A DNA stretch of 64,000 bases. Source: Sulfuricurvum sp. Lineage in GTDB: Bacteria; Campylobacterota; Campylobacteria; Campylobacterales; Sulfurimonadaceae. Under the pieces are notes generated by a model. It was not told the origin of the DNA and ran no database searches. It saw only the letters and a list, made by a program, of their open reading frames with translations. The translations under genes were made by a program, and so were the position numbers. The stretch spans positions 1 through 64,000 of the forward strand of contig NZ_JAQTNN010000008.1 of NCBI RefSeq assembly GCF_028713855.1, written 5' to 3'. Shown here in pieces: positions 1 to 64,000 of the stretch. Every line of letters starts with the position of its first letter. The stretch's first letter is position 1.

Positions 1-209
1 AGGGGGCTAAGGAGAGAAGCGGCAATCTCCATAAAAAACCTTTTAGATTAATTGATGTTATTTTAAATTCGAAAACTATACCGAAATAATTATTAAACTA
101 AAATGTTTTTTGTTGTTTTTTGGAAAAAACTACTACTCCAGTTTATTTTTATAAGTTGGCAAACTATTTTTTTACGTCATAGTTCGATTTTAAAGAAAGG
201 GAAAACACT
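1..209. other. Left-edge region, possible tail of an upstream gene
   Basis: The first bases could hold the 3' end of a plus-strand gene that starts outside the window. Two frames are open from the edge: one stops at base 51 and one at base 89. The second reads ERSG, then KKPFRLID, which faintly recalls the ERxG...KPxxLI motif of amino-DNA methyltransferases, but about 28 residues are too few to decide. Bases 90-209 are AT-rich and hold the likely promoter and the weak Shine-Dalgarno stretch AAAGAAAGGG of the methyltransferase that follows. Confidence 0.25.
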
Positions 210-941
210 GTGGACAATACTAATCATTTCGATTCTATCGCTGACGTCTTTAACCGTATTTGGTATTTCTCTGACGATTACAAAGATTTTGTCATAAAGC
301 ATATCATAGGAGATATGTCCCTATCACACAATGATATCCTCGCCGATATCGGAGGGGGAACAGGAACATTTACAAGCCGATTGATGAATGAAGCGAATCT
401 GCGAAAAGCGTACTGCATAGAACCCTCGTCTGCGATGTGCGATGAAGCCTCCAAACTGGAAAATATCACAGCACTTTGTTCAGATGCCCATACTTTTTTA
501 ACCTCCAAAACCCCATTTACCAAAATGCTTCTCAAAGAGGTAATCCATCATATCCCTGAGAGAGAAAGCTTTTGGCAAAAGGCGTACGCTATGCTCCCCA
601 ATGGAGGAAAACTCCTCATTATCACACGTCCGCAACACATCGCTTTTCCATTTTTTGCAGCAGCCAAAGAGGCATTTGTACGAAATCAGCCTCCGCATGA
701 GCTTTTTGAAAATCAACTAAAAGCGTGCGGATTCGAGGTTATAACTACCCAGCGAAGCCACACTTTTACCCTCCCGAAAGAGAGTTGGTACGAGATGCTT
801 AGACACCGTTTTATGTCTGATTTGGGAGTCTTTAGTGATCAAGAGATCGAAGAAGGGATTAAAGAAATCGAGCAAATCTATACCGAAGATACAATTGATA
901 TAATCGACAATCTGATTTTCATCACGGCTCAACGGCGATGA
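210..941 (+). CDS. Class I SAM-dependent methyltransferase
   Basis: A 243-residue soluble protein with the glycine-rich SAM-binding motif I, ADIGGGTGTF, near residue 50 and an acidic motif II position in CIEPSS about 20 residues later. This is the Rossmann fold of small-molecule or lipid methyltransferases of the Methyltransf_11/25 type. Substrate is not predictable. The start is a GTG preceded by an AAAGAAAGGG stretch. It stands alone: the next gene is convergent and ends 20 bp away. Family membership is clear from the motif and length; a role in quinone, lipid or metabolite methylation would be guesswork. Confidence 0.75.
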   Translation: MDNTNHFDSIADVFNRIWYFSDDYKDFVIKHIIGDMSLSHNDILADIGGGTGTFTSRLMNEANLRKAYCIEPSSAMCDEASKLENITALCSDAHTFLTSKTPFTKMLLKEVIHHIPERESFWQKAYAMLPNGGKLLIITRPQHIAFPFFAAAKEAFVRNQPPHELFENQLKACGFEVITTQRSHTFTLPKESWYEMLRHRFMSDLGVFSDQEIEEGIKEIEQIYTEDTIDIIDNLIFITAQRR

Positions 942-960
942 AAATCTTTAAAATATCTTT

Positions 961-2256
961 TTATTTTGATAGTGACTCATAATCAACAACCTGATTCCGC
1001 CCTTTATTCTTGGCAGTATAGAGAGCCTCATCGGCACGTTTAACCACCTCTTTATAACCATCATCATTGAGATCAAACACCGAAATACCGAAACTGCAAG
1101 TTTTTTGACCTATGGTATCAAATCGGTACGATTCAATCGAACTGCGAAGCTTTTCCGCCAATAAGCTAACCTCAATCTCTGTTGTGTGAGGACAGATAAT
1201 TAAAAATTCTTCACCGCCCCAACGCCCCAAAATATCCGTTTCACGGATATGTTCCGATAATATTTTTGAAATAGCGACCAGAACATGATCCCCTACATCA
1301 TGCCCATAGGTATCGTTTACCTCTTTAAAATGGTCAATATCGAGCATAATAACCGCAAAGGTGTGGCTGTAACGCTTTGAACGTTTAATCTCTTTATTAA
1401 AACTGTTTTCTAAATACATCCGATTATGCAGCTGGGTAAGCTGATCGGTTATAGAGAGCTCTTCAACCCGTTTTTTGTCGGTAATGTTTTGACTGATTGC
1501 GGTATAACCGACTTTTATTCCCAAATCATCAAACAAAGGATATATCATCGTATCCAACCAATAAAAAGATCCGTTTTTATTACGGTTTTTGATCTCTCCG
1601 CACCAAGTATCTCCCTTGGTAATAGTCTCCCATAGTTTTGCAAATACTGATGCTTTCATATCAGGATGTCTGACAATCCGATGTAATTTTCCGATCAATT
1701 GCTCTTTTTTGTATCCTGATACCTTACAAAATGCGTCGGATACCTCGGTAATATTTCCCTCTAAATCGGTGCTAGAGATAATGATATTTTTATCGATAAG
1801 CGCCATTTGTTTCTCAATCGTTTTTACGTATGATTGAGACTTTTCCAACGCACGGTTCAGCGTATTTCGAAGATTAAAGGTTTGTAACGTATTTTTAATA
1901 CGAACTAATAATTCCTCTTTCTGAAAGGGTTTTAAGAGATAATCAACCGCTCCGAGCTCAAATCCTTTTACAATGCTATCATTATCGTGTTTAGCGGTCA
2001 AAAATATGATAGGAATATGACTGGTTTTATGATTATCCTTAATCCGTTTTGCCACTTCAAACCCGCTCATCCCCGGCATCATAATATCGAGTAATATTAA
2101 ATCCGGCTTTGTGTCGGAGTATATGATTTGGAGGGCTTTTTCACCATTGGTTGCAACCAATAAATCGTACTTTTGGAATAGAATTTCAGCCACAACCGAT
2201 ATATTTAAAGGCTCATCATCCACCATTAAAATTTTTTGCTTGATATTCTCTTTCAT
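961..2256 (-). CDS. Response regulator diguanylate cyclase (REC-PAS-GGDEF)
   Basis: A 431-residue soluble protein. Residues 8-125 are a receiver domain with the acidic pair D13/D14, phosphoacceptor D57 and Lys in LLKPF. Residues 155-265 are a PAS domain of the type with RHPDM and a YW pair. The C-terminal GGDEF domain has the active-site motif GGEEF at about 347. The product-binding I-site RETD lies five residues before it, so feedback inhibition by c-di-GMP is expected. The start ATG overlaps the stop of the hybrid kinase gene by 4 bp, so the two are translationally coupled. The kinase HPt domain is the likely phosphodonor, making this the output of the PhnD-like protein/kinase pathway. Confidence 0.93.
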   Translation of the reverse strand: MKENIKQKILMVDDEPLNISVVAEILFQKYDLLVATNGEKALQIIYSDTKPDLILLDIMMPGMSGFEVAKRIKDNHKTSHIPIIFLTAKHDNDSIVKGFELGAVDYLLKPFQKEELLVRIKNTLQTFNLRNTLNRALEKSQSYVKTIEKQMALIDKNIIISSTDLEGNITEVSDAFCKVSGYKKEQLIGKLHRIVRHPDMKASVFAKLWETITKGDTWCGEIKNRNKNGSFYWLDTMIYPLFDDLGIKVGYTAISQNITDKKRVEELSITDQLTQLHNRMYLENSFNKEIKRSKRYSHTFAVIMLDIDHFKEVNDTYGHDVGDHVLVAISKILSEHIRETDILGRWGGEEFLIICPHTTEIEVSLLAEKLRSSIESYRFDTIGQKTCSFGISVFDLNDDGYKEVVKRADEALYTAKNKGRNQVVDYESLSK

Positions 2257-5186
2257 TGTACGGAACCTGATATTTTTTGAAGTATTTCTAAAGCCTTATC
2301 GTATTGATACGTATGTAAATATTCGATCACTGTTTTACATGATTCTTCGCCATACGTAGTATATAACATCTTTTCAAGAGTTAGAACCCTTCCCTCCTGG
2401 ATAATGGAGGAATGTCTCAAATCTTCCATAACCTTCCCTATAAACGATGCGGTCTCTTCAGCACTGAAAATCGTATCCGGCTTCAATGAACTCTCATTTT
2501 GATAAAACATCCGGATATTTCGGATCATTTCATTTACTAATATGACAAGTTCTGGTATCAATGACTGTATTTTTTTCGGATCATCGGAAAGATCTATAGT
2601 ACTGGAGAGGCTATAGATTTTCTCCATAGAAAGATTCCCGCTGATCCCTTTCAGGGTGTGAATAAGATGTTTAAACGGTTCCGTTTCTACCTCATCAGCA
2701 TTAAATTCAATCCCTTCATATTCATCACAAAAATACAGCAGATACCGTTTCATCCGTTCGCTATCGCTTCCGATTCTATCTGTTAATGATTGCATGTCAA
2801 TCCCATCGATTACAACCTTCAAACTCTCTACCGGAGGAACCTCTTTTTTGACTTTTTCAACCTTTTTAAAAAAGATTTCTTTAGGTTTAATCCATCGTAC
2901 TAGCGTCTCAAGCAAGGCATCGTTTTCGATAGGTTTACTCAAATGTTCATTCATCCCTACCGCAGACGTAAGCTCTTTGTCTTTTTGCATAACAGCGGCA
3001 CTCAGGGCTATAATCGGCACCTCTTTATACTCGGAGATCATTCTGATTACCTTAGTTGCCTCAAATCCATCCATAATCGGCATTTGCAAATCCATCAAGA
3101 TCAAATCATACAACATCGTTTGCGCAAGTTCTACCGCCTCTTTTCCGTTTGTCGCTATATCGACAATGACATCCAAAGATTCCAACATTCCCAATACAAC
3201 AATCTGATTGATTTTATTGTCTTCTACGAGTAAAATACGCGAACCCTGAAGTGCATTCAAACGCTCTGGAGTGATCACGGTTTTTTCATGAATAGGTTGG
3301 TCTGAAAACAATTTCATTTTCCCGAACTTCACCGTAAAATTAAAGGTACTCCCGACACCTGCTTCACTCTCCACGCTTATATCACCATCCATCATCTGCA
3401 CCAATTGTTTTGAAATGGCAAGCCCAAGCCCTGTCCCTCCGAATTGGCGTGTAATAGAAGTATCAGCTTGTGAAAACTCTTGGAAGAGTTTACTTTGAGC
3501 TTCCGTATTCATTCCGATTCCCGTATCTTTGATGCTAAACAATAGGTGATAGTAGTTATCATCTTCCTGTGTCACAATAACAGAAATCGTAATAGTCCCC
3601 GATTCGGTAAACTTCACCGCATTACCGACCAGATTCGTCAAAATCTGTGTCAAACGCAGAGGATCACCAATCATCATGCTCTCAATCAGATCAACTTCCA
3701 AGTTGATTGCTAACCCTTTTTGATGTGCTTGAAACTCAAAAAGACTCATAATATTACGAAGGACATTGTTCAGTTCAAATGGTTTGTATTCCAAATCAAA
3801 CTTCCCTGCCTCAATTTTAGAGTAATCGAGAATATCGTTAATAACATCCAATAACGCGTGAGAAGATATATTTGATTTTTCGAGAAAATCGCGTTGCGTG
3901 GGTTCCAAATCGGTTTTAAGAACCAACTCTGTCAATCCGATAATGCCGTTTAACGGTGTCCGAATTTCATGAGACATGTTGGCTAAAAAGTCAGATTTTG
4001 CTTTCGCCGCCTGCTCGGCTGCTTCTTTAGCTTTTTCGAGTTCCCTCTGGCGCTCTTTTTGTTCTGTGATATCGATTCCGATGGTCGTGACATACTGCAT
4101 TTGACCATCTTCATCGCTAACAAGAGCATTAGACCATTCAAATATCTTCTCTTCACCGTCTTTGGATATCCATGAGTTCTGAAAACTTTCAGTGATGTTC
4201 CCCTCTCGTGCATTTTCAATAATACCGACTACTTTGTCTCGCATTTGCATCGGTAAAAATCTCGCCCAAAAATAGGGTTCTGACGCAATCTCGTGTTGAG
4301 TGTATCCGGTAAAACGTTCCCCAAATGGGTTAAGGTTGATCATAACCCCCTGGCGATCAATAATCGCGATGATGGCATTGGCACTTTCAACCAGCGTTTT
4401 ATTGATACTTTTCTCGTAAATCAGTTTGTTTTCGAGTTCATTCCGCTGAATAATATCTTCTCTGAGTCGTATGACCGCTTCATTTAATGTAGCATTGCGT
4501 TCAGCGATACGCTCCTGCATCAGATGCAGTGTCTCTGAGAGAACCGATATCTCATCTCCATCGGTTCCGATTTCCAAACTATCTGTCTGTTCATCCTGTG
4601 CTATGCGCTGTGCATAAAAGGTCAATTCATTTAAGGCATTGGTCAATTTACGGCCGATAATATACGCGATAAAAGAGCTGATACTAATCTCAATCACGAT
4701 TAGAAAAAATGTCCAATTTCTATTTTTTTCGATCGCTTGTAAACTTTCGGTAATTTCAAAAAGAATTTTTGCATTTCCAAGTATCTCTCCATCAATGTCA
4801 ATTGGGACGATTTTTACTCTAAAAGCTCTCTCTTTATGTAATATATCGCCGGATGATATGCTAAAATGATCGATATTGAGAGTCGTATCTGATCTAGCGT
4901 AAGAAAGCAACCGTTCTTGATTGTCGAAAACTTTCACCGCTACAATATTTTTTAGATGAACAAAACTTCTAGCCTGATTATCCAATGTCCCCAGATCATA
5001 TACCGCTAGAGGTGTCTTTGCCATTTCTGCAAAAAGTGTGCCCCCCGTTTGAATTTTTTCATCAATAAGAGAGCGGGATAATTTTGCCTGAGAGGAGAAG
5101 TTAAAAAAAACGATCAGAGAAATAAACAGGATTTCAATACTCAAAAAAGAGAGGATAAATCGATATCGAAATGAGAGTTTCATCAT
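2253..5186 (-). CDS. Hybrid sensor histidine kinase (TM-HAMP-PAS-HisKA-HATPase-REC-HPt)
   Basis: A 977-residue BarA/TorS-type tripartite kinase. Membrane segments at about 8-29 and 160-178 enclose a periplasmic sensor of about 130 residues; a HAMP-like linker and a PAS domain (260-375) follow. HisKA has [10 protein letters not shown] with H406. The ATPase domain has GNAVKFT, KDTGIG and GGTGLGLA. The receiver has D699 in LILMDLQMP, and the C-terminal HPt domain carries HTLKG with H843. The ATG directly follows the stop of the PhnD-like protein gene with no gap, and the 3' end overlaps the diguanylate cyclase gene. The phosphorelay is therefore expected to run H406, D699, H843, then D57 of the next protein. 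The periplasmic sensor may read the binding protein rather than a free ligand; that part is inference from gene order. Confidence 0.95.
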
Positions 5187-5996
5187 TTATTCTTGCGTAG
5201 AAGGTAGTGCCACTGCAATATCGCGTACCGCGTCATACTCACTATCATCCGTTTGAATAAGATGCTTCATACTCAAAGAAGCAATCATAGGATCAGGAAT
5301 CTCTAAAATAGCTTTTGTCATTTTTGCTTTGAGACTTTCAGGCATAGATGTTCTAAAAGCGAACGGATGACTGGGATATGCTTTGGTTTTATACGAAATG
5401 ACAAGAGCATTTTTAGTCTCTTTATCTTCAAGATTATTGAATGTCCGCTCTATTCCTCCCCCGACGTCGCCTATCCCCCGAGCAACTCCCTTGTAGACGG
5501 AATCGTGCGAATTAACATAACGATAATTTTTATCTTTGTTAATATCATTTCCGTATTTTTTTAATAATTCGTATTTTGGCAGAAGCGTTGCGGCAAACGC
5601 ATCGGGTGCAGCAAAAAGGAACGATTTCCCTTTGAGCATCGAAATATCCGAAAGATCGCTGTTCTTTCGGACAACCAAAATCCCGACAATATTTTTTTCA
5701 TCCCGTACTTTCGCAATATATCCCTGGCGTTTATGTGCAACAACGTAATGATACGGATTCATATACGCTATATCATACCCTCCGCTATACAGTACTTTTT
5801 CAAATTCGGGAATGGAACGCTCGATCTTAAGAATAACTTTTGCTCCGGTAGCATTTTCCAAATAGCTCACAACCGGCTGCCAATCTCTAATCAGCTCAAT
5901 CGGACTTTGTTGAGGCACAACCCCAAATATTAAGGGTTTTGCAAATAAGGGGGTAAACATGAAGGAGCTAAGCAATAAAACGGCAATTCGTCGCAT
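5187..5996 (-). CDS. PhnD-like periplasmic substrate-binding protein
   Basis: A 269-residue secreted protein with a signal peptide ending near LFAKP. The fold is that of the phosphate/phosphite/phosphonate-binding (PhnD) family: FGVVPQQSP at the N terminus, YDIAYMNPYHYV around residue 95 and a DVGGG loop near 180. No transporter permease or ATPase is nearby. It is instead the first gene of an operon with a hybrid kinase and a diguanylate cyclase. PhnD-family proteins such as AioX are known to serve as ligand sensors for a partner kinase, so a sensing role is more likely than uptake. The ligand (phosphonate, phosphite, arsenite or another oxyanion) cannot be read from the sequence. Confidence 0.85.
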   Translation of the reverse strand: MRRIAVLLLSSFMFTPLFAKPLIFGVVPQQSPIELIRDWQPVVSYLENATGAKVILKIERSIPEFEKVLYSGGYDIAYMNPYHYVVAHKRQGYIAKVRDEKNIVGILVVRKNSDLSDISMLKGKSFLFAAPDAFAATLLPKYELLKKYGNDINKDKNYRYVNSHDSVYKGVARGIGDVGGGIERTFNNLEDKETKNALVISYKTKAYPSHPFAFRTSMPESLKAKMTKAILEIPDPMIASLSMKHLIQTDDSEYDAVRDIAVALPSTQE

Positions 5997-6127
5997 CAGG
6001 TTCCTTTAAAAGGTGATTGATACGATTATAGCAGTGTTATCGTGATTTCAGAGAATTTTTTCGTTATTTTTTTATTCTATTCATCTCTAAAATTTTATAC
6101 AAACAGAATCTGTGATATTATTATTCC

Positions 6128-7597
6128 ATGATAACGTTACCCCCTGAAGCACGGCTGAACATCCTCCTTCCCAACATGAACAAAGCGCTCGGTGAAGCGA
6201 TCAAAAATGCTACCCCCGAACAGCTCGAAACACTCAAAGAGGGAAAAGATCTCAAAGGGCTCCTCACATCCGTATTTCAGGATAAAATCACCTCTACCAA
6301 ATCCGATACTGTTTTACTCGATATTTTAAAAAATTCTACCGTTTTTAAAAAGTTGGGGAGTCTCACCGATAATCTCCAATCCCTCCTAAAAGAGTTAAAA
6401 ACATCTCCCGATCTCTCTCCTAAAACTGCTGTATTGGAAAAATTTCTCAAAAATATTGCTCTTATTGATACCCAAACGCTCAAAAATCAAGTGACCAACA
6501 GCGGGGTTTTCATGGAGTCCAAATTTGCCGCAGCGTTACAAAAACTCCCCGATCTCACACAAACCCTCGAACAGCTTAGCAATGTTCTGAGTAAAAGCCC
6601 TCAAAGCGAAGCCAAAGTCCTTCAAAGACAAATTTTAACTCTTTTAGAAAATCCTATTCTCTCGACATCATCCCAAAACTTCCAAAACGCCCTCACCCTC
6701 ACCGATACATTGAAGAAAGTGACCGATAATCTCCACACTCTTCTCTCCAAAAGCGATCCTCTCTACTCCAAAGAGGTCTCTGCCCTCGCCCAAAAACTCG
6801 ATCAGATCAGTGTCGTTCAAGAGCTAAAAACGACTCTCTCCCAACTCTACGGTACCCTTTTACGCAGCAGTGCCCCTGATACGAATGAGTTACTTGATTC
6901 CATCGAAAAACTGCTCAAAAATTTGAATAATGCCCCTACCGAAGCGTTAAAAACATTTACCCAACAGCTCAAAAGTGCCATAAATGAAGGTGATATCACC
7001 AAAGAGCTCTCCTCTCTTATCACCAAACTAAGCGAGTTTACCAACCCAAAAGAGCTGGTAAGCGAAACCTTCTTACAAGAATCGATGGCCGATGATCTGA
7101 AGTCCAATCTCCTCTCTCTGCACGAAGAACTCACCCGTTCAAGCGATCCCAATGCTCCTACGCTACTGGAACAAACCGATAAGCTTCTGACTCAGATCGA
7201 CTATCATCAGCTGATCTCCTATCTGGGTGCTTCGAATTCCATTTACATCCCCTTCGCATGGGATCAACTCGAAGAGGGTTCAATGGCATTTAAAAAAACA
7301 GCGGGGGAAAAGTTTTATTGCGAAATCAATCTCCGTCTCAAAGAGTACGGCGAGCTGAATCTGATGATGGCATTGTATGAGGGAAATCAGCTCGAAATCC
7401 AAGCCCACACCGAAAAACCAGAGCTTAAAACTTTGATTCAAGAAAATATTTCGCAGCTGCGATCACTGCTGATCAATGCCGATCTCACTCCGAGGTCTAT
7501 ACGGGTTTTTGAGATGAAAGAGACACTATCACCGCTAAAAGAAACCTATACGACTGAGCGAAACGGAACGGATTTAGGATTTGAGGTAAAGGTATGA
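6128..7597 (+). CDS. FliK-like flagellar hook-length control protein
   Basis: A 489-residue protein with a long, Leu/Lys/Ser-rich, helical and low-complexity body (residues 1-360) and a compact C-terminal domain (about 375-470). The latter has the pattern of the FliK C-terminal (Flg_hook) domain: alternating hydrophobic strands, KEYGELNLMM, then LRSLLINADLTPRSIRV. FliK is the secreted ruler that tells FlhB to switch export specificity. The following gene, overlapping by 4 bp, encodes a homologue of the FlhB C-terminal domain, which strongly supports an export-switch role. The ATG lacks a clear Shine-Dalgarno sequence. Sequence divergence makes it uncertain whether this is the main FliK or a paralogue. 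Confidence 0.65.
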   Translation: MITLPPEARLNILLPNMNKALGEAIKNATPEQLETLKEGKDLKGLLTSVFQDKITSTKSDTVLLDILKNSTVFKKLGSLTDNLQSLLKELKTSPDLSPKTAVLEKFLKNIALIDTQTLKNQVTNSGVFMESKFAAALQKLPDLTQTLEQLSNVLSKSPQSEAKVLQRQILTLLENPILSTSSQNFQNALTLTDTLKKVTDNLHTLLSKSDPLYSKEVSALAQKLDQISVVQELKTTLSQLYGTLLRSSAPDTNELLDSIEKLLKNLNNAPTEALKTFTQQLKSAINEGDITKELSSLITKLSEFTNPKELVSETFLQESMADDLKSNLLSLHEELTRSSDPNAPTLLEQTDKLLTQIDYHQLISYLGASNSIYIPFAWDQLEEGSMAFKKTAGEKFYCEINLRLKEYGELNLMMALYEGNQLEIQAHTEKPELKTLIQENISQLRSLLINADLTPRSIRVFEMKETLSPLKETYTTERNGTDLGFEVKV

Positions 7598-7845
7598 AAA
7601 AAGCGGTCGCAATGCGCTACGATAGCGAAAAGGAAAATGCCCCGCGCGTCATTGCTTCAGGCAAAGGGATAACGGCTGAAAATATTATCAAAATAGCCGA
7701 ACTCCATAACCTCCCCATCCGTAAAGATGAAGATTTGGTAGAGCTTTTGAGCAAAGTGGAAATCGATAAAGAGATCCCCGAAAAGCTCTATGTAGCAGTT
7801 GCGGAAGTCTTTAAATTTATCTACAAAATTACGAATCCTCGATAA
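7594..7845 (+). CDS. FlhB C-terminal domain homologue (FlhX/FlhB2-like)
   Basis: An 83-residue soluble protein matching the cytoplasmic tail of FlhB: AVAMRYD at the start, APRVIASGKG, then LHNLPIRKD, EIPEKLYVAVAEV and a C-terminal aromatic helix. It begins after the point where FlhB has its NPTH self-cleavage site, so it resembles the cleaved FlhB-CC fragment without the membrane part. Such stand-alone proteins (FlhX of Helicobacter pylori) are known in this phylum and can replace the native FlhB fragment. The ATG overlaps the FliK-like gene stop by 4 bp. Its last 17 bp overlap the convergent YcgN-family gene. Confidence 0.82.
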   Translation: MKKAVAMRYDSEKENAPRVIASGKGITAENIIKIAELHNLPIRKDEDLVELLSKVEIDKEIPEKLYVAVAEVFKFIYKITNPR

Positions 7846-8287
7846 AATCATCCACAATATAATCTTCCAACTCAATATCGTCACTCTCCAAAACAGGCTC
7901 AAGAGCGTGCATTCCGAACGGGCGTACGGAGTGAGGGTCTTTTGTGATGAGCGGATGCCATGACGGAAGCGGTTTCCCCTGATGGCGTAAACGATAGGCA
8001 CAGGTATCAGGAAGCCATGTATACTCTGCCGCCCGCTGGGGGGTAAGTCTCATACACCCCTCTACTCTCGCAAAACGGTTGGCATAATCGCTGCATTGTC
8101 CCGCTTTTATATCGTAGCAATGGCACGCAACACGGGTCAGATAGATAGGTGCCGTATCGTCATCTTCATCCTGAAGACGGTTCAAACAGCATAGTCCGCA
8201 TCCGTCACACAGTGCTTCCCACTCGTGCGGTGTTAATTCGTCGAGGGTTTTTGTTTCCCAAAATTGGGCAGTTTCATCTTGTTTCAT
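7829..8287 (-). CDS. YcgN-family (UPF0260) cysteine cluster protein
   Basis: A 152-residue soluble protein with a cysteine cluster CDGCGLCC (C27, C30, C33, C34) and further paired cysteines at VACHCYD and near C80 and C96. It ends in an acidic tail. This matches the UPF0260/YcgN family in length and cysteine pattern; the cysteines probably bind a metal or Fe-S centre, but the function is unknown. The ATG has no obvious Shine-Dalgarno sequence. The 3' end overlaps the convergent FlhB-tail gene by 17 bp, so there is no room for a terminator between them. Confidence 0.88.
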   Translation of the reverse strand: MKQDETAQFWETKTLDELTPHEWEALCDGCGLCCLNRLQDEDDDTAPIYLTRVACHCYDIKAGQCSDYANRFARVEGCMRLTPQRAAEYTWLPDTCAYRLRHQGKPLPSWHPLITKDPHSVRPFGMHALEPVLESDDIELEDYIVDDFIEDS

Positions 8288-8432
8288 AGTCGAAAAATAG
8301 CATATTTGCGATTAAAACAATCTATTTCAACCCTTTAGATTGACGTACAAAAATACAAAATTCACAATAAATGATCACTTTTTCATCACATTTGTAGCAA
8401 AACAGTAATACAGATTGGTGTACAATGACGTT

Positions 8433-8930
8433 ATGATATACAGAATGAAAATATTATTACCTGCAATTCATTCAATGATTTTACTGCTGTGTGCAGTTAT
8501 CATGCAAGTACATGCATCCGAGGATACTCAAAAAGAAAAAATAGCATTAATACAACCCATCGAACAACATGCAATCATCTATGGAGAAGGTGAACGAAAA
8601 ATATATGTATTTGTTGATCCTAAGTGTCCCCATTCGCGTGATTTTATCACTATGATTAATGAGAATGCAAAAATGCGGGGCATTTATCGATACTATATCT
8701 TTTTTTACGAGCTAAAACGTTTTCATTCACATAACCTAATAGCAACCCTATATGCGTCATCTTCGCCACTGCAACGAACACTCGAAGTGATGGTAGGGGG
8801 CAAAGAGATAGTGACAGATACCCGAATTGAACCAAAAATTGAAGCGAAAATAGATGATATCGCCCGTGTAGCTGATACCATTGGTATTTCAAAACGCCCT
8901 TATCTGATTATATTGAAAGAGAACAAGTAG
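8433..8930 (+). CDS. Secreted thioredoxin-fold protein with a single active-site cysteine
   Basis: A protein of about 165 residues with an N-terminal signal peptide ending near VHASE. It has a thioredoxin-like core: YVFVDPKCPHSRDF, where DsbC/DsbG-type proteins have CPYC, and a KRPYLII segment at the cis-proline position. The second active-site cysteine is replaced by Ser (CPHS), leaving one cysteine in the mature protein, so it cannot form an internal redox disulfide. It could be a glutathionylation- or adduct-type thiol protein, or a binding module. The start is uncertain (ATG at 8433 or 8445; a TTG at 8415 also fits). It lies 2 bp before the RND exporter gene, so the two probably work together. 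Confidence 0.7.
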   Translation: MIYRMKILLPAIHSMILLLCAVIMQVHASEDTQKEKIALIQPIEQHAIIYGEGERKIYVFVDPKCPHSRDFITMINENAKMRGIYRYYIFFYELKRFHSHNLIATLYASSSPLQRTLEVMVGGKEIVTDTRIEPKIEAKIDDIARVADTIGISKRPYLIILKENK

Positions 8931-8932
8931 CC

Positions 8933-11020
8933 ATGTATTACCACACTCCCGACACATCACGCTACATCAGCCTTATTCGACGATTTCGAGTACTTATCCT
9001 AACGCTGTTTCTTCTCATTTCATCGTTTGCACTTAATCTTCTCAAACCCGAGTTAATCTCCTCAGATACGGTATTTTGGCTCAGTGAATCCAAACAACTT
9101 CAAAAAAATCAGGAGCAATTGTATTCTGCAACCTACGTAGGACGCCTAAGCATAGATATTCCCCTCTTTAATGATGCTTCAAAAAACACCCTGCAAGCCC
9201 TCCAAACGGAACTTGAGCATAAAAAGGGAATTGAGCAAGTAGAATCTCTTTTTTCATCGTATATGATTTTCAACGATCAAACTTCTGAAGAATCTGCTTT
9301 GGTCAAGGCCTTACCGATCACGCAAATGTCTTCGAACAAAATCATTACTTTTGTCAAAACTCTTCCTGAGCCTTACCGCCGGTTTGTGAGTAATGATTTC
9401 CACCGATTCCATTTTATTATTCATTCCAAAACGCCTATCCAACTCGATCAATTGAGCATTCCCTTTGAGTACGAATACTCCGAACCGCTTGTTGAAGCCA
9501 AATTATCTCATTATCTCTGGTATATAGGGATTATTTTATTGGTTGTGATGGCAATGTCGCAAATTGTTTTCAAAAACATCATTGCTGCATTCGGAGCAAT
9601 CAGTGTCACTATCATCACCCTGATTTGGACTTTCTCATTAATCTATCTCTTAACCGGTAATAAGCAAATTCATATTGCCATGAGCCTCATGGTAGTAAGC
9701 ATTGCTATCGGGCACTACCTCTATTTTTACTATCGCTGGCATGTTTCACAGTTTAAAAGTGATCCAAATCGAGCCCTCGAAAAAAGTATCAATCGAAATC
9801 TTCACCCGGCTGTTTGGACATTACCGGTTCTTCTCATCAGTTTAGGATCACTCCTTTTTGCCAACTCTCAGATTGTTACAATGATGAGCCTGAGTTTAAT
9901 GATTTCCTCGATCGTAGCGTATGTCGTCAGTATCGTATTTTTACCTGCACTCCTCAGTTATTTTTCGGTTTCGCATCCCAGAATTTCTCTTGCCCGGGTA
10001 TGCTATTGGTTTGCCAATCAAGAAGTTCACTACAATCCCAAACTGCTCCAAAAGTTCATGCTTCTCACGCTGCTGATCCTCATCTTCGTCGGGATTCGTC
10101 TATACATTTCCCCTAACCTTTTTGAGCGGGATGTTGCTGATGAAACGATGACCCTTAAAGTACCGTTTAAAGAGATCGATTTGGGAATGCTCCAAAAAAT
10201 AGAGACATTTGAAAAAGATCTGCGCAGCAATACGTACGGGGTTGTCAAAGTCGATTCGGTTATCACAGTTCTTAGGCAGCTTGATCTGGCGAATACTCCG
10301 AAAAACCCGTTGGATGAGCAGCGCCTGTTACAAGCATTATTTTTTCTCGAACTGTATGATCTTGAAAAATCCTATATGGATCAAGACTCCCTCAACATCA
10401 CCATCACGTTAAAAAATGCAGATCACTCTGCCGTCATACGCTTTTTGGAATCGTACAAAGCGTTACCGATTTACTTGACCGATACAGACAGCCTTTCCCA
10501 AAGCTCAAAAATGGAAAAAATGGTCCTGTTCGTTTCATCGTTAATCTCAGCACTGCTAATCATTGCTCTGGTAATGGGAATTATTTTTCGCTCTGTCGCA
10601 ATCGGATGGGTCGGCTTTGCAGCCAATGCCATCCCTATTATTTGGTTCGTATTATTTATGATTCTATTTAAATTTGAGTTAACGATTGAAGCATTGATTG
10701 CCATGACTATATCGGTGGGATTAACCTCCGATACGATTATCCATTTCGGATACAAATATTTCAGAAGCCGTTATTTCGGACGTACCCGAAAACATGCTTT
10801 GGAAATTATGTTTTTCTATGCCGCTGTTCCCGCAATCATCAGTGCTACCGTCTTAATGATCGTATTTTCATTGTTGACCTTCACCCAGCTCCAATCTCTG
10901 CAGCTTATCGGTGCTTACGGAGCCGTTTTGATGTTCATTTCACTACTAAGTGATCTGTTTATTTTGCCTGTTTTGCTGTTGTCGGTGGACAAAGAGGAGA
11001 AAAAAGCAACCGCTCGTTAG
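8933..11020 (+). CDS. RND-superfamily (MMPL-type) exporter
   Basis: A 695-residue membrane protein with the two-fold RND plan. TM1 is at about 20-38, followed by a periplasmic domain, a block of five membrane segments (about 190-345), a second single TM after residue 370, a second periplasmic domain and a last block of about five segments (530-680). The segment TISVGLTSDTIIHFGYKY is the RND TM4/TM10-like conserved region with an acidic residue (D) usable for proton coupling. At 695 residues it is in the MMPL/predicted-exporter size class, not the roughly 1,000-residue AcrB class. Substrate is unknown; lipids or hydrophobic compounds are usual for this class. It follows the thioredoxin-like gene by 2 bp. 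Confidence 0.82.
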   Translation: MYYHTPDTSRYISLIRRFRVLILTLFLLISSFALNLLKPELISSDTVFWLSESKQLQKNQEQLYSATYVGRLSIDIPLFNDASKNTLQALQTELEHKKGIEQVESLFSSYMIFNDQTSEESALVKALPITQMSSNKIITFVKTLPEPYRRFVSNDFHRFHFIIHSKTPIQLDQLSIPFEYEYSEPLVEAKLSHYLWYIGIILLVVMAMSQIVFKNIIAAFGAISVTIITLIWTFSLIYLLTGNKQIHIAMSLMVVSIAIGHYLYFYYRWHVSQFKSDPNRALEKSINRNLHPAVWTLPVLLISLGSLLFANSQIVTMMSLSLMISSIVAYVVSIVFLPALLSYFSVSHPRISLARVCYWFANQEVHYNPKLLQKFMLLTLLILIFVGIRLYISPNLFERDVADETMTLKVPFKEIDLGMLQKIETFEKDLRSNTYGVVKVDSVITVLRQLDLANTPKNPLDEQRLLQALFFLELYDLEKSYMDQDSLNITITLKNADHSAVIRFLESYKALPIYLTDTDSLSQSSKMEKMVLFVSSLISALLIIALVMGIIFRSVAIGWVGFAANAIPIIWFVLFMILFKFELTIEALIAMTISVGLTSDTIIHFGYKYFRSRYFGRTRKHALEIMFFYAAVPAIISATVLMIVFSLLTFTQLQSLQLIGAYGAVLMFISLLSDLFILPVLLLSVDKEEKKATAR

Positions 11021-11061
11021 GGTAAATTTGGATATGATGAGGATAAAGAAAAGGATATTTT

Positions 11062-11520
11062 ATGACAACCGAACAATCATTGAGTGAATTACTACGTGAG
11101 TGTGCCGATTCCGTCGGAGGCAAAAACTTTTTCCTCACTCTCGCTGAGACGATCCGTACAACCCGTGAGGGGATTATCGTCGGAGAAAAAAAACAAATCA
11201 ACTACTCCAACGGCGTGATGACATGGAATAAAACGCTTCATGCCGATAACTGGAGACTCCTCATCGAATCGGCAAAAGTACGCACTAAAGACGGCAATAT
11301 CCTTCTTCCGGCAGAAGACAAACGTCATAAAAACATCCTCAATATGATTCGTACTCTCAAACCGCTTAGCTTTACCGTCACACCGGCCAATGCGGCCGAT
11401 GGAGAAGGATTCACGTTTAATGCGTTGGAAGTAGTCGATGAGAAAACGACACGCGTATCACCTCTGTTTAAAGCACTGTTTGTAATGCCGATCGATGTAT
11501 TAAAAAAGAATATGGGGTAA
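11062..11520 (+). CDS. Conserved-looking protein of unknown function
   Basis: A 152-residue soluble, mixed alpha/beta protein that I do not recognise. It has no signal peptide, membrane segment or cysteine. It is preceded by a good Shine-Dalgarno sequence (AAAGGATATTTT then ATG) and lies 41 bp after the RND exporter gene on the same strand, so it may be co-transcribed. Features include a basic LPAEDKRHKN stretch near residue 78 and a hydrophobic C terminus. Codon use resembles its neighbours. It is very likely a real gene because of its ribosome binding site and full use of the gap. Confidence 0.65.
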   Translation: MTTEQSLSELLRECADSVGGKNFFLTLAETIRTTREGIIVGEKKQINYSNGVMTWNKTLHADNWRLLIESAKVRTKDGNILLPAEDKRHKNILNMIRTLKPLSFTVTPANAADGEGFTFNALEVVDEKTTRVSPLFKALFVMPIDVLKKNMG

Positions 11521-11643
11521 TTGAGGCTATTTCCCTAGTATACAAATTTTATAAAACTTAATTTCTACGTTAAAACGCGCAAGCATTAAAAAAAGTTATA
11601 CTCATTTAATTCATTATCTACTATATTGTAACAATAGTTCGAG

Positions 11644-11650
11644 AAGGAGG
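11644..11650 (+). promoter_or_regulatory. Strong Shine-Dalgarno sequence of the cytochrome gene
   Basis: AAGGAGG, a full match to the anti-Shine-Dalgarno consensus, six bases before the ATG at 11657. It fixes the start of the cytochrome gene. The upstream gap 11521-11643 is AT-rich and carries TATACT and TATATT blocks that could serve as a -10 element. Confidence 0.7.
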
Positions 11651-11656
11651 ATTCAA

Positions 11657-12058
11657 ATGAGTAAAAAAGTACTAATCGGCGTTACGGCATTGACTTTGAC
11701 CATGAATGCTTTCGCAATTGAATATAGTTTAAAAGACAATATGCTCAAACTTAACAGTTACATGATACAAATGCAAGCCGCATTTATAGAAGGTGATAAA
11801 GACAAAGCGGTACGAACGGCTAATGCTCTGAATGGAGAGGCTAAAATGCTTTTCGGTGATGAAAAGCTTATGGCGGCTTTGCTTCCAAAAGGGAAAGAAA
11901 ACAAAGTCCGCATCGCAATGATGTCCTCTCGAACAATCGACGATAACGTTATAATAATCAATGCGAGTATGAATACCGCACATTGGGAAACTGCTCAAAA
12001 TGCATATTTAGATATTCAAAAAGCATGTATGCGGTGTCACACCCTAATACGTGACTGA
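11657..12058 (+). CDS. Secreted monohaem c-type cytochrome (cytochrome c'/c556-like)
   Basis: A 133-residue protein with a signal peptide (cleavage near NAFA/IEY) and a single haem c motif CMRCH (C124, C127, H128) close to the C terminus. The helical layout with the haem motif in the last helix is that of the cytochrome c'/c556 four-helix family. Met residues in the first mature helix (YMIQMQ, M36/M39) are candidate sixth ligands, favouring a low-spin electron carrier over a gas-binding cytochrome c'. It stands alone, so partner proteins are unknown. The family call rests on the motif position and length. Confidence 0.78.
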   Translation: MSKKVLIGVTALTLTMNAFAIEYSLKDNMLKLNSYMIQMQAAFIEGDKDKAVRTANALNGEAKMLFGDEKLMAALLPKGKENKVRIAMMSSRTIDDNVIIINASMNTAHWETAQNAYLDIQKACMRCHTLIRD

Positions 12059-12184
12059 CATTAGCAGCCCCCTGTTTTAGCCAATATTTGATCCAAATAG
12101 TATTGTTAACGCTATTTGTGAGGGTTTAATGGGGATAAAGAATGTGATTGCAAAATAAAAGTAGATTGTTTAAAAAGAGAGGAG

Positions 12185-12261
<77 letters not shown>

Positions 12262-12306
12262 ATCACTGAGGGAATTATAAAACAAAATCCCTTAAAAGTT
12301 CATTTA

Positions 12307-12765
12307 TTAGTGTGCAGGCACATAGGCATATCCGGCATTCTGCCATTTGACCAAGCCAACCATAGCCGATTTGATCGGTGTGACGAAAGGGTATAAATCT
12401 TCACTCAAAATCCCTTTTTTATGCATTCCAGACATACAGATATCCAAATGGATATGGTATTTCTTTTCGATCTCTTCGAGCCGTTTATGGATGGCTTCTT
12501 GGTGTTCGACGAGTGATTTATCCATTCCATACTGGGTGTTTTCGAGATTTTGGACAAAAAATTTATAGGCTTCGCCGTGTATGACGACGGCTACTTCGAC
12601 CGTGTCTCCCTGAGCCGTAAAATAATCGATCGTTCCGGGAACCCCGATCAAAAGCTGATTGCTAAACGATTCCATATCACCGGTTTTCAAATCGATCATA
12701 AATTTTTTTGTATCCGCAAAGGCAAACGTAACTGCAAACAGTACGATAAAAAGAGCTAAACGCAT
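12307..12765 (-). CDS. Periplasmic DsrE/DsrF-like protein
   Basis: A protein of 152 residues when started at the ATG at 12765. This start is favoured because it gives a clean signal peptide (MRLALFIVLF to AFA/DTK) and has an AGGA Shine-Dalgarno sequence 8-9 bases upstream; the longer open frame to 13041 would run into the divergent gene. The mature part has a DsrE-like fold: hydrophobic strand EVAVVIHGEAYKFFV, a long helix with VEHQEAIHKRLEEIEKKY, then ICMSGMHKKG with one cysteine at the position often used in DsrE sulfur-carrier proteins, and a C-terminal QNAGYAYV. A periplasmic sulfur-related role is plausible in a sulfur-oxidising lineage, but this is inference. Confidence 0.78.
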   Translation of the reverse strand: MRLALFIVLFAVTFAFADTKKFMIDLKTGDMESFSNQLLIGVPGTIDYFTAQGDTVEVAVVIHGEAYKFFVQNLENTQYGMDKSLVEHQEAIHKRLEEIEKKYHIHLDICMSGMHKKGILSEDLYPFVTPIKSAMVGLVKWQNAGYAYVPAH

Positions 12766-12912
12766 GATGAATGTCCTATAGAAAGAATTAGTGAACGGTA
12801 TCATGGCTAAAGTGTGTAAAAAATGTGTAAAAAAAACATTTCCTATTTTTAAATAAAACAATGCCATAATATATTTGTTTTTCTCTATCAAATTAATGTA
12901 TTGGTTGTTGAC

Positions 12913-14184
12913 ATGAGGATAGAGTCGGTTTCGGACAATAAAACAGAGGGCAATGAATCTGCCCAACTTTTCTTCAGTACCGAAAGTGCCATTGTTGATT
13001 ATTTCACTACAATCAATCATTCCCTTGAATCGTTTACCCAATACGAGAACGCACCGAACAGTATCGATTTTATAAAATTGCGCCGCTTTCTCCTCACAAC
13101 CTATAATAATCTCGTCGACTTGGATCTGGATCTTAAAAATTCAAATGTAGCGGACATTCTGAAAGATTTGATGTCGTTAAGCGATATTTACGATGCATTC
13201 AAACAAAAATCCAAACAGATCAAAAAAGCGTTTTACGACCTTTTTCTCAGTCGAAACGATGAATTTGTACAAGCTCAGAAGAGAGTTGAATCCAATAAAA
13301 GCTCTATAGAGCACCATAATTCCAACATAACGGTTGCAGAGGCTGCAATCGCCAAACTGGAGTATCACATCAAAAAAACGCCTGAGTCATCGGACTACTA
13401 TCTCATAATTCAGCAAAGAATGAAAAAGGCAAAACGGATTATCGTCGACGAAATCCATGCAAAAAGATCACAGGAAGAGGAAAATTTCAAACTTGTCCAG
13501 TTTATTGACATGATTATCACTGAAAATGAAGAGAGCTTTGCCAAGAAATACGCGGTTCAAGCCATTATTTTTGATCAAAAAATTACCGATTTATTAAATA
13601 AAGCCGCCTATGTCTTTGATATTTCATTATGGAAATATTCCCGGGATTCCAAACCGATTAAAATGCATTTTCAAAAATCCTATGTCAAAGGTCAGCTTTC
13701 GAGCTTAACGTACCTCAAATACTATCTGCAATCGCTAAACCATGAAAATTTTTCCGCAGAGCAGCAAGAGTTGGCCGCACTTGTCCCCTATCTTGAAAAC
13801 CTGCACCGCCATAAAGTTCTTTATTTAACGACAGAGATCGACAATGCGATGCGGCTCAAATCGGTTATCACCTCGATTGACAAATACATCGATCTGGAAA
13901 CAACAATGGATTATGATAAAATGGTCGAATCGCTCACGAAAGAAGTACCCCATTACATTTTCATCGATCACCAGATATCAGGTTTGAGCGCATTGATCAA
14001 AATGTTAAAATCACGCGGAATTATCCAAAATACCAATGTCGTTTTAGTCGTTGAAAATGCAAGTGAAAGTTTTATGGAACAAGTCAAAAAAAATCATATT
14101 CGTTATCTCCTCCCAACCAATGTCTCCTCACACGTTTTTGCCCAGACACTTACCCATATTCTCAATGAAGATTCAATCGTATGA
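12913..14184 (+). CDS. Coiled-coil protein with a degenerate receiver-like C-terminal domain
   Basis: A protein of about 423 residues. The ATG at 12913 is preferred, although a TTG at 12901 is in frame; neither has a clear Shine-Dalgarno sequence. Residues 1-90 are helical, and 90-215 are strongly charged with a coiled-coil look. The last 120 residues follow the receiver pattern: strand VLYLTTE, helix, YIFIDHQ with an Asp where the phosphoacceptor sits, strand NVVLVVENAS, then YLLPTN. The N-terminal acidic pair and the conserved Lys are missing, so phosphorylation is doubtful. The gene overlaps the Nudix gene by 4 bp (ATGA), so the two are coupled. I do not recognise the full-length family. 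Confidence 0.7.
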   Translation: MRIESVSDNKTEGNESAQLFFSTESAIVDYFTTINHSLESFTQYENAPNSIDFIKLRRFLLTTYNNLVDLDLDLKNSNVADILKDLMSLSDIYDAFKQKSKQIKKAFYDLFLSRNDEFVQAQKRVESNKSSIEHHNSNITVAEAAIAKLEYHIKKTPESSDYYLIIQQRMKKAKRIIVDEIHAKRSQEEENFKLVQFIDMIITENEESFAKKYAVQAIIFDQKITDLLNKAAYVFDISLWKYSRDSKPIKMHFQKSYVKGQLSSLTYLKYYLQSLNHENFSAEQQELAALVPYLENLHRHKVLYLTTEIDNAMRLKSVITSIDKYIDLETTMDYDKMVESLTKEVPHYIFIDHQISGLSALIKMLKSRGIIQNTNVVLVVENASESFMEQVKKNHIRYLLPTNVSSHVFAQTLTHILNEDSIV

Positions 14185-14753
14185 AAACACAGAGAGTACC
14201 GTTCGGCCAAACAAACCCCGACAAAAAAAATGCCGTGTTTCTAGCCATCTATGTCGACGCGATCTCTCCGTGGAAATATTTTAAAGACGATATGCAGCAT
14301 TTCAAATGTCCGGCAATTATTATGATCGACCGATGGGACGGCCGAATGGGGTTTCCGGGCGGAACGGTCAATGAGGGAGAGACTCTTTTAGAAGCACTGG
14401 TACGAGAGATAAAAGAGGAGATCGGTATCACTATCAAGCCGGATAAAGTCCATCCGATTGCCAGCCATGAGAACAAAATCATCACCCATTTTTATGGGCT
14501 CAAAGTTCTCGAAGTAGAGTTTTTACATATCTATTATCATATCCTGAACAACTTCTCACGCTCCATTTTGTTACACGCATATGAAGAGGGAGATGCTTCG
14601 CATTTTATGTCTGAAATTACCGGAATCAAAATCGTCCCTCTGATCCATCATGAAAACAAAGGGATCAAACGATTTATCGAAAATACGTTTGCCGGAGCGA
14701 CCCGAGAAGACCTCATCGTGTTACTGCGCGAAGTGTTCGGTATGGAAGTTTAA
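14181..14753 (+). CDS. Nudix hydrolase (NUDT16-like)
   Basis: A 190-residue soluble protein with a complete Nudix box at residues 60-82: GGTVNEGET, then REIKEEIGI. The segment just before it, MIDRWDGRMGFPGG, resembles the NUDT16/U8-decapping subgroup more than MutT. Nudix enzymes cleave nucleoside diphosphates linked to another group using Mg2+ bound by the Glu residues of the box. The substrate (capped RNA end, NAD-like or inosine nucleotides in NUDT16) cannot be assigned. Translationally coupled to the preceding receiver-like protein by a 4-bp overlap. Its stop shares bases with the convergent DUF3108 gene. Confidence 0.85.
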   Translation: MKTQRVPFGQTNPDKKNAVFLAIYVDAISPWKYFKDDMQHFKCPAIIMIDRWDGRMGFPGGTVNEGETLLEALVREIKEEIGITIKPDKVHPIASHENKIITHFYGLKVLEVEFLHIYYHILNNFSRSILLHAYEEGDASHFMSEITGIKIVPLIHHENKGIKRFIENTFAGATREDLIVLLREVFGMEV

Positions 14754-15463
14754 CGGACCCTCACCCCTACAACATCCCCAAAGAGGAGAACATCTTCAAG
14801 TACCGCTTTGTCACATAGCCCATCCGAACCCAAATTGATCAGCAGTTCACCGTTTGCACTGCTGAAAATTCGATCATTCAGAACCACTTTTAGGAATTCT
14901 CCATCCTCCCTATCCAGCTCTTTTTTCATCTCTTTCAAAACTTTGCTGTTTGGAAACACCACATCGATACGACCGTCTTTTCCACTGCCTCCGATGGCAT
15001 GTAACACTCGATCTTGGCGTGTTTTCAAATAGGTATCGATATTAAAAAAGAGGGTCAAAATATCTTCGGCCGCATAAAAATCGTATGGTTCTTTATTGCG
15101 TTCATTCCCCTCTATCGTCTCTTTCCATACCACTTTGTTGACGTGGTCAAACGTATAGATTTTGGTCACTTTTTTGGAATTATTTTTACGGACTTTGCTA
15201 TACATATCGGGTAGTAATTTACCGTTTCTCACCGTTCCGCGACTCTCATAAATCTCAATACGATTTCCGGAAAGAACCTTGGCGATTCCTGTCGTTTTGG
15301 CTTCGATGCGGATGGTATAGGTCTGATCATCTTTGATTTCAAACCGTGCATCGGCTACTCCCATCGTCTGAAAAATCCCGAAAGAAACTTCATACGTGGC
15401 ACTCAGGACTTTTGCACTCAAAATTTGTGACAATATTGCCATCAATAAAACGATTTTTTTCAT
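14750..15463 (-). CDS. Secreted DUF3108-family protein
   Basis: A 237-residue protein with a signal peptide ending at ILSAKVLSA. The beta-rich body matches the DUF3108 family: ATYEVSFGIFQTMG at the start, then IRIEAKTTG, a central YDFYAAEDILTLFFN and repeated strands to the end. Members are periplasmic and of unknown function, often near envelope or glycan genes. A Shine-Dalgarno sequence AAAGGATG precedes the ATG. It lies 51 bp downstream of another small secreted protein gene on the same strand, so the two may be one transcript. Confidence 0.8.
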   Translation of the reverse strand: MKKIVLLMAILSQILSAKVLSATYEVSFGIFQTMGVADARFEIKDDQTYTIRIEAKTTGIAKVLSGNRIEIYESRGTVRNGKLLPDMYSKVRKNNSKKVTKIYTFDHVNKVVWKETIEGNERNKEPYDFYAAEDILTLFFNIDTYLKTRQDRVLHAIGGSGKDGRIDVVFPNSKVLKEMKKELDREDGEFLKVVLNDRIFSSANGELLINLGSDGLCDKAVLEDVLLFGDVVGVRVR

Positions 15464-15514
15464 GATGTCATCCTTTTAAGCAAGCGTATTATGAAATCGT
15501 GAAGGATTTGTACA

Positions 15515-15916
15515 TTACATGCTGAGCAATAACGATCCTGCCCCTTTTGAAACAACCCCCAACGGTACTTTAATCCCCTCTTCCATGTGATCGGCAAAGA
15601 TACGGTTAAGCCAAACGCGATTGGTTTGTACTTTTTGGAGAACCAAATACTGCTCTTTATCGACCGTGAGAGTCATGTACGAGCCGATAACCACAGAGAG
15701 TTTTTGACTCTCTCCTTCGGGTAAAAGATTAAAACTAAGCGTTTTTTTCGTCGTATCGACCGTTACGTTTTCAACCTTGCCATATCCGCGTGCACTGAAA
15801 TAAAGCGACACTGCCGATGTAAGTATTTTTGATCGGATCGAATCCATGGTAGAAAGCTCCGCCGAATTGGCAGTGCTAAAGAGTAAAAAACATATCAGTA
15901 CTAAACGCTGAACCAT
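15515..15916 (-). CDS. Small secreted protein of unknown function
   Basis: A 133-residue protein with a signal peptide (LVLICFLLFSTANSAEL) and a beta-rich body with alternating hydrophobic residues. I recognise no family. The body includes TTKKTLSFNLLPEGE, a duplicated-strand look and a Gly/Ser-rich C terminus. A GAGGATGATT Shine-Dalgarno sequence supports the ATG. Its position 34 bp after the aldo/keto reductase gene and 51 bp before the DUF3108 gene suggests a three-gene transcription unit. A shared envelope role with the DUF3108 protein is possible but unproven. Confidence 0.65.
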   Translation of the reverse strand: MVQRLVLICFLLFSTANSAELSTMDSIRSKILTSAVSLYFSARGYGKVENVTVDTTKKTLSFNLLPEGESQKLSVVIGSYMTLTVDKEQYLVLQKVQTNRVWLNRIFADHMEEGIKVPLGVVSKGAGSLLLSM

Positions 15917-15950
15917 AAATCATCCTCATTTTTTGGACGAAATTATAGCT

Positions 15951-16775
15951 CTATACCTCTAAAAGAGAGCTAACAGCGGCTATCTCATCGGGCTCAAGCT
16001 CAAACGTAAATATCTGCAAATCCTCGTCAATATGGTGTTTCGAGGTAGAACCGATAAGGGGGACGATACCTTTATGACAGAGATAGCGATAGAAAATCTG
16101 TGCTTGGGTTTTAGCGTATTTACGTCCTAACCCTAGGATCGTTTGGCTTTCTAAAATATGGGGATTGGCGGTTAGCGACCAAAAACTCTGATACGTAATA
16201 TTCTCTCCATCGCACCATGCACGAAACTCAATGTCATACCCGCTATCAGCGTAAAAACGGTTTTGTACTACGGTTGGTTTTACCTCAGCATTGGCATAAA
16301 CCCGTTTAAGTAACTCCAGATCATAACAGTTACTGATTCCGAGTCGGCGTGTTCCGCCGCAATGGTAAATCTCTTCCATCGCTCTCCACACTTTTTGGAG
16401 ATCTGTATAGGGAAATAAGGGCGAATGAAGTACGAGCGAATCAACGTATTGGGTTCGCAGATTCTGCTTCGATACTTCAAATGACTGAGCAACCTGCATC
16501 TCTAATGGGGAAGCAGGATCATACGGAATACGTAAAGGATCTTGGCCGCTTAAGGGGGTAAATTTGGTTTGTAAAAATAACGATTCTCTCATTATCCCCC
16601 GTTTATTCAATCGCTCCAGCGCCTCGCCCACACCCGCTTCATGATAATGCTTCGGCTGACATGCCGTATCAATTCCCCGAAATCCGCTCATAATAGCCAT
16701 CTCGACCAAATTCGCCGTCTCCTCTTTTTTCCATGCTGTTCCGTATATCAGAGATGGTATTTGAGTATTTGGCAT
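15951..16775 (-). CDS. Aldo/keto reductase
   Basis: A 274-residue NADPH-dependent aldo/keto reductase with the family's catalytic tetrad: D36 (GIDTA), Y44, K71 (LQTKF) and H116 (LVLHSP). The RLGISNC motif sits mid-sequence, and the cofactor end has a PLIGSTSKHHIDED motif. These TIM-barrel enzymes reduce carbonyls to alcohols. The substrate is not predictable. A strong Shine-Dalgarno sequence (AGAAGGATG) precedes the ATG. It is the first gene of a possible unit with two small secreted proteins that have no obvious metabolic link to it. Confidence 0.9.
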   Translation of the reverse strand: MPNTQIPSLIYGTAWKKEETANLVEMAIMSGFRGIDTACQPKHYHEAGVGEALERLNKRGIMRESLFLQTKFTPLSGQDPLRIPYDPASPLEMQVAQSFEVSKQNLRTQYVDSLVLHSPLFPYTDLQKVWRAMEEIYHCGGTRRLGISNCYDLELLKRVYANAEVKPTVVQNRFYADSGYDIEFRAWCDGENITYQSFWSLTANPHILESQTILGLGRKYAKTQAQIFYRYLCHKGIVPLIGSTSKHHIDEDLQIFTFELEPDEIAAVSSLLEV

Positions 16776-16900
16776 CGTATCATCCTTCTATTTATCTCAA
16801 TCGTATGATTATAGCCAACTGAACATTTGTACTGTTCCAGCTTGCTTTTCATTAGCGTTTTATGGGTACACTACCGCTTTATTTCATCGTAGGATTTTTC

Positions 16901-17659
16901 ATGACTCAAATTTTTCTGTTGATCTTTGTCATCACCATCTTTTACTGGGTATACAGAGGGTATTCCCGTAACCAGATCGTGTATTCAAAAAAACAGTTTC
17001 AACATTTCGTACTCACCAAAGAACATCTCGCCAAAAGCGAACTCGGGCTTTTTGTTGCTCTCGTCGCCAAAGTTGCCAAAGCTGACGGACGAATCGATGA
17101 ACTCGAAGCAGAACTCATCAGCAATATGTTCAACGATATCAGCGCCCTTTTTCCTGATCCGGATGCAACTAAAAATCTGCTCAAACAGATTTTCGATATC
17201 GAAAAACAAGTGCCCGACAATCTCGTTCAAGTAGCTCAGGCGCTCTATGGCGTTTTACATAATGATCCTCATAAACGCCAAAAGATGTTGGAATTTCTCG
17301 TCAATCTTTCCTATATCGATGGAGTTTTAAGCAGCTCAGAAGAGGCTATGCTCCATACCATCGCCATCCATTTGCACTTTAGTGCAGAGATGCTATCTTC
17401 CATGCTTCAGCAGTTTGGTTCTTACCATCGCCACAGCGTCAAAGAGAGTTCTATCTCTCAAGCCTATACCCTATTGGGACTTAGCACAGATGCGACGAAC
17501 GATGCGGTCAAAAAAGCATACCGTGCATTGGTACGTGAATACCATCCCGACATCATCAAATCGCAAGGTGCATCGGATGAGTATCTCAAAGAAGCAACCG
17601 AAAAAGTACAAGAGATCAATGCCGCATATGAAATGATTAAAAAATCGCGGGGAATGTAA
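16901..17659 (+). CDS. djlA: DjlA-like membrane-anchored J-domain co-chaperone (TerB + DnaJ)
   Basis: A protein of 252 residues from the ATG at 16901, chosen because AGGA lies 7 bases upstream; an in-frame ATG at 16862 would add 13 residues without a clear site. One N-terminal membrane segment is followed by a TerB-like helical domain (about 45-165: LVAKVAKADGRIDELEAE and a second LSYIDGVLSSSEEAM). A C-terminal J domain (about 185-250) has the HPD motif in REYHPD. This is the architecture of DjlA, which recruits DnaK to the inner membrane. The family usually has about 270 residues, so it is complete. Confidence 0.9.
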   Translation: MTQIFLLIFVITIFYWVYRGYSRNQIVYSKKQFQHFVLTKEHLAKSELGLFVALVAKVAKADGRIDELEAELISNMFNDISALFPDPDATKNLLKQIFDIEKQVPDNLVQVAQALYGVLHNDPHKRQKMLEFLVNLSYIDGVLSSSEEAMLHTIAIHLHFSAEMLSSMLQQFGSYHRHSVKESSISQAYTLLGLSTDATNDAVKKAYRALVREYHPDIIKSQGASDEYLKEATEKVQEINAAYEMIKKSRGM

Positions 17660-17710
17660 GATTCCCCCTTCGAGTGCTATAATATTCCCAATTCATTAAA
17701 GGTGACAGGT

Positions 17711-17815
17711 ATGGATACATTTTCGCTTTTGTTTATTCTCCTGTGTCTGATGTTTATCATCGTTAAACTGGTCAGTCGTAAATCAAAAGAAGATAAAGAA
17801 GAGTGTGATGAGTAA
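17711..17815 (+). CDS. 34-residue single-pass membrane protein
   Basis: A short open frame: ATG at 17711, stop at 17813-17815. The peptide starts MDTFSLLFILLCLMFIIVKL and ends in a highly charged tail (SRKSKEDKEECDE), i.e. one membrane helix with a cytoplasmic charged end. The Shine-Dalgarno sequence AAAGGTG sits upstream at normal spacing. The stop overlaps the first codons of the rhodanese gene, which implies translational coupling. Function unknown. The helix, ribosome binding site and overlap support it as real, but it is too short to classify. Confidence 0.6.
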   Translation: MDTFSLLFILLCLMFIIVKLVSRKSKEDKEECDE

Positions 17816-18227
17816 ATTTTCTAAAAAGCAGATATTAAACATCCTCTATTGGAGCGGATTTGTAGCGATAGCCGTCTATTTTGCTTATTCCAAAGGGTGG
17901 ATCTTTACCAACTTTGACTCGATTACCCCTAAACAGGCCTACTTGCTTTTACAAAACGATAATAACGTTACCCTTTTGGATGTCCGAACTCCGGAAGAGT
18001 TTGCCCAAGAGCATATTGAAGGTGCAACCCTCATCCCCGTGCAAGTGTTGAGTGAAAGACTCGCGAAGCTTCAGGGGGTCAAAGAGAAACAAATTATCGT
18101 CTATTGCCATAGCGGAAACCGAAGTGCCGTTGCTTCACGTATTCTGGTTAAAAAGGGCTTTGTTCCTCTTAATGTCAAAGGGGGAATAACCCAATGGAAA
18201 GCGCAAGGATTGCAAGTCACGCATTAA
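17808..18227 (+). CDS. Membrane-anchored rhodanese-domain protein
   Basis: A protein of 139 residues from ATG 17808 (an in-frame GTG lies at 17805). An N-terminal membrane helix (ILYWSGFVAIAVYFAYS) is followed by a single rhodanese domain: LLDVRTPEEFAQEHIEGA, then the active-site loop CHSGNRS with the catalytic cysteine, and GGITQWKAQG at the end. Such proteins transfer sulfane sulfur, probably here on the periplasmic face or at the membrane. The AAGAAGAG Shine-Dalgarno sequence lies inside the preceding 34-residue gene. In a sulfur-metabolising lineage a role in sulfur handling is likely. Confidence 0.9.
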   Translation: MSKFSKKQILNILYWSGFVAIAVYFAYSKGWIFTNFDSITPKQAYLLLQNDNNVTLLDVRTPEEFAQEHIEGATLIPVQVLSERLAKLQGVKEKQIIVYCHSGNRSAVASRILVKKGFVPLNVKGGITQWKAQGLQVTH

Positions 18228-18249
18228 CGTGCAACCGATGCATTAACGA

Positions 18250-18930
18250 TTAGTTTAATTTGTACCCGATTTTAGCGAGATTTTGTAATTGGCTGTCATC
18301 ACCTATTTTTTTGCGAAGTCTAAGAATAAGATTTTTTAATGCACCATCTGACATCTCTTCATCCAATACCTGAGAAAACGTTTCATATTGAATTATTTGC
18401 CCGCGATGGGAAAGAAGCAATTCTATCGCATGAATCTCGTTTCTTGTCAAAGCCGTTTTTTCACCCCCCGAGCGAATAAATACTTTGGCAAAATAATCGT
18501 AGGATACGTTCTCATTGATTTTTGCTATTAGCAACCCGTGCGATTTGAGACGATCAACTGCCGAGTAAAGTACTTTAATCAGCGCATTAAACTCGATCGG
18601 CTTGTGTATATAATCGATCAGATTGAGTTTACACGCGGCCAATAAATCTTCCGTTGCAATCGATCCGGAAACGATAACTATAGGGACTTTATCGTTTTGT
18701 TCACGTATTTTTTTGGCGACCTCGATACCGCTGATGCTTCCCATATGGATATCAAGGATCACGATATCGATCGGATTGGTTGTATAAATTTTCAATGCTT
18801 CTTTACCGTCGGCTACCGAATGAACTTTGCCTACGACAAGCTGCAACGTTTTTTCAGTTATCTCACGCAATGTATTATCGTCTTCAGCGTATAAGACGGA
18901 TAGATTTTTAAATTCGCTGAATTTAGCCAT
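18250..18930 (-). CDS. OmpR/PhoB-type response regulator
   Basis: A 226-residue protein with an N-terminal receiver domain (acidic pair at 17-18, phosphoacceptor D60 in IVILDIHMG, Lys in IHKPIEF). A C-terminal winged-helix DNA-binding domain follows: TALTRNEIHAIELLL, then DGALKNLILRLRKKIG. The receiver continues the style of the two neighbouring receivers. It lies 9 bp downstream of the HD-GYP gene, so it is the last gene of the operon that starts with the kinases. It should be the transcriptional output of that pathway; its targets are unknown. Confidence 0.92.
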   Translation of the reverse strand: MAKFSEFKNLSVLYAEDDNTLREITEKTLQLVVGKVHSVADGKEALKIYTTNPIDIVILDIHMGSISGIEVAKKIREQNDKVPIVIVSGSIATEDLLAACKLNLIDYIHKPIEFNALIKVLYSAVDRLKSHGLLIAKINENVSYDYFAKVFIRSGGEKTALTRNEIHAIELLLSHRGQIIQYETFSQVLDEEMSDGALKNLILRLRKKIGDDSQLQNLAKIGYKLN

Positions 18931-18939
18931 CTTTTCCCC

Positions 18940-20373
18940 TTAATCTTTAAATTTGTTTGCTATTTCGGTAAACTGGTCGATGTTTGCCATAAACATATCG
19001 ACCAGTTTTGGATCGAAATGACGACCTCGTTCATTGATAATTAACTCGATGATCTTATCCATCGGCCATGCTTTTTTATAAACTCTGTCACAGCTCAAAG
19101 CATCAAATACATCTGCCAATGCGATAATCCGTCCATAAATATGGATATTTTCTCCATCAAGCGCATTCGGATAGCCTGAACCATCCCATTTTTCATGATG
19201 TTCGTGGGCAATAATCGCAGCAGCTTGCAATAATGGACGATTGGAGTTTTTAAGAATATCATATCCGATATTGCTGTGCGTTTTCATCACAGTATATTCA
19301 TCTACATCCAGTTTGCCCGGTTTCAGCAAAATTGCATCCGGAATTCCGATTTTACCGATATCGTGCATCGGTGCAGCACTGTAGATTAACCGTATTTGTT
19401 CCTCTTCCAAGCCATAAAGTTCCCCCAGTAATTTGGAGTATTTAGCGACACGACGTACATGGTTTCCTGTCTCTTGGGATCGAGTCTCCCCAACCTCCCC
19501 CAACAATGAAAGCATTTCATGCTGCGTTTGCCATATTTCATCATTCAGATCAAAGAGTTCAGAGACATCGTGACTGATGCTGATAAAATCGATGATGTTG
19601 CCAAACTCATCCAAAATCGGTTTAATCGTCGTATCGGTGATGTAGCGTTCCCCGTTTTTTTTGAGATTTTTTATGCTCCCCGTCCAGGTTTGTTTGCTTA
19701 AAATAGTTTTCCAAAGATTTTCATAAAATTCCGATGACATATCCGGATGGCGAAGTATCCGGTGTCCTTTGGAAAGTATCTCATCAGAATCGTAGCCGCT
19801 GGTCTTGCAAAAAGCATCATTAGCGTATATGATATTCCCCTGAAGATCGGTTTTGGTGACGATCGTTGAGATATCGACAATCTCTTTGTATTGTTCTAAC
19901 AGCGTCGTTTGATGAATCAAATCTTGTTTGAGCTGAGCGGTAAATTCATTGACCTTACGCTGATTGTAAATATTCGTGACCACTTCGTGAACAATTTTGA
20001 TCATATTATCCGTCTGAATCGGTTTGAGAAGAAACTGAGCCACTCCCAGATTGATAAGTTCCAGCAAATAGCTGCTCTCTTCACACGCCGACGTGATAAT
20101 AATAGGCTGCAACGGATTTAGCTCTTTGATTTTTTTTACCATGGTGACACCGTTCATTTCAGGCATTAAAATATCGGTTATGACAATTTCAAACACTCCG
20201 CTTTGGTACAGTTTGAATCCCTCTATGCCGTTGGAAGCCGTTTGAACATTAGAGAAAATCGTCTCTAACAACAACTTCGTATTTTCGCGTATCAACGGCT
20301 CATCTTCGACGTATAAGATTCTCATTCCATCGGCTAATAATGAGAATTCATGTACCATCTCTTTAAAGGTCAT
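18940..20373 (-). CDS. Response regulator c-di-GMP phosphodiesterase (REC-PAS-HD-GYP)
   Basis: A 477-residue protein. The receiver domain has phosphoacceptor D67 (VITDILMPEMNG). A PAS domain (about 170-270) contains RHPDMS and a GY pair. The HD-GYP domain has the full set of motifs: HDIGKIGIPD, HSNIGYDIL and HEHHEKWDGSGYP. HD-GYP proteins break down c-di-GMP to pGpG or GMP at a metal centre. The ATG overlaps the upstream MASE3 kinase gene by 4 bp, so phosphorylation by that kinase is the natural model. It is followed 9 bp later by the winged-helix regulator gene. Confidence 0.94.
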   Translation of the reverse strand: MTFKEMVHEFSLLADGMRILYVEDEPLIRENTKLLLETIFSNVQTASNGIEGFKLYQSGVFEIVITDILMPEMNGVTMVKKIKELNPLQPIIITSACEESSYLLELINLGVAQFLLKPIQTDNMIKIVHEVVTNIYNQRKVNEFTAQLKQDLIHQTTLLEQYKEIVDISTIVTKTDLQGNIIYANDAFCKTSGYDSDEILSKGHRILRHPDMSSEFYENLWKTILSKQTWTGSIKNLKKNGERYITDTTIKPILDEFGNIIDFISISHDVSELFDLNDEIWQTQHEMLSLLGEVGETRSQETGNHVRRVAKYSKLLGELYGLEEEQIRLIYSAAPMHDIGKIGIPDAILLKPGKLDVDEYTVMKTHSNIGYDILKNSNRPLLQAAAIIAHEHHEKWDGSGYPNALDGENIHIYGRIIALADVFDALSCDRVYKKAWPMDKIIELIINERGRHFDPKLVDMFMANIDQFTEIANKFKD

Positions 20374-22940
20374 TTCGTTTCCTTTTCATACGGTAATTTA
20401 ATTGTAAAGATAGTTTCATTTCCCTGACTATTCACACTTATCATGCCGTGGCAGTGGTCTTGAATAATCATTCGACTCATATACAGTCCCAAGCCGGTAC
20501 CGTTGTTTTTTGTCTTCGTCGTAAAATACGGGATGAAGAGTTTATTGATGATCTCAGGAGCGATTCCTCCGGCATTGTCACGGATCGAGATAATCCCGTA
20601 TTCATCATCTCCATCCAGAGTGATCCGGATATGACCGTCTAAAATTCGTTTCTCGACAAAGGCATCCAGCGAATTTTTCAATAATGCAATCAAAACCTGC
20701 AGCACTTCATTACGATACGTAAAGAGTTTCGGATCGTGCAAAGAGATTGTTTCCACCAAAATTCCATGATTTTTTAGCGTATGATCAACAAGGCTCAAAG
20801 CATTATGAATGAGTATCGAGATATTAAAATGCTCTTTAGGTTTATCGGGACGGAAAAAATCCCGATACGCTGAAATAGTTTGAGAGAGGTGGGTGCTTTG
20901 TTCCTCGATTTTTTTCAGATTATCGATCAGGTGAATGTTGTTCTCATCTTTCATTAACTCCTGTAAACGCATTTGAGAAGTTATGGCATTGATAATTGCC
21001 AATGGCTGTCGCCATTGGTGGGCAATCATCGAGATCATTTCCCCCATCTGAGCCTGGCGGGTATTCATTCTGAAAATTCTTTCCTCTTCGATATGCTCGG
21101 TAAGGTCTCTTGCGATCATGATAAGTTTATTTTCATCATTATCACTAAAGCCTGAAAGGGTAAATTCGATGATTTTGATTTCATCAGGGGCATTATAAAG
21201 TCGAAGCGAACACTCATCGGTTACGTATTGTCCCTGATACGCTAAATCAAGATAGTAGTGAAAACTCTCTTTTCGGCACTCTATGTCATAGGCCAAATCG
21301 AAAATATCTTTGCCGATCAAAGTTTCTTTATCCGTACCAAACAATGATAATGCCAGCCCATTGCAGTCCACGATCGTATACTGTTCTAAAACGATGATCG
21401 CCTCATGAACCGATGCAAAAATCGTCCGATAAAATTTTTCGCTCTCTTTAATCTGCAACTGTGTTCGACGAATCTCCGTGATATCGGTATAAGCACCGAC
21501 CACACCGGAGATAGGGCCATCAACGTCTTCTCTCAAGGGTACTTTGGACGTCCTTAACCAACTGGTGTCCTCTACCCCTCTCTCCTGCGGTTCTTCGTAA
21601 TTAATTCTCGATATACCGCTTTCAATCACTTGATGATCATCCAAACGGTATAATTCAGCCTGATCGTGCCAAATCAACTCATCATCACGCTTTCCGACTA
21701 TTGATTCCGAATCATCCAACCCCGCATCTTGGGCAAACAAATTATTGCATCCCAAATAGACCGACTCTTTATCTTTCCAAAACAGCCTCACCGGAGCTGT
21801 ATTGATAATAGTTTTCAAAAGCGTCCCCTCTTGGATAAGCCGTCGTTCTGCCTGACGCTGTGCCGTCATATCGATACAGATTTGTAAGGTTCCGCTAATC
21901 GTATCTTTTGTTTTGATAGGGCTAATCGTGTATTGTTTGTATTTATCCGCAAAGGCCACTTCAAACGTACGGTATTCCCCTTTCTCTATTGCCTGACATA
22001 CTTCACATTCGGATTGGCTGATACCCGGTGGATGGAGTAAATCATGATTATTCTGTCCGACGAACTCATCGAAAACAGGGGTAGCACATTGTGCCGTTGC
22101 ACGGTTGATCTGACGGATGATCCCCTCCGTATCAACAACGACCACAGGAACCGGAATCGCATCGTAAGCACTCGATGCTTTCGCCATCACCGAAAACGGT
22201 TCTTTAAGCGCCGTCACCACGATCCCTCTAAAAATCATCCAATAGGCAAAAAATTTCAGGATATGCCCAACTAAATTCATAAAGCCGTATACATCGATAT
22301 AAAGGGTAAAACATCCCTCTGCAGCGATCCCGAGCAACAAAGACCAACAAATCGAACGATACATGAGCGGATGATAATTCTCTCGTTTGGAACGGTAGAT
22401 CACCAGAGCGATCATGGATGCGAACATAATGGCATATTCGGATGCAATTTTTGTCGCCGTTAACCCTTCATTCGCCACATACATTGTCGGGAAAATCCCC
22501 ATGAAGGTTCCGATATAGGCTCCCCCTGCCGCAACGGCGAACCAGCCAAATACTCTGCGCGGCGAGATCGTATCAAAACGGATAAAAGGGGCAATCAACA
22601 AGGTAGTAATCTGAAATATTCGGGCTGCAATCCATAAGGTTGTTGAAGGATTCTGAGTAGAAACGTCAGAATAAATATTCATCCCGTAGTAACTGAGCAT
22701 ATGAAACAAATCCAATATCGCTGTCCAGAAAAAACCGATTCCTAGAAAGAGTAAAAAATTGTTACGGGTGAATTTGTACATGTAATAGGCGATAATCGCG
22801 ATAAGTACCCCTATGATCACCGCGAATAATTCAACGAGAACATGAAACAGTAGATACCCCTCGCCCAGCCGGATCCCCAATAAAAATACCATTAAAACAA
22901 TCGGAGTGACCGTTTCAAACAAATCAAGTTTTTTAAACAT
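20370..22940 (-). CDS. Membrane sensor histidine kinase (MASE3-PAS-PAS-PAS-HisKA-HATPase)
   Basis: Started at the ATG at 22940 (856 residues) because AGGATGCAGAGA gives a Shine-Dalgarno sequence there; the open frame extends to 23000 inside the upstream gene. About seven N-terminal membrane segments (residues 10-250) have the look of a MASE3 sensor: LGEGYLLFHVLVE and ILDLFHMLSYYGM. Three PAS domains follow (about 260-620). The H-box is IAHQWRQPL with H641, and the ATPase part has NSLDAF, RDNAGGI and NGTGLGLYMS. No receiver is fused. The gene overlaps the CHASE kinase gene by 8 bp and the HD-GYP gene by 4 bp. Its C-terminal half is a close copy of that of the upstream kinase. Confidence 0.92.
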   Translation of the reverse strand: MFKKLDLFETVTPIVLMVFLLGIRLGEGYLLFHVLVELFAVIIGVLIAIIAYYMYKFTRNNFLLFLGIGFFWTAILDLFHMLSYYGMNIYSDVSTQNPSTTLWIAARIFQITTLLIAPFIRFDTISPRRVFGWFAVAAGGAYIGTFMGIFPTMYVANEGLTATKIASEYAIMFASMIALVIYRSKRENYHPLMYRSICWSLLLGIAAEGCFTLYIDVYGFMNLVGHILKFFAYWMIFRGIVVTALKEPFSVMAKASSAYDAIPVPVVVVDTEGIIRQINRATAQCATPVFDEFVGQNNHDLLHPPGISQSECEVCQAIEKGEYRTFEVAFADKYKQYTISPIKTKDTISGTLQICIDMTAQRQAERRLIQEGTLLKTIINTAPVRLFWKDKESVYLGCNNLFAQDAGLDDSESIVGKRDDELIWHDQAELYRLDDHQVIESGISRINYEEPQERGVEDTSWLRTSKVPLREDVDGPISGVVGAYTDITEIRRTQLQIKESEKFYRTIFASVHEAIIVLEQYTIVDCNGLALSLFGTDKETLIGKDIFDLAYDIECRKESFHYYLDLAYQGQYVTDECSLRLYNAPDEIKIIEFTLSGFSDNDENKLIMIARDLTEHIEEERIFRMNTRQAQMGEMISMIAHQWRQPLAIINAITSQMRLQELMKDENNIHLIDNLKKIEEQSTHLSQTISAYRDFFRPDKPKEHFNISILIHNALSLVDHTLKNHGILVETISLHDPKLFTYRNEVLQVLIALLKNSLDAFVEKRILDGHIRITLDGDDEYGIISIRDNAGGIAPEIINKLFIPYFTTKTKNNGTGLGLYMSRMIIQDHCHGMISVNSQGNETIFTIKLPYEKETK
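20373..21450 (-). repeat. Diverged tandem copy, PAS-HisKA-HATPase half (copy 1)
   Basis: This segment of the MASE3 kinase gene matches 22936-24025 of the CHASE kinase gene over the last PAS domain and the whole kinase core. The proteins agree almost residue for residue around QMGEMISMIAHQWRQPL and the following dimerisation helix, and long stretches of DNA are the same. The two genes differ completely upstream, so the duplicated core was joined to different sensors. Confidence 0.8.
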
Positions 22941-25446
22941 TCTCTGCATCCTGATTTGTATGATTTTCGTATGGGAGTTTGATGGTAAACGTCGTTTCAT
23001 TGCCTTCGCTCATCACCTCAAGCACTCCTGCACAGTGCTCTTCAATAATAATTTTACTCATGTACAGTCCCAACCCGGTACCGTATTTATGTTTGGTCGT
23101 AAAATAGGGGATAAACAGTTTATTCATGACATCCGGAGCAATTCCGCCGGCATTGTCATGAATAGTGACGATGCCATAGTGCTCATCCTGATCGATCGTA
23201 ATAGAGATCGAACCTTGCGCACGACTCTCTTCAAATGCGTCGAGTGCATTTTTCAACAATGAAATCAATACCTGCAGCACTTCATTTCGATAGCTGATCA
23301 GTTGAGGGTCTTGTATCGATATTTTTTTGATCGTTATCCCATAATTTTTAAGGGTATGGTCAATCAGACGTAATGCATGATCGATGAGAGTCGAAATATT
23401 AAAGAGTTCTTTGGGCTTATCGGGACGGAAAAAATCTCTGTAATCCGTTATCGTTTGAGAAAGGTGGATACTTTGTTCCTCAATTTTGATCAGATTTTCG
23501 ATCATGTGAGGATCATTCTCGTCTTTCATCAGCTCCTGTAAACGCATTTGAGAGGTTATAGCGTTGATTATGGCTAACGGCTGTCGCCATTGGTGGGCAA
23601 TCATTGAGATCATTTCCCCCATCTGAGCCTGACGGGTATGCATTTTAAATAATTTTTCCTGCTCAATTTGGTCGGTAATATCACGGGCGATCAGAACCAG
23701 CTTGTTGCTGTTACTCCGGCCAAAACCTGAAAGGGTAATCTCAACGATCTTACTCTCATTATAATGGTTTAGCAATGTCAATGAGCACACTGTCGTTGTA
23801 GACTCACCTCGATAGGCAGCCTTCAGATAAAAAGCAAAGTCATTTTCCCGACACTCTATATGCGTAGCGGTATCAAAAATATTCATCCCCGTTAACTGTT
23901 GTTTCGTCATTTCAAACAGACGTACCGCTTCATCATTGCAATCGATGATAATGTCATCCGCTAAAATACAAACCGCCTCATTAATCGAGGCAAACATCGT
24001 TTGATAGAATTCTGCACTCTCTTTGAGTAACCGCTCTATTTTTTTTCGTTCGGTGATTTCCCGAGAGGAAGCATACAGATACTCTACCCCGTCTGCATCG
24101 ACACGGCGTGCCGTGATTTCAACGTCGAACAAGGTTCTGTCTTTACGTCGGAACACCGTTTCAAATTTCATCGGAACAGCCGATACGGTATTCAATGCAT
24201 GCACAATTTCTTCATCTGACAATTTTGCTTCCCAATCATATACTCTCAAACTCTGAGTATCATGTTCATCATATCCGAGCATCTGGAGAAACGACGGGCT
24301 GCATTCAATCAGATTTCCATCAGAATCGAGGATATGGATACCGTCAACGGAAGATTCTAACATACTTTGAAACCATGAACGGCTTAATTCAAGTTCAACC
24401 GTATTTCGCTGAAGCAGTTTTCGGCTTCGCAACAGCTCTACAATGGTATACATCAGGATAAAATAGAGTCCTAATCCCACCATCGCCGCAAAGATAGGAT
24501 AAAAGTTATCCGTTGATCGGTCGAATTGCGGTGAACTGGAGTAATAAAGATGCCATGTTCTGCCGCCGATGGTCATGGTTGTATGGGAAGTATGTTCAGA
24601 ACTATAACCGCTAAGCACAGAACGGTAAAGGAGATGCTCTTTGGTGCGCTGAGGAGTGTCATAAATCTCCACTCGAAGCGATTCGTCATGTTGACCGAGC
24701 GCCTCCATCAAATCGTTCATCCGAAACGGGCTGTACACAAATCCGATTAATGCATGACGGCGTTCTTCGATCGTGTCAAGACGTTCTCCTGTTTTATAAA
24801 ATGGAAGGTACATCAAAAACCCTGCCTGTACCTTTTCATCGATTTCCTGAACCAATTTTACTTTTCCCGAAATCGAGAATTTGCCCGTATCTGCTGCCCG
24901 CTGCATCGCTTCGCGGCGGGTAGGTTCAGAGTACATATCGTATCCGATAGCAGCCTGATTCCGTTTGTCGAGGGGTTCGAGATAGAGAATGGCACTGTAG
25001 AATTCTCGTTGACCGGCAGGTCTGAGGGCAAACGAAGAGAAACCCTCACTCCTCATTTTTTCTTCTATCGGAGAAACCTGCTCAGGCGTCAGCATCATGG
25101 AATAACCAATCCCCTGCATTCCGGGGTAATAATTTTGGGGGTCAAGCGTCTGAACGAACTGATGCCACTCCTGTCGAGAGACATAACTGCTCCCTTGCAT
25201 GAATCCGACGCCGCTTCGCAAGGCATTTTCATATCGGTGTATTCGTCTGTCTGTAGCATCACGGTTATCCTCCGCATAATGCTCAAATAGTTTTTGGGAA
25301 CGCTCATATAACAATCGGTCCGTTCCATACCAAACGACGACAACGACAATCACCGATAAGACAAATCCCATGAGCGTAACAAACCGACTTTGTATAAAAT
25401 CTGACGAGAGAGAAGTGCGAGAAATCATCCGTTTCAACATGGGCAT
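22933..25446 (-). CDS. CHASE-domain sensor histidine kinase
   Basis: About 837 residues from ATG 25446 (ATG 25440 is also possible); the open frame runs further upstream into the preceding gene. One N-terminal membrane helix is followed by a periplasmic CHASE domain: GVGFMQGS, YPGMQGIGYS, then YLEPLDKRNQAAIGYDM and a closing QAGFLMYLPFY. A second membrane helix lies before two PAS domains. The H-box is IAHQWRQPL with H618, and the ATPase motifs NALDAF, HDNAGGI and YGTGLGLYMS are intact. CHASE domains sense small external molecules such as nucleotide-like or fatty-acid-like ligands; the ligand here is unknown. It sits 1 bp after the receiver gene and overlaps the next kinase gene. Confidence 0.92.
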   Translation of the reverse strand: MPMLKRMISRTSLSSDFIQSRFVTLMGFVLSVIVVVVVWYGTDRLLYERSQKLFEHYAEDNRDATDRRIHRYENALRSGVGFMQGSSYVSRQEWHQFVQTLDPQNYYPGMQGIGYSMMLTPEQVSPIEEKMRSEGFSSFALRPAGQREFYSAILYLEPLDKRNQAAIGYDMYSEPTRREAMQRAADTGKFSISGKVKLVQEIDEKVQAGFLMYLPFYKTGERLDTIEERRHALIGFVYSPFRMNDLMEALGQHDESLRVEIYDTPQRTKEHLLYRSVLSGYSSEHTSHTTMTIGGRTWHLYYSSSPQFDRSTDNFYPIFAAMVGLGLYFILMYTIVELLRSRKLLQRNTVELELSRSWFQSMLESSVDGIHILDSDGNLIECSPSFLQMLGYDEHDTQSLRVYDWEAKLSDEEIVHALNTVSAVPMKFETVFRRKDRTLFDVEITARRVDADGVEYLYASSREITERKKIERLLKESAEFYQTMFASINEAVCILADDIIIDCNDEAVRLFEMTKQQLTGMNIFDTATHIECRENDFAFYLKAAYRGESTTTVCSLTLLNHYNESKIVEITLSGFGRSNSNKLVLIARDITDQIEQEKLFKMHTRQAQMGEMISMIAHQWRQPLAIINAITSQMRLQELMKDENDPHMIENLIKIEEQSIHLSQTITDYRDFFRPDKPKELFNISTLIDHALRLIDHTLKNYGITIKKISIQDPQLISYRNEVLQVLISLLKNALDAFEESRAQGSISITIDQDEHYGIVTIHDNAGGIAPDVMNKLFIPYFTTKHKYGTGLGLYMSKIIIEEHCAGVLEVMSEGNETTFTIKLPYENHTNQDAENV
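22936..24025 (-). repeat. Diverged tandem copy, PAS-HisKA-HATPase half (copy 2)
   Basis: The partner of 20373-21450. Similarity starts at the last PAS domain and continues to the C terminus of both kinases. Many synonymous differences show that the duplication is not recent and is not an assembly artefact. Confidence 0.8.
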
Positions 25447-25447
25447 C

Positions 25448-26494
25448 TCAAAAAAATTCGATATCGCCGGATTCGGCATCATCAGGATGAACCAAGGCGA
25501 TAATCTGCTGGATACTGAGCGATGTCGGCTGATGAATATGGTGGATATTGCGCATAGCCATACTCTCTGTTGAAAAACGCTGAACATAGAGGCTTAAATC
25601 GATGCACACGGCGTCAAAAAGTCTTAATACCAAATCCGATTTATCCTTCAACAAAGCTATGAAATCATTTGCTTCGGCTATGAGACGGGCTAATTCTTTT
25701 AAATTTTCCGCCAATGGATCTAGAAAAGGGGAATAACGAAACAGGATATTGGATATTTTGGAAAGATCCTCATGGGTTTTGTGAATGTGGCGCATCTGCG
25801 CATTTTGAGTGTAAAGAGCAAGTTCATCGGGAATCTCATTTAACAGATCTCTCATCTCTTCGCTGTCATCGGCAATAAAAACTACTTTCTCTTCCCCTTG
25901 GTCTTCGTCTTTTGCAAAATACTCTTTTAAAAGTTCGGATCTCTCCTCCGGCTGAGTTTGTGAATAGAGTGTTCCAAGCTGCTCGTTTTTAACGTTAAGT
26001 GCATGCAAATGCGATGTAAGCAGTTTAACCACTTTTTTAAGCTTTTTTCGCTCCTCATGAAGGGTATCAAAGAGTTCAAGATTGACTTTTTGGGCATCAG
26101 CATCCCGACAAACCGGATAAAGCGCAGTGAGCATATCATTCAAATTTATCGGTTTTAGAATAAAACTGCTTATACCGTTGCGCATCAGATTGATAAGAAT
26201 AGTGGATTCATCGTGCGCTGAAATCGCAATAATCTTTTGTTCGGGATTGATTTCCCGGATACGCTCAATCATATCGATCCCGTTCATCACCGGCATATTG
26301 ATATCGGTAATAATGATGTCATAATGAGCGTCGTTGTATTGTGAAAGTCCCTCTTCACCATTTTGAGCAAGATCGACACGTGCGAAAAAAGGTTCAAAAA
26401 CTTTTTTTGTCTCTTCTCTGAGTGCCTCGTTATCTTCGACATACAATACGTTCAATCGGAGAGAAAACTTTTGTAGATCTTTAAACGTAGCCAT
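25448..26494 (-). CDS. Response regulator with an unrecognised helical C-terminal domain
   Basis: A 348-residue protein. The receiver domain has phosphoacceptor D64 (IITDINMPVMNG) and Lys in ILKPIN. The remainder (about 130-348) is helical with no enzymatic motif that I know. Its last third aligns with the last third of the receiver protein at 38675-40108 (LFDAVCIDLSLYV against LLEHLGLDLVSWR). Both end in an acidic tail, here SGDIEFF. The C-terminal part is therefore probably a shared interaction module. The gene has a good Shine-Dalgarno sequence (AAAGGG) and lies 25 bp after the CZB receptor gene and 1 bp before the CHASE kinase gene. Confidence 0.8.
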   Translation of the reverse strand: MATFKDLQKFSLRLNVLYVEDNEALREETKKVFEPFFARVDLAQNGEEGLSQYNDAHYDIIITDINMPVMNGIDMIERIREINPEQKIIAISAHDESTILINLMRNGISSFILKPINLNDMLTALYPVCRDADAQKVNLELFDTLHEERKKLKKVVKLLTSHLHALNVKNEQLGTLYSQTQPEERSELLKEYFAKDEDQGEEKVVFIADDSEEMRDLLNEIPDELALYTQNAQMRHIHKTHEDLSKISNILFRYSPFLDPLAENLKELARLIAEANDFIALLKDKSDLVLRLFDAVCIDLSLYVQRFSTESMAMRNIHHIHQPTSLSIQQIIALVHPDDAESGDIEFF

Positions 26495-26519
26495 CTTTTA
26501 CCCTTTACGCTCAACACTC

Positions 26520-27614
26520 TTATTGCTTCTCTTGAAGCATTCGATCCAATATCACAAAGACTTCGTCACTGGCATGTTCCATATCTTGGAAAACTCTAAA
26601 AAAATCTTCAGAACCGATACTTTTCGTTTGGATCAAATCGAATACTTTATGGGTTGAGTTATGAACAATCGCATGCGGAGATTCAAGCTGTCCATAACTC
26701 GGCGTTTTATGGAAAAAGTCGGCACCTTCACCATTATGATACCATTTTCCCAATCGGCAATTATGATGATCAACAAATGAAAACTGCTCTTTTTTCGATA
26801 CGGCGGAAAGATAGGTATTGACTTTCCATATAACATGGTCAAGCTTTGCCAAATTCATAAAAATCCGCTCAGCGGTATGGGCAGTACTGATAAATGTCTG
26901 ATTCATCATAGATGCATTTTGTTCCATGTTTTCATTGAAACTTCTGATGGAATCATTGGATTCGGAAATATTCTCCTGAATCAACTCAAACTTGTCGCCT
27001 ATAGTCGAGACATCCTGTTTCATTGATTGCAGCGAAATATTAATTTCGCTGATCGCTTTATTGGTGCGATCGGCTAATTTCCGCACTTCATCCGCTACAA
27101 CGGCAAAGCCGCGTCCGTGTTCACCCGCACGTGCGGCTTCGATGGCGGCGTTAAGAGCCAACAGATTGGTTTGGTCGGAAATATCTTTGATCAACCCTAA
27201 GATACTCGCGACATCCTGTGCTCTAATAGAGAGTGCCTGCACCGTATCCATCGAATCAGCCGCCAGGTGATTTAGGTTTTCCAATGTTTCCGAAATATTA
27301 GAGGATTTACTCACTAATCCGACGATATTATCCAACAGTGTCGTTGACTGCGCGATATTCTCTTTTGAAGAGGCAACAGACTGAGCCATATTGCCCTGAA
27401 TATCGATCAGATTTTTTTTAAGCTGTTCATTTTGATACGCCATGACATCCGAAGCGTCTTGACATTTGAATTGTTCAGTTTGTGCTTGCAGAGATCCGTT
27501 TTTTTCGTTGAGTTCCTCTTTGAGTCGGAGAATTTCATTTCGCAGAGAATCATTATCATTTTTTACATTATTCAGCTCACGGAGCAAATTAGTGTCATCG
27601 TTAAACCATCCCAT
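26520..27614 (-). CDS. Soluble chemoreceptor with CZB zinc-binding domain (TlpD-like)
   Basis: A 364-residue protein without membrane segments. A charged N-terminal coiled coil is followed by a complete receptor signalling hairpin, with [19 protein letters not shown] at the tip. The C-terminal CZB domain has spaced ligands in [20 protein letters not shown] and [13 protein letters not shown]; the His and Cys bind zinc. This is the architecture of Helicobacter pylori TlpD, a cytoplasmic receptor linked to oxidative and energy stress sensing. The N terminus lacks any other known sensor, so CZB is the likely input. It follows cheB by 72 bp. Confidence 0.92.
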
Positions 27615-27686
27615 AAAAACATTCCTTCCTCAATTCTGTTATAAACCCTATTATAAACGAATAAAGTCTTAAAACAATCACAACCG

Positions 27687-28709
27687 CTAGAGCATCTCAA
27701 GTATACCGTTTGCCACTTGTGAAAGCGGCAGCTGTTTCTCGACGCCTCCCAATTCATAGGCTACTTTCGGCATGCCGTACACAACGCAGCTCGCCTCATC
27801 CTGACCGATGGTTTTGGCTCCCGCATTACGCATCGAAAGAAGACCTCGGGCACCGTCACCCCCCATCCCTGTCAGAATAACACCGATTGCATTCGCTCCG
27901 GCAATTTTAGCCACCGAGTTAAACAGTACATCCACCGAAGGACGATGTCCCGAAACCTTTTCGCCACTGCCGATTTCAACATAATAGCGCGCACCCGAAC
28001 GACGTACGACCATATGATAATCCCCCGGAGCGATTAATGCGACTCCCGGGGTAATCGAGTCGCCGTTGCGGGCTTCGCGTACTTCCATTGCACACAATCC
28101 ATTTAATCTATCCGCAAACGGTGCCGTAAAGTTTGCCGGCATATGCTGAACAATAACGGTTCCCGGGGCATTTCTCGGTAATCCCATCAATACGTCTTTA
28201 AGCGCTTCGGTTCCGCCGGTCGATGCGCCGATAGCCAAAATTTTATGGGTTGTTTCTGCCAATGAGGTGGTATTGGCTTGCTGAGGATTCGTCAAAATCC
28301 GCTTTTGAACACGTACTTTTGAAGCGACTTTAATTTTGGAGAGAAGCTCGTCTCGCATCTCATCTTTACCGTCATAAATATGCGAATGGGGTTTTGGAAC
28401 AAAATCGACCGCACCTGCTTCCAGTGCTTCAAGCGTTGTTTTGGCTCCGTTTTGCGTTAATGATGAAACCATAATGACGGGAATAGGCATATAGTGCATG
28501 AGACGTTTTAAAAAGGTAATCCCGTCCATACGAGGCATCTCCACATCCAGACAAACGACGTCAGGACGCAGTTCAACGATTTTATCCCGTGCTATATAGG
28601 CATCCGAAGCGGTCGCCACCACCTCTATCATAGGATCGGATTCCAAAATTTCTCTCAAAACCGCCCGTGCGGTTGCACTGTCATCGACAATCAATACCCG
28701 AATTGCCAT
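27687..28709 (-). CDS. cheB: CheB protein-glutamate methylesterase/deamidase
   Basis: A 340-residue CheB with both domains: a receiver (D55 in VVCLDVEMPRMDG, Lys in VPKPHSH) and a C-terminal methylesterase with the catalytic triad S163 (GASTGG), H189 (QHMP) and D285 (GMGGDGA). It removes methyl groups from chemoreceptors when phosphorylated by CheA. A receiver-bearing CheB differs from the receiver-less CheB of Campylobacter jejuni, in line with this being a distinct chemotaxis system. The ATG directly abuts the cheD stop codon. Confidence 0.97.
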   Translation of the reverse strand: MAIRVLIVDDSATARAVLREILESDPMIEVVATASDAYIARDKIVELRPDVVCLDVEMPRMDGITFLKRLMHYMPIPVIMVSSLTQNGAKTTLEALEAGAVDFVPKPHSHIYDGKDEMRDELLSKIKVASKVRVQKRILTNPQQANTTSLAETTHKILAIGASTGGTEALKDVLMGLPRNAPGTVIVQHMPANFTAPFADRLNGLCAMEVREARNGDSITPGVALIAPGDYHMVVRRSGARYYVEIGSGEKVSGHRPSVDVLFNSVAKIAGANAIGVILTGMGGDGARGLLSMRNAGAKTIGQDEASCVVYGMPKVAYELGGVEKQLPLSQVANGILEML

Positions 28710-29195
28710 TTATACTCCCCCCTTTACCATATCGCTACGCTGCGCGTATTTTAAGAGCACTTTTCCCCGTTCCAAATCAAACTGAATCTTCCGTCCGTTT
28801 TGTCCTCCGACATCTTCGGCAACTAAAACAATGTTGTACTCTCGTAAAATCTCTTTGGCTACCAATATATTTTTTTGTCCGATCATCATCGCATCCGAAA
28901 TCCCCATATTCAAAGAGGCCCCTCCGAATATTTTTGCTTGCAGATTTTTGGGATTTGATCCCTTCATGATCATACTTTCGATCAATTTTGGGATCGCTAT
29001 GTTTCCGAACTTCGGTGATTGCAATCCGTTCCCGTTCCAAAACGGAAGCAGATAATGGTTCATTCCGCCGATACCCAGCGCAGTATCATACAAACAGACG
29101 GCAACGCACGACCCTAAGACTGTCGAAATCGCATGCGGCGCACTGTCCACGTGTATCTGTCCCACATGGATGAACGTCGAGCTTCCCTGTATCAT
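28710..29195 (-). CDS. cheD: CheD chemoreceptor glutamine deamidase
   Basis: A 161-residue CheD with the catalytic cysteine C30 in STVLGSCVAVCLYD and the histidine H47 in GGMNHYLLP. CheD deamidates glutamines on receptor methylation helices and can interact with CheC-type phosphatases; no CheC is present here. The 5' end overlaps the preceding kinase-like gene by 1 bp (TGATG-type junction), and the 3' end abuts cheB without a gap. Confidence 0.95.
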   Translation of the reverse strand: MIQGSSTFIHVGQIHVDSAPHAISTVLGSCVAVCLYDTALGIGGMNHYLLPFWNGNGLQSPKFGNIAIPKLIESMIMKGSNPKNLQAKIFGGASLNMGISDAMMIGQKNILVAKEILREYNIVLVAEDVGGQNGRKIQFDLERGKVLLKYAQRSDMVKGGV

Positions 29196-30004
29196 CAGAG
29201 TTCGATTGCATCATCGAACGATTCAAATAAAAATTCATTTGAACCGCACGCATCGGAATCGGCACATGCACTTTGAAGCGGCAACGTAATAATAAAGGTC
29301 ACTGATGTTTCATCGGTGGTGTAATCAATCCCGCCATCCATACGTTCACATAGCTCTCTGGCTACACTCAAGCCTAATCCCAGACCGTGATTCCCCTCCG
29401 GTCCTTCGGCAAAACGGGTGAAAATCTGAGGTTTATACTCAACCTGTGGCGCTTTCCCCTGATTTTTTATCGCAATAATCATCTCACTCTTGTTCTCGAA
29501 AATATCCACATGAACTACTTCATCTACGAGTCCGTAATCACATGCATTTCCCAAAACATTTTTGATGATAAGATAGAGTTTTTTGGGATCTGAAACTATC
29601 TTTTTGTCTAATTTATTGGTCACAGTTATCGTGATATTTTTTTCATTAATACGGTATTTAAATGCTTCAATCGCTTCTTTAACCAGTACTTTCGGATCGA
29701 CAAGGGCATAGGTGATATCGATTTTACCGCTCTCTATCTCAGAAGCAGCCACCAAATTTTGAATACGTGAATCCAATAAAAGAGCTTCTTCATGTACCAG
29801 TGCAAAAATTTCCTTGCGTAGATCGCCGCCCATGGGGGCTAAATGGGGAATCATCCCCAAAATAGCCGTCATCGGATTGTTAAGTTCGCTTGCAATCAAC
29901 GATAAAAATCGTGATTTTGCTTTTTCGCTTTCAATGAGCTGCTTGTTAAGCTCTAAAATTTTTCGGCTTAAAAAAGCAATTTCATCATTTTTAATTTTTT
30001 CCAT
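29195..30004 (-). CDS. Histidine-kinase-like protein lacking the phospho-histidine
   Basis: A 269-residue soluble protein with the layout HisKA (about 25-90) and HATPase (about 110-245) and no sensor domain. The H-box position reads IASELNNPM: Ser39 stands where SHELRTPL has its phosphorylated His. In the ATPase part the G1 box is KNQGKAP, with Asn for the conserved Asp and Ala for the second Gly; the N box (LGNACDYG) and G2 box (HGLGLGLS) are kept. It is thus unlikely to autophosphorylate and is better seen as a pseudokinase or scaffold. It lies between the PAS/receptor-like gene (3 bp away) and cheD (1-bp overlap), so it is an integral part of the chemotaxis operon. Confidence 0.85.
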   Translation of the reverse strand: MEKIKNDEIAFLSRKILELNKQLIESEKAKSRFLSLIASELNNPMTAILGMIPHLAPMGGDLRKEIFALVHEEALLLDSRIQNLVAASEIESGKIDITYALVDPKVLVKEAIEAFKYRINEKNITITVTNKLDKKIVSDPKKLYLIIKNVLGNACDYGLVDEVVHVDIFENKSEMIIAIKNQGKAPQVEYKPQIFTRFAEGPEGNHGLGLGLSVARELCERMDGGIDYTTDETSVTFIITLPLQSACADSDACGSNEFLFESFDDAIEL

Positions 30005-30007
30005 TGA

Positions 30008-31381
30008 TTATTCTTCCATTTTCTTGATTGTACGCATCTCTTCTTTTAGATGATTCAGCTGAGTATCAATAGCTTTTGATTTTTCTATCCTATGGCGATT
30101 TTCATTGGAAAAATTCAGACCCATTTTTTGCATTAATTCAATCTCTTGAGTCGTCTCTTTCACCAAACTTTTAAGTTGCGAAAAAATCACTCCGAAACGT
30201 ACCGATTCATCATGACTGCCTGCCGCTTCGATAATGCCGTAAATCTGGATATAGCCCAAATACATCATTTGCTGCTCCAGTTGATCCAAATACTTCAGTG
30301 CCTCTTGTATATGCTGATCAAGCTTACGTTGTAACACATTGGATTTATTTGAATATTCCATAACCAAAGCAAACAAATCACAAATATTTTCAATGAGTTC
30401 CTCAATCTTCAACTCATTATCATTATGTGATACTTCCTGAATAAAATAAGTCACCATCTCAATCTGTAAACGCATCCCTGCTACGGAGAAAACAATGGCA
30501 TTAAGCGCGAGTGACAATTGTTGCACAACGGTATCGATCTCGGCAATCAACGTATCATTTTGTTTGGCATTTAACCGGATATCGCTCGCTAAAACACCGA
30601 ATGTCTCTCCGCCGTTTGCGACTTTGTACGATGAAACCGAAGCGTTCAATGACAAGAAAACAACATCACGTGCCAATTCACGTAATTTCAACCCCTTCTC
30701 TTCAAACATCGATTTTACCTGAGTAAATAAATCGATTTTTTCAAACCATTCATCGTATTGATTCATCAATTCGGTACTGTAGCAATACACCGTTTTAAGT
30801 TTTTCAAGCGTAGGTGAGGGCGCATGATAATCTTCATTAATCAGAGCTTTGGAAACGTTTTGTTGTCTCTCTTTTAACTCTTGCAATAATGCATCGTTCA
30901 TAAAATGGTCATAATCTTCATATCCGTGCATTTTTAAGAGTTCGGGTAATAGTTGACCGCTCTCTTCCATGCCGCCATTGCCCTCAGTTCTCAACAACGT
31001 TGCATACACTTCTTTAATCGCTGCAAAAAGTTTAGTGTTCGGTTTGATCCGAATCGATATATAACGCTCCCCCAGTGGAAATACTGCTGCTAATACCCAG
31101 TAGTATCCCCCATCTTTGCTTTTATTTTTTACATAGGCGACAATCGGTTTCTCTGCCTTCAAATAATCCCATAATGTCTTAAAAATAATACGGGGCATAT
31201 CGGGATGGCGGATAATGTTGTGAAAATTCCCGATTAATTCTTCTTTCGAATAGCCGCTGATTCGGACAAACACATCGTTACCCGACAAGATTGTACTGGC
31301 ATGATCGGTGATCGAGAAAAAGAGTTCATTGATATCGAATTTGGCCTCTTTAAGTGCCAGAGCATGTTCTGTTTTGTCCAT
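30008..31381 (-). CDS. PAS protein with a degenerate chemoreceptor signalling hairpin
   Basis: A 457-residue soluble protein. Residues 10-115 are an Aer-type PAS domain with IRHPDMP and a YYW pair, the type that binds FAD in Aer. About 120 helical residues follow. A segment near 245-290 then aligns without gaps to the chemoreceptor tip: VFLSLNASVSSYKVANGG against [17 protein letters not shown], followed by TFGVLASDIRLNAK against [14 protein letters not shown]. Residues that bind CheA/CheW or hold receptor trimers (Glu, Arg and the AGE loop) are changed. The rest is helical and charged. It probably acts as a redox or energy sensor whose receptor part no longer drives CheA directly. It sits between cheR and the pseudokinase gene. 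Confidence 0.78.
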   Translation of the reverse strand: MDKTEHALALKEAKFDINELFFSITDHASTILSGNDVFVRISGYSKEELIGNFHNIIRHPDMPRIIFKTLWDYLKAEKPIVAYVKNKSKDGGYYWVLAAVFPLGERYISIRIKPNTKLFAAIKEVYATLLRTEGNGGMEESGQLLPELLKMHGYEDYDHFMNDALLQELKERQQNVSKALINEDYHAPSPTLEKLKTVYCYSTELMNQYDEWFEKIDLFTQVKSMFEEKGLKLRELARDVVFLSLNASVSSYKVANGGETFGVLASDIRLNAKQNDTLIAEIDTVVQQLSLALNAIVFSVAGMRLQIEMVTYFIQEVSHNDNELKIEELIENICDLFALVMEYSNKSNVLQRKLDQHIQEALKYLDQLEQQMMYLGYIQIYGIIEAAGSHDESVRFGVIFSQLKSLVKETTQEIELMQKMGLNFSNENRHRIEKSKAIDTQLNHLKEEMRTIKKMEE

Positions 31382-31391
31382 AATGAACCCT

Positions 31392-32216
31392 TTATACGCG
31401 TTGATAAATCGACGAACCCAAAAGTTTTAAGGTTTCGCGATGAGTTGTCAGTGATTCTGAACTCCCCAAAAAGAGAGGAGCGCCTTTGGGCAAGAGCGTT
31501 GTAAAACGCCCGATCAGATCGTGACGGGTAACATCATCAAAATAGATCATGACATTACGGCAAAAAATCATATCAAACCGATTTTTGAAAAAAAACGGGT
31601 CGGTGACGAGATTGTACTTTCGAAACAACACTTTCTCTCGGAGATGCGGCGCTATTTGGTAACTGATCCCATTCTCGGAACGTATTTTGTCAAAAGCACG
31701 ATGGACTATCTCTTTGGGAAGAGGCTCAACATTTTTAGCCTCATAATGTCCTTTAATCGCATGGGACAATACTTTGTGAGAAATATCGGTGGCCAGAATT
31801 TTGATATCCCAAGAGTCAAAATCGCTTAGGTGATGCTGCAAAAACATCAAAATCGTATAAGGTTCTTCTCCGCTTGAGCACCCTGCCGACCATATCCGAA
31901 TTTTTTTCTCCCGTTTGGATGCTATCAGTGAGGGTAAATAACTCTCCAGCCATGTCCACTGTGCACTCTCACGGAAAAATGAGGTGACATTGGTCGATAT
32001 CGCACTCACGAAAAAAGAGAGCTCTTCTCCGCTGGTGTCCTGAACTAAAAAATCATAATAATTTCTAAACGATTTCATACCCAACTGGTTCAGCCGTTTG
32101 TTTAGCCTCCCTTTGATCAGAGTACTCTTTTGGTCTGAGAGTGATATCCCCACAGTTTCGTAAATATACTTTCGAAACAGGGAAAATTCTTCAGGCTTTA
32201 ACTCGATTTCAAACAT
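31392..32216 (-). CDS. cheR: CheR chemoreceptor methyltransferase
   Basis: A 274-residue CheR from the ATG at 32216, chosen because it has GGAAG upstream and overlaps the cheA stop by only 8 bp; the open frame extends to 32252. An N-terminal helical domain (FSLFRKYIYETVGI) is followed by the SAM-binding fold: TNVTSFFRE, IWSAGCSSGEEPYT as motif I, then DMIFCRNVMIYFDD. CheR methylates receptor glutamates. Located between cheA and the PAS/receptor-like gene. Confidence 0.96.
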   Translation of the reverse strand: MFEIELKPEEFSLFRKYIYETVGISLSDQKSTLIKGRLNKRLNQLGMKSFRNYYDFLVQDTSGEELSFFVSAISTNVTSFFRESAQWTWLESYLPSLIASKREKKIRIWSAGCSSGEEPYTILMFLQHHLSDFDSWDIKILATDISHKVLSHAIKGHYEAKNVEPLPKEIVHRAFDKIRSENGISYQIAPHLREKVLFRKYNLVTDPFFFKNRFDMIFCRNVMIYFDDVTRHDLIGRFTTLLPKGAPLFLGSSESLTTHRETLKLLGSSIYQRV

Positions 32217-34308
32217 TAGTGGCTTCCATAAGAGGACGTAATTCATCCACATTCAAAATCAATGCAATATCTCCGCTGCCTAAAATTGCTCCGCCGGAAA
32301 TCTCTTTTAGTTTTGCCAGTGATTTACCCAGCGGTTTAATGACAACCTGCTGGCGACCGACGAGTTCATCAACCATGATAGCGATCCGACCCGATTCGGT
32401 TTCGACGCAGACCAAAATCCCTTCCCACGGCTCAATTCTCTGTGTCGAAAGTTCAAAGATGTCGCTGAGGCGGATAATAGGGAGATGTTGTCCGCGAAGC
32501 GATACAAATTCCCCTTTCTCTTTTAGCGCATGAACGATTTCCTGTTCAGGTCGGAACGATTCAACGACGCTAAGGGTCGGGATAATGTATATCTCACCGG
32601 CTGCTTGAACCAGCATACCGTCGATAATCGCCAATGTCAGAGGCAGAACCATCGAGAAGGTCGTCCCTTCCCCTTCTTTAGACTCAATCTCGATCTTGCC
32701 GCGCAGTTTTTCGATGGAAGTTTTTACTACATCCAGTCCGACACCGCGTCCGGATAGATCGCTGATCGCATCGGCAGTCGAGAAGCCCGGTTGCATAATC
32801 AGACCGAAGATTTGAGAATCGGTGAGATTTTCATCGCCGGAGATGATCCCCCGTTCGATCGCTTTACGATACACTTTATCTTTGTTGATCCCGCGACCGT
32901 CGTCACTGACACTGATGACGATACTGCCGCTTTTGTGGTAAGCTCGCAGAGTTATGTTCCCCTCTACTTTTTTACCCGCTGCCAGACGCTCAGTTGCATC
33001 TGCTTCCAGACCATGGTCGATAGCGTTACGGATAATATGGATCAACGGATCGGAAAGGCTGTCGATCATCGTTTTATCAATCTCCGTCTCTTCACCCTGC
33101 ACGTTTAGATGAAGCTCTTTTCCGGTCTTTTTCGAGGTATCACGTACCACCCGTTTCATCTTATCGAAGGTATCGCGAATAGCAACCATCCGTAAACTCA
33201 TAACCCGATCTTGAATCCGTTTGGTTATCTTCGAAAGTGTCTCGATGGTTCGGCTGATCGATTCATCCTCGATAGCACTGATTTTTTCATTTTGGGCAAT
33301 AAAATTCTGAGCGATCACCAGTTCACCGACCGAGTCAAACAACTCATCAAGTTTGAACGTATCGATTCGAATGGTTGATTTCGAAGCGGTGACACTGCCG
33401 GTTTCTCTTCGGTCTGACGCTCTGCGATCTTCTCCGGCTCTCATCTCGATAAGCGGCTCTTCGACGAGAGGCGTTTGTACTTTCTCTGCTGCAGGGAGAG
33501 GGATTGTTTTAACCGCATACTCATGATCGAATAAAAATTCAAAATTTTCGCTTACCTCCTCAGCACTTTGAGGCGTTAAAAGGACGATACCCGCGTGGAC
33601 AATCGCATTCTCATCCGAGTTAAACGATTCGAGCGGTTGAATATTTTCCAGATTGAAAAAGCTCTCCAACGACACCGCTTTCTCTTTTAACAACCCTAAA
33701 AACAGCAAATGATCGAATCCGCGTTTGTAGGCATCCCTGTCCAATGTCAAATCAATCCGGTAGAGGTTCAACCCTTCTTCCTGAGACATTTGGTGGATTT
33801 GAATGCTATTTGCCATATCCGATTCAAATTGATCATCGCAGTTCAAACCGAATTCTGATGCCAAATCGATCATCATCGGTTCTTGAGACTGCACCTCTAC
33901 GACAAGCACACCTCCGTTACGTTTTGACGATATCAGATTTTTGATTTTGAATAAACACTCACCATAATCTGACGGCAAATCAGGAAGGGCATCGAGTTCA
34001 CAGGTCATCACCTCTTTGATGATATCCACGCTTCCTACGAACAGTTCCAGATGATGTTCTTCCACCTCTTCTTTACTACTGCGGTAGTGATCGAGTACAT
34101 CTTCAAAATGATGAACAAACTCGCCCAAGCGCGTAAATCCAAATGCATTGGCATTCCCTTTGAGAGTATGAACACCCCGAAAAATTTCATTCAATAGGTC
34201 AAAATCAGCTGAGTTCTCTTCAAATCGAAGAATATCAACATCGAGTTTTTCGATAATCTCACCCGCTTCTTCGATAAATATCGCTTTGACTTGCTCTTGT
34301 TTAGTCAT
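32209..34308 (-). CDS. cheA: CheA chemotaxis histidine kinase without receiver domain
   Basis: A 699-residue CheA. The P1 HPt domain has H47 in GVHTLKGNANAFGF. A P2-like region (about 150-270) and linker follow, then the P3 dimerisation helices (DELFDSVGELVIAQN), the P4 ATPase domain (HIIRNAIDHGLE, VSDDGRG, GRGVGLDVV) and the P5 CheW-like domain to the C terminus. There is no C-terminal receiver, unlike the CheAY fusion usual in Campylobacterota; a separate cheY lies in the same operon. The start lies 28 bp after the receptor gene and the stop overlaps cheR. It phosphorylates CheY and CheB and possibly the other receivers of the locus. Confidence 0.97.
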   Translation of the reverse strand: MTKQEQVKAIFIEEAGEIIEKLDVDILRFEENSADFDLLNEIFRGVHTLKGNANAFGFTRLGEFVHHFEDVLDHYRSSKEEVEEHHLELFVGSVDIIKEVMTCELDALPDLPSDYGECLFKIKNLISSKRNGGVLVVEVQSQEPMMIDLASEFGLNCDDQFESDMANSIQIHQMSQEEGLNLYRIDLTLDRDAYKRGFDHLLFLGLLKEKAVSLESFFNLENIQPLESFNSDENAIVHAGIVLLTPQSAEEVSENFEFLFDHEYAVKTIPLPAAEKVQTPLVEEPLIEMRAGEDRRASDRRETGSVTASKSTIRIDTFKLDELFDSVGELVIAQNFIAQNEKISAIEDESISRTIETLSKITKRIQDRVMSLRMVAIRDTFDKMKRVVRDTSKKTGKELHLNVQGEETEIDKTMIDSLSDPLIHIIRNAIDHGLEADATERLAAGKKVEGNITLRAYHKSGSIVISVSDDGRGINKDKVYRKAIERGIISGDENLTDSQIFGLIMQPGFSTADAISDLSGRGVGLDVVKTSIEKLRGKIEIESKEGEGTTFSMVLPLTLAIIDGMLVQAAGEIYIIPTLSVVESFRPEQEIVHALKEKGEFVSLRGQHLPIIRLSDIFELSTQRIEPWEGILVCVETESGRIAIMVDELVGRQQVVIKPLGKSLAKLKEISGGAILGSGDIALILNVDELRPLMEATNV

Positions 34309-34336
34309 CTCTTAAATCCTTCTTTGCACGATTTCA

Positions 34337-35782
34337 TTACTCTTTGATTCCAACCATTTTAGCTAGGATGCGTACCGTTTCTATCATAGAAGCGGCCTGC
34401 ATGTTGAGCTCTTCGGCTGCCGCTGCGGTCTCCTCAGAATTAGCCGCAACATGTTGAGTCACTTGATCGACTTTTCCCATTGCCTGATTGATTTGTACCA
34501 TCCCCTCTGACTGTTCACGTCCGGCAATAGAGATTTCACCGATCAAATCAGAGACTTTTTTCGATTGCTCCGCAATTTCTTGAAATGAGGTATGGGTTGC
34601 ATGCGCAATTTGGTTTCCCTCTTCAATCTGCCCGACAACCTCTTCAATGATTGCAGAGGTCTCTTTTGCCGCAGATGCCGCACGTTGAGCAAGATTCCGA
34701 ACTTCATCGGCAACAACGGCAAACCCAAGACCGTGTTCTCCGGCACGCGCTGCTTCAACTGCCGCATTGAGCGCCAAAAGATTGGTTTGAAATGCAATCT
34801 GATCAATCGCTTTGATGATGCCGGAAATTTTAACTGCCGATTCGGTAATAGTCTGCATAGAATGCGCTAACTGTTCCCCTCTTCCGTATCCTGCACGGGC
34901 AGAATCGTTGGCATTTTTAGCCAAAATATCCGCTTGACGGGCATTATCGGTATTTTGTGCATTGATAGCAGTACTTTGCTCCAACGTTCCACTTACCTCT
35001 TCAACGCTTGCGGCTTGTTCGCTTGAGGCTTGCGCTAATATTGAGGACGAAGATGCTACTTGATCACTTGTAGCGGTAATTTGCATGGCACCTTCACGAA
35101 TTGAGGCAACACTGGCGGTAATCGGAAGAGTGATAGAACGGATCATATAAGCTGCAACCATCAATGTCCCGAAAAAAATGATAGAAATAATCGCAATGAG
35201 CTCAGTTTCCAGTGCATGCTTTTGAGTTTCTATCTCCTCTTTCATTTGCTCTTGTTTAACTTTTACCTGTTCAACAATCGTATCGATGATATGTGATGCA
35301 TCACGATCTTTACCTTTTACAGCGTGATCGGCAATCGTAAATGCAACTGAGGGGTCAGCTTTACGATACAGCTCAAGCGCCTGCATATAATCACTGTTCA
35401 ACTTGTCATACGAAGTATAAAATTGATCCACATTGAGCAATATTTTATCCCCGTTCGAATCCACTTTAAGCTGTTCCTGAAGCTTCTTCATCGACTCCAA
35501 AGTCTTTTGCTGTGATGATTTAAACCCGTTCAAATATTTTTGATACGCTTTTTCGTCCGTCCCACGCAGTAGAATATTTTTCCATTCCTGTACTTGGGTT
35601 TTAAATTCAACTTGTGCGCTGCGAGAGTATTCTATCTGTGCTGCCGTGACCTCACCTGCTTGAATACTCATAGTAAGAATTTGGCTATATCTAACATAGC
35701 CAAATAAAAGTATCGCCATCATACTGCCTATGATTACGGTTAACAAAAGCAATATTTTTCCGCGTACAGTGAAATTGGACAT
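34337..35782 (-). CDS. Methyl-accepting chemotaxis protein (4HB-type sensor)
   Basis: A protein of 481 residues from the ATG at 35782, which has a strong GAGGGAG Shine-Dalgarno sequence five bases upstream (an in-frame start at 35809 lacks one). TM1 is at about 8-30. A helical periplasmic domain of about 150 residues of the four-helix-bundle kind follows, then TM2 near 190-212 and the signalling domain with tip [18 protein letters not shown] and nearby methylation helices rich in EE/QE pairs. No C-terminal CheR-binding pentapeptide (it ends MVGIKE). Its signalling domain is nearly the same as that of the receptor at 36122-37762, so the two are paralogues. Confidence 0.95.
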   Translation of the reverse strand: MSNFTVRGKILLLLTVIIGSMMAILLFGYVRYSQILTMSIQAGEVTAAQIEYSRSAQVEFKTQVQEWKNILLRGTDEKAYQKYLNGFKSSQQKTLESMKKLQEQLKVDSNGDKILLNVDQFYTSYDKLNSDYMQALELYRKADPSVAFTIADHAVKGKDRDASHIIDTIVEQVKVKQEQMKEEIETQKHALETELIAIISIIFFGTLMVAAYMIRSITLPITASVASIREGAMQITATSDQVASSSSILAQASSEQAASVEEVSGTLEQSTAINAQNTDNARQADILAKNANDSARAGYGRGEQLAHSMQTITESAVKISGIIKAIDQIAFQTNLLALNAAVEAARAGEHGLGFAVVADEVRNLAQRAASAAKETSAIIEEVVGQIEEGNQIAHATHTSFQEIAEQSKKVSDLIGEISIAGREQSEGMVQINQAMGKVDQVTQHVAANSEETAAAAEELNMQAASMIETVRILAKMVGIKE

Positions 35783-35857
35783 CAAAACTCCCTCTCTGGT
35801 AAAACTCAAAAATATTAAATTATTTAGAACTCAAAACCGCTTTGGGCTCTACTTGAT

Positions 35858-36121
35858 TTACTCATAACAAATCCAATGCAGTGTTCCGTACATACCCGTG
35901 GTACTCACCCCTCTCTCTAAAAAAGGAATTTTCAATTCCGGACGGGTCCGTTTAAGGCTCACCAAAAGAGCCAATAGCGCACTGTTTTTGAGAATCCCAC
36001 CCTCATCTACCTCGATCGTCTCGATATAGTCGATACGGGGGCGAACGAATTGTTCAAACTCGCGCACCTCTTCCATCGACATATTCAGATCGATTGTTAA
36101 CGCATCTCCATCGAATTGCAT
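35858..36121 (-). CDS. Small STAS-like protein
   Basis: An 87-residue protein with the alternating strand/helix order of STAS (anti-anti-sigma) domains: a first strand ALTIDL, a helix with EEVREFEQFV, strand YIETIEVD, then ILKNSALLALLVSLKRT, where STAS proteins have the DSSGL phosphorylation loop and following helix. The serine is present. It is a weak match, and a stand-alone STAS-like adaptor is only a suggestion. It lies immediately after one receptor gene (no gap) and 75 bp before the other, so it belongs to the chemotaxis operon. Confidence 0.55.
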   Translation of the reverse strand: MQFDGDALTIDLNMSMEEVREFEQFVRPRIDYIETIEVDEGGILKNSALLALLVSLKRTRPELKIPFLERGVSTTGMYGTLHWICYE

Positions 36122-37762
36122 TTAAAACTCTTTCAAATCGTCTTCATGCAGAGGAAATATATCATCAGCTTTAGAAGAAGAAATCGCCTTACGTTGAGGC
36201 TTTACCGGTGAACGGTGGGCAATAACCGGATTTGGGTCTAAATGATGGAGATTTACTTTGCGCACAGCATGAGAGGGTGCATCATTTTCCATCCCGACCA
36301 TTTTTGCAAGAATTCGAACCGTTTCCATCATCGAAGTAGCTTGTGCGTTAAGTTCTTCAGCAGCTGCAGCCGCTTCTTCGGAGTTAGCCGCTACTTGCTG
36401 AGTTACTTGATCGACTTGACCCATCGCCTGATTGATTTGCCCCATACCTTCTGCCTGTTCTTTACCGGCGATAGCGATTTCTCCAATCAAATCGGATACT
36501 TTTTTCGATTGTTCAACAATCTCCTGGAACGATGTATGCGTTGCAAGGGCAATTTGATTCCCCTCTTTGATCTGAGTAACAACCTCTTCGATGATAACGG
36601 AAGTCTCTTTCGCCGCAGACGCCGCGCGTTGTGCCAAATTACGTACCTCATCGGCAACAACCGCAAACCCTAAACCGTGTTCACCGGCACGCGCCGCTTC
36701 AACTGCTGCATTGAGCGCCAAAAGATTGGTTTGGAATGCAATTTGATCAATCGTTTTAATAATTCCGGAGATTTTAGCCGCCGATTCGGTAATCGCGTGC
36801 ATGGAGTGAGAGAGTTGTTCACCTTTTTCATATCCTGCTTTTGCCGAATCGTTTGCATTTCTTGCCAAAATATCGGCTTGACGTGCATTGTCAGTATTTT
36901 GAGTGTTGATCGCAGTGGATTCTTCGAGCGTTGCGCTTACCTCTTCGACACTGCTTGCCTGCTCACTTGCCCCTTGGGCAAGCGATGAAGAGGATGCAGC
37001 AACTTGATCCGATGCGGAAGTAATCTGCATCGCGCCGTCACGGATTGATGTGACGCTTGCAGTAATCGAACGGGTGATCGAGCGGATCAATACCCATGCT
37101 AAAAGAATGGCAAAAAGGATCGAAATAAACGCAACAATTATAAACATTTGTTTGTAGCTACTCGATTTCTCTTTTGCTGCTGTACTACTATCTTTGATTT
37201 CTTTCTTATTGATATCATAAATATCTTGTAAACCGTTCATAAAGTTAGTACGATACGTGCGCATCTCTTCTATTTGATCTCCCATCTGAGTGAAAAGTGC
37301 ATTGATCTCGGCTGTATCATTACTTTGTGATAAGGTATTCACAGTTTGTTTGAATTTATTGCTTTGCTCACGCCATTTTTTGTAGTCATCTTGAAGATCA
37401 TCCCATATTTTACTTTCATTAGGCGCTTTTTTTATAGAATCGTACTCTTTGATCCCCTTATCTAAACGTTCAAACCCTTCATCAATTTTACTGTATGCAT
37501 CGGCCATTTTAGACTGCATTTTAGGGTCTCCGTCTAATCCACGTGCACGGTTTTGTTGAATAGCGACTAATTGTGTTCCGTTACGGATTGTCCCAACACT
37601 GACAATACTTGGGACACTGACATCTGCCATTTCAGTTATATCAGACTGCCATCCATCGGTCGCTTTAAATCCCATAAAGCCCAAAAGGACCATTGCTATC
37701 ACCATGACACCTGTAAGCAGCATCAGCTTTGTTTGCAATACCATATTTTCCAACCAATTCAT
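36122..37762 (-). CDS. Methyl-accepting chemotaxis protein with acidic C-terminal tail
   Basis: A protein of 546 residues from the ATG at 37762, chosen because AAGGGGAAT precedes it and it follows the cheW stop by 1 bp (the open frame reaches 37804). TM1 is at about 12-33. A helical periplasmic sensor (about 35-190) is followed by TM2 (MFIIVAFISILFAILLAWVL) and the signalling domain with tip [18 protein letters not shown]. After the receptor part there is a tail of about 45 residues, Pro/His/Lys-rich and ending HEDDLKEF. That end resembles the CheR-tethering pentapeptide (NWETF) in spacing but lacks the Trp. Confidence 0.95.
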   Translation of the reverse strand: MNWLENMVLQTKLMLLTGVMVIAMVLLGFMGFKATDGWQSDITEMADVSVPSIVSVGTIRNGTQLVAIQQNRARGLDGDPKMQSKMADAYSKIDEGFERLDKGIKEYDSIKKAPNESKIWDDLQDDYKKWREQSNKFKQTVNTLSQSNDTAEINALFTQMGDQIEEMRTYRTNFMNGLQDIYDINKKEIKDSSTAAKEKSSSYKQMFIIVAFISILFAILLAWVLIRSITRSITASVTSIRDGAMQITSASDQVAASSSSLAQGASEQASSVEEVSATLEESTAINTQNTDNARQADILARNANDSAKAGYEKGEQLSHSMHAITESAAKISGIIKTIDQIAFQTNLLALNAAVEAARAGEHGLGFAVVADEVRNLAQRAASAAKETSVIIEEVVTQIKEGNQIALATHTSFQEIVEQSKKVSDLIGEIAIAGKEQAEGMGQINQAMGQVDQVTQQVAANSEEAAAAAEELNAQATSMMETVRILAKMVGMENDAPSHAVRKVNLHHLDPNPVIAHRSPVKPQRKAISSSKADDIFPLHEDDLKEF

Positions 37763-37763
37763 A

Positions 37764-38261
37764 TTATTCCCCTTCACTTGTTTGTATTTTTTGAATCTGT
37801 TCAAGACTTAAAAGTTCGTCCGCTTCAAAGAGCTTCAAAACATCCAAAATCATCACCACGTTCTCTTCCATTTGTGCCATTGAGCAGATAAAATCGGTAT
37901 CGATCTGACCACCGAATTTTGGGGGTTCAGACATATTGGCTGCATCAATCGACGCCACCTCTTCGACACGGTCGACGATAAAACCGATATTGACTTTTTC
38001 CACTTCGACGATGATAATCGCCGTGTGCATGTCGGCTTCTCTCTCTTCCATTCCAAACCGCAGCCGTGTATCGACAACAGGGATAATCGACCCGCGCAGA
38101 TTAATGACACCGCGCATGTACTCAGGTGTTTTGGGGACATTAGTCACCTTCATCATGGCGATAATCTCTTTAATTCTGCCGATGGCTATACCGTATTGCT
38201 CCCCTCCTAAAAAGAAAGTGAGATACCGTTCCCGTCTTGATTGAGCAGTGTTTTGTTCCAT
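37764..38261 (-). CDS. cheW: CheW chemotaxis coupling protein
   Basis: A 165-residue single-domain CheW: FFLGGEQYGIAIGRIKEII, then VPKTPEYMRGVINLRGSIIPVVD, which is the conserved receptor/CheA-binding region, and VDRVEEVASI. It couples receptors to CheA. It lies 4 bp downstream of cheY and 1 bp before a receptor gene. Confidence 0.97.
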   Translation of the reverse strand: MEQNTAQSRRERYLTFFLGGEQYGIAIGRIKEIIAMMKVTNVPKTPEYMRGVINLRGSIIPVVDTRLRFGMEEREADMHTAIIIVEVEKVNIGFIVDRVEEVASIDAANMSEPPKFGGQIDTDFICSMAQMEENVVMILDVLKLFEADELLSLEQIQKIQTSEGE

Positions 38262-38265
38262 AACG

Positions 38266-38652
38266 TTATACTCCTAATACCATTTTAAGTGATTTCACCA
38301 GTTTGTCATCACTAAAAGGCTTCACCATCCACCCTGTTACTCCGATCTCTTTACCCGCCATTTTCATCTGTTCAGAACTCTCTGTGGTAAGGATGATAAT
38401 CGGTTTCGTTTTGTACCGGTCATCCATTTTAATTGATCTGGCTAAATCCAAACCGTTCATCTGAGGCATATTGACGTCGCTAATCAAAAGGTCAAAGTTT
38501 TCACTGCCTGCCTGCAGCGCACTCAAAAGCTCCGCCGGATTCAAATACGATTTGAACTCAATAACACCGCTGCTGATCATCTGATCCAACGCCAACTCAG
38601 CCGTTGCGATAACCGCTCTTGAATCATCCACTATAATTACTCTCTTTGCCAT
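38266..38652 (-). CDS. cheY: CheY-like single-domain response regulator
   Basis: A 128-residue stand-alone receiver: acidic pair D9/D10, phosphoacceptor D59 in LLISDVNMPQMNG, Thr in IILTTESS and Lys in MVKPFSD, so all catalytic residues are kept. With a CheA that lacks a receiver, this is the likely direct phosphoacceptor. Whether it acts on the flagellar switch or on another target cannot be told. A Shine-Dalgarno sequence (AGGAGG) lies before the ATG. Confidence 0.9.
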   Translation of the reverse strand: MAKRVIIVDDSRAVIATAELALDQMISSGVIEFKSYLNPAELLSALQAGSENFDLLISDVNMPQMNGLDLARSIKMDDRYKTKPIIILTTESSEQMKMAGKEIGVTGWMVKPFSDDKLVKSLKMVLGV

Positions 38653-38674
38653 TTACTTCCTCCTTGGTTGTGTT

Positions 38675-40108
38675 TTAAAAAAATTCCATGTCATTATCAT
38701 CATCAACATCCAGCTCTTTGTTTCCGATAATCCCCTCTATCTGCATACAGGAACTGAAAAAAGAACTGTCCAGATAGTGAATATCCGCTGTATCTTGCAA
38801 GGCGAAAATATGTTCTCTCCATGAAACGAGATCCAATCCCAAATGTTCCAGCAACATCACAAGTGTTTTGATTTTTGCCCTATCCTGCGTCACCAAATCA
38901 GCGTGCTCTTTTAAAAAGGTACCGAGTGATGAAAGAGCATACGCCAGTGCGGTAAATTCAAAAAGGTTATTAATCCCCCGCACGTAGATTCCCAATACTC
39001 CATCGGCAAAATCCCGTAGATTTTCTACTGTCGGTTCGGAATCAAAAATACGGAGTTTTTCTCCCCATTCTTCATCCAAACTCTCCAAATCGCGGATCTC
39101 GTCAAGAACATCTCCTCCGATATCGCGAACGTAATCGATAGCCGCTGTTTTATGAACAAAACTTTGACGCAGCATCTCTTTTTCTTCGGTATCGATAACC
39201 CTTTTCTCTTTGATCACGTCAGGAGTGTTCTCTACCATCCCAGACTTGGGTATCTCATGTTGCATGAGGGATTGCAGCACAGCTTCTTCAGCAGGTTTTT
39301 GAACCGGCGCTACAGCAGCCTTTTGCACTTTTGTTTCATCAGAAATACGGATTCGAATACAAGCAATATTGTCCTGTACAATACTATTCTCCCCTAAATC
39401 CTCAAGAAGCATCGCTACTCTGGGATGAGAAGGTATCGCCTCTGCAAATTTCATGGTGACAAAAATCTCTTCAAAACTCTCTTCGATGATGATACTCATA
39501 CTGCGATTATCACGTGTTCCCTGACGCATCAGCTCATATAACAGTTCTATGCTGGAATCGACACGGTAACACGATGCCACAATTTTATTTTCACACTGGG
39601 TCAATATCCACATCCCAAAATCCATCATCGCTTCTGCATCACCGATCTCAAAGATCGTTTTAAAATTCCGTACATCTGAGCAAAACGGATTCAGCGCTTT
39701 TTTGGGAGAAAGTTTTTTGTAATCGCCCCCTTTAGAGCGGATGAAATCACCGAAATTTTTGAGCTTAAAGCGTATCAGTTCTTTATCAATCGGTTTGTGA
39801 ATATAAGCCCCGACGCCGATCTGTGCCATATTGGCTTCCATATGCGGATCCATTACAGCGGTCACGGCCATGATTACCGTTTCCGGATAACGTTTTTTTA
39901 TGATTTTAGATGCTTCAAAACCGTCCAAACGAGGCATCATCACATCCATTAAAATAATATGGGGATGCCACTCTTCGACCGACTCAAGCGCCTCGATTCC
40001 ATCACACGCTTCCCGTATCTCAAAACCCTCTATCTTTCGACAGATCGCTTTTAATATCAGACGATTGTCTTCGACATCGTCAACAATCAGTAGTTTTATA
40101 TCATTCAT
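38675..40108 (-). CDS. Response regulator with large unrecognised C-terminal region
   Basis: A 477-residue protein and the first gene of the chemotaxis operon. The receiver domain has D10/D11, phosphoacceptor D55 (IILMDVMMPRLDG) and Lys in IHKPID. Residues 130-270 form an alpha/beta region I cannot place, 270-320 are a linker rich in Ala/Pro/Glu, and 320-465 are helical. That last part aligns with the end of the receiver protein at 25448-26494. The C terminus is very acidic and ends DDDNDMEFF. A GGTGGATT Shine-Dalgarno sequence precedes the ATG. A CheZ-like phosphatase or an adaptor role is conceivable, but no CheZ catalytic motif is evident. Confidence 0.78.
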   Translation of the reverse strand: MNDIKLLIVDDVEDNRLILKAICRKIEGFEIREACDGIEALESVEEWHPHIILMDVMMPRLDGFEASKIIKKRYPETVIMAVTAVMDPHMEANMAQIGVGAYIHKPIDKELIRFKLKNFGDFIRSKGGDYKKLSPKKALNPFCSDVRNFKTIFEIGDAEAMMDFGMWILTQCENKIVASCYRVDSSIELLYELMRQGTRDNRSMSIIIEESFEEIFVTMKFAEAIPSHPRVAMLLEDLGENSIVQDNIACIRIRISDETKVQKAAVAPVQKPAEEAVLQSLMQHEIPKSGMVENTPDVIKEKRVIDTEEKEMLRQSFVHKTAAIDYVRDIGGDVLDEIRDLESLDEEWGEKLRIFDSEPTVENLRDFADGVLGIYVRGINNLFEFTALAYALSSLGTFLKEHADLVTQDRAKIKTLVMLLEHLGLDLVSWREHIFALQDTADIHYLDSSFFSSCMQIEGIIGNKELDVDDDNDMEFF

Positions 40109-40378
40109 AATCCACCATCATAGGGTTTCATGTCTCGAATATGTCATCAAAATATTTTTGTCTGAAATTTGAAACTGCAGAAATCTTAGTTATAAAAAAT
40201 CTCAAAAAAGTCACAACAATAAATATTCCTTTTTTTAATAGTTGAAGGTTTCAGAATGGTTACAAAGACACGTTAATTCTAGAAGTGGAATGAATGAGAT
40301 AGTTTTATGATTTTATCACTATATGATGACAAAACGTAACCGAAACCGTATAAATCAAAAAGCTATGAGACAAATAAA
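40109..40378. promoter_or_regulatory. Divergent promoter region of the chemotaxis operon
   Basis: A 270-bp AT-rich gap between the divergent chemotaxis operon and the PilZ-like receiver gene. It must hold the promoters of both. I see no clear sigma-54 (GG-N10-GC) or sigma-28 element, and no RNA gene. Confidence 0.45.
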
Positions 40379-41881
40379 GTGAATGCAATCGTCAATGAAT
40401 TAAAAGAATTAGGAAAAAGTGTAAAAGTTCTGTATGTTGAGGACAACAAAGGCTTAAGAGAGAGCATTTTAGGGCTGTTGACAAAATTTTTTCCTCATCT
40501 TGACTACGCTGAGAATGGTGAAACAGGCTATGAACATTATCGAAAACATACGCCTGAAATTATTTTGACAGATATTAAAATGCCTGGGATGAGCGGCTTT
40601 GATTTAGCAAAAGCCATTAAAAAAGAAAATAATGATGTCCGCATCATCTTTCTCTCAGCCTTTGATGAAAAAGAGTATCTGCATCATGCGATTAATATCG
40701 GAGTTTTTCGATATCTCTCCAAACCGACTAAAGTCCCTTTGCTGATTACCACTTTGCATCAAGCCGTCCTTTCGATCCACCATGAACATAATAAACGGAT
40801 TTTCGAAAGACAGCTTAACGATATTTTCAACTATCAGAACAATCTCATTATGATGCTGAATGAAGGAAAGCCCGTCCTTGTTAATCGTCAGTTCCTGGAT
40901 TTTTTCGGCGTCAAAAACCTCGATGAATTTATGCAGCAATATGAAGGACTTGATAGATTGCTGTTAGAACATCAGGGATTCTTGTATCCGACATCGGAAT
41001 CCGGATGGTTTGAAAAAGCGCTCGAAAACCCCGGGAAACTGTTTCATACAAAAGTTTTGAATCAACATAAACAAGCGCGGCATTTGATTATGAAACTTAG
41101 AACAATCCCCGAAAAAGAGGGGTTTTCAATTCTGTCGTTTGACGACATCACCGATTTAAATTTGATGATGATTTTTGACGGCGATGCCGCTAAAAAGGAT
41201 CAAAAACTTCATGATTGCAGCGCTGTTATGAAACTTATGAATGTTATAAAAGAGAACGCTTCGGAGGTTAAACTCCATAATTTTTATCGCGGTCTGACCA
41301 TCATTAACAGTGCTGTTTTAATAAAAATGGATACTAAAAATGTTGTATTGAAAACAGCACATTCCCAATTAAAAGCGATCAAACTGGCAAAAAATATCAC
41401 GATTACTTCCGAGTTATTTCCCTACAGCGTTTTGTGCAAAGCGGCAAATGCTATTGATTTTGATCAGCAGACGGTAACCTTTTCCGATATGCAATTCGTT
41501 AAAGAGAGCGCCGATCAAAGGGGTAAAATTCGCCTCGAACCTGACGAAGAACGCCATACCGTCACACTCTTTCGAAACGAAATAAAATTTTTCGGCAAAA
41601 CCCGGATTGTCGATATTTCGATTTGTTCGGTTAAACTTGAAATAGATGCCCTTCCTGCCGGCCTTGGAACCGGCGAGAGTGCCAGAATAGTGATAGTGTT
41701 TGAAACTGATACCCAACCAATAAATCTTTCTATCAGCGGAACAGTCTATCGAATTGACAGCTTTGCCAAAACTTTTCACATTGTCTTTCTATTTGAACTT
41801 ATACCACCCAATAGTGATAAATTACTCAAATATATCGCGAATCGACAAATGGAGCTGATACGTGAATTTAAAGCTATCTAA
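40379..41881 (+). CDS. Receiver-PAS-PilZ-like protein
   Basis: A 500-residue soluble protein started at GTG. The receiver domain has phosphoacceptor D65 (IILTDIKMPGMSG) and Lys in LSKPTK. A PAS-like middle part (about 155-260) contains VLVNRQFLDFFGV and ends in ILSFDDITDLN. The last 100 residues look like a PilZ domain (RGKIRLEPDEE, then RIVDISICSVKLEID), where PilZ has RxxxR and [DN]xSxxG. The glycine is missing and the arginine motif is incomplete, so c-di-GMP binding is uncertain. The gene overlaps the next kinase gene by 20 bp, so the two form a coupled pair. Confidence 0.75.
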   Translation: MNAIVNELKELGKSVKVLYVEDNKGLRESILGLLTKFFPHLDYAENGETGYEHYRKHTPEIILTDIKMPGMSGFDLAKAIKKENNDVRIIFLSAFDEKEYLHHAINIGVFRYLSKPTKVPLLITTLHQAVLSIHHEHNKRIFERQLNDIFNYQNNLIMMLNEGKPVLVNRQFLDFFGVKNLDEFMQQYEGLDRLLLEHQGFLYPTSESGWFEKALENPGKLFHTKVLNQHKQARHLIMKLRTIPEKEGFSILSFDDITDLNLMMIFDGDAAKKDQKLHDCSAVMKLMNVIKENASEVKLHNFYRGLTIINSAVLIKMDTKNVVLKTAHSQLKAIKLAKNITITSELFPYSVLCKAANAIDFDQQTVTFSDMQFVKESADQRGKIRLEPDEERHTVTLFRNEIKFFGKTRIVDISICSVKLEIDALPAGLGTGESARIVIVFETDTQPINLSISGTVYRIDSFAKTFHIVFLFELIPPNSDKLLKYIANRQMELIREFKAI

Positions 41882-44018
41882 TCGTTTAATGCATCGTGCA
41901 CTCAATGTATTATCCCGATCCAATATGGCTGCATGGATAGGTTTTTTTCTTACCGTCGGAATCACATTCGTATTATGGATTAATGCACAAAACGATGCCA
42001 TGCAAAAAGCTAAAATACATTTTGACACGTCTAACGCTGAAACCGTTCATGAAATCTATTCTCGGATGCACACCTATGAAAACACGTTAAAAAGCGGTGT
42101 TGCTCTTTTAAATACCGGTGAGCAAATGGATCGAAAAAAGTGGCACATTTATATATCAAGTATGGAACTAGCCAAATCTTACCCCGGATTTCAGGGAATC
42201 GGTTTTTCGAAAGTGATACCACACACAAAACTTGCCGAACATATTTCACAGATGCATGCCGAAGGATTCCCGGATTATACGATTAAACCTGCGGGTAAAC
42301 GGGAGGAATATCACTCTATAATCTACCTTGAACCGCTGGATGAGAGAAACCGACGCGCTATCGGATATGACATGTTTACCAATCCGATTCGTCAACAGGC
42401 CATGATACAATCACGTGATACGGGACAAACCGCACTTTCGGGCAAAGTGACTTTGGTTCAAGAGCAGGCAAACAATAGACAAGCAGGTTTTTTGATGTAT
42501 GTACCGTTTTATACTACACCAAAACCATTATCGACACAAATAGAAAGAAAAGAGCATCTGAGTGGGTTTGTATTTGCCCCTTTTCGTGCCGATGATCTAA
42601 TGAAAGAAATTGTGTTCAATAAAAGTCCCACTATCTCGATCAAACTGTATGACGGTATATCCATTGACGATGCAGCTTTATTGTATGAAAATAGACATAT
42701 TAAAAAAAATCAGCCGCTTTTTACAGCAACAATTCCTATCGTTATGTACGGACGGACGTGGACGGCAGTGTTTCAAACCCTTCCCACTTTTAATACAATG
42801 ATAGACAAAGATCGCTCACGAATGATTTTATTGGCAGGTTTGCCGATCTCTTTTTTAGTATTGCTCACGATTCTCTCATTTTCCCAAACGGCTGAACAGG
42901 CACAAACGATGGCACGTAAAATGACAATAGAGATCAGAGCTCTGAACGATGAGCTTGAAAATATGATAAATACGGCTCCAAACCCTATTATTGTCCATAC
43001 GCAAGACGGCAAAATAATAAAAATCAATCAGACATGGACAGATATTTGCGGCTATACTCATGATGAAACACCGACGACGGACAGTTGGGTTGACAAAGTA
43101 TATAAAGAGCACCAAGATGAAGTTAAAGCACATATTCGCAATCTATTTAACATAACCAAAAAAGTCGATGAAGGAGAATTTTCATTCTACAGCAAATCCG
43201 GAACCAAGGTTACGTGGCAGTTCAGCTCAACGCCTTTCGGTATCATCGACGGGAAAAAAGCTCTTATCTCCTCCGCCATGGATATAACGGAACTCAAAAA
43301 CAAAGATAATATGGTGATGATGCAATCACGGTATGCGGCAATGGGGGAAATGATCAGTATGATCGCGCATCAATGGCGACAACCGCTTGCGTCGATCTCG
43401 ACTGTTTCAGGATTGCTGAGTCTTGAAGCGATCATGGATCAGTACCATAAAGAGCACTTTATTGAAAAGCTTGATCTAATCGGCGATCTCTCTTTGGAAC
43501 TTTCAAATACCATCAATGATTTTAGAAATTTTTTCAAAGAAGATAAAACAAAAGAGCTGACAACGTGGAAAGACCTGATTGAAGGGTGTCTTATGATGAT
43601 CAAACCGATTTTAATAACCAAAAATATTGAGGTTATTAAAACGTTTCATGAAAATCATCCATTGATGATGTATCCGCGTGAAATCAAGCAAGTGATCCTT
43701 AATCTGCTGAAAAATGCAGAAGACGTACTCATAGACAATGCGATTTTAGAGCCGAAAATATGGATTCGTACACTACAGGAAGGACAAATGAGCTGTTTAG
43801 AGATTGAAGATAACGGCGGCGGTATATCAGAAAATATCATCCATCAGATTTTTGATCCGTATTTCAGTACAAAAATAGAAAGAAATGGAACCGGCATCGG
43901 ACTTTACATGTCAAAAACAATAGTCGAAAAACATGGTCTCGGACTATTGGAGGTTTATAATACCGCGCATGGAGCCTGTTTTAAAATTTCTCTCCCGTTG
44001 GACATTGAGACTGTCTAA
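41862..44018 (+). CDS. CHASE-domain sensor histidine kinase
   Basis: A 718-residue kinase, GTG start with GGAG six bases upstream. TM1 is at about 22-40. A periplasmic CHASE domain follows (GVALLNTGE, YPGFQGIGFS, YLEPLDERNRRAIGYDM, QAGFLMYVPFY), close to that of the kinase at 22933-25446. TM2 is near 325-345. Then come one PAS domain, the H-box IAHQWRQPLAS and an ATPase domain with KNAEDV, EDNGGGI and NGTGIGLYMS. It overlaps the PilZ-like receiver gene by 20 bp, so that protein is the likely phosphoacceptor. The convergent kinase gene ends 11 bp away. Confidence 0.92.
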   Translation: MNLKLSNRLMHRALNVLSRSNMAAWIGFFLTVGITFVLWINAQNDAMQKAKIHFDTSNAETVHEIYSRMHTYENTLKSGVALLNTGEQMDRKKWHIYISSMELAKSYPGFQGIGFSKVIPHTKLAEHISQMHAEGFPDYTIKPAGKREEYHSIIYLEPLDERNRRAIGYDMFTNPIRQQAMIQSRDTGQTALSGKVTLVQEQANNRQAGFLMYVPFYTTPKPLSTQIERKEHLSGFVFAPFRADDLMKEIVFNKSPTISIKLYDGISIDDAALLYENRHIKKNQPLFTATIPIVMYGRTWTAVFQTLPTFNTMIDKDRSRMILLAGLPISFLVLLTILSFSQTAEQAQTMARKMTIEIRALNDELENMINTAPNPIIVHTQDGKIIKINQTWTDICGYTHDETPTTDSWVDKVYKEHQDEVKAHIRNLFNITKKVDEGEFSFYSKSGTKVTWQFSSTPFGIIDGKKALISSAMDITELKNKDNMVMMQSRYAAMGEMISMIAHQWRQPLASISTVSGLLSLEAIMDQYHKEHFIEKLDLIGDLSLELSNTINDFRNFFKEDKTKELTTWKDLIEGCLMMIKPILITKNIEVIKTFHENHPLMMYPREIKQVILNLLKNAEDVLIDNAILEPKIWIRTLQEGQMSCLEIEDNGGGISENIIHQIFDPYFSTKIERNGTGIGLYMSKTIVEKHGLGLLEVYNTAHGACFKISLPLDIETV

Positions 44019-44029
44019 CGTTGTGTCGC

Positions 44030-45607
44030 TCACAGTTCGGCCGATTTTTGTGCGGTTATCGAAAAACAGCTCCCTTTGCCCTCATCTGAGCGAAGGTGCA
44101 ACATCATCCCCATCGCTAGAGCGTATTCACGTGAGATGCTAAGCCCCAATCCGGTTCCAAACCCGTGATCGCGTACTTGCTGAAACGGTTCAAAAACAAT
44201 ATCTATTTTGTCTTTCGGGATTCCGATTCCGCTGTCTTCGATCTCGATCAAACACTGATTATCCATATCACTGATCCGCACTTCGACAAATCCGCTCGTC
44301 GTAAACTTTAGAGCATTCGAGATTAAATTGGTAATAATCTGTTTAAATTTCAAAGGATCACCCATGATTCCGATAAAGCTCTTTTCAGCCTTGAAACGAT
44401 AATCGACGGAAAGATCTCGGGTGAGACTGTAACAATTTTCATACGCTTCTCGCGCCAATCCTACCGCGTTATGATTCCCCATCGAAATGTTGGCTTTTCC
44501 CGAAGTGATCTTCGCCATATCCAAAAGGGAGTTGATCAATTCCAAAAGATGCTCGGAATTTTTATACGCTCTTTGGAGATATTTTTTGACCAGTTCTCTG
44601 CTCACCTCATCCTCTGTAATCTCATCATAACTCTCAAGCGCCTGATCGGTAAAATTGAGAATAGCATTGAGCGGAGTGCGGAGCTCATGCGATACCTGAT
44701 CGAAAAATTTTGTTTTAGCTTCGAGGGTTCGAATCGCCTCTTCTTTGGCTTTGACCATATCGGTGATCTCATGACGTATGGAAAGAATTTCTACGATTTG
44801 ATCTTCGTGATTTTTAATCGGTATGATACTCGTTGCAAAATAGTGCAATTTCCCGTATTTACCGATATTTTTAAGTACACCCTTCCAAATTTCTCCGCCA
44901 AAAACCGCATCCATGGCCATTTTTTGACACATTGCCTCGTTATTTGATTCAAATAAAATCGAGACATGTTGTCCGACCAACTCCTCTTGCGTATACTCTA
45001 ATGCTTGGCACAATGAATCGTTGACATAGGTAATAACACCGTTTAGATCACATCGGGCTACGAGATTAGAAATATCTATCGCTTGATTGTATTGACTCAG
45101 GATGTATTGTGTCAGAGCTTTTTCATGATTACTTGTTTTCAGCCCTTCTTCAAGGACGCACTTGTAGCTGATCATATCCGTCACATCTGAAAAAGTGATG
45201 ACATAAACCTCATGGTTCGGATCTAACCGTGCTACAGCAACTGAAAACGTAAAAATCTTTTCCAAACCGCTGATTCCGACTCGGTAATGCTCTTTTTCTT
45301 CCGATAAAACCGTATCAATCCACCGATGATTTAAATATCCTTCATAAACATACCCGTATTTATCGATGGACAAAAACTGCTTTGAAAGACGAAATGAGGG
45401 ATCAAAAACATCCCTGCCGATCGTTTCAAAAAAAGCGATAAAAGACCTATTGGCGTCAATAATCCGATCTCCGTCACTCAAGGCAATCATTCCGTCGGTG
45501 AGATGAAATATCGACTTGTAATAACGATACGTCGGATCATCCGCTTTTAAACTGAGTTTTAGCTGTTCTTTAGATGAAAGGCTATGGGGCTCACTTTGCA
45601 TTATCAT
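44030..45607 (-). CDS. Soluble PAS-PAS histidine kinase
   Basis: A 525-residue kinase without membrane segments. Two PAS domains (about 30-150 and 170-290) precede HisKA with SHELRTPLNAI and an ATPase domain with SNALKFT, EDSGIGIP and FGTGLGLS. The H-box is of the ordinary type, unlike the HQWRQPL kinases nearby, so its origin is different. A second in-frame ATG at 45601 fits the GAGG Shine-Dalgarno sequence better than the first. It lies 47 bp after the rubredoxin gene on the same strand. No receiver gene is adjacent, so it is an orphan. Confidence 0.9.
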   Translation of the reverse strand: MIMQSEPHSLSSKEQLKLSLKADDPTYRYYKSIFHLTDGMIALSDGDRIIDANRSFIAFFETIGRDVFDPSFRLSKQFLSIDKYGYVYEGYLNHRWIDTVLSEEKEHYRVGISGLEKIFTFSVAVARLDPNHEVYVITFSDVTDMISYKCVLEEGLKTSNHEKALTQYILSQYNQAIDISNLVARCDLNGVITYVNDSLCQALEYTQEELVGQHVSILFESNNEAMCQKMAMDAVFGGEIWKGVLKNIGKYGKLHYFATSIIPIKNHEDQIVEILSIRHEITDMVKAKEEAIRTLEAKTKFFDQVSHELRTPLNAILNFTDQALESYDEITEDEVSRELVKKYLQRAYKNSEHLLELINSLLDMAKITSGKANISMGNHNAVGLAREAYENCYSLTRDLSVDYRFKAEKSFIGIMGDPLKFKQIITNLISNALKFTTSGFVEVRISDMDNQCLIEIEDSGIGIPKDKIDIVFEPFQQVRDHGFGTGLGLSISREYALAMGMMLHLRSDEGKGSCFSITAQKSAEL

Positions 45608-45654
45608 AACCTCTTTAACTCTATTTGGTTTGATATAATCTTAGCATAAATGGA

Positions 45655-45819
45655 TTATTCTGCGAGTTCAGTGAAATCCTCTTTCCCGACATTGCATACC
45701 GGACATACCCAATCATCAGGGATATCTTCAAAAGCAGTACCGGGAGCAATACCCCCATCAGGATCTCCTACTGCCGGATCATAGATATATCCGCATACGT
45801 TACATTCATATTTTTTCAT
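45655..45819 (-). CDS. Rubredoxin
   Basis: A 54-residue rubredoxin: [15 protein letters not shown] at the start, with iron-binding cysteines C6, C9, C39 and C42 (the second pair in WVCPVCNVG). It is full length and carries the usual aromatic core. Rubredoxins are one-electron Fe carriers. A GGGAG Shine-Dalgarno sequence lies before the ATG. It lies 14 bp downstream of korB, so it is the last gene of the 2-oxoacid oxidoreductase operon and may accept its electrons or serve oxygen detoxification. Confidence 0.96.
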
Positions 45820-45833
45820 CTTCTACTCCCGTT

Positions 45834-46694
45834 TTAAATGTGTTTGTTTATCTCATCACCGAGTAAACGATAATCGATCTGATGCTGGTACAACGGTGCA
45901 CCGTTCCTATTACTCTCTTCTCTGAGGATCGTTTCAAGGGTATCTTTATTCGGGCTTTTGTAAATCACTCCGATCGGGAACGGATGGCTCTCCAGCGATT
46001 TTTCAAACGCCTTGACCTTATCCGTCGGATCATAGTTGTCCGGTAATTCATACACATTCTCTTTGAACCATTTGAAGGTGTTGGTTTTATTAAACGTGAC
46101 ACACGGCTGGAAAATATCGATCAATACATACCCTTTGTGCTCTATCGCGATTTTAAGCATAGCTTTACAATGTTCTTTATTCCCTGAAAAGGTACGGATC
46201 ACGAGCGATGCATCAAGCGATATCGCCGTGGCTATCGGATTAAAAGGCTCCACATGCACTCCCTCGGTCTGCACGGGTGTTTTAAACCCTCGCTGGGATG
46301 TCGGGGAGGCTTGTCCTTTGGTGAGGCCGTAAACCATATTGTTATGAACGATGTTGATGATGTCGGCGTTTCGGCGGATGGCACTCATAAAGTGGTTTCC
46401 CCCCTCGCCGTACATATCGCCATCACCCCCCTCGGCAATCACCGTGAGGGAGGGATTGGAGACTTTCACCCCCTGTGCGACGGGCAATGCTCTGCCGTGA
46501 AGTCCGTTAAACATATGAACAGACATATATTGCGGTGTTTTCGCCGCCTGCCCTATCCCCGATACGACAACGCATTGAAGCGGGTCAAGCCTCATCTCCT
46601 CCAGCGCCTCTTTCAGATGAGCCAGAATCGAAAAATTTCCGCATCCCGGACACCATGCGTTATCCTCTACGATTCTATCAAACCGTGTGTTCAT
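45834..46694 (-). CDS. korB: 2-oxoacid:ferredoxin oxidoreductase, beta subunit
   Basis: A 286-residue thiamine-pyrophosphate subunit. AWCPGCGNFSI supplies two cysteines for the Fe-S cluster, and the TPP motif GDGDMYGEGGNHF and HNNMVYGLTKGQASPTS follow. Together with KorA it oxidises or synthesises a 2-oxoacid, most likely 2-oxoglutarate, coupled to ferredoxin; the reductive direction would serve the reductive TCA cycle. Substrate is inferred from subunit arrangement (two-subunit KorAB). The ATG overlaps the korA stop by 4 bp. Confidence 0.9.
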   Translation of the reverse strand: MNTRFDRIVEDNAWCPGCGNFSILAHLKEALEEMRLDPLQCVVVSGIGQAAKTPQYMSVHMFNGLHGRALPVAQGVKVSNPSLTVIAEGGDGDMYGEGGNHFMSAIRRNADIINIVHNNMVYGLTKGQASPTSQRGFKTPVQTEGVHVEPFNPIATAISLDASLVIRTFSGNKEHCKAMLKIAIEHKGYVLIDIFQPCVTFNKTNTFKWFKENVYELPDNYDPTDKVKAFEKSLESHPFPIGVIYKSPNKDTLETILREESNRNGAPLYQHQIDYRLLGDEINKHI

Positions 46695-48370
46695 CGGATC
46701 TCCTTTAGCAACACTGAGAGTTTTTCGGAAAGTTCATCAACAAAAAAGCTCAGCCCGTCAGATTTTAATATCTGTTCATGTACAGTAATTCCGTGCAGTC
46801 GTAAAAGTTTTGCAAACTGCCCCGTGGCATTGTTTTCGACGACAATAAGGTATTTGGCTTTTTGAAGCAGTGTAAGCTGAGATTCGCTCAACGGATAGAC
46901 CCATGAGAAATGAATGCACGCTATCCTCTCATCCGCTAGCCTCTCAACTGCCTCTTTAATGATATGTTTCGTACTTCCCCATCCGACAACAGCAATCTCC
47001 CCTTCTTTATCGACTTCGGGTGTAATAACCTCATCATAAATCAATTCACGTTTGTTAAGCCGTTTGCCGTTTTGCTCGTTGCGCACAGACATACTCTCGG
47101 TGATTAGCCCCTCCTCGGTATGCTCATCCGAATCGACCAGTACCAGCCCCCCGCCGTATCCAGGAATCCCTCTGGGACTGATACCCTCTGGGGTAAGTGC
47201 ATAGCGTTTGTAGTTCGCATCAGTTTTGACCACATGTGCAGTAGACTGTTTATCTTCGATTTCAAACTGCTCGACATTAAAATAACTGTCCGCCAGATAC
47301 TGATCGCTCATGAGTATCACCGGAATCTGATACGCATCGGCGAGCTCAAATGCCTTACGGGCAAGCTCAAAACACTCTTTCGGATCACCGGGAGCCAGTA
47401 CGATTCGCGGAAATTCTCCATGTCCGATATAGATGGCGAGTTCCAAATCCCCCTGCTCCGTCCGTGTCGGAAGACCGGTAGCGGGGCCGGGGCGTTGCGC
47501 CAGATAAACGACCATTGGATTCTCGGTCATCCCCGAGAGGCTTACCCCCTCACCCATCAGAGAAAACCCGCCGCCGCTCGTCGTCGTGATCGCCCGTCCT
47601 CCGCTGTACCAAACCCCTAAACCCATTTGAAAAGCCGCGATTTCATCTTCGGCCTGCTCGACACAGATGCCGAAGTTTCGGCTCTGCTTCGCCAAAAAAG
47701 TCAGTACTCCCGTAGAGGGGCTCATCGGATAGCTGGAGATAAAATTGCACCCCCCCGCAATCGCGCCGAATCCGATCCCCTCCGTGCCGCTTAAAAAGAG
47801 ATCATTCTTTGGTCTCATTAAAGAGTTTGGTTTAATGCAGTAGCGGCAGTTCCCATTCTCACGTGCCAGTTCTGCACCAACCTCTAATGCTTTGAGATTC
47901 ACCGCCAACAACTCATTGGTATAGAATTCCGAAATAATCTCCCTCAACACCGCACCATCGCACCCCAGCAGTCCAAACACCAGTGCTGCCGCAATCGTAT
48001 TGGAGACGATGGGATTGCCTATGGCTTTGGCCAAACTCTCCAAATCATAATCGTACCGTACGCAATCGCACTCGTAATCCCCTTTTTTGGCGATCACGAA
48101 CGTCTCATCTGTGATCCGTTCTTGTGCATGAAAAAAAGCGTTCGTATCAAGCGGTACGAAAATATCGACCTTAAAATCGGGGGCATTGACGGGCGTATCG
48201 GAGATCCGTATCAACGTCGTATTGCTCCCCCCACGGACTCTGGACATAAACTCTTTGGTCGAAAAGGTATAAAAACCGGAGCGCTTGAACCCTTTGGTCA
48301 AAAGAGTTTCGATACTCGCGATCCCCTGCCCGGCACTCCCCCCGATCAATACCGAAACCGAATTTCTCAT
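46691..48370 (-). CDS. korA: 2-oxoacid:ferredoxin oxidoreductase, fused gamma-alpha subunit
   Basis: A 559-residue protein with an N-terminal gamma domain (about 1-180: IGGSAGQGIAS, then RVRGGSN) fused to an alpha domain with the conserved YPMSPSTGV motif. Later segments are EQAEDEIAAFQMGLG and TTTSGGGFSLMGEG, as in KorA/VorB-like pyrimidine-binding domains. The fusion and the lack of a delta ferredoxin subunit mark the two-subunit class. The start overlaps the cytochrome b5/DUF2231 gene by 4 bp, and the stop overlaps korB. Confidence 0.9.
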   Translation of the reverse strand: MRNSVSVLIGGSAGQGIASIETLLTKGFKRSGFYTFSTKEFMSRVRGGSNTTLIRISDTPVNAPDFKVDIFVPLDTNAFFHAQERITDETFVIAKKGDYECDCVRYDYDLESLAKAIGNPIVSNTIAAALVFGLLGCDGAVLREIISEFYTNELLAVNLKALEVGAELARENGNCRYCIKPNSLMRPKNDLFLSGTEGIGFGAIAGGCNFISSYPMSPSTGVLTFLAKQSRNFGICVEQAEDEIAAFQMGLGVWYSGGRAITTTSGGGFSLMGEGVSLSGMTENPMVVYLAQRPGPATGLPTRTEQGDLELAIYIGHGEFPRIVLAPGDPKECFELARKAFELADAYQIPVILMSDQYLADSYFNVEQFEIEDKQSTAHVVKTDANYKRYALTPEGISPRGIPGYGGGLVLVDSDEHTEEGLITESMSVRNEQNGKRLNKRELIYDEVITPEVDKEGEIAVVGWGSTKHIIKEAVERLADERIACIHFSWVYPLSESQLTLLQKAKYLIVVENNATGQFAKLLRLHGITVHEQILKSDGLSFFVDELSEKLSVLLKEIR

Positions 48371-49065
48371 TGTCTCGCCCCCCAGGTGATTTTTCCGCCG
48401 TAATACCCGACGATTGTGATCGAAATAACCGTGATAAATATAATGGTGTGATAGATTATCCCATCAAGCCCCGTGCTAAAAGGGACATCGGGATTCAGCA
48501 GTTTCTGAACCAGCGGAATAACACCGACTATCAGGGTGAACAATGCCCCGATGAGTTTGATAACAAACGGTTTTGAGGTTGAAAAATCGTAATTGATCCA
48601 CCAGCTGAAAACTCCGGTGAGCAATGCGAAAAATCCCATGACGGTGGCAATCAGAAACGATAAAAAAACAGCCGCTTCGTACTCAGTGGAGGGGTTGGCT
48701 AAAAACAAACCATCTGCAAACGCACTGAAATAGTGCAGTGCAATCGGAAAATGAATCACCGCAGGATGCGGATGATATTTGACATACCATTGACGATACC
48801 GTTCTTTTTTATTGTCCGGAGCTAATGCGCTAGGGGAAACAAATTGTCCGACACAGGGATAATTTGCAAATACCTCATCACTGTGAGGCGCATGTGCCAT
48901 TTCAGACGTCAGATCACACCCTGCAAAATGCTTTTTAAAGTGGGTGCCCTCTTTCCAAAATTCGGACAAAGTGACGTCGTACACCTCCCCTTTAAAAGCG
49001 ATGTAGGCGGGCATACCGTCCCGACCGTTGTATTTTCGGAGCTCTTCTTCAGTAAATTGCTGCAT
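48367..49065 (-). CDS. Cytochrome b5-like domain fused to a DUF2231 membrane domain
   Basis: A 232-residue protein. Residues 1-80 have the cytochrome b5 pattern: FTEEELRKYNGRDGMPAYIAFKGEVYDVT, then HFAGCDLTSEMAHAPHSDEV with His residues placed to bind haem. The rest starts with HPHPAVIHFPIAL, the signature of DUF2231, and has four membrane helices (to VVGYYGG). It is the first gene of the operon with korA, korB and rubredoxin, each joined by overlap or short gaps. It is a candidate membrane electron donor or acceptor for the soluble oxidoreductase. The DUF2231 function is unknown. Confidence 0.8.
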   Translation of the reverse strand: MQQFTEEELRKYNGRDGMPAYIAFKGEVYDVTLSEFWKEGTHFKKHFAGCDLTSEMAHAPHSDEVFANYPCVGQFVSPSALAPDNKKERYRQWYVKYHPHPAVIHFPIALHYFSAFADGLFLANPSTEYEAAVFLSFLIATVMGFFALLTGVFSWWINYDFSTSKPFVIKLIGALFTLIVGVIPLVQKLLNPDVPFSTGLDGIIYHTIIFITVISITIVGYYGGKITWGARQ

Positions 49066-49226
49066 AGTTTCCTGCTTACATTTCGGTATGCTTAACGATA
49101 ATACCTAAAATAAATAATATTCTGAACCGTTGCTGAAATAGGATTGTAATTCATCTTGTTTTTGTAATATTTTATTATTATAAGTTAATATCGTAGCAGA
49201 GTATTACAATTCAGGAGGATGGATTT

Positions 49227-49907
49227 ATGAAACATGTACTTATGGAATTGCCCTATGAGCAATCAGCGTTGGCACCTTACATTTCTGCCGAAACACTTTC
49301 CTATCATTATGGTAAGCACCATGCCGGATATGTCAACAAACTCAACACGCTGATCGAAGGGACAGAATTTGCGGACAAATCGCTGGACCACCTTATCAAA
49401 TATGCGTATAACGCTATTTTTAACAATGCCGCTCAGGTCTACAATCATGATTTTTACTGGAAAGGGCTCATTAACACTGCCTCAAGCCCTTCCGTAGAGC
49501 TTTTAGAGTTAATCGAACGTGATTTTGGATCTATGAAGGCATTCGAAGAAGCTTTTCTAGCCGCCGCCACTGGATTTTTCGGGTCAGGATGGGTATGGCT
49601 CATCATTACGAAGCAAGGCAAACTGGAGATTAAAATGACCACGAATGCCGATACGCCGATACGGCATGGTGATACACCGTTGCTGACATGCGACGTATGG
49701 GAACATGCCTATTACATTGACTATCGAAACGTCCGTCCCGATTATCTTTCCAACTGGTGGAAACTTATCAATTGGAATTTTGTTTCAGAGAATCTTGCAA
49801 ATTTTGAAGGTGACCCAATCGCCGGCTATAATCAATCGTGCAACGAACTCAATCAAGTATGCGAATACGTTGACTATATGCAAAAAAATGAGCATACGCC
49901 GTCTTGA
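49227..49907 (+). CDS. sodB: Superoxide dismutase (Fe-type)
   Basis: A 226-residue Fe/Mn-family superoxide dismutase with metal ligands H27 (YHYGKHH), H74 (VYNHDFYW), D156 and H160 (DVWEHAYY). The AAQVYNH context, with Gln in the N-terminal half, is that of iron enzymes. It has no signal peptide and is therefore cytoplasmic. A strong AGGAGG Shine-Dalgarno sequence precedes the ATG. It is divergent from the cytochrome b5/korA operon, separated by 161 bp. Confidence 0.96.
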   Translation: MKHVLMELPYEQSALAPYISAETLSYHYGKHHAGYVNKLNTLIEGTEFADKSLDHLIKYAYNAIFNNAAQVYNHDFYWKGLINTASSPSVELLELIERDFGSMKAFEEAFLAAATGFFGSGWVWLIITKQGKLEIKMTTNADTPIRHGDTPLLTCDVWEHAYYIDYRNVRPDYLSNWWKLINWNFVSENLANFEGDPIAGYNQSCNELNQVCEYVDYMQKNEHTPS

Positions 49908-49923
49908 TCTTCAAGATATTCTA

Positions 49924-49965
49924 AGGAGACAAAAGAACTTCTCTTCCGTCTCCTCATAGGTATTT
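49924..49965 (+). terminator. Possible terminator after sodB
   Basis: An inverted repeat AGGAGAC (49924-49930) / GTCTCCT (49948-49954) with a 17-base loop, followed within a few bases by a T-rich stretch. It lies 16 bp downstream of the sodB stop. The long loop makes it a weak candidate. Confidence 0.35.
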
Positions 49966-50134
49966 TTTATATTTCTTTCACCCATAAACAGCAAAAATCA
50001 TACATATTTTGAATAAATAAATACCAATTTCATCGATCAATCCACAAATAAAACATTGTGATTATTTTATGATTATTCTATGTTATGGTGGTGGAATTAA
50101 TTGAACAAGGATTCATAAAATATAAGGAAAAGTC

Positions 50135-52075
50135 ATGAACACGATTAAAAAATCTTTCATTGAATGTTTTTCGCATAGACGGATACAATACACCCCTTAT
50201 TATCTTATTTCTCTCCTCATCTGCAATATGCTTTGTATAGTAATATTCACAATATTTCTTTTGTACAATATAGGGTTTGAACGGCAAAAAAATCGGCTGG
50301 TTGAGCTGGCGGAAACCCAAGCCCTCATGATTCGTGTCATAGCACAGCAAGAGCTTATCCTTCATAAAGACATCTCTCCAAAAATGACCAAAAAGGTTGC
50401 CGAAAATATCATTTTAAACATTGCAAACGCCCATTATCAATACGGAGGATTTGAACAAACCGGTGAGTTTGCCCTAGGAAAACATGAAGGGGAGGACATC
50501 CAGTTTCTCATTAAACATCGCCATGCCAATACTAATAAGCTGAAATCTACCCCCTGGAAATCGAATCTTGCCGAACCGATGCGCCGTGCGTTACAAGGTA
50601 AAAAAGGGGTTGGTATTATGTATGATTATCGCGGAGCCGTTGTGCTTGCCGCATATCAACCCATCGAAGATTTAGGGTGGGGTATTGTTGCCAAAATCGA
50701 TCTCTCAGAAGTTCGTGCTCCGTATATCGAAGCTGTTGAATATGCTCTGGGAGTAACTATCTTTTTGGCATTGATCGGAAGTATCTTTTTTTGGTATTTT
50801 CTGAAACCGTTGGTACAAGATATCGAAGAATCCCGCCGTTTCAACCGGATGCTGATCAACAATTCATCCACCGGTTTGGCATTATGCTCATTAGCAGGAA
50901 AAATAGTCGATGCCAATAACAGTTTTTTAGATATTGTCGCGCTTCATAAAGAGGATCTGGAGGGGCTAAACTATTTTGATCTTATTGCTGATGAGTATAA
51001 AGCGTTTGAAACAAGCCAGTTGCGATTTCTCAAACAAAATGACTCTGTCGGTCCCTATGAGAGTCTCTACATTGATAGAAACGGACAATCCATCCCTGTC
51101 AGAATCTCCGGCAAATTACTCTACATCCTCAAAGTTCCCTACGTATGGCTCAGTATCGATGACATCAAAGATGTTAAAGAGCGGGAAGCCAAACTGTTAC
51201 TTTCAGATGCGGTATTTCATAACACATCCGAAGTGATTTTTATTACCGATGCCGATAAAAGAATCGTAAAAGTCAATGAAGCATTTACCACGGTCACAGG
51301 GTATACAGAGGAAGAAGTATTAGGAGAAAATCCGAAAATACTTAAATCCGGTAAACACGATGAACTTTTTTACGAAGAGATGTTCAGACTCATTAATACG
51401 ACCGGAAATTGGCACGGAGAAATATGGAATAAACGAAAAAACGGCGAGGTTTATCCCTCTTTGCAAAGTATCTCCGCTATTTACGATAATTCCGGAAAGC
51501 TGATACGATATGTCTCAATACTCAGTGATATTACACTTCAAAAAGAGTATGAGCATCAACTGTTGATACATTCTCATCATGATTCTTTGACGGGATTGCC
51601 GAATCGTCTCTTTTTCAATCAAATCCTTCAACAAACACTCGCACGTTCACAACGCCCGCATAAAGTATTTGCCTTATTTTTCATTGATCTCAATCAGTTT
51701 AAAGAGGTCAACGATACCCATGGCCATGAAACCGGAGATATCCTGCTCACATCCGTTGCAACGCATTTACAGGAAAATATACGCTCTGAAGATTTTGCGG
51801 CTCGCTTAGGCGGGGATGAATTTGTCATCATTTTTGAATCCGTCAATATGAGAGATGAAGCTATCACTGTGGCACAAAACCTTATTGATAAAATAAAACA
51901 ATCGCTTGTCATTAACGAAAATGAGATCACCCCTTCCATCAGTATTGGAATCGCTTTTTATCCGGAACATGGCAGTGACCCCTCTACCTTACTCAAAAGT
52001 GCCGATAAAGCGATGTATTATGCGAAACATCATACCGAGGAACATTATTATATCTATTCGGATACCTGCTTATAA
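50135..52075 (+). CDS. Membrane diguanylate cyclase (periplasmic sensor-PAS-PAS-GGDEF)
   Basis: A 646-residue protein with TM1 near 22-46, a periplasmic domain of about 150 residues of Cache-like character (VGIMYDYRGAVVLAAYQPI), TM2 near 203-222, two PAS domains (about 235-345 and 360-475) and a C-terminal GGDEF domain. The active-site motif is GGDEF at 559-563, preceded by an I-site RSED at 550-553, so it should make c-di-GMP under feedback control. A TSLGIAFYPEHG-like motif closes the fold. Good AAGGAAAAG Shine-Dalgarno sequence. It is convergent with a tandem HD/HD-GYP gene, which would break down c-di-GMP. Confidence 0.93.
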   Translation: MNTIKKSFIECFSHRRIQYTPYYLISLLICNMLCIVIFTIFLLYNIGFERQKNRLVELAETQALMIRVIAQQELILHKDISPKMTKKVAENIILNIANAHYQYGGFEQTGEFALGKHEGEDIQFLIKHRHANTNKLKSTPWKSNLAEPMRRALQGKKGVGIMYDYRGAVVLAAYQPIEDLGWGIVAKIDLSEVRAPYIEAVEYALGVTIFLALIGSIFFWYFLKPLVQDIEESRRFNRMLINNSSTGLALCSLAGKIVDANNSFLDIVALHKEDLEGLNYFDLIADEYKAFETSQLRFLKQNDSVGPYESLYIDRNGQSIPVRISGKLLYILKVPYVWLSIDDIKDVKEREAKLLLSDAVFHNTSEVIFITDADKRIVKVNEAFTTVTGYTEEEVLGENPKILKSGKHDELFYEEMFRLINTTGNWHGEIWNKRKNGEVYPSLQSISAIYDNSGKLIRYVSILSDITLQKEYEHQLLIHSHHDSLTGLPNRLFFNQILQQTLARSQRPHKVFALFFIDLNQFKEVNDTHGHETGDILLTSVATHLQENIRSEDFAARLGGDEFVIIFESVNMRDEAITVAQNLIDKIKQSLVINENEITPSISIGIAFYPEHGSDPSTLLKSADKAMYYAKHHTEEHYYIYSDTCL

Positions 52076-52086
52076 TGTATTTGGTA

Positions 52087-53313
52087 TTAATATAATTCCA
52101 AACCGTTACGAGCGCGATCATAACATTGTTCCAAATGTTCAGTCACCACAGAAACAATAGTCGTGTCAATTTTATTTTCATATCCCATACTCTGTAATAT
52201 TGCCAAAGCTTCCGCCGCAAGCATCCCGTTTCGATAGGGACGATCTTGAATAAGTGCCTGAAAAATATCGGCTACGGCCAATACTCTCGCTTCGATAGGA
52301 ATCTCATTGGCAGAAAGATGGTACGGATATCCCGTAGCATCCATATGCTCATGATGCAAAGAAGCAATCTTGGCAATCTCATCGAAGCCTTTAATTTTAC
52401 GTAAAATCATGTGCGAATCGAAACCATGCCGATTCATTTTTTGACGTTCATCGTCGTTCAGCGGTCCTTCTTTTTGCAATATGGCATCTGCCACCCGAAG
52501 TTTTCCCAAATCATGCAACAGTGCAGCCAATAAGACTATCTCTTGCTGTCGTTCACTCAATCCGTATAATCGTGCTATATACACACCAACTGATGCCACA
52601 CCGTAAGAGTGTTCGGTTGTAAATGTACTTTTGGCATCGACAACACCGGCAAACATCATCGCAATATTTTTTAAAAGCTCAAAAGAGTACTCGTCGGAAA
52701 GTCCATTTTTCATCCAAACATCGAAATATCCGTTTAAGGCTTCTTGATCCATGTAAAACCAAAATGAATCGGCAGCGGAACATACCAAAAAGGCCTCCAC
52801 CAATTCAGGTGAAAACATCGAACCGGTGTATTTTTCAATCATTGCGAAAATCGAATGACGCTCTTGTTCGGTCGTATCACCAAGCTGCACTCGTAAGGCA
52901 TCTACACGATCGACCAGATAAATGAGATTTGCATTGCGCTTGGTATCATCATCTATCTCGTTTGGAAATTCATCCCAATGGGTATGATGGTATAAAATAG
53001 TTTGGGAATAATGGGAAAAGATTTGAACGTTTTCAAGCAATTTCGCACCGCGTTCACAATGTTTGTATGAATCATTCCAATCAAGTTCATTGACCAAATG
53101 CAAATGGACATCGGTTGATGATACACCGCAATCATGGAGCATGCCGATCATTATGATATCGTTGATTTCGCTATCACTCCACCCCAATTTCTTAGCAATT
53201 TCTGCGGCCATAAACGCGACCCGTTTCCCATGCATCGTATCATCGATTCCAACGTAATCCAGTGCTTCCGAAAGGGCATACGTAACTTCTCTCAAATTCA
53301 GCTGGTAGTTCAT
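52087..53313 (-). CDS. Tandem HD-domain protein with C-terminal HD-GYP
   Basis: A 408-residue soluble protein with two HD-type domains. The first (about 20-180) has H28, HD at 60-61, HH at 109-110 and DRVDAL, but no GYP motif. The second (about 230-400) has HD at 267-268 (LLHDLGKL), HH at 320-321 and GYP at 328-330 (ATGYP), the HD-GYP signature of c-di-GMP phosphodiesterases. No receiver or sensor is fused. The two HD units look like an internal duplication, with one copy losing the substrate motif. A GAAGG Shine-Dalgarno sequence supports the ATG. Confidence 0.88.
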   Translation of the reverse strand: MNYQLNLREVTYALSEALDYVGIDDTMHGKRVAFMAAEIAKKLGWSDSEINDIIMIGMLHDCGVSSTDVHLHLVNELDWNDSYKHCERGAKLLENVQIFSHYSQTILYHHTHWDEFPNEIDDDTKRNANLIYLVDRVDALRVQLGDTTEQERHSIFAMIEKYTGSMFSPELVEAFLVCSAADSFWFYMDQEALNGYFDVWMKNGLSDEYSFELLKNIAMMFAGVVDAKSTFTTEHSYGVASVGVYIARLYGLSERQQEIVLLAALLHDLGKLRVADAILQKEGPLNDDERQKMNRHGFDSHMILRKIKGFDEIAKIASLHHEHMDATGYPYHLSANEIPIEARVLAVADIFQALIQDRPYRNGMLAAEALAILQSMGYENKIDTTIVSVVTEHLEQCYDRARNGLELY

Positions 53314-53412
53314 GTCAATTGCCTTCGTTTTTTTCTCGATATATTATGCCATGAGAAAGATATATCGGTTGTTTATCTTTGACTGAAACGACAACAATCT
53401 TCTTAATACGGA

Positions 53413-53697
53413 TTATCTACGATCATGCCGATCGTCATCGTCATGCCGCTCATGTCTCCACCCGTGATGATCATCTCGTCGGTCTTCACGACGTTCATAA
53501 CCTCTATAATAATCACGATCATAACGGCGATCATTCCATCCGTAATAAACCCGAGCCGGTTTAACATGGACGATACGCGGTTGCACACAAATAACTTTCC
53601 GAGGCGCCTCACGATATACACTATCGTTAGGGTGACTCTCGTGAGCCAAAAGCGCTGTTGAAGCTGTAATAGCCAACGCAATAATAATCTTTTTCAT
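53413..53697 (-). CDS. Small secreted protein with an Asp/Arg/His-rich tail
   Basis: A protein of 94 residues from ATG 53697, which has GGAGGAAACAACC upstream (the frame is open to 53715). A signal peptide (KKIIIALAITASTALLA/HES) is followed by about 25 ordinary residues with RKVICVQPRIVHVKP. The last 40 residues are almost only Asp, Arg, His, Tyr and Glu in repeats such as DRRYDRDYYRGYERRED. This tail could bind metal or polyanions. I recognise no family. The gene stands alone between the HD-GYP gene and the photolyase operon. Confidence 0.7.
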   Translation of the reverse strand: MKKIIIALAITASTALLAHESHPNDSVYREAPRKVICVQPRIVHVKPARVYYGWNDRRYDRDYYRGYERREDRRDDHHGWRHERHDDDDRHDRR

Positions 53698-53825
53698 GGT
53701 TGTTTCCTCCGCCATTTATAATTTGTAGCAGTATAGGAGCGTTATGTGGAGCAATCGTGAACTGCAAGAAGAGTTTTTAAGTTCAGCGCTATTACACTAT
53801 GACTATGTATAAAAGGGATTATTCC

Positions 53826-54773
53826 ATGAGACTCGCTGTATCTTCCTGCCTTCTGGGCGAAAAAATCCGCTTTGACGGCGGACACAAACGTGACCGTTTC
53901 ATCACCGATGAACTCTCTGCTTTTGCTGAGTTCATCCCCTTTTGTCCTGAACATTTAGCCTTCGGGACTCCACGCCCCTCTGTTCGTCTTGTCAGTGTAG
54001 AGGGAACTATACAGGTTCATTCGAACAAAAGCGGTAACAATCTGACAGACGCGCTGATCCAAACGAGTCGTGATGAGTTGAGTAGACTCGAATCCCAGTC
54101 ACTTTGCGGAATCATCTTCAAATCCAAATCACCCAGCTGTGGGATGAAAAGTGCCAAACTCTATCTCGAAAACGGTTACTGCGAAGGGAAAGAAGACGGG
54201 GTGTTCATGCATCTGTGCCGCGAGCGATTTCCTTTGCTGCCGATGGAAGAGGAAGGACGGCTTGAAGATGCATGGCTAAGGGAAAACTTCGTGATGCAAA
54301 TATTTGCGTATGATGCGTATGAGCAGTTCAAAGCAACCAATCCCTCGATAGGCGATTTGGTTCGTTTTCATACGATCAACAAATTCATGCTTCAATCCAA
54401 AGACGAAGCTCTTTACCGTGAATTGGGGAATATCGTCGCAAACCGAGAAAACCATACACTCCAGACACTGTTAGGGATCTACGAGTTGGGGTTTAAAACC
54501 GCGATCGCGCGAAAAAGCTCGATCAAAAAAACCCGTAACGTATTAGAACATTTAGCAGGATTTTTCAAAAGTGAACTGACCAAGAGTGAAAAAGAGATAT
54601 TACACACCCAAATCGATGATTACGCCTCAAAAATCATCCCCCTCATCGTCCCCTCATCGACAATCCATCTTTATGCCAAAAAATACAACACCGACTATCT
54701 CCTCGACCAAACGTTTCTAACCCCCTACCCAAAAACGCTTTCCTTACGTTCTCATATCAGCAGCGGGAAATGA
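53826..54773 (+). CDS. DUF523 (TudS-like) and DUF1722 fusion protein
   Basis: A protein of 315 residues from ATG 53826 (AGGGA upstream; the frame is open to 53799). The N-terminal DUF523 domain has conserved cysteines C8 (SSCLLG), C40 (FCPEHLAFGTPRP) and C105 (SPSCGMKSAKLY), the three that bind a [4Fe-4S] cluster in thiouracil desulfurase TudS. The C-terminal DUF1722 domain (about 165-300) is helical: LVRFHTINKFMLQSK and LGIYELGFKTAIARK. E. coli YbgA corresponds to the second domain and lies next to photolyase there too. It overlaps the photolyase gene by 4 bp. Confidence 0.88.
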   Translation: MRLAVSSCLLGEKIRFDGGHKRDRFITDELSAFAEFIPFCPEHLAFGTPRPSVRLVSVEGTIQVHSNKSGNNLTDALIQTSRDELSRLESQSLCGIIFKSKSPSCGMKSAKLYLENGYCEGKEDGVFMHLCRERFPLLPMEEEGRLEDAWLRENFVMQIFAYDAYEQFKATNPSIGDLVRFHTINKFMLQSKDEALYRELGNIVANRENHTLQTLLGIYELGFKTAIARKSSIKKTRNVLEHLAGFFKSELTKSEKEILHTQIDDYASKIIPLIVPSSTIHLYAKKYNTDYLLDQTFLTPYPKTLSLRSHISSGK

Positions 54774-56098
54774 GTATGCGTCGTATTTTGTGGTTTCGGC
54801 GTGATCTAAGAGTAGAAGATAATCCGCTCCTATCTCAAGAGGGAAACGTCCTCCCCATCTTTATTTTCGATACCGATATACTCGAAAAACTCTCCGCTAA
54901 CGATCGTCGGGTGAGCTTTATTTTTAATGCACTGATACGATTGAAAGAGAATCTAAAAATCCGTGGTCTCGATTTAGCCCTCTTTTATGGAAAACCGACC
55001 GAAGTTTTTCAATGGTTTTTAGCGCAAGAATCGCATTATGACATATGTGCATCGGGAGATTATGATCCCTATGCGCGTGAGCGGGATCGTGAAGTATCGC
55101 ATATTCTCCCATTTACCTATCTACACGATACGTACATTTTCAAACCGGATGAAGTCCTCAAAAACGATGGCTCACCTTACCTCGTTTTCACCCCCTATTA
55201 CAACCGTGCAAAAGCAGTGTTTCGGCCTGAACATATGGCGGAATCGATGGCTGTTCCTCAGAGCCTTATCCCCTTTGATTATAAGGATATCCACCGTATC
55301 AAGGGAGATACGCATACCAAAGTCCCCCTCTCCCTCACCTCGATCGGATTTTTTGAGCAATCGCTATCACCTCATCAGCTTCTCCTCCCTGAGGACAAAT
55401 TAAAACAGTTTGCTTCGAAACTGGGTACTTATCCCCATGATCGCGACTTTATGGCACTGAATGCAACTTCCAGGTTGAGCACTGATCTGCGGTTTGGAAC
55501 GATCTCGATCCGAGCAGTGATTCGATGGTTGGTGGAGCAAAAAAAGTTGGGAGTAGATACCGAACCATTTTTCCGTCAGCTCATTTTTCGTGAGTTTTAT
55601 GCGATGCTTTTGGCTCAGTTCCCCCGTCTCGTGGATCAGAACTTCCGCTACCCGTTCAGAGGAGTCGACAATAACGACTATTTTGAGGCATTTTGCACAG
55701 CATGTACCGGAGTCCCCATCGTCGATGCAGGGATACGTGAGTTATTGGGTACTGGAGAGATGCACAACCGTGTGCGGATGATCTGTGCCTCGTTTTTCAC
55801 GAAAAATCTGCTGCTGCCGTGGCAATGGGGAGAGCGATTTTTTGCAGAGCATCTAATGGATTACGATGCGGCTTCCAACATCCTCTCATGGCAATGGAGC
55901 GCGGGGACGGGAGTCGATCCACAACCGTATTTTCGAATTTTCAACCCCTACACCCAAAGTGCTAAATTTGATAAAGAGGGACTTTATATCAAAAAATATC
56001 TTCCTGACTCTGGGTGTGAGTATCCTAAACCCATTGTGGATCATAAACAAAGTTCCAAGAGGGCATTGGAATATTTTAAAAATACATTTTCAACCTAA
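54770..56098 (+). CDS. phrB: Deoxyribodipyrimidine photolyase
   Basis: A 442-residue cryptochrome/photolyase-family enzyme. The N-terminal antenna domain has LWFRRDLRVEDNPLL. The C-terminal FAD domain contains TSRLSTDLRFGTIS, FFRQLIFREFYAML, GEMHNRVRM and the WQWSAGTGVDPQPYFRIFNP signature, with the DYDAASN region that contacts FAD. It repairs cyclobutane pyrimidine dimers in light. The ATG at 54770 overlaps the previous stop; ATG 54776 is also possible. Finding it in a possible free-living sulfur oxidiser fits surface-exposed habitats. Confidence 0.95.
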   Translation: MSMRRILWFRRDLRVEDNPLLSQEGNVLPIFIFDTDILEKLSANDRRVSFIFNALIRLKENLKIRGLDLALFYGKPTEVFQWFLAQESHYDICASGDYDPYARERDREVSHILPFTYLHDTYIFKPDEVLKNDGSPYLVFTPYYNRAKAVFRPEHMAESMAVPQSLIPFDYKDIHRIKGDTHTKVPLSLTSIGFFEQSLSPHQLLLPEDKLKQFASKLGTYPHDRDFMALNATSRLSTDLRFGTISIRAVIRWLVEQKKLGVDTEPFFRQLIFREFYAMLLAQFPRLVDQNFRYPFRGVDNNDYFEAFCTACTGVPIVDAGIRELLGTGEMHNRVRMICASFFTKNLLLPWQWGERFFAEHLMDYDAASNILSWQWSAGTGVDPQPYFRIFNPYTQSAKFDKEGLYIKKYLPDSGCEYPKPIVDHKQSSKRALEYFKNTFST

Positions 56099-56147
56099 TC
56101 TTTTTACACTATAATGAATACAATTTTTACCCTATAGGAGTCTCCCC

Positions 56148-57560
56148 GTGAAACGTATTTTACTTACCGGAGCTAACGGTTATATAGGAAGACGCCTCAA
56201 ATACGCTTTACTCTCTAAAGATGATATTGAGCTTAGATTAATGGTGCGCAATGCGAACAGTTTATCCTCTGCTGTTCAAGAACATGCCCAAATCGTGACC
56301 GCAGATGTTCTCAATCCCGCAACGCTCGATGATGCACTCCGAGGTATCGATGTCGCCTACTACCTCATCCACGGGCTCAATCACGGCAATTTTCGAGAAA
56401 TTGATCGTCAAAGCGCTCAGAATTTCGTCGATGCCTGTGTGCGCCAAAATGTAAAAACCATTATCTATTTGGGAGGTTTGGGAGATAAAAAAACGGGAAG
56501 TGAACATCTCCTCAGCCGTATAGAGACAGGAGAAATTCTCAGTTCCCGTCCCGATAAAGTACGCTGTATCTGGTTTCGAGCCGGAGTTATTATCGGCTCA
56601 GGAAGTGCCAGCTTCGAAATCATTCGGCACTTAGTTCAAAAACTCCCCATTATGATCACCCCCAAATGGGTTCGGACACTCGTCACACCTATCGGTGTCG
56701 ATGATGTTATCGATTTTCTCTTAGCTGCGCTTGAGCTCCCTGCAACCACAAACCTGATGATTGATTTAGGGGATGAGGCAATGAGTTACGGTGATTTGAT
56801 GCTGCGTGTTTCAAAAGCTATGGGGTTAAAACGCTATCTCATCCCGGTCAATGTTTTAACTCCGAAGCTCTCCTCGTATTGGCTTGCCATCTTCACCCCT
56901 GTTCCCTACAGTGTCTCCAGTTCACTGATCGAAGGGCTGCGCAGTGAAGTGACGGTAAGTAATAATCTGCAACATGAATACTTTAAAATCCATCCCAAAA
57001 CACTCGAAGAGACGGTAAAACAAGCTATCAGTGAGATCGAATCGAATCAAGTGCTCAGCCGATGGAGCGACAGCGGTTCAGAGGCATGGGAGATCGATCA
57101 TTCCCATGATATTGCCGATGCACTGTTTATGGATCGCCGTGTTATCGAATTAAATACCCTTACACACGAAAAAGTTTTTCGGAGTTTTTGTTCGATCGGA
57201 GGAGAAAACGGATGGTTCGGATACGATTGGCTCTGGAGTCTGCGCGGTTTTATCGACAAACTTTTCAAAGGTGCTGGAACCAATCGCGGACGCCGTGATT
57301 CCACCACACTCCGTATCGGAGACAGTGTCGATTTCTGGAAAGTGGTGGATTTGGTTGAAAACGAACGGTTGCTTTTGTTCGCCCAAATGAAGCTTCCGGG
57401 AAAGGCGTGGCTGGAGTTTAAAATTCATGATGGCAAGCTAATCCAAAGTGCCTATTTTTACCCGTATGGGATCATCGGTCGACTCTACTGGTACATCCTG
57501 ATCCCGTTACATTACCTGATCTTCACGAATATGGCTCATTCGATTCTAAATCGCTCGTAA
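56148..57560 (+). CDS. NAD(P)-binding SDR protein with DUF2867 domain
   Basis: A 470-residue protein, GTG start with AGGAG upstream. The N-terminal Rossmann domain has GANGYIGRRL and a YYLIHGL stretch typical of atypical short-chain reductases of the YbjT type. The C-terminal part (about 310-465) matches DUF2867: SIGGENGWFGYDWLWSLRG, then LRIGDSVDFWKV and KAWLEFKI, ending in a hydrophobic segment. It lies 49 bp after the photolyase gene on the same strand. This gene set (DUF523/DUF1722, photolyase, SDR) recurs in light-response clusters of other bacteria, so co-regulation is likely. Confidence 0.88.
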   Translation: MKRILLTGANGYIGRRLKYALLSKDDIELRLMVRNANSLSSAVQEHAQIVTADVLNPATLDDALRGIDVAYYLIHGLNHGNFREIDRQSAQNFVDACVRQNVKTIIYLGGLGDKKTGSEHLLSRIETGEILSSRPDKVRCIWFRAGVIIGSGSASFEIIRHLVQKLPIMITPKWVRTLVTPIGVDDVIDFLLAALELPATTNLMIDLGDEAMSYGDLMLRVSKAMGLKRYLIPVNVLTPKLSSYWLAIFTPVPYSVSSSLIEGLRSEVTVSNNLQHEYFKIHPKTLEETVKQAISEIESNQVLSRWSDSGSEAWEIDHSHDIADALFMDRRVIELNTLTHEKVFRSFCSIGGENGWFGYDWLWSLRGFIDKLFKGAGTNRGRRDSTTLRIGDSVDFWKVVDLVENERLLLFAQMKLPGKAWLEFKIHDGKLIQSAYFYPYGIIGRLYWYILIPLHYLIFTNMAHSILNRS

Positions 57561-57571
57561 TGAAAACTATA

Positions 57572-58531
57572 CTATTTTTTTGGAAGTGTAATACAACCCG
57601 CCGCAATCTCTTCCCGTGAAGCTTTTATCAAGGATTGTATTTTAGGATCATCACTCACAACCTTATCGAGCAATTTTAATGCTTCCTCCGATCTGTGAGA
57701 TTGACATAAAACCATTGCCAAATTATTCAATGCAAGAGGATGCGAGGGATTCAGTGCTAACAGCTTGCGATAATTTTCCTCTGCTTCAATCAGATGTGAT
57801 GCACTGTAATTAGCGTTGGCTAAAGCAAAAAGGATCTCCGTATTATCCGGCCAGCGCATCAGTGCACTTTGATATCCCCTAATAGCTCCCTCAACATCCC
57901 CTGTTTTCTCAAATTCATACACAGAACGGAGAAATGTTTTTGGTGAAACCGATGAAGGAAGCTCTCCCGGCGGTAGAAGAACAATTCCCCAATTACCGCT
58001 TCGTTTCCACAGTGCGGCAAAGGTTGCAAGGGATACTGCTTCGTTTGGCTGATCGGAAAAATGGACGAGGATGCTTCGTTTTTCTTCATCATATCCAATC
58101 ACCGGCGCATAGTGCCAAAGCGGATGCCATGAAAAACTGCGATTTACCAACACAATCACCGGATGATGCGCAGAGAGTTCTGAAAACAGTGCTTCATAGG
58201 TCGGTTCCAACGGATAAGCAATCAGACCCTCAGAGCGTGCGGCGGTAACCAGTTCTATCTGTAAGGTACCCCCTTTTGCCGGAATCAGTGTACGACCATC
58301 CAGTTCTTGCATGGACAGTTTAGGGACAAAAGAGGTTGTAGATTGCCAATACGAAGAAACCATTTCAATGGATGTTGAACCGCACAACTCTGAACGGGGA
58401 GGGATAAAAGGGACATTGATGGCGGATGATGCGTAATGTTGCTCAGGAGGAAACGGATCTTTAGGAACGCAACCTGTTGCCATGATAGCGGCAACGATTG
58501 CATATAGTACTATGCGGTAGTAATACAGCAT
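57572..58531 (-). CDS. C39-type peptidase lipoprotein with TPR repeats (PA2778-like)
   Basis: A protein of 319 residues from ATG 58531, 4 bp after the preceding stop. The signal peptide ends ATGC, a likely lipobox. A papain-like C39 fold has the catalytic cysteine in PPRSELCGSTSIEMV and a histidine in HPLWHYAPVIGYD. From about 205 to the end there are TPR-type helices (GAIRGYQSALMRWPDNTEI, AEENYRKLLALNPSHPLALN). This corresponds to the PA2778 family of Pseudomonas. It follows the PA2779-like gene by 4 bp, as in Pseudomonas. Substrate unknown. Confidence 0.85.
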   Translation of the reverse strand: MLYYYRIVLYAIVAAIMATGCVPKDPFPPEQHYASSAINVPFIPPRSELCGSTSIEMVSSYWQSTTSFVPKLSMQELDGRTLIPAKGGTLQIELVTAARSEGLIAYPLEPTYEALFSELSAHHPVIVLVNRSFSWHPLWHYAPVIGYDEEKRSILVHFSDQPNEAVSLATFAALWKRSGNWGIVLLPPGELPSSVSPKTFLRSVYEFEKTGDVEGAIRGYQSALMRWPDNTEILFALANANYSASHLIEAEENYRKLLALNPSHPLALNNLAMVLCQSHRSEEALKLLDKVVSDDPKIQSLIKASREEIAAGCITLPKK

Positions 58532-58535
58532 ACTA

Positions 58536-58922
58536 TTAACGAACTGAGCGGGTAAAACCAAATACTTTTGTTAATCCGAGGATATCGGTAATCAATAAAA
58601 CGATAAAGACAAAAACAACCGCTCCTACGATACCTCCAAAATCACCGCCAGCCGGCAATGTATCGATTTGAGAAGAGATTTTTGATACCTCTTCATCACT
58701 CATCAGGGCAATTCTTTGTTCAACCATTTTAGGATCAACACCCATACTTTCAAACGTTTTTGCGACATCCTCACGCGCAACAAACTGACTCACTTTTTCG
58801 TGCGACGAAACCGACACAGGTTGTTCCAAAACTGCCTCAGTCGAAGCCATTTGAGCCCATGAAACTTGGGCAAACAGTGTGATACTTAATACGAACGATA
58901 AAATCACTTTTGACATCTTCAT
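58536..58922 (-). CDS. PA2779-family small membrane protein
   Basis: A 128-residue protein with a signal peptide (VILSFVLSITLFAQVSWAQ). The middle part contains DVAKTFESMGVDPKMVEQRIALMSD and a GGD/GGI glycine patch. A C-terminal membrane helix, IVGAVVFVFIVLLITDILG, is followed by a short tail. This is the layout of PA2779-like proteins, which pair with the C39-peptidase-like PA2778. Good AAAGGAAAACAG Shine-Dalgarno sequence. It may be the substrate or partner of the downstream peptidase; function unknown. Confidence 0.82.
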   Translation of the reverse strand: MKMSKVILSFVLSITLFAQVSWAQMASTEAVLEQPVSVSSHEKVSQFVAREDVAKTFESMGVDPKMVEQRIALMSDEEVSKISSQIDTLPAGGDFGGIVGAVVFVFIVLLITDILGLTKVFGFTRSVR

Positions 58923-59097
58923 CTGTTTTCCTTTAATTTGTTTTCAATCGGCATTTTACTGCCTCATTGTTAACAGTGAATTTTTCTCTATTAATTATAA
59001 GTATGTTCATGTAAAACATACCTTAGTGTTTTATAAGAAAAAAATATACAAGTATTGTTAAATAAAACCTTACCTCAGAATAAAAAAATGCCTATAT
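58923..59097. other. AT-rich noncoding gap
   Basis: 175 bp between the phospholipase gene (upstream on the minus strand) and the PA2779-like gene. It probably holds the promoter of the latter. No RNA gene or repeat seen. Confidence 0.5.
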
Positions 59098-60210
59098 TTA
59101 TCTGGAAATCAACAACCCGATTCCTAAACGATTTTGTTGATGATTGTAATCCATTAAACTGGCGCCATAACCACTAAAACCCTTTATATACCAAAAATTA
59201 TTTTTAGAGTTGTTGATTGGATAGGACCATTCACCTTCGATTGAGCCGCGGTTATTCCTATTAAAATAAAGATTATCTCTCAACGTTAGTTCAAATTGAT
59301 GTTGACCATAAAGATATTTAAACTTCATATGACCATATCCGAGATATGAAGTAATGTCTTTATTATCACGACTGGCGTGAACATACCATCCTCTTAGTTG
59401 GATCAGTAAATCATTATATTGAAAATCCAAATCTGAATATACTTGGTTCCAATCTCGAGATAATGGTTCTCCAAGACCGTTGGATTCATGTAAAAATCCG
59501 ATACTGATATCTTTTAAACCGCTTTGGGAATCTAACGCACGTGTAGTAGGAATGGTTATCCAAAATTCAGGTTTGTAATTCGTTTCACGAAAAGGGGCTG
59601 AAGCTGAATACAACTGCCACCAGACTTTTTGCGTGTACCCAAACGAAAGAATTTCATTTAAATCCAGTAAATTATAACTAAACGTTTTTTTAAAACTTAT
59701 CTGAAATTCTGTTTCAATATTGCTATTAAAAACATTGTATCCAGGGTAGTCTATACTGTTTCGTTTCTCGTAATCTACGGTAGTATATGAAAAGGGAAGT
59801 AAATAATTTTTTTCATGGGGAAGTATTCCGAAGTTACTAAACATTGTAGATACCAACGATTTACGTTCCTCGGAATTTTTTGGCATATCCAAATGCTCAA
59901 TCCCAAATTTCTGCATTTCTTTGTCGGTAGCCGGATCGATCTGATAGACCTGTTTATCGACACTCATAGAAGTATTAGCTTCTATATTAACTATTGCGTT
60001 GTGTGCGGCTTGCTTATACCAGTAAAAAGCCTTTCTCATGTTTTGCTCAGTACCCGATCCGGTTTCATACATTACAGCCAATTGATATTGGGAATATCGA
60101 TCCCCGCTACGAGCTGATTTTTCAATATCTTGAAAAGATCTTGCAGGCTGCTTCATGCTATCGGCTATCAATGCAATATTTAAGAATATTAGCCATAGCA
60201 ATAGTTTCAA
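59098..60210 (-). CDS. pldA: Outer-membrane phospholipase A with N-terminal Sel1 repeat
   Basis: A 370-residue protein starting at TTG, supported by AAGGAAAA seven bases upstream. A signal peptide (LLLWLIFLNIALIA) is followed by one Sel1-type repeat at about 33-68 (SGDRYSQYQLAVMYETGSG, then AFYWYKQAA), a linker, and an OmPLA beta-barrel from about 140. The catalytic motif is HESNG with H241 and S243, and N255 lies in SRDWNQVY; the spacing (2 and 14) equals that of E. coli OmPLA H142/S144/N156. It hydrolyses outer-membrane phospholipids when the membrane is disturbed. The Sel1 repeat before the barrel is unusual. Confidence 0.9.
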   Translation of the reverse strand: MKLLLWLIFLNIALIADSMKQPARSFQDIEKSARSGDRYSQYQLAVMYETGSGTEQNMRKAFYWYKQAAHNAIVNIEANTSMSVDKQVYQIDPATDKEMQKFGIEHLDMPKNSEERKSLVSTMFSNFGILPHEKNYLLPFSYTTVDYEKRNSIDYPGYNVFNSNIETEFQISFKKTFSYNLLDLNEILSFGYTQKVWWQLYSASAPFRETNYKPEFWITIPTTRALDSQSGLKDISIGFLHESNGLGEPLSRDWNQVYSDLDFQYNDLLIQLRGWYVHASRDNKDITSYLGYGHMKFKYLYGQHQFELTLRDNLYFNRNNRGSIEGEWSYPINNSKNNFWYIKGFSGYGASLMDYNHQQNRLGIGLLISR

Positions 60211-60232
60211 TCGATTTTCCTTTTTTTGCTCT

Positions 60233-60382
60233 TTAGAGCGGTCGTCGTCCCTGAATCACTCGGATAAGAACAACTATGATAGCAATGACTAGCAATAGAT
60301 GGATAAATCCACCCAATGTGTAACTGCTGACCAGTCCTAATGCCCATAGAACCAATAAGATTACTGCTATTGTCCACAACAT
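60233..60382 (-). CDS. 49-residue Lmo0937-family membrane protein
   Basis: A short open frame, ATG at 60382 and stop at 60233-60235. The product starts MLWTIAVILLVLWALGLVSS, continues with YTLGGFIHLLLVIAIIVVLI and ends in RVIQGRRPL. Two membrane helices joined by the YTLGG turn are the mark of the Lmo0937 family, found widely and sometimes stress-induced. Function unknown. GGAGTC precedes the ATG. It lies 22 bp upstream of the phospholipase gene and may be co-transcribed. Confidence 0.85.
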   Translation of the reverse strand: MLWTIAVILLVLWALGLVSSYTLGGFIHLLLVIAIIVVLIRVIQGRRPL

Positions 60383-60841
60383 ATCTGACTCCTTTTATGT
60401 ATTACTCAATGGTCATTTTTAAATATCGCTTGACGTAATTTCTCAAAACTTATTCTAATATACCTAATTATTTATTAACATTATAACCCAAATATTTATA
60501 AACAAAAGTATTTAAGTTATAATTTTATTTAATATACTTATCTATAATTTATCCTTGTCGATAGAGATTAAATTATTGATTAATAAATGGCGATATGATA
60601 TTGTAAGATATATTGTTTTTAAAGGTCACTTGACAGACATGTTTGGCATAAAAAGAAGCTTCCATACTCAGAGCTTGGGGGATTTATCTACTATAATATT
60701 GACAAAAACAATTTCTTAGTAGAGCAATATTCAATTGAAAATACTATTAAATGCTTCAACAAAAGTATACTCAGTTAAAAATATCATTTGGATGCATATT
60801 GTGAAAATCTCGTGAAAGTACGTATTTATGAGGTTTGAAGG
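60383..60841. other. 459-bp AT-rich noncoding region
   Basis: No convincing gene is seen. The stretch is very AT-rich, especially 60410-60600. It has one 26-codon open frame (60639-60719), with AAAGG placed too far upstream to be persuasive, and TTGACA blocks near 60630 and 60700 that might be -35 elements. It separates the small membrane protein gene from the tRNA gene and could be a remnant of lost DNA. Confidence 0.5.
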
Positions 60842-60917
60842 TGGTGGGTCAACCAGGACTTGAACCTGGGACAACCCCGTTATGAGCGGGGGGCTCTAAC
60901 CACTGAACTATTGACCC
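60842..60917 (-). tRNA. tRNA with CAU anticodon (elongator Met or Ile2)
   Basis: The minus strand folds as a cloverleaf: acceptor GGGTCAA / TTGACCC, D arm with AGTTCAGTGG, anticodon loop CTCATAA between CCCCG and CGGGG, T loop in GGTTCAAGTCC, discriminator A and encoded CCA. It pairs G1-C72 and lacks the GGG/CCC anticodon-stem signature, so it is not the initiator. The choice between elongator tRNA-Met and lysidine-modified tRNA-Ile2 cannot be settled from the sequence alone. Confidence 0.92.
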
Positions 60918-60951
60918 GTTTTTGTGGAGCGGTATTATAAACGCTCTATCA

Positions 60952-62061
60952 TTAGACGAAGCTTTTTTTACCCGTATCGCCGTAAAGATAACGAAATCGG
61001 TAGGCAACAAGGTTTTCCAAAATCGCTAACAGGACCATAAAGTTTACAAAACTGCTCCCACCGTAACTAAACATCGGAAGCGGGACACCGACGACGGGGG
61101 CAACTCCGATCGTCATAGCGATATTGACCGCCATATAGATGAAAAACAGCAGAGATATCCCTGCGGCAACCACCTTGATATAATAATCCTGCGCCCAGAA
61201 TGCGGTAATCATCAGATGGATAATGAGAGCGGCATAGAGTGATATAAGTAAAAATGCCCCGAAAAATCCGAATCGTTCCACCACGTAGGCGAAGATAAAG
61301 TCACTTGATGCGATGGGCAAAAATTTCATCTGTGTTTGGGTTGCGTCTTCTTTGGCTTTACCGAAAAATCCTCCCGATCCGACAGCAATCATTGATTGTT
61401 CGACGTGGTAACTCGGTTTTTCACCGACGAAATCGGTCAAACGCTGCTTTTGATAATCATGCAGCTGCGTATAGATGAGCGGTAACGAAATGATGAACGT
61501 TGCAATCAAACCGACCCAAATTTTCCAGTGTACCCCAACGATAAACAAAATCCCGAATCCCAGCATCACCAACACCGTTGCTGTCCCCAAGTCAGGCTCT
61601 TTTGCGATCAGTAAAAAGGGAAAGAGGATGAAAAACGAGAGTTTTGCAAACGCCTTAAGTCCATAACCGTCTCTCGGCGGCGGGTTACGGCTGATGAGAT
61701 AGGCGAGCATCAACACGAATGCAGGTTTCAGGAGCTCCGAGGGCTGAAGGGTAAAGTGTATAAACGGTATTTCAATCCACCGTTGTGCCCCGAGCCGCGC
61801 ATGTCCGACGAATTCTACGGCGATAAGGAGCAAAATGCTCACCCAATAAAAAATAGGGATCATCCACACCATCCGTCTAATCGGGAGGAGAAAAAGGGTA
61901 ATAAAGACACCGATTCCTACGGAAACATAGACTAAATGCTTTTGTCCCAAAACAGGATGTATCTCGTAAATGAGCCAACCTGAAGTAAATATGAGCGGAA
62001 TCAGTAAGATAACCGTTATGAAATCAAAGTGTGCTAAAATTCGGCGATCAATATTAAGCAC
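60952..62061 (-). CDS. rodA: RodA (MrdB) rod-shape peptidoglycan polymerase
   Basis: A 369-residue SEDS-family membrane protein with about ten membrane helices. It starts at GTG (AAGGACCGTA upstream). Conserved SEDS segments are GAQRWIEIPFIHFTLQPSELLKPAFVLMLAY, EPDLGTATV with the catalytic Asp region, and near the end GVPLPMFSYGGSSFVNFM. RodA polymerises glycan strands with PBP2 for cell elongation. The RodA rather than FtsW assignment rests on length and on its place next to the RluA-type and fibronectin-III genes, as in Campylobacter jejuni. Confidence 0.93.
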   Translation of the reverse strand: MLNIDRRILAHFDFITVILLIPLIFTSGWLIYEIHPVLGQKHLVYVSVGIGVFITLFLLPIRRMVWMIPIFYWVSILLLIAVEFVGHARLGAQRWIEIPFIHFTLQPSELLKPAFVLMLAYLISRNPPPRDGYGLKAFAKLSFFILFPFLLIAKEPDLGTATVLVMLGFGILFIVGVHWKIWVGLIATFIISLPLIYTQLHDYQKQRLTDFVGEKPSYHVEQSMIAVGSGGFFGKAKEDATQTQMKFLPIASSDFIFAYVVERFGFFGAFLLISLYAALIIHLMITAFWAQDYYIKVVAAGISLLFFIYMAVNIAMTIGVAPVVGVPLPMFSYGGSSFVNFMVLLAILENLVAYRFRYLYGDTGKKSFV

Positions 62062-62129
62062 TACGGTCCTTATTTTTTTGCTAATTGTAGCATAGCGGGC
62101 TTATGATATTAATTTTTAACGCCAAAGGA

Positions 62130-62190
62130 ATCAAATCCCTTTAGCTACGCTCGCCGCTATGGCACTAAAGCTTGCCTCTATCGAGGCAGA
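62130..62190. repeat. Short inverted repeats before the pseudouridine synthase gene
   Basis: Three small dyads in the gap: AAAGG..CCTTT near 62123-62141, CTTTAG..CTAAAG spanning about 62138-62170, and TGCCTC(62173-62178)-TATC-GAGGCA(62183-62188). The last is a perfect six-base-pair hairpin 40 bases upstream of the preferred TTG start. They may be part of the leader of the rluA-type gene or a decayed repeat element. Confidence 0.4.
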
Positions 62191-62228
62191 GGATTCTACA
62201 CAAATTTATCCAAATAAAGGTCACATTT

Positions 62229-63206
62229 TTGACACAAGCAAAAGCTCACTTCACTACCGATACTGCAGTCCGCTTGGACGTTTTTTTAACGCAGCAGTTA
62301 GGACAGACCCGCAACCAAATCACCCAGCTCATCGATCAAGAATGCGTTAGCGTTGATGGTAAAGCCACCTCTAAAGCAGGACTAAAACTCAAAGAGGGTC
62401 AAACTGTCTATATCATCTTCCCTGAGCAAAAATCGACCCCTGCTCAGGAGATCGATTTTGACGTCGAGATTTTGTACGAGGACGATGACATCCTCGTAAT
62501 CAATAAACCGAGTTCCCTTACCGTCCATCCCGCACCAAGCGTCAAAGAACCGACCCTAGTAGACTGGCTCAAACACAAAGGAATCGCCCTCTCAACCCTC
62601 AGCGGCGAAGAGCGCCACGGCATCGTCCATCGGCTCGACCGCGGAACCAGCGGAGCGATGGTTATCGCTAAAAACAATGAAGCCCACGAAGCCCTCTCTC
62701 TTCAGCTCCAAGACAAAACCATGGGACGTTTTTATCTGGCGGTCGTCAATCCTCCGATGAAAGATGAGATCACGATTATCGACCGTCCGATTGGACGAAG
62801 TGCCCATAACCGTCTCAAAATGGCGATCAGTGAAACGGGCAAAAATGCCAAAACCGAGTTTCGCAAACTCCTCCCAAGCCATGATGAAACGGAAGAGCTG
62901 ATTGTCTGTAAACTCTACACCGGACGAACCCATCAGATACGGGTCCATTTGGAGTCAATCAGCCGCCATATCATCGGCGATCATCTCTATGGAAGCCACA
63001 CGAAAAGCGACAAGATGGAACGTATCTTGCTTCATGCTTACATACTCTATTTTACCCATCCTACCTCCCATGAAAAGGTGACTTTCACCGCTTCTTTGGA
63101 CCCGGTTGTGGAAGATTATTTAAATAAACATTTTGATCCAAAGGAATTACATGCACTCATCGATCCGATACGTATTGAGCACCTCTTTAGCTCTGATTCT
63201 CTTTAG
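62229..63206 (+). CDS. RluA-family rRNA pseudouridine synthase
   Basis: A protein of 325 residues from the TTG at 62229, which has AAAGGT about 8 bases upstream; another TTG at 62172 is in frame but lies in the hairpin. An N-terminal S4 RNA-binding domain (about 12-65: VRLDVFLTQQLGQTRNQITQ) precedes the synthase domain with the catalytic Asp at about 137 in HRLDRGTSG. Later motifs are GRTHQIRVHL and IIGDHLYG. It converts uridines in rRNA, most like RluD/RluC; the exact site is unknown. The stop lies 56 bp inside the next gene. Confidence 0.93.
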   Translation: MTQAKAHFTTDTAVRLDVFLTQQLGQTRNQITQLIDQECVSVDGKATSKAGLKLKEGQTVYIIFPEQKSTPAQEIDFDVEILYEDDDILVINKPSSLTVHPAPSVKEPTLVDWLKHKGIALSTLSGEERHGIVHRLDRGTSGAMVIAKNNEAHEALSLQLQDKTMGRFYLAVVNPPMKDEITIIDRPIGRSAHNRLKMAISETGKNAKTEFRKLLPSHDETEELIVCKLYTGRTHQIRVHLESISRHIIGDHLYGSHTKSDKMERILLHAYILYFTHPTSHEKVTFTASLDPVVEDYLNKHFDPKELHALIDPIRIEHLFSSDSL

Positions 63207-64000
63207 TGGTTGTACGTCTCAGCCAACGCCTCAAAAAACAGTAACGATTGATTCGACGCTCCCTACTCCTTCTATGAACGGGTTTATCGCCGATATCACA
63301 TCTGCCGCTTTTGAATGGAAGCCTATCGAAGACACACGGGTAAACGGGGTATACGTATATCGTAACACGCCGGGTGCCGAGGATCAAAAGCTGCAGCGTA
63401 TCGCAACTATCGATAGCCGTTTTTCAACCCATTATGTGGACAACGATCTTGTGCCTGCTTCACAATACCAATACCGTTTCTCGACATTCACCAAAGCCGA
63501 AACCGAATCAGTGGGAAGTGAAACCATGATCGTTGCAACACAGCCGATGATCGCTCCGATCAGTTTTTTCCAATCGGTCGGCAATATGCCCCGCAGTGCA
63601 AAACTACTTTGGCGTCCGCATCCTAATGGAAAAATTAACGGCTATATCATCGAACGTCAAGATGCAACCGATCAAAAATGGAATACCGTTGCCACCATTA
63701 CGGGACGTCTGAATGCTGAATTCATCGATCGAGACCTCAAAGACGGACAAGTCTATTTTTACCGTATCAAAGCGACGACGTTTGACAAACTGGCAACCGA
63801 TCCGAGTGAAGTGACTAAAGTCGTTACCAAACCGCTCCCACCGGAAATCAAAAACATTACCTCTACCAACAATGTACCTCGTGCTATCACTTTAAGCTGG
63901 GAACCGAGTCCGTTAAGTGACTTCAGTCACTACAACATTTATCGTGCTTCCACTCCCAACGGAACGTTTGATTACCATGTCAAACTTGAAACAACCAGTT
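63151..64000 (+). CDS. Fibronectin type III lipoprotein (FlpA-like), 3' end outside window
   Basis: An open frame from ATG 63151 to the right edge (283 complete codons). AAGGA lies six bases upstream, inside the rluA-type gene. A signal peptide ends SLALILFSGC, a likely lipobox, although Phe stands at -3. The body shows three tandem fibronectin type III-like repeats, each with a strand and Tyr/Trp core: FEWKPIEDTRVNGVYVYR, LLWRPHPNGKINGYIIE and LSWEPSPLSDFSHYNIYR. It corresponds in position and layout to Campylobacter jejuni FlpA (Cj1279c), a fibronectin-binding surface protein next to the pseudouridine synthase gene. In a free-living host the role is probably adhesion or envelope structure. 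Confidence 0.9.
   Translation, partial: MHSSIRYVLSTSLALILFSGCTSQPTPQKTVTIDSTLPTPSMNGFIADITSAAFEWKPIEDTRVNGVYVYRNTPGAEDQKLQRIATIDSRFSTHYVDNDLVPASQYQYRFSTFTKAETESVGSETMIVATQPMIAPISFFQSVGNMPRSAKLLWRPHPNGKINGYIIERQDATDQKWNTVATITGRLNAEFIDRDLKDGQVYFYRIKATTFDKLATDPSEVTKVVTKPLPPEIKNITSTNNVPRAITLSWEPSPLSDFSHYNIYRASTPNGTFDYHVKLETTS

Follow-up and report, generated by a model that had tools for sequence, protein, structure and literature searches.

What does a PAS protein with a chemoreceptor-like tip do in the middle of a chemotaxis gene cluster? The 64,000-nucleotide stretch of Sulfuricurvum DNA analysed here (the window, for which all coordinates given below lie on the minus strand) encodes such a protein, of 457 residues, at 30008..31381. 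Its reading frame is intact and open, full-length orthologues are present in 37 of 151 genomes of the family, and its nearest named relatives, at 62–63% identity, are found in Sulfuricurvum genomes. A first-pass annotation of the sequence described it as a soluble, receptor-derived protein with an eroded tip that looked to have lost direct kinase control and might now signal to a neighbouring pseudokinase. In the model that best fits our results, and that we hold a little likelier right than wrong, the protein is a soluble FAD/redox sensor and takes its place in the CheA/CheW array of its cluster as an asymmetric single-chain pseudo-dimer. Single-chain receptors and receptors with two signalling domains are already known; what is new here is that a single chain carries two unlike tips together with a FAD-type sensor, and that this combination is conserved within a chemosensory cluster. 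We refer to it below as the PAS-double-tip protein.

The N-terminal sensor is an Aer-type PAS domain (residues 20–115; 31037..31324), as had been proposed. Pfam PAS_3 matched it with an E-value of 1.1e-12, and E. coli Aer was its closest solved relative both by sequence (31cj, E 3e-23, and also 8dik) and by fold (8dik, Z 16.0, 1.6 Å across 121 residues). Five PAS residues, H54, R58, W71, N86 and R111, are invariant in 39 homologous sequences and, read off the pairwise alignment with Aer, correspond to H53, R57, W70, N85 and R115, the residues that contact FAD in Aer (PMC9668731). We infer from these residues that the PAS domain of the PAS-double-tip protein binds FAD. The resemblance to Aer extends to an MCP-type tip, here in the first of two hairpins, and to a likely redox input (PMC9668731). 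However, Aer is a membrane homodimer with a HAMP domain and one canonical hairpin per chain, whereas in the PAS-double-tip protein no membrane part or HAMP was recognised and two altered hairpins lie in a single chain.

The genome also encodes stand-alone CetB-like PAS proteins, which share the helices that follow the PAS domain (residues 117–175; 30857..31033) as far as residue 161. These proteins, of 162–172 residues, are 45–47% identical to residues 8–161, and the genes of the two that we checked adjoin or overlap canonical receptor genes, like CetA/CetB. Both the PAS domain with its following helices and the position of such CetB-like genes next to chemoreceptor genes recall CetB of Campylobacter jejuni (PMC2628428). 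However, CetB has no signalling hairpin and acts via a separate receptor, whereas the PAS-double-tip protein carries sensor and double tip in one chain. In genome G000, several PAS matches on contigs C1 (about 282–320 kb) and C9 (about 16–54 kb) are paired, with equal scores and in inverted order, which points to duplication of a large segment or to an artefact of assembly.

The receptor-derived part begins with hairpin 1 (residues 190–320; 30422..30814), whose tip core, tip 1, spans residues 237–271 (30569..30673). A search with the MCP profile, which the first-pass annotation had named as a check, gave a divided answer: MCPsignal matched residues 235–348 with an E-value of 4.9e-5, yet the score of 23.7 bits is below the curated cut-off of 34.6, and the Pfam pipeline would therefore miss this protein. 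The same profile was found in 28 of 31 orthologous hairpin-1 segments, and its median score was 20.7 bits for hairpin-1 sequences versus 2.0 for the reversed-sequence control. When a hairpin-1 profile was compared to the PDB, 13 of the 14 matches were chemoreceptors (best E 7.5e-5), with the tip in register, and a profile of the whole helical part detected, through its hairpin-1 segment, frames of receptor length throughout the phylum (E about 1e-10). These matches place hairpin 1 clearly within the MCP superfamily, and the protein as a whole is a divergent relative of that superfamily (PF00015) and no standard member. Pfam thresholds hide receptor-derived parts of this kind. No membrane segment was found by eye in the sequence or in the AlphaFold2 (AF2) model, no HAMP domain was matched by Pfam, and NCBIfam returned essentially PAS-family matches only; Rfam found two tRNAs over the 64-kb window and nothing else. 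The PAS-double-tip protein is a soluble, single-chain chemoreceptor derivative, and with an MCP-superfamily hairpin and no apparent membrane helix its earlier description as receptor-derived and soluble holds.

A score below the Pfam MCP cut-off might also be read as the mark of a decaying, functionless receptor gene. However, intact full-length reading frames in 37 genomes, invariant positions in both PAS and tips, and a fixed gene order refute decay, to which we give practically no weight. The gapless alignment of tip 1 with the receptor tip is as first described. In Tsr numbering, the equivalents of L380, N381 (here N246), V384, F396, V398 and R404 are kept, Lys stands for R388, and E385 is replaced by Ala or Ser. 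Of the contacts that were said to be replaced, Glu385, which is Ser in this protein, and the AGE loop are indeed altered, but the change of Arg388 to Lys is a conservative one.

A second hairpin with a tip-like segment of its own, absent from the first-pass annotation, follows a short connecting loop (residues 321–325; 30407..30421). This hairpin 2 covers residues 326–456 (30014..30406) and its tip core, tip 2, residues 372–407 (30161..30268), within which the segment MMYLGYIQIYGIIEAAGSHDESVRFGVIFSQLKSL (residues 373–407) aligns without gaps to the receptor tip. HMMER searches of hairpin 2 against Pfam and PDB sequences returned coiled-coil noise only. By hhalign, hairpin 2 matched an MCP-tip profile with a score of 27.5 (E 6e-4), and of 32.2 (E 7e-5) after distant relatives had been added; controls reached at most 20.8 in 75 neighbouring-family windows and 16.9 in the best of 30 column shuffles. 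Hairpins 1 and 2 of the 30008–31381 protein, compared directly, scored 13 versus 21 for shuffles, and the internal repeat is detectable only in f8, a second family of the same order, with homologues of 441–481 residues. There, hairpin 1 matched hairpin 2 in register at 36.6 (E 1e-5), while hairpin 2 matched the MCP profile at 44.4 (E 6e-7) and hairpin 2 of the 30008–31381 protein at E 2e-17, all of these profile E-values being those of single comparisons. Like its counterpart, the f8 hairpin 2 alone gave coiled-coil noise in HMMER searches against Pfam and PDB sequences. Three of the four f8 proteins scanned exceed the Pfam MCP cut-off through hairpin 1 (37.2, 41.5 and 44.2 bits). A tandem-hairpin origin is well supported by these alignments, in which hairpin 2 is linked to MCP tips and to hairpin 1 by transitivity through f8.

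An AF2 monomer model of the PAS-double-tip protein, built from 39 sequences (pLDDT 87.5, pTM 0.83), has four long helices, at residues 190–252 (with a small break at 215), 258–320, 326–388 and 396–456. In agreement with the tip hairpin expected by the first-pass annotation, helix 258–320 packs onto helix 190–252 after a turn at 253–257. A model of an f8 protein, made from a separate ten-sequence alignment, has the same four helices (pLDDT 84.5, pTM 0.80). The helical parts of both models matched designed single-chain four-helix bundles (Z 18.9 and 19.7 over about 195 residues), which indicates a common arrangement and nothing more. No receptor signalling chain was among the matches listed by Foldseek and VIA for the helical part; this is uninformative because receptor chains have two helices and form four only as a dimer, the four-helix arrangement being built from two chains (Kim et al. 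1999, as cited in PMC4692393). The predictions strongly support an up-down-up-down four-helix bundle whose two turns lie together at the same end, which would make the protein a covalent mimic of a receptor dimer; being monomer runs, they cannot reveal chain swapping or dimerisation.

Two signalling domains in one soluble chain could also be arranged differently. In DosM, the best known double-signalling-domain receptor, one domain lies at each end of an extended rod (PMC7534058), and the tandem signalling domains of the PAS-double-tip protein might form a small rod of this type, with helices 2 and 3 continuous, the tips at opposite ends, and two baseplates bridged. We consider this very unlikely. 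Both AF2 models place a turn between the hairpins, and the distance from tip to tip takes values of 132, 134, 135, 138–140, 144, 146 and 150 residues, nearly all of the change falling in a polar stretch around residues 321–330, at or beside the connecting loop. Such changes would break a continuous helix, and their concentration in the polar stretch argues for a turn. DosM and other F9-class double-signalling-domain receptors likewise combine two MCP signalling domains within a single soluble chain (PMC7534058, PMC9321776), but the PAS-double-tip protein differs from DosM in its predicted same-direction tips, its short helices, its non-canonical tips, its attached PAS domain and the single-domain cheW of its cluster.

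The first-pass annotation regarded the tip as eroded; the conservation of both tips speaks against this. Across 33 orthologues, the top residue reaches a mean frequency of 0.81 in the PAS domain, 0.80 and 0.78 on the two sides of tip 1, 0.76 and 0.66 on those of tip 2, and 0.46–0.63 in the distal helix halves. Of the sequence that follows the PAS domain, the two near-tip regions rank with the best conserved, and the Glu missing from tip 1 is still present in tip 2. At the positions that make trimer contacts in Tsr (F373, N381, E385, R388 and V398; PMC8466855), tip 1 has R, N, A/S, K and V, and tip 2 has M, Y and E followed by two variable residues. Neither tip retains the full set, Phe373 being Arg in the one and Met in the other, and what remains of this near-invariant set is divided between them in a complementary way: tip 1 has Asn381 without Glu385, whereas tip 2, which also keeps the F396 equivalent, has Glu385 with Tyr in place of Asn381. 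In another soluble receptor, Ala is accepted at some of these positions (PMC8466855). In f8, both N381 and E385 are kept in both tips.

Within trimers of receptor dimers, one subunit of each dimer occupies the trimer axis, while its partner is peripheral and faces CheA/CheW (PMC4692393). These roles are hard to separate in normal trimers because both subunits have the same sequence in different places. Single-chain Tsr has been engineered to separate them and suffered from subunit swapping (PMC4692393). The engineered dimers support both chemotaxis and the control of CheA (PMC4692393), and thus a single-chain design can work. The PAS-double-tip protein resembles the engineered Tsr~Tsr and Tar single-chain domains in its covalent receptor-dimer design (PMC4692393), but their tips are identical and canonical, whereas its own are complementarily diverged and joined to a FAD-type PAS domain. 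Natural soluble single-chain forms have also been reported, from Rhodospirillum centenum and a small number of further microbes (PMC4692393). We tentatively hypothesize, with a confidence that stays short of even, that the PAS-double-tip protein is a natural asymmetric single-chain receptor dimer in which a tandem hairpin duplication allowed the tips to split the trimer-axis and CheA/CheW-facing roles, and in which a cytoplasmic FAD-PAS tunes the array. The f8 tips, near-canonical at N381/E385, and the complementary loss in the PAS-double-tip family form a natural series from which the inner and outer roles become readable from evolution.

The gene lies in a same-strand run of chemotaxis genes that begins with a receiver protein (38675–40108), a cheY-type single receiver (38266..38652) and a single-domain cheW (37764..38261), the last two assigned by sequence and by their conserved cluster position. 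Next come two receptor genes, one for a canonical membrane chemoreceptor with methylation motifs (36122..37804; MCPsignal 159 bits) and one for a second canonical chemoreceptor (34337..35809), and then cheA (32209..34308), which encodes Hpt, dimerisation, HATPase and CheW domains and no receiver domain. After cheR (31392..32252) follow the PAS-double-tip gene, a histidine-kinase-like gene, cheD (28710..29195), cheB (27687..28709), a CZB-type receptor and another receiver; the second receptor and the cheA, cheR, cheD and cheB genes were assigned by Pfam. The order cheY-cheW-receptor-cheA-cheR-PAS-double-tip-kinase-like-cheD-cheB is nearly fixed across genomes. Among the 151 family genomes, 37 have the PAS-double-tip gene, 41 a close cheA and 35 both, so that the gene is present in 35/41 genomes with this cheA and in 2/110 without a detected one (Fisher 1e-25); in these two it is near contig ends. 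The PAS-double-tip gene is absent from five or six genomes that have this cluster type, and it is dispensable for the cluster. Three changes on the cheA tree explain its presence and absence, and its gains and losses are few. Together, these data strongly support the PAS-double-tip protein as a conserved accessory of one CheA/CheW/CheR/CheD/CheB cluster.

The histidine-kinase-like protein encoded immediately downstream (29195..30004) was the partner favoured by the first-pass annotation, which suggested that direct kinase control had been lost and that the protein might now signal to this neighbour. Its character as a pseudokinase is confirmed: the H-box His is absent in 28/28 orthologues (the H box reads ASEL/ANEL), the N and G2 boxes are retained, and the G1-box Asp is changed to Asn only in the clade of the 29195–30004 protein, sister clusters keeping the Asp. 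The two genes are, furthermore, directly adjacent in nearly all clusters that have both, and the loss of His in all copies, with that of the G1 Asp in this clade, would also suit a dedicated signalling partner. However, the distribution of the two genes gives no support for an exclusive two-protein module. Five clusters of the same type carry the kinase-like gene directly after cheR without a PAS-tip gene, and nine sister clusters likewise have a His-less kinase-like gene right after cheR and no PAS-tip gene; conversely, the PAS-tip gene of L139 has no kinase-like gene in its cluster, and the homologues in f8 and those that are orphans lack one as well. The kinase-like gene is therefore a core cluster part and no dedicated partner of the PAS-double-tip protein. 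The conserved C-terminal tail of the kinase-like protein also resembles that of the cluster receptor, pointing to another, shared partner. We consider signalling through this neighbour quite unlikely.

Conserved acidic-hydrophobic C-terminal tails are in fact found on four proteins of the cluster: the kinase-like protein 29195–30004 (NEFLFESFDDAIEL), the receptor 36122–37804 (IFPLHEDDLKEF) and the receivers 38675–40108 (DDNDMEFF) and 25448–26494 (SGDIEFF). Each is conserved over about 15–25 genomes, and those of the receptor and the kinase-like protein are recognisable in the sister clusters. These tails do not match the classical xWxxF CheR/CheB pentapeptide and may represent a shared docking peptide.

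The conserved tips, together with a location among che genes that include cheA and cheW, suggest that the PAS-double-tip protein has kept a docking function, and we infer both docking and kinase control. In the pseudo-dimer model, the double tip would dock into the receptor array of the cluster beside normal receptor dimers, forming mixed trimers, and/or bind CheW/CheA. Because both lie in one chain, the tips could specialise, tip 1 (Asn381) taking the inner position at the trimer axis and tip 2 (Glu385) the outer one that faces CheA/CheW, or the reverse. The redox state of FAD would then bend or loosen the bundle and so bias CheA, adding a likely redox input to a cluster that otherwise senses only through its own few receptors. 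At about 62 residues, the helices fall short of the usual length of receptor signalling domains, and their fit into the array is uncertain. No methylation consensus site was found in the PAS-double-tip protein, and only 1/33 orthologues has one, whereas the two canonical membrane receptors of the cluster carry two sites apiece; direct adaptation by CheR/CheB is therefore not expected for the PAS-double-tip protein.

The lack of a methylation motif would also fit a decoy or regulator of array assembly, in which the double tip caps or spaces receptors or CheW and, depending on redox state, lowers or localises the array with no switching of CheA. In such a protein the trimer contacts might be kept in part, as they are here (E385 is lost from tip 1, N381 from tip 2 and F373 from both), while both tips remain strongly conserved, and the cluster would not require the gene. 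Nevertheless, we think this unlikely, as the conserved FAD-type sensor suggests a graded input over a fixed cap, and the less diverged f8 proteins hold N381 and E385 in both tips.

The output of the cluster may not be the flagellar motor. In the sequence of its CheY (38266–38652), the phospho-Asp is followed by Val and Tyr106 is replaced by Trp, which by the criteria of PMC9321776 argues against direct FliM binding and makes direct motor control by this CheY seem unlikely. Additional, non-F3 chemosensory classes have been reported from Sulfurimonas and Sulfuricurvum (PMC9321776); the gene order resembles these, CheA lacks the F3-class receiver domain, and the cluster probably belongs to class F7. 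CheO, a Campylobacterota chemotaxis protein reported in Sulfuricurvum, has been described as having no known sensory domain and was set apart from the PAS-double-tip protein by this description only.

Relatives of the PAS-double-tip gene also occur in other contexts. In f8 the PAS-tip gene closes another type of che cluster (cheA-cheW-cheB-receiver-receptor-gene), and paralogues also occur as orphans. Distant relatives in Phycisphaeraceae, Chloroflexi and Shinella are away from che genes, one Shinella copy having a receptor gene nearby. Genome G102 has two PAS-tip copies (L149 8045–9406 and L148 8323–9681), one of them without kinase-like, cheD and cheB genes alongside; both are at contig ends and have common first residues, and the copies may therefore break the assembly. 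Finally, the relatives at L146 7442–9130 and L145 6829–8490 combine a PAS domain and a tip-like helical region with a C-terminal CZB zinc-binding domain (E 1.7e-10 in L146), and L146 sits in another che cluster.
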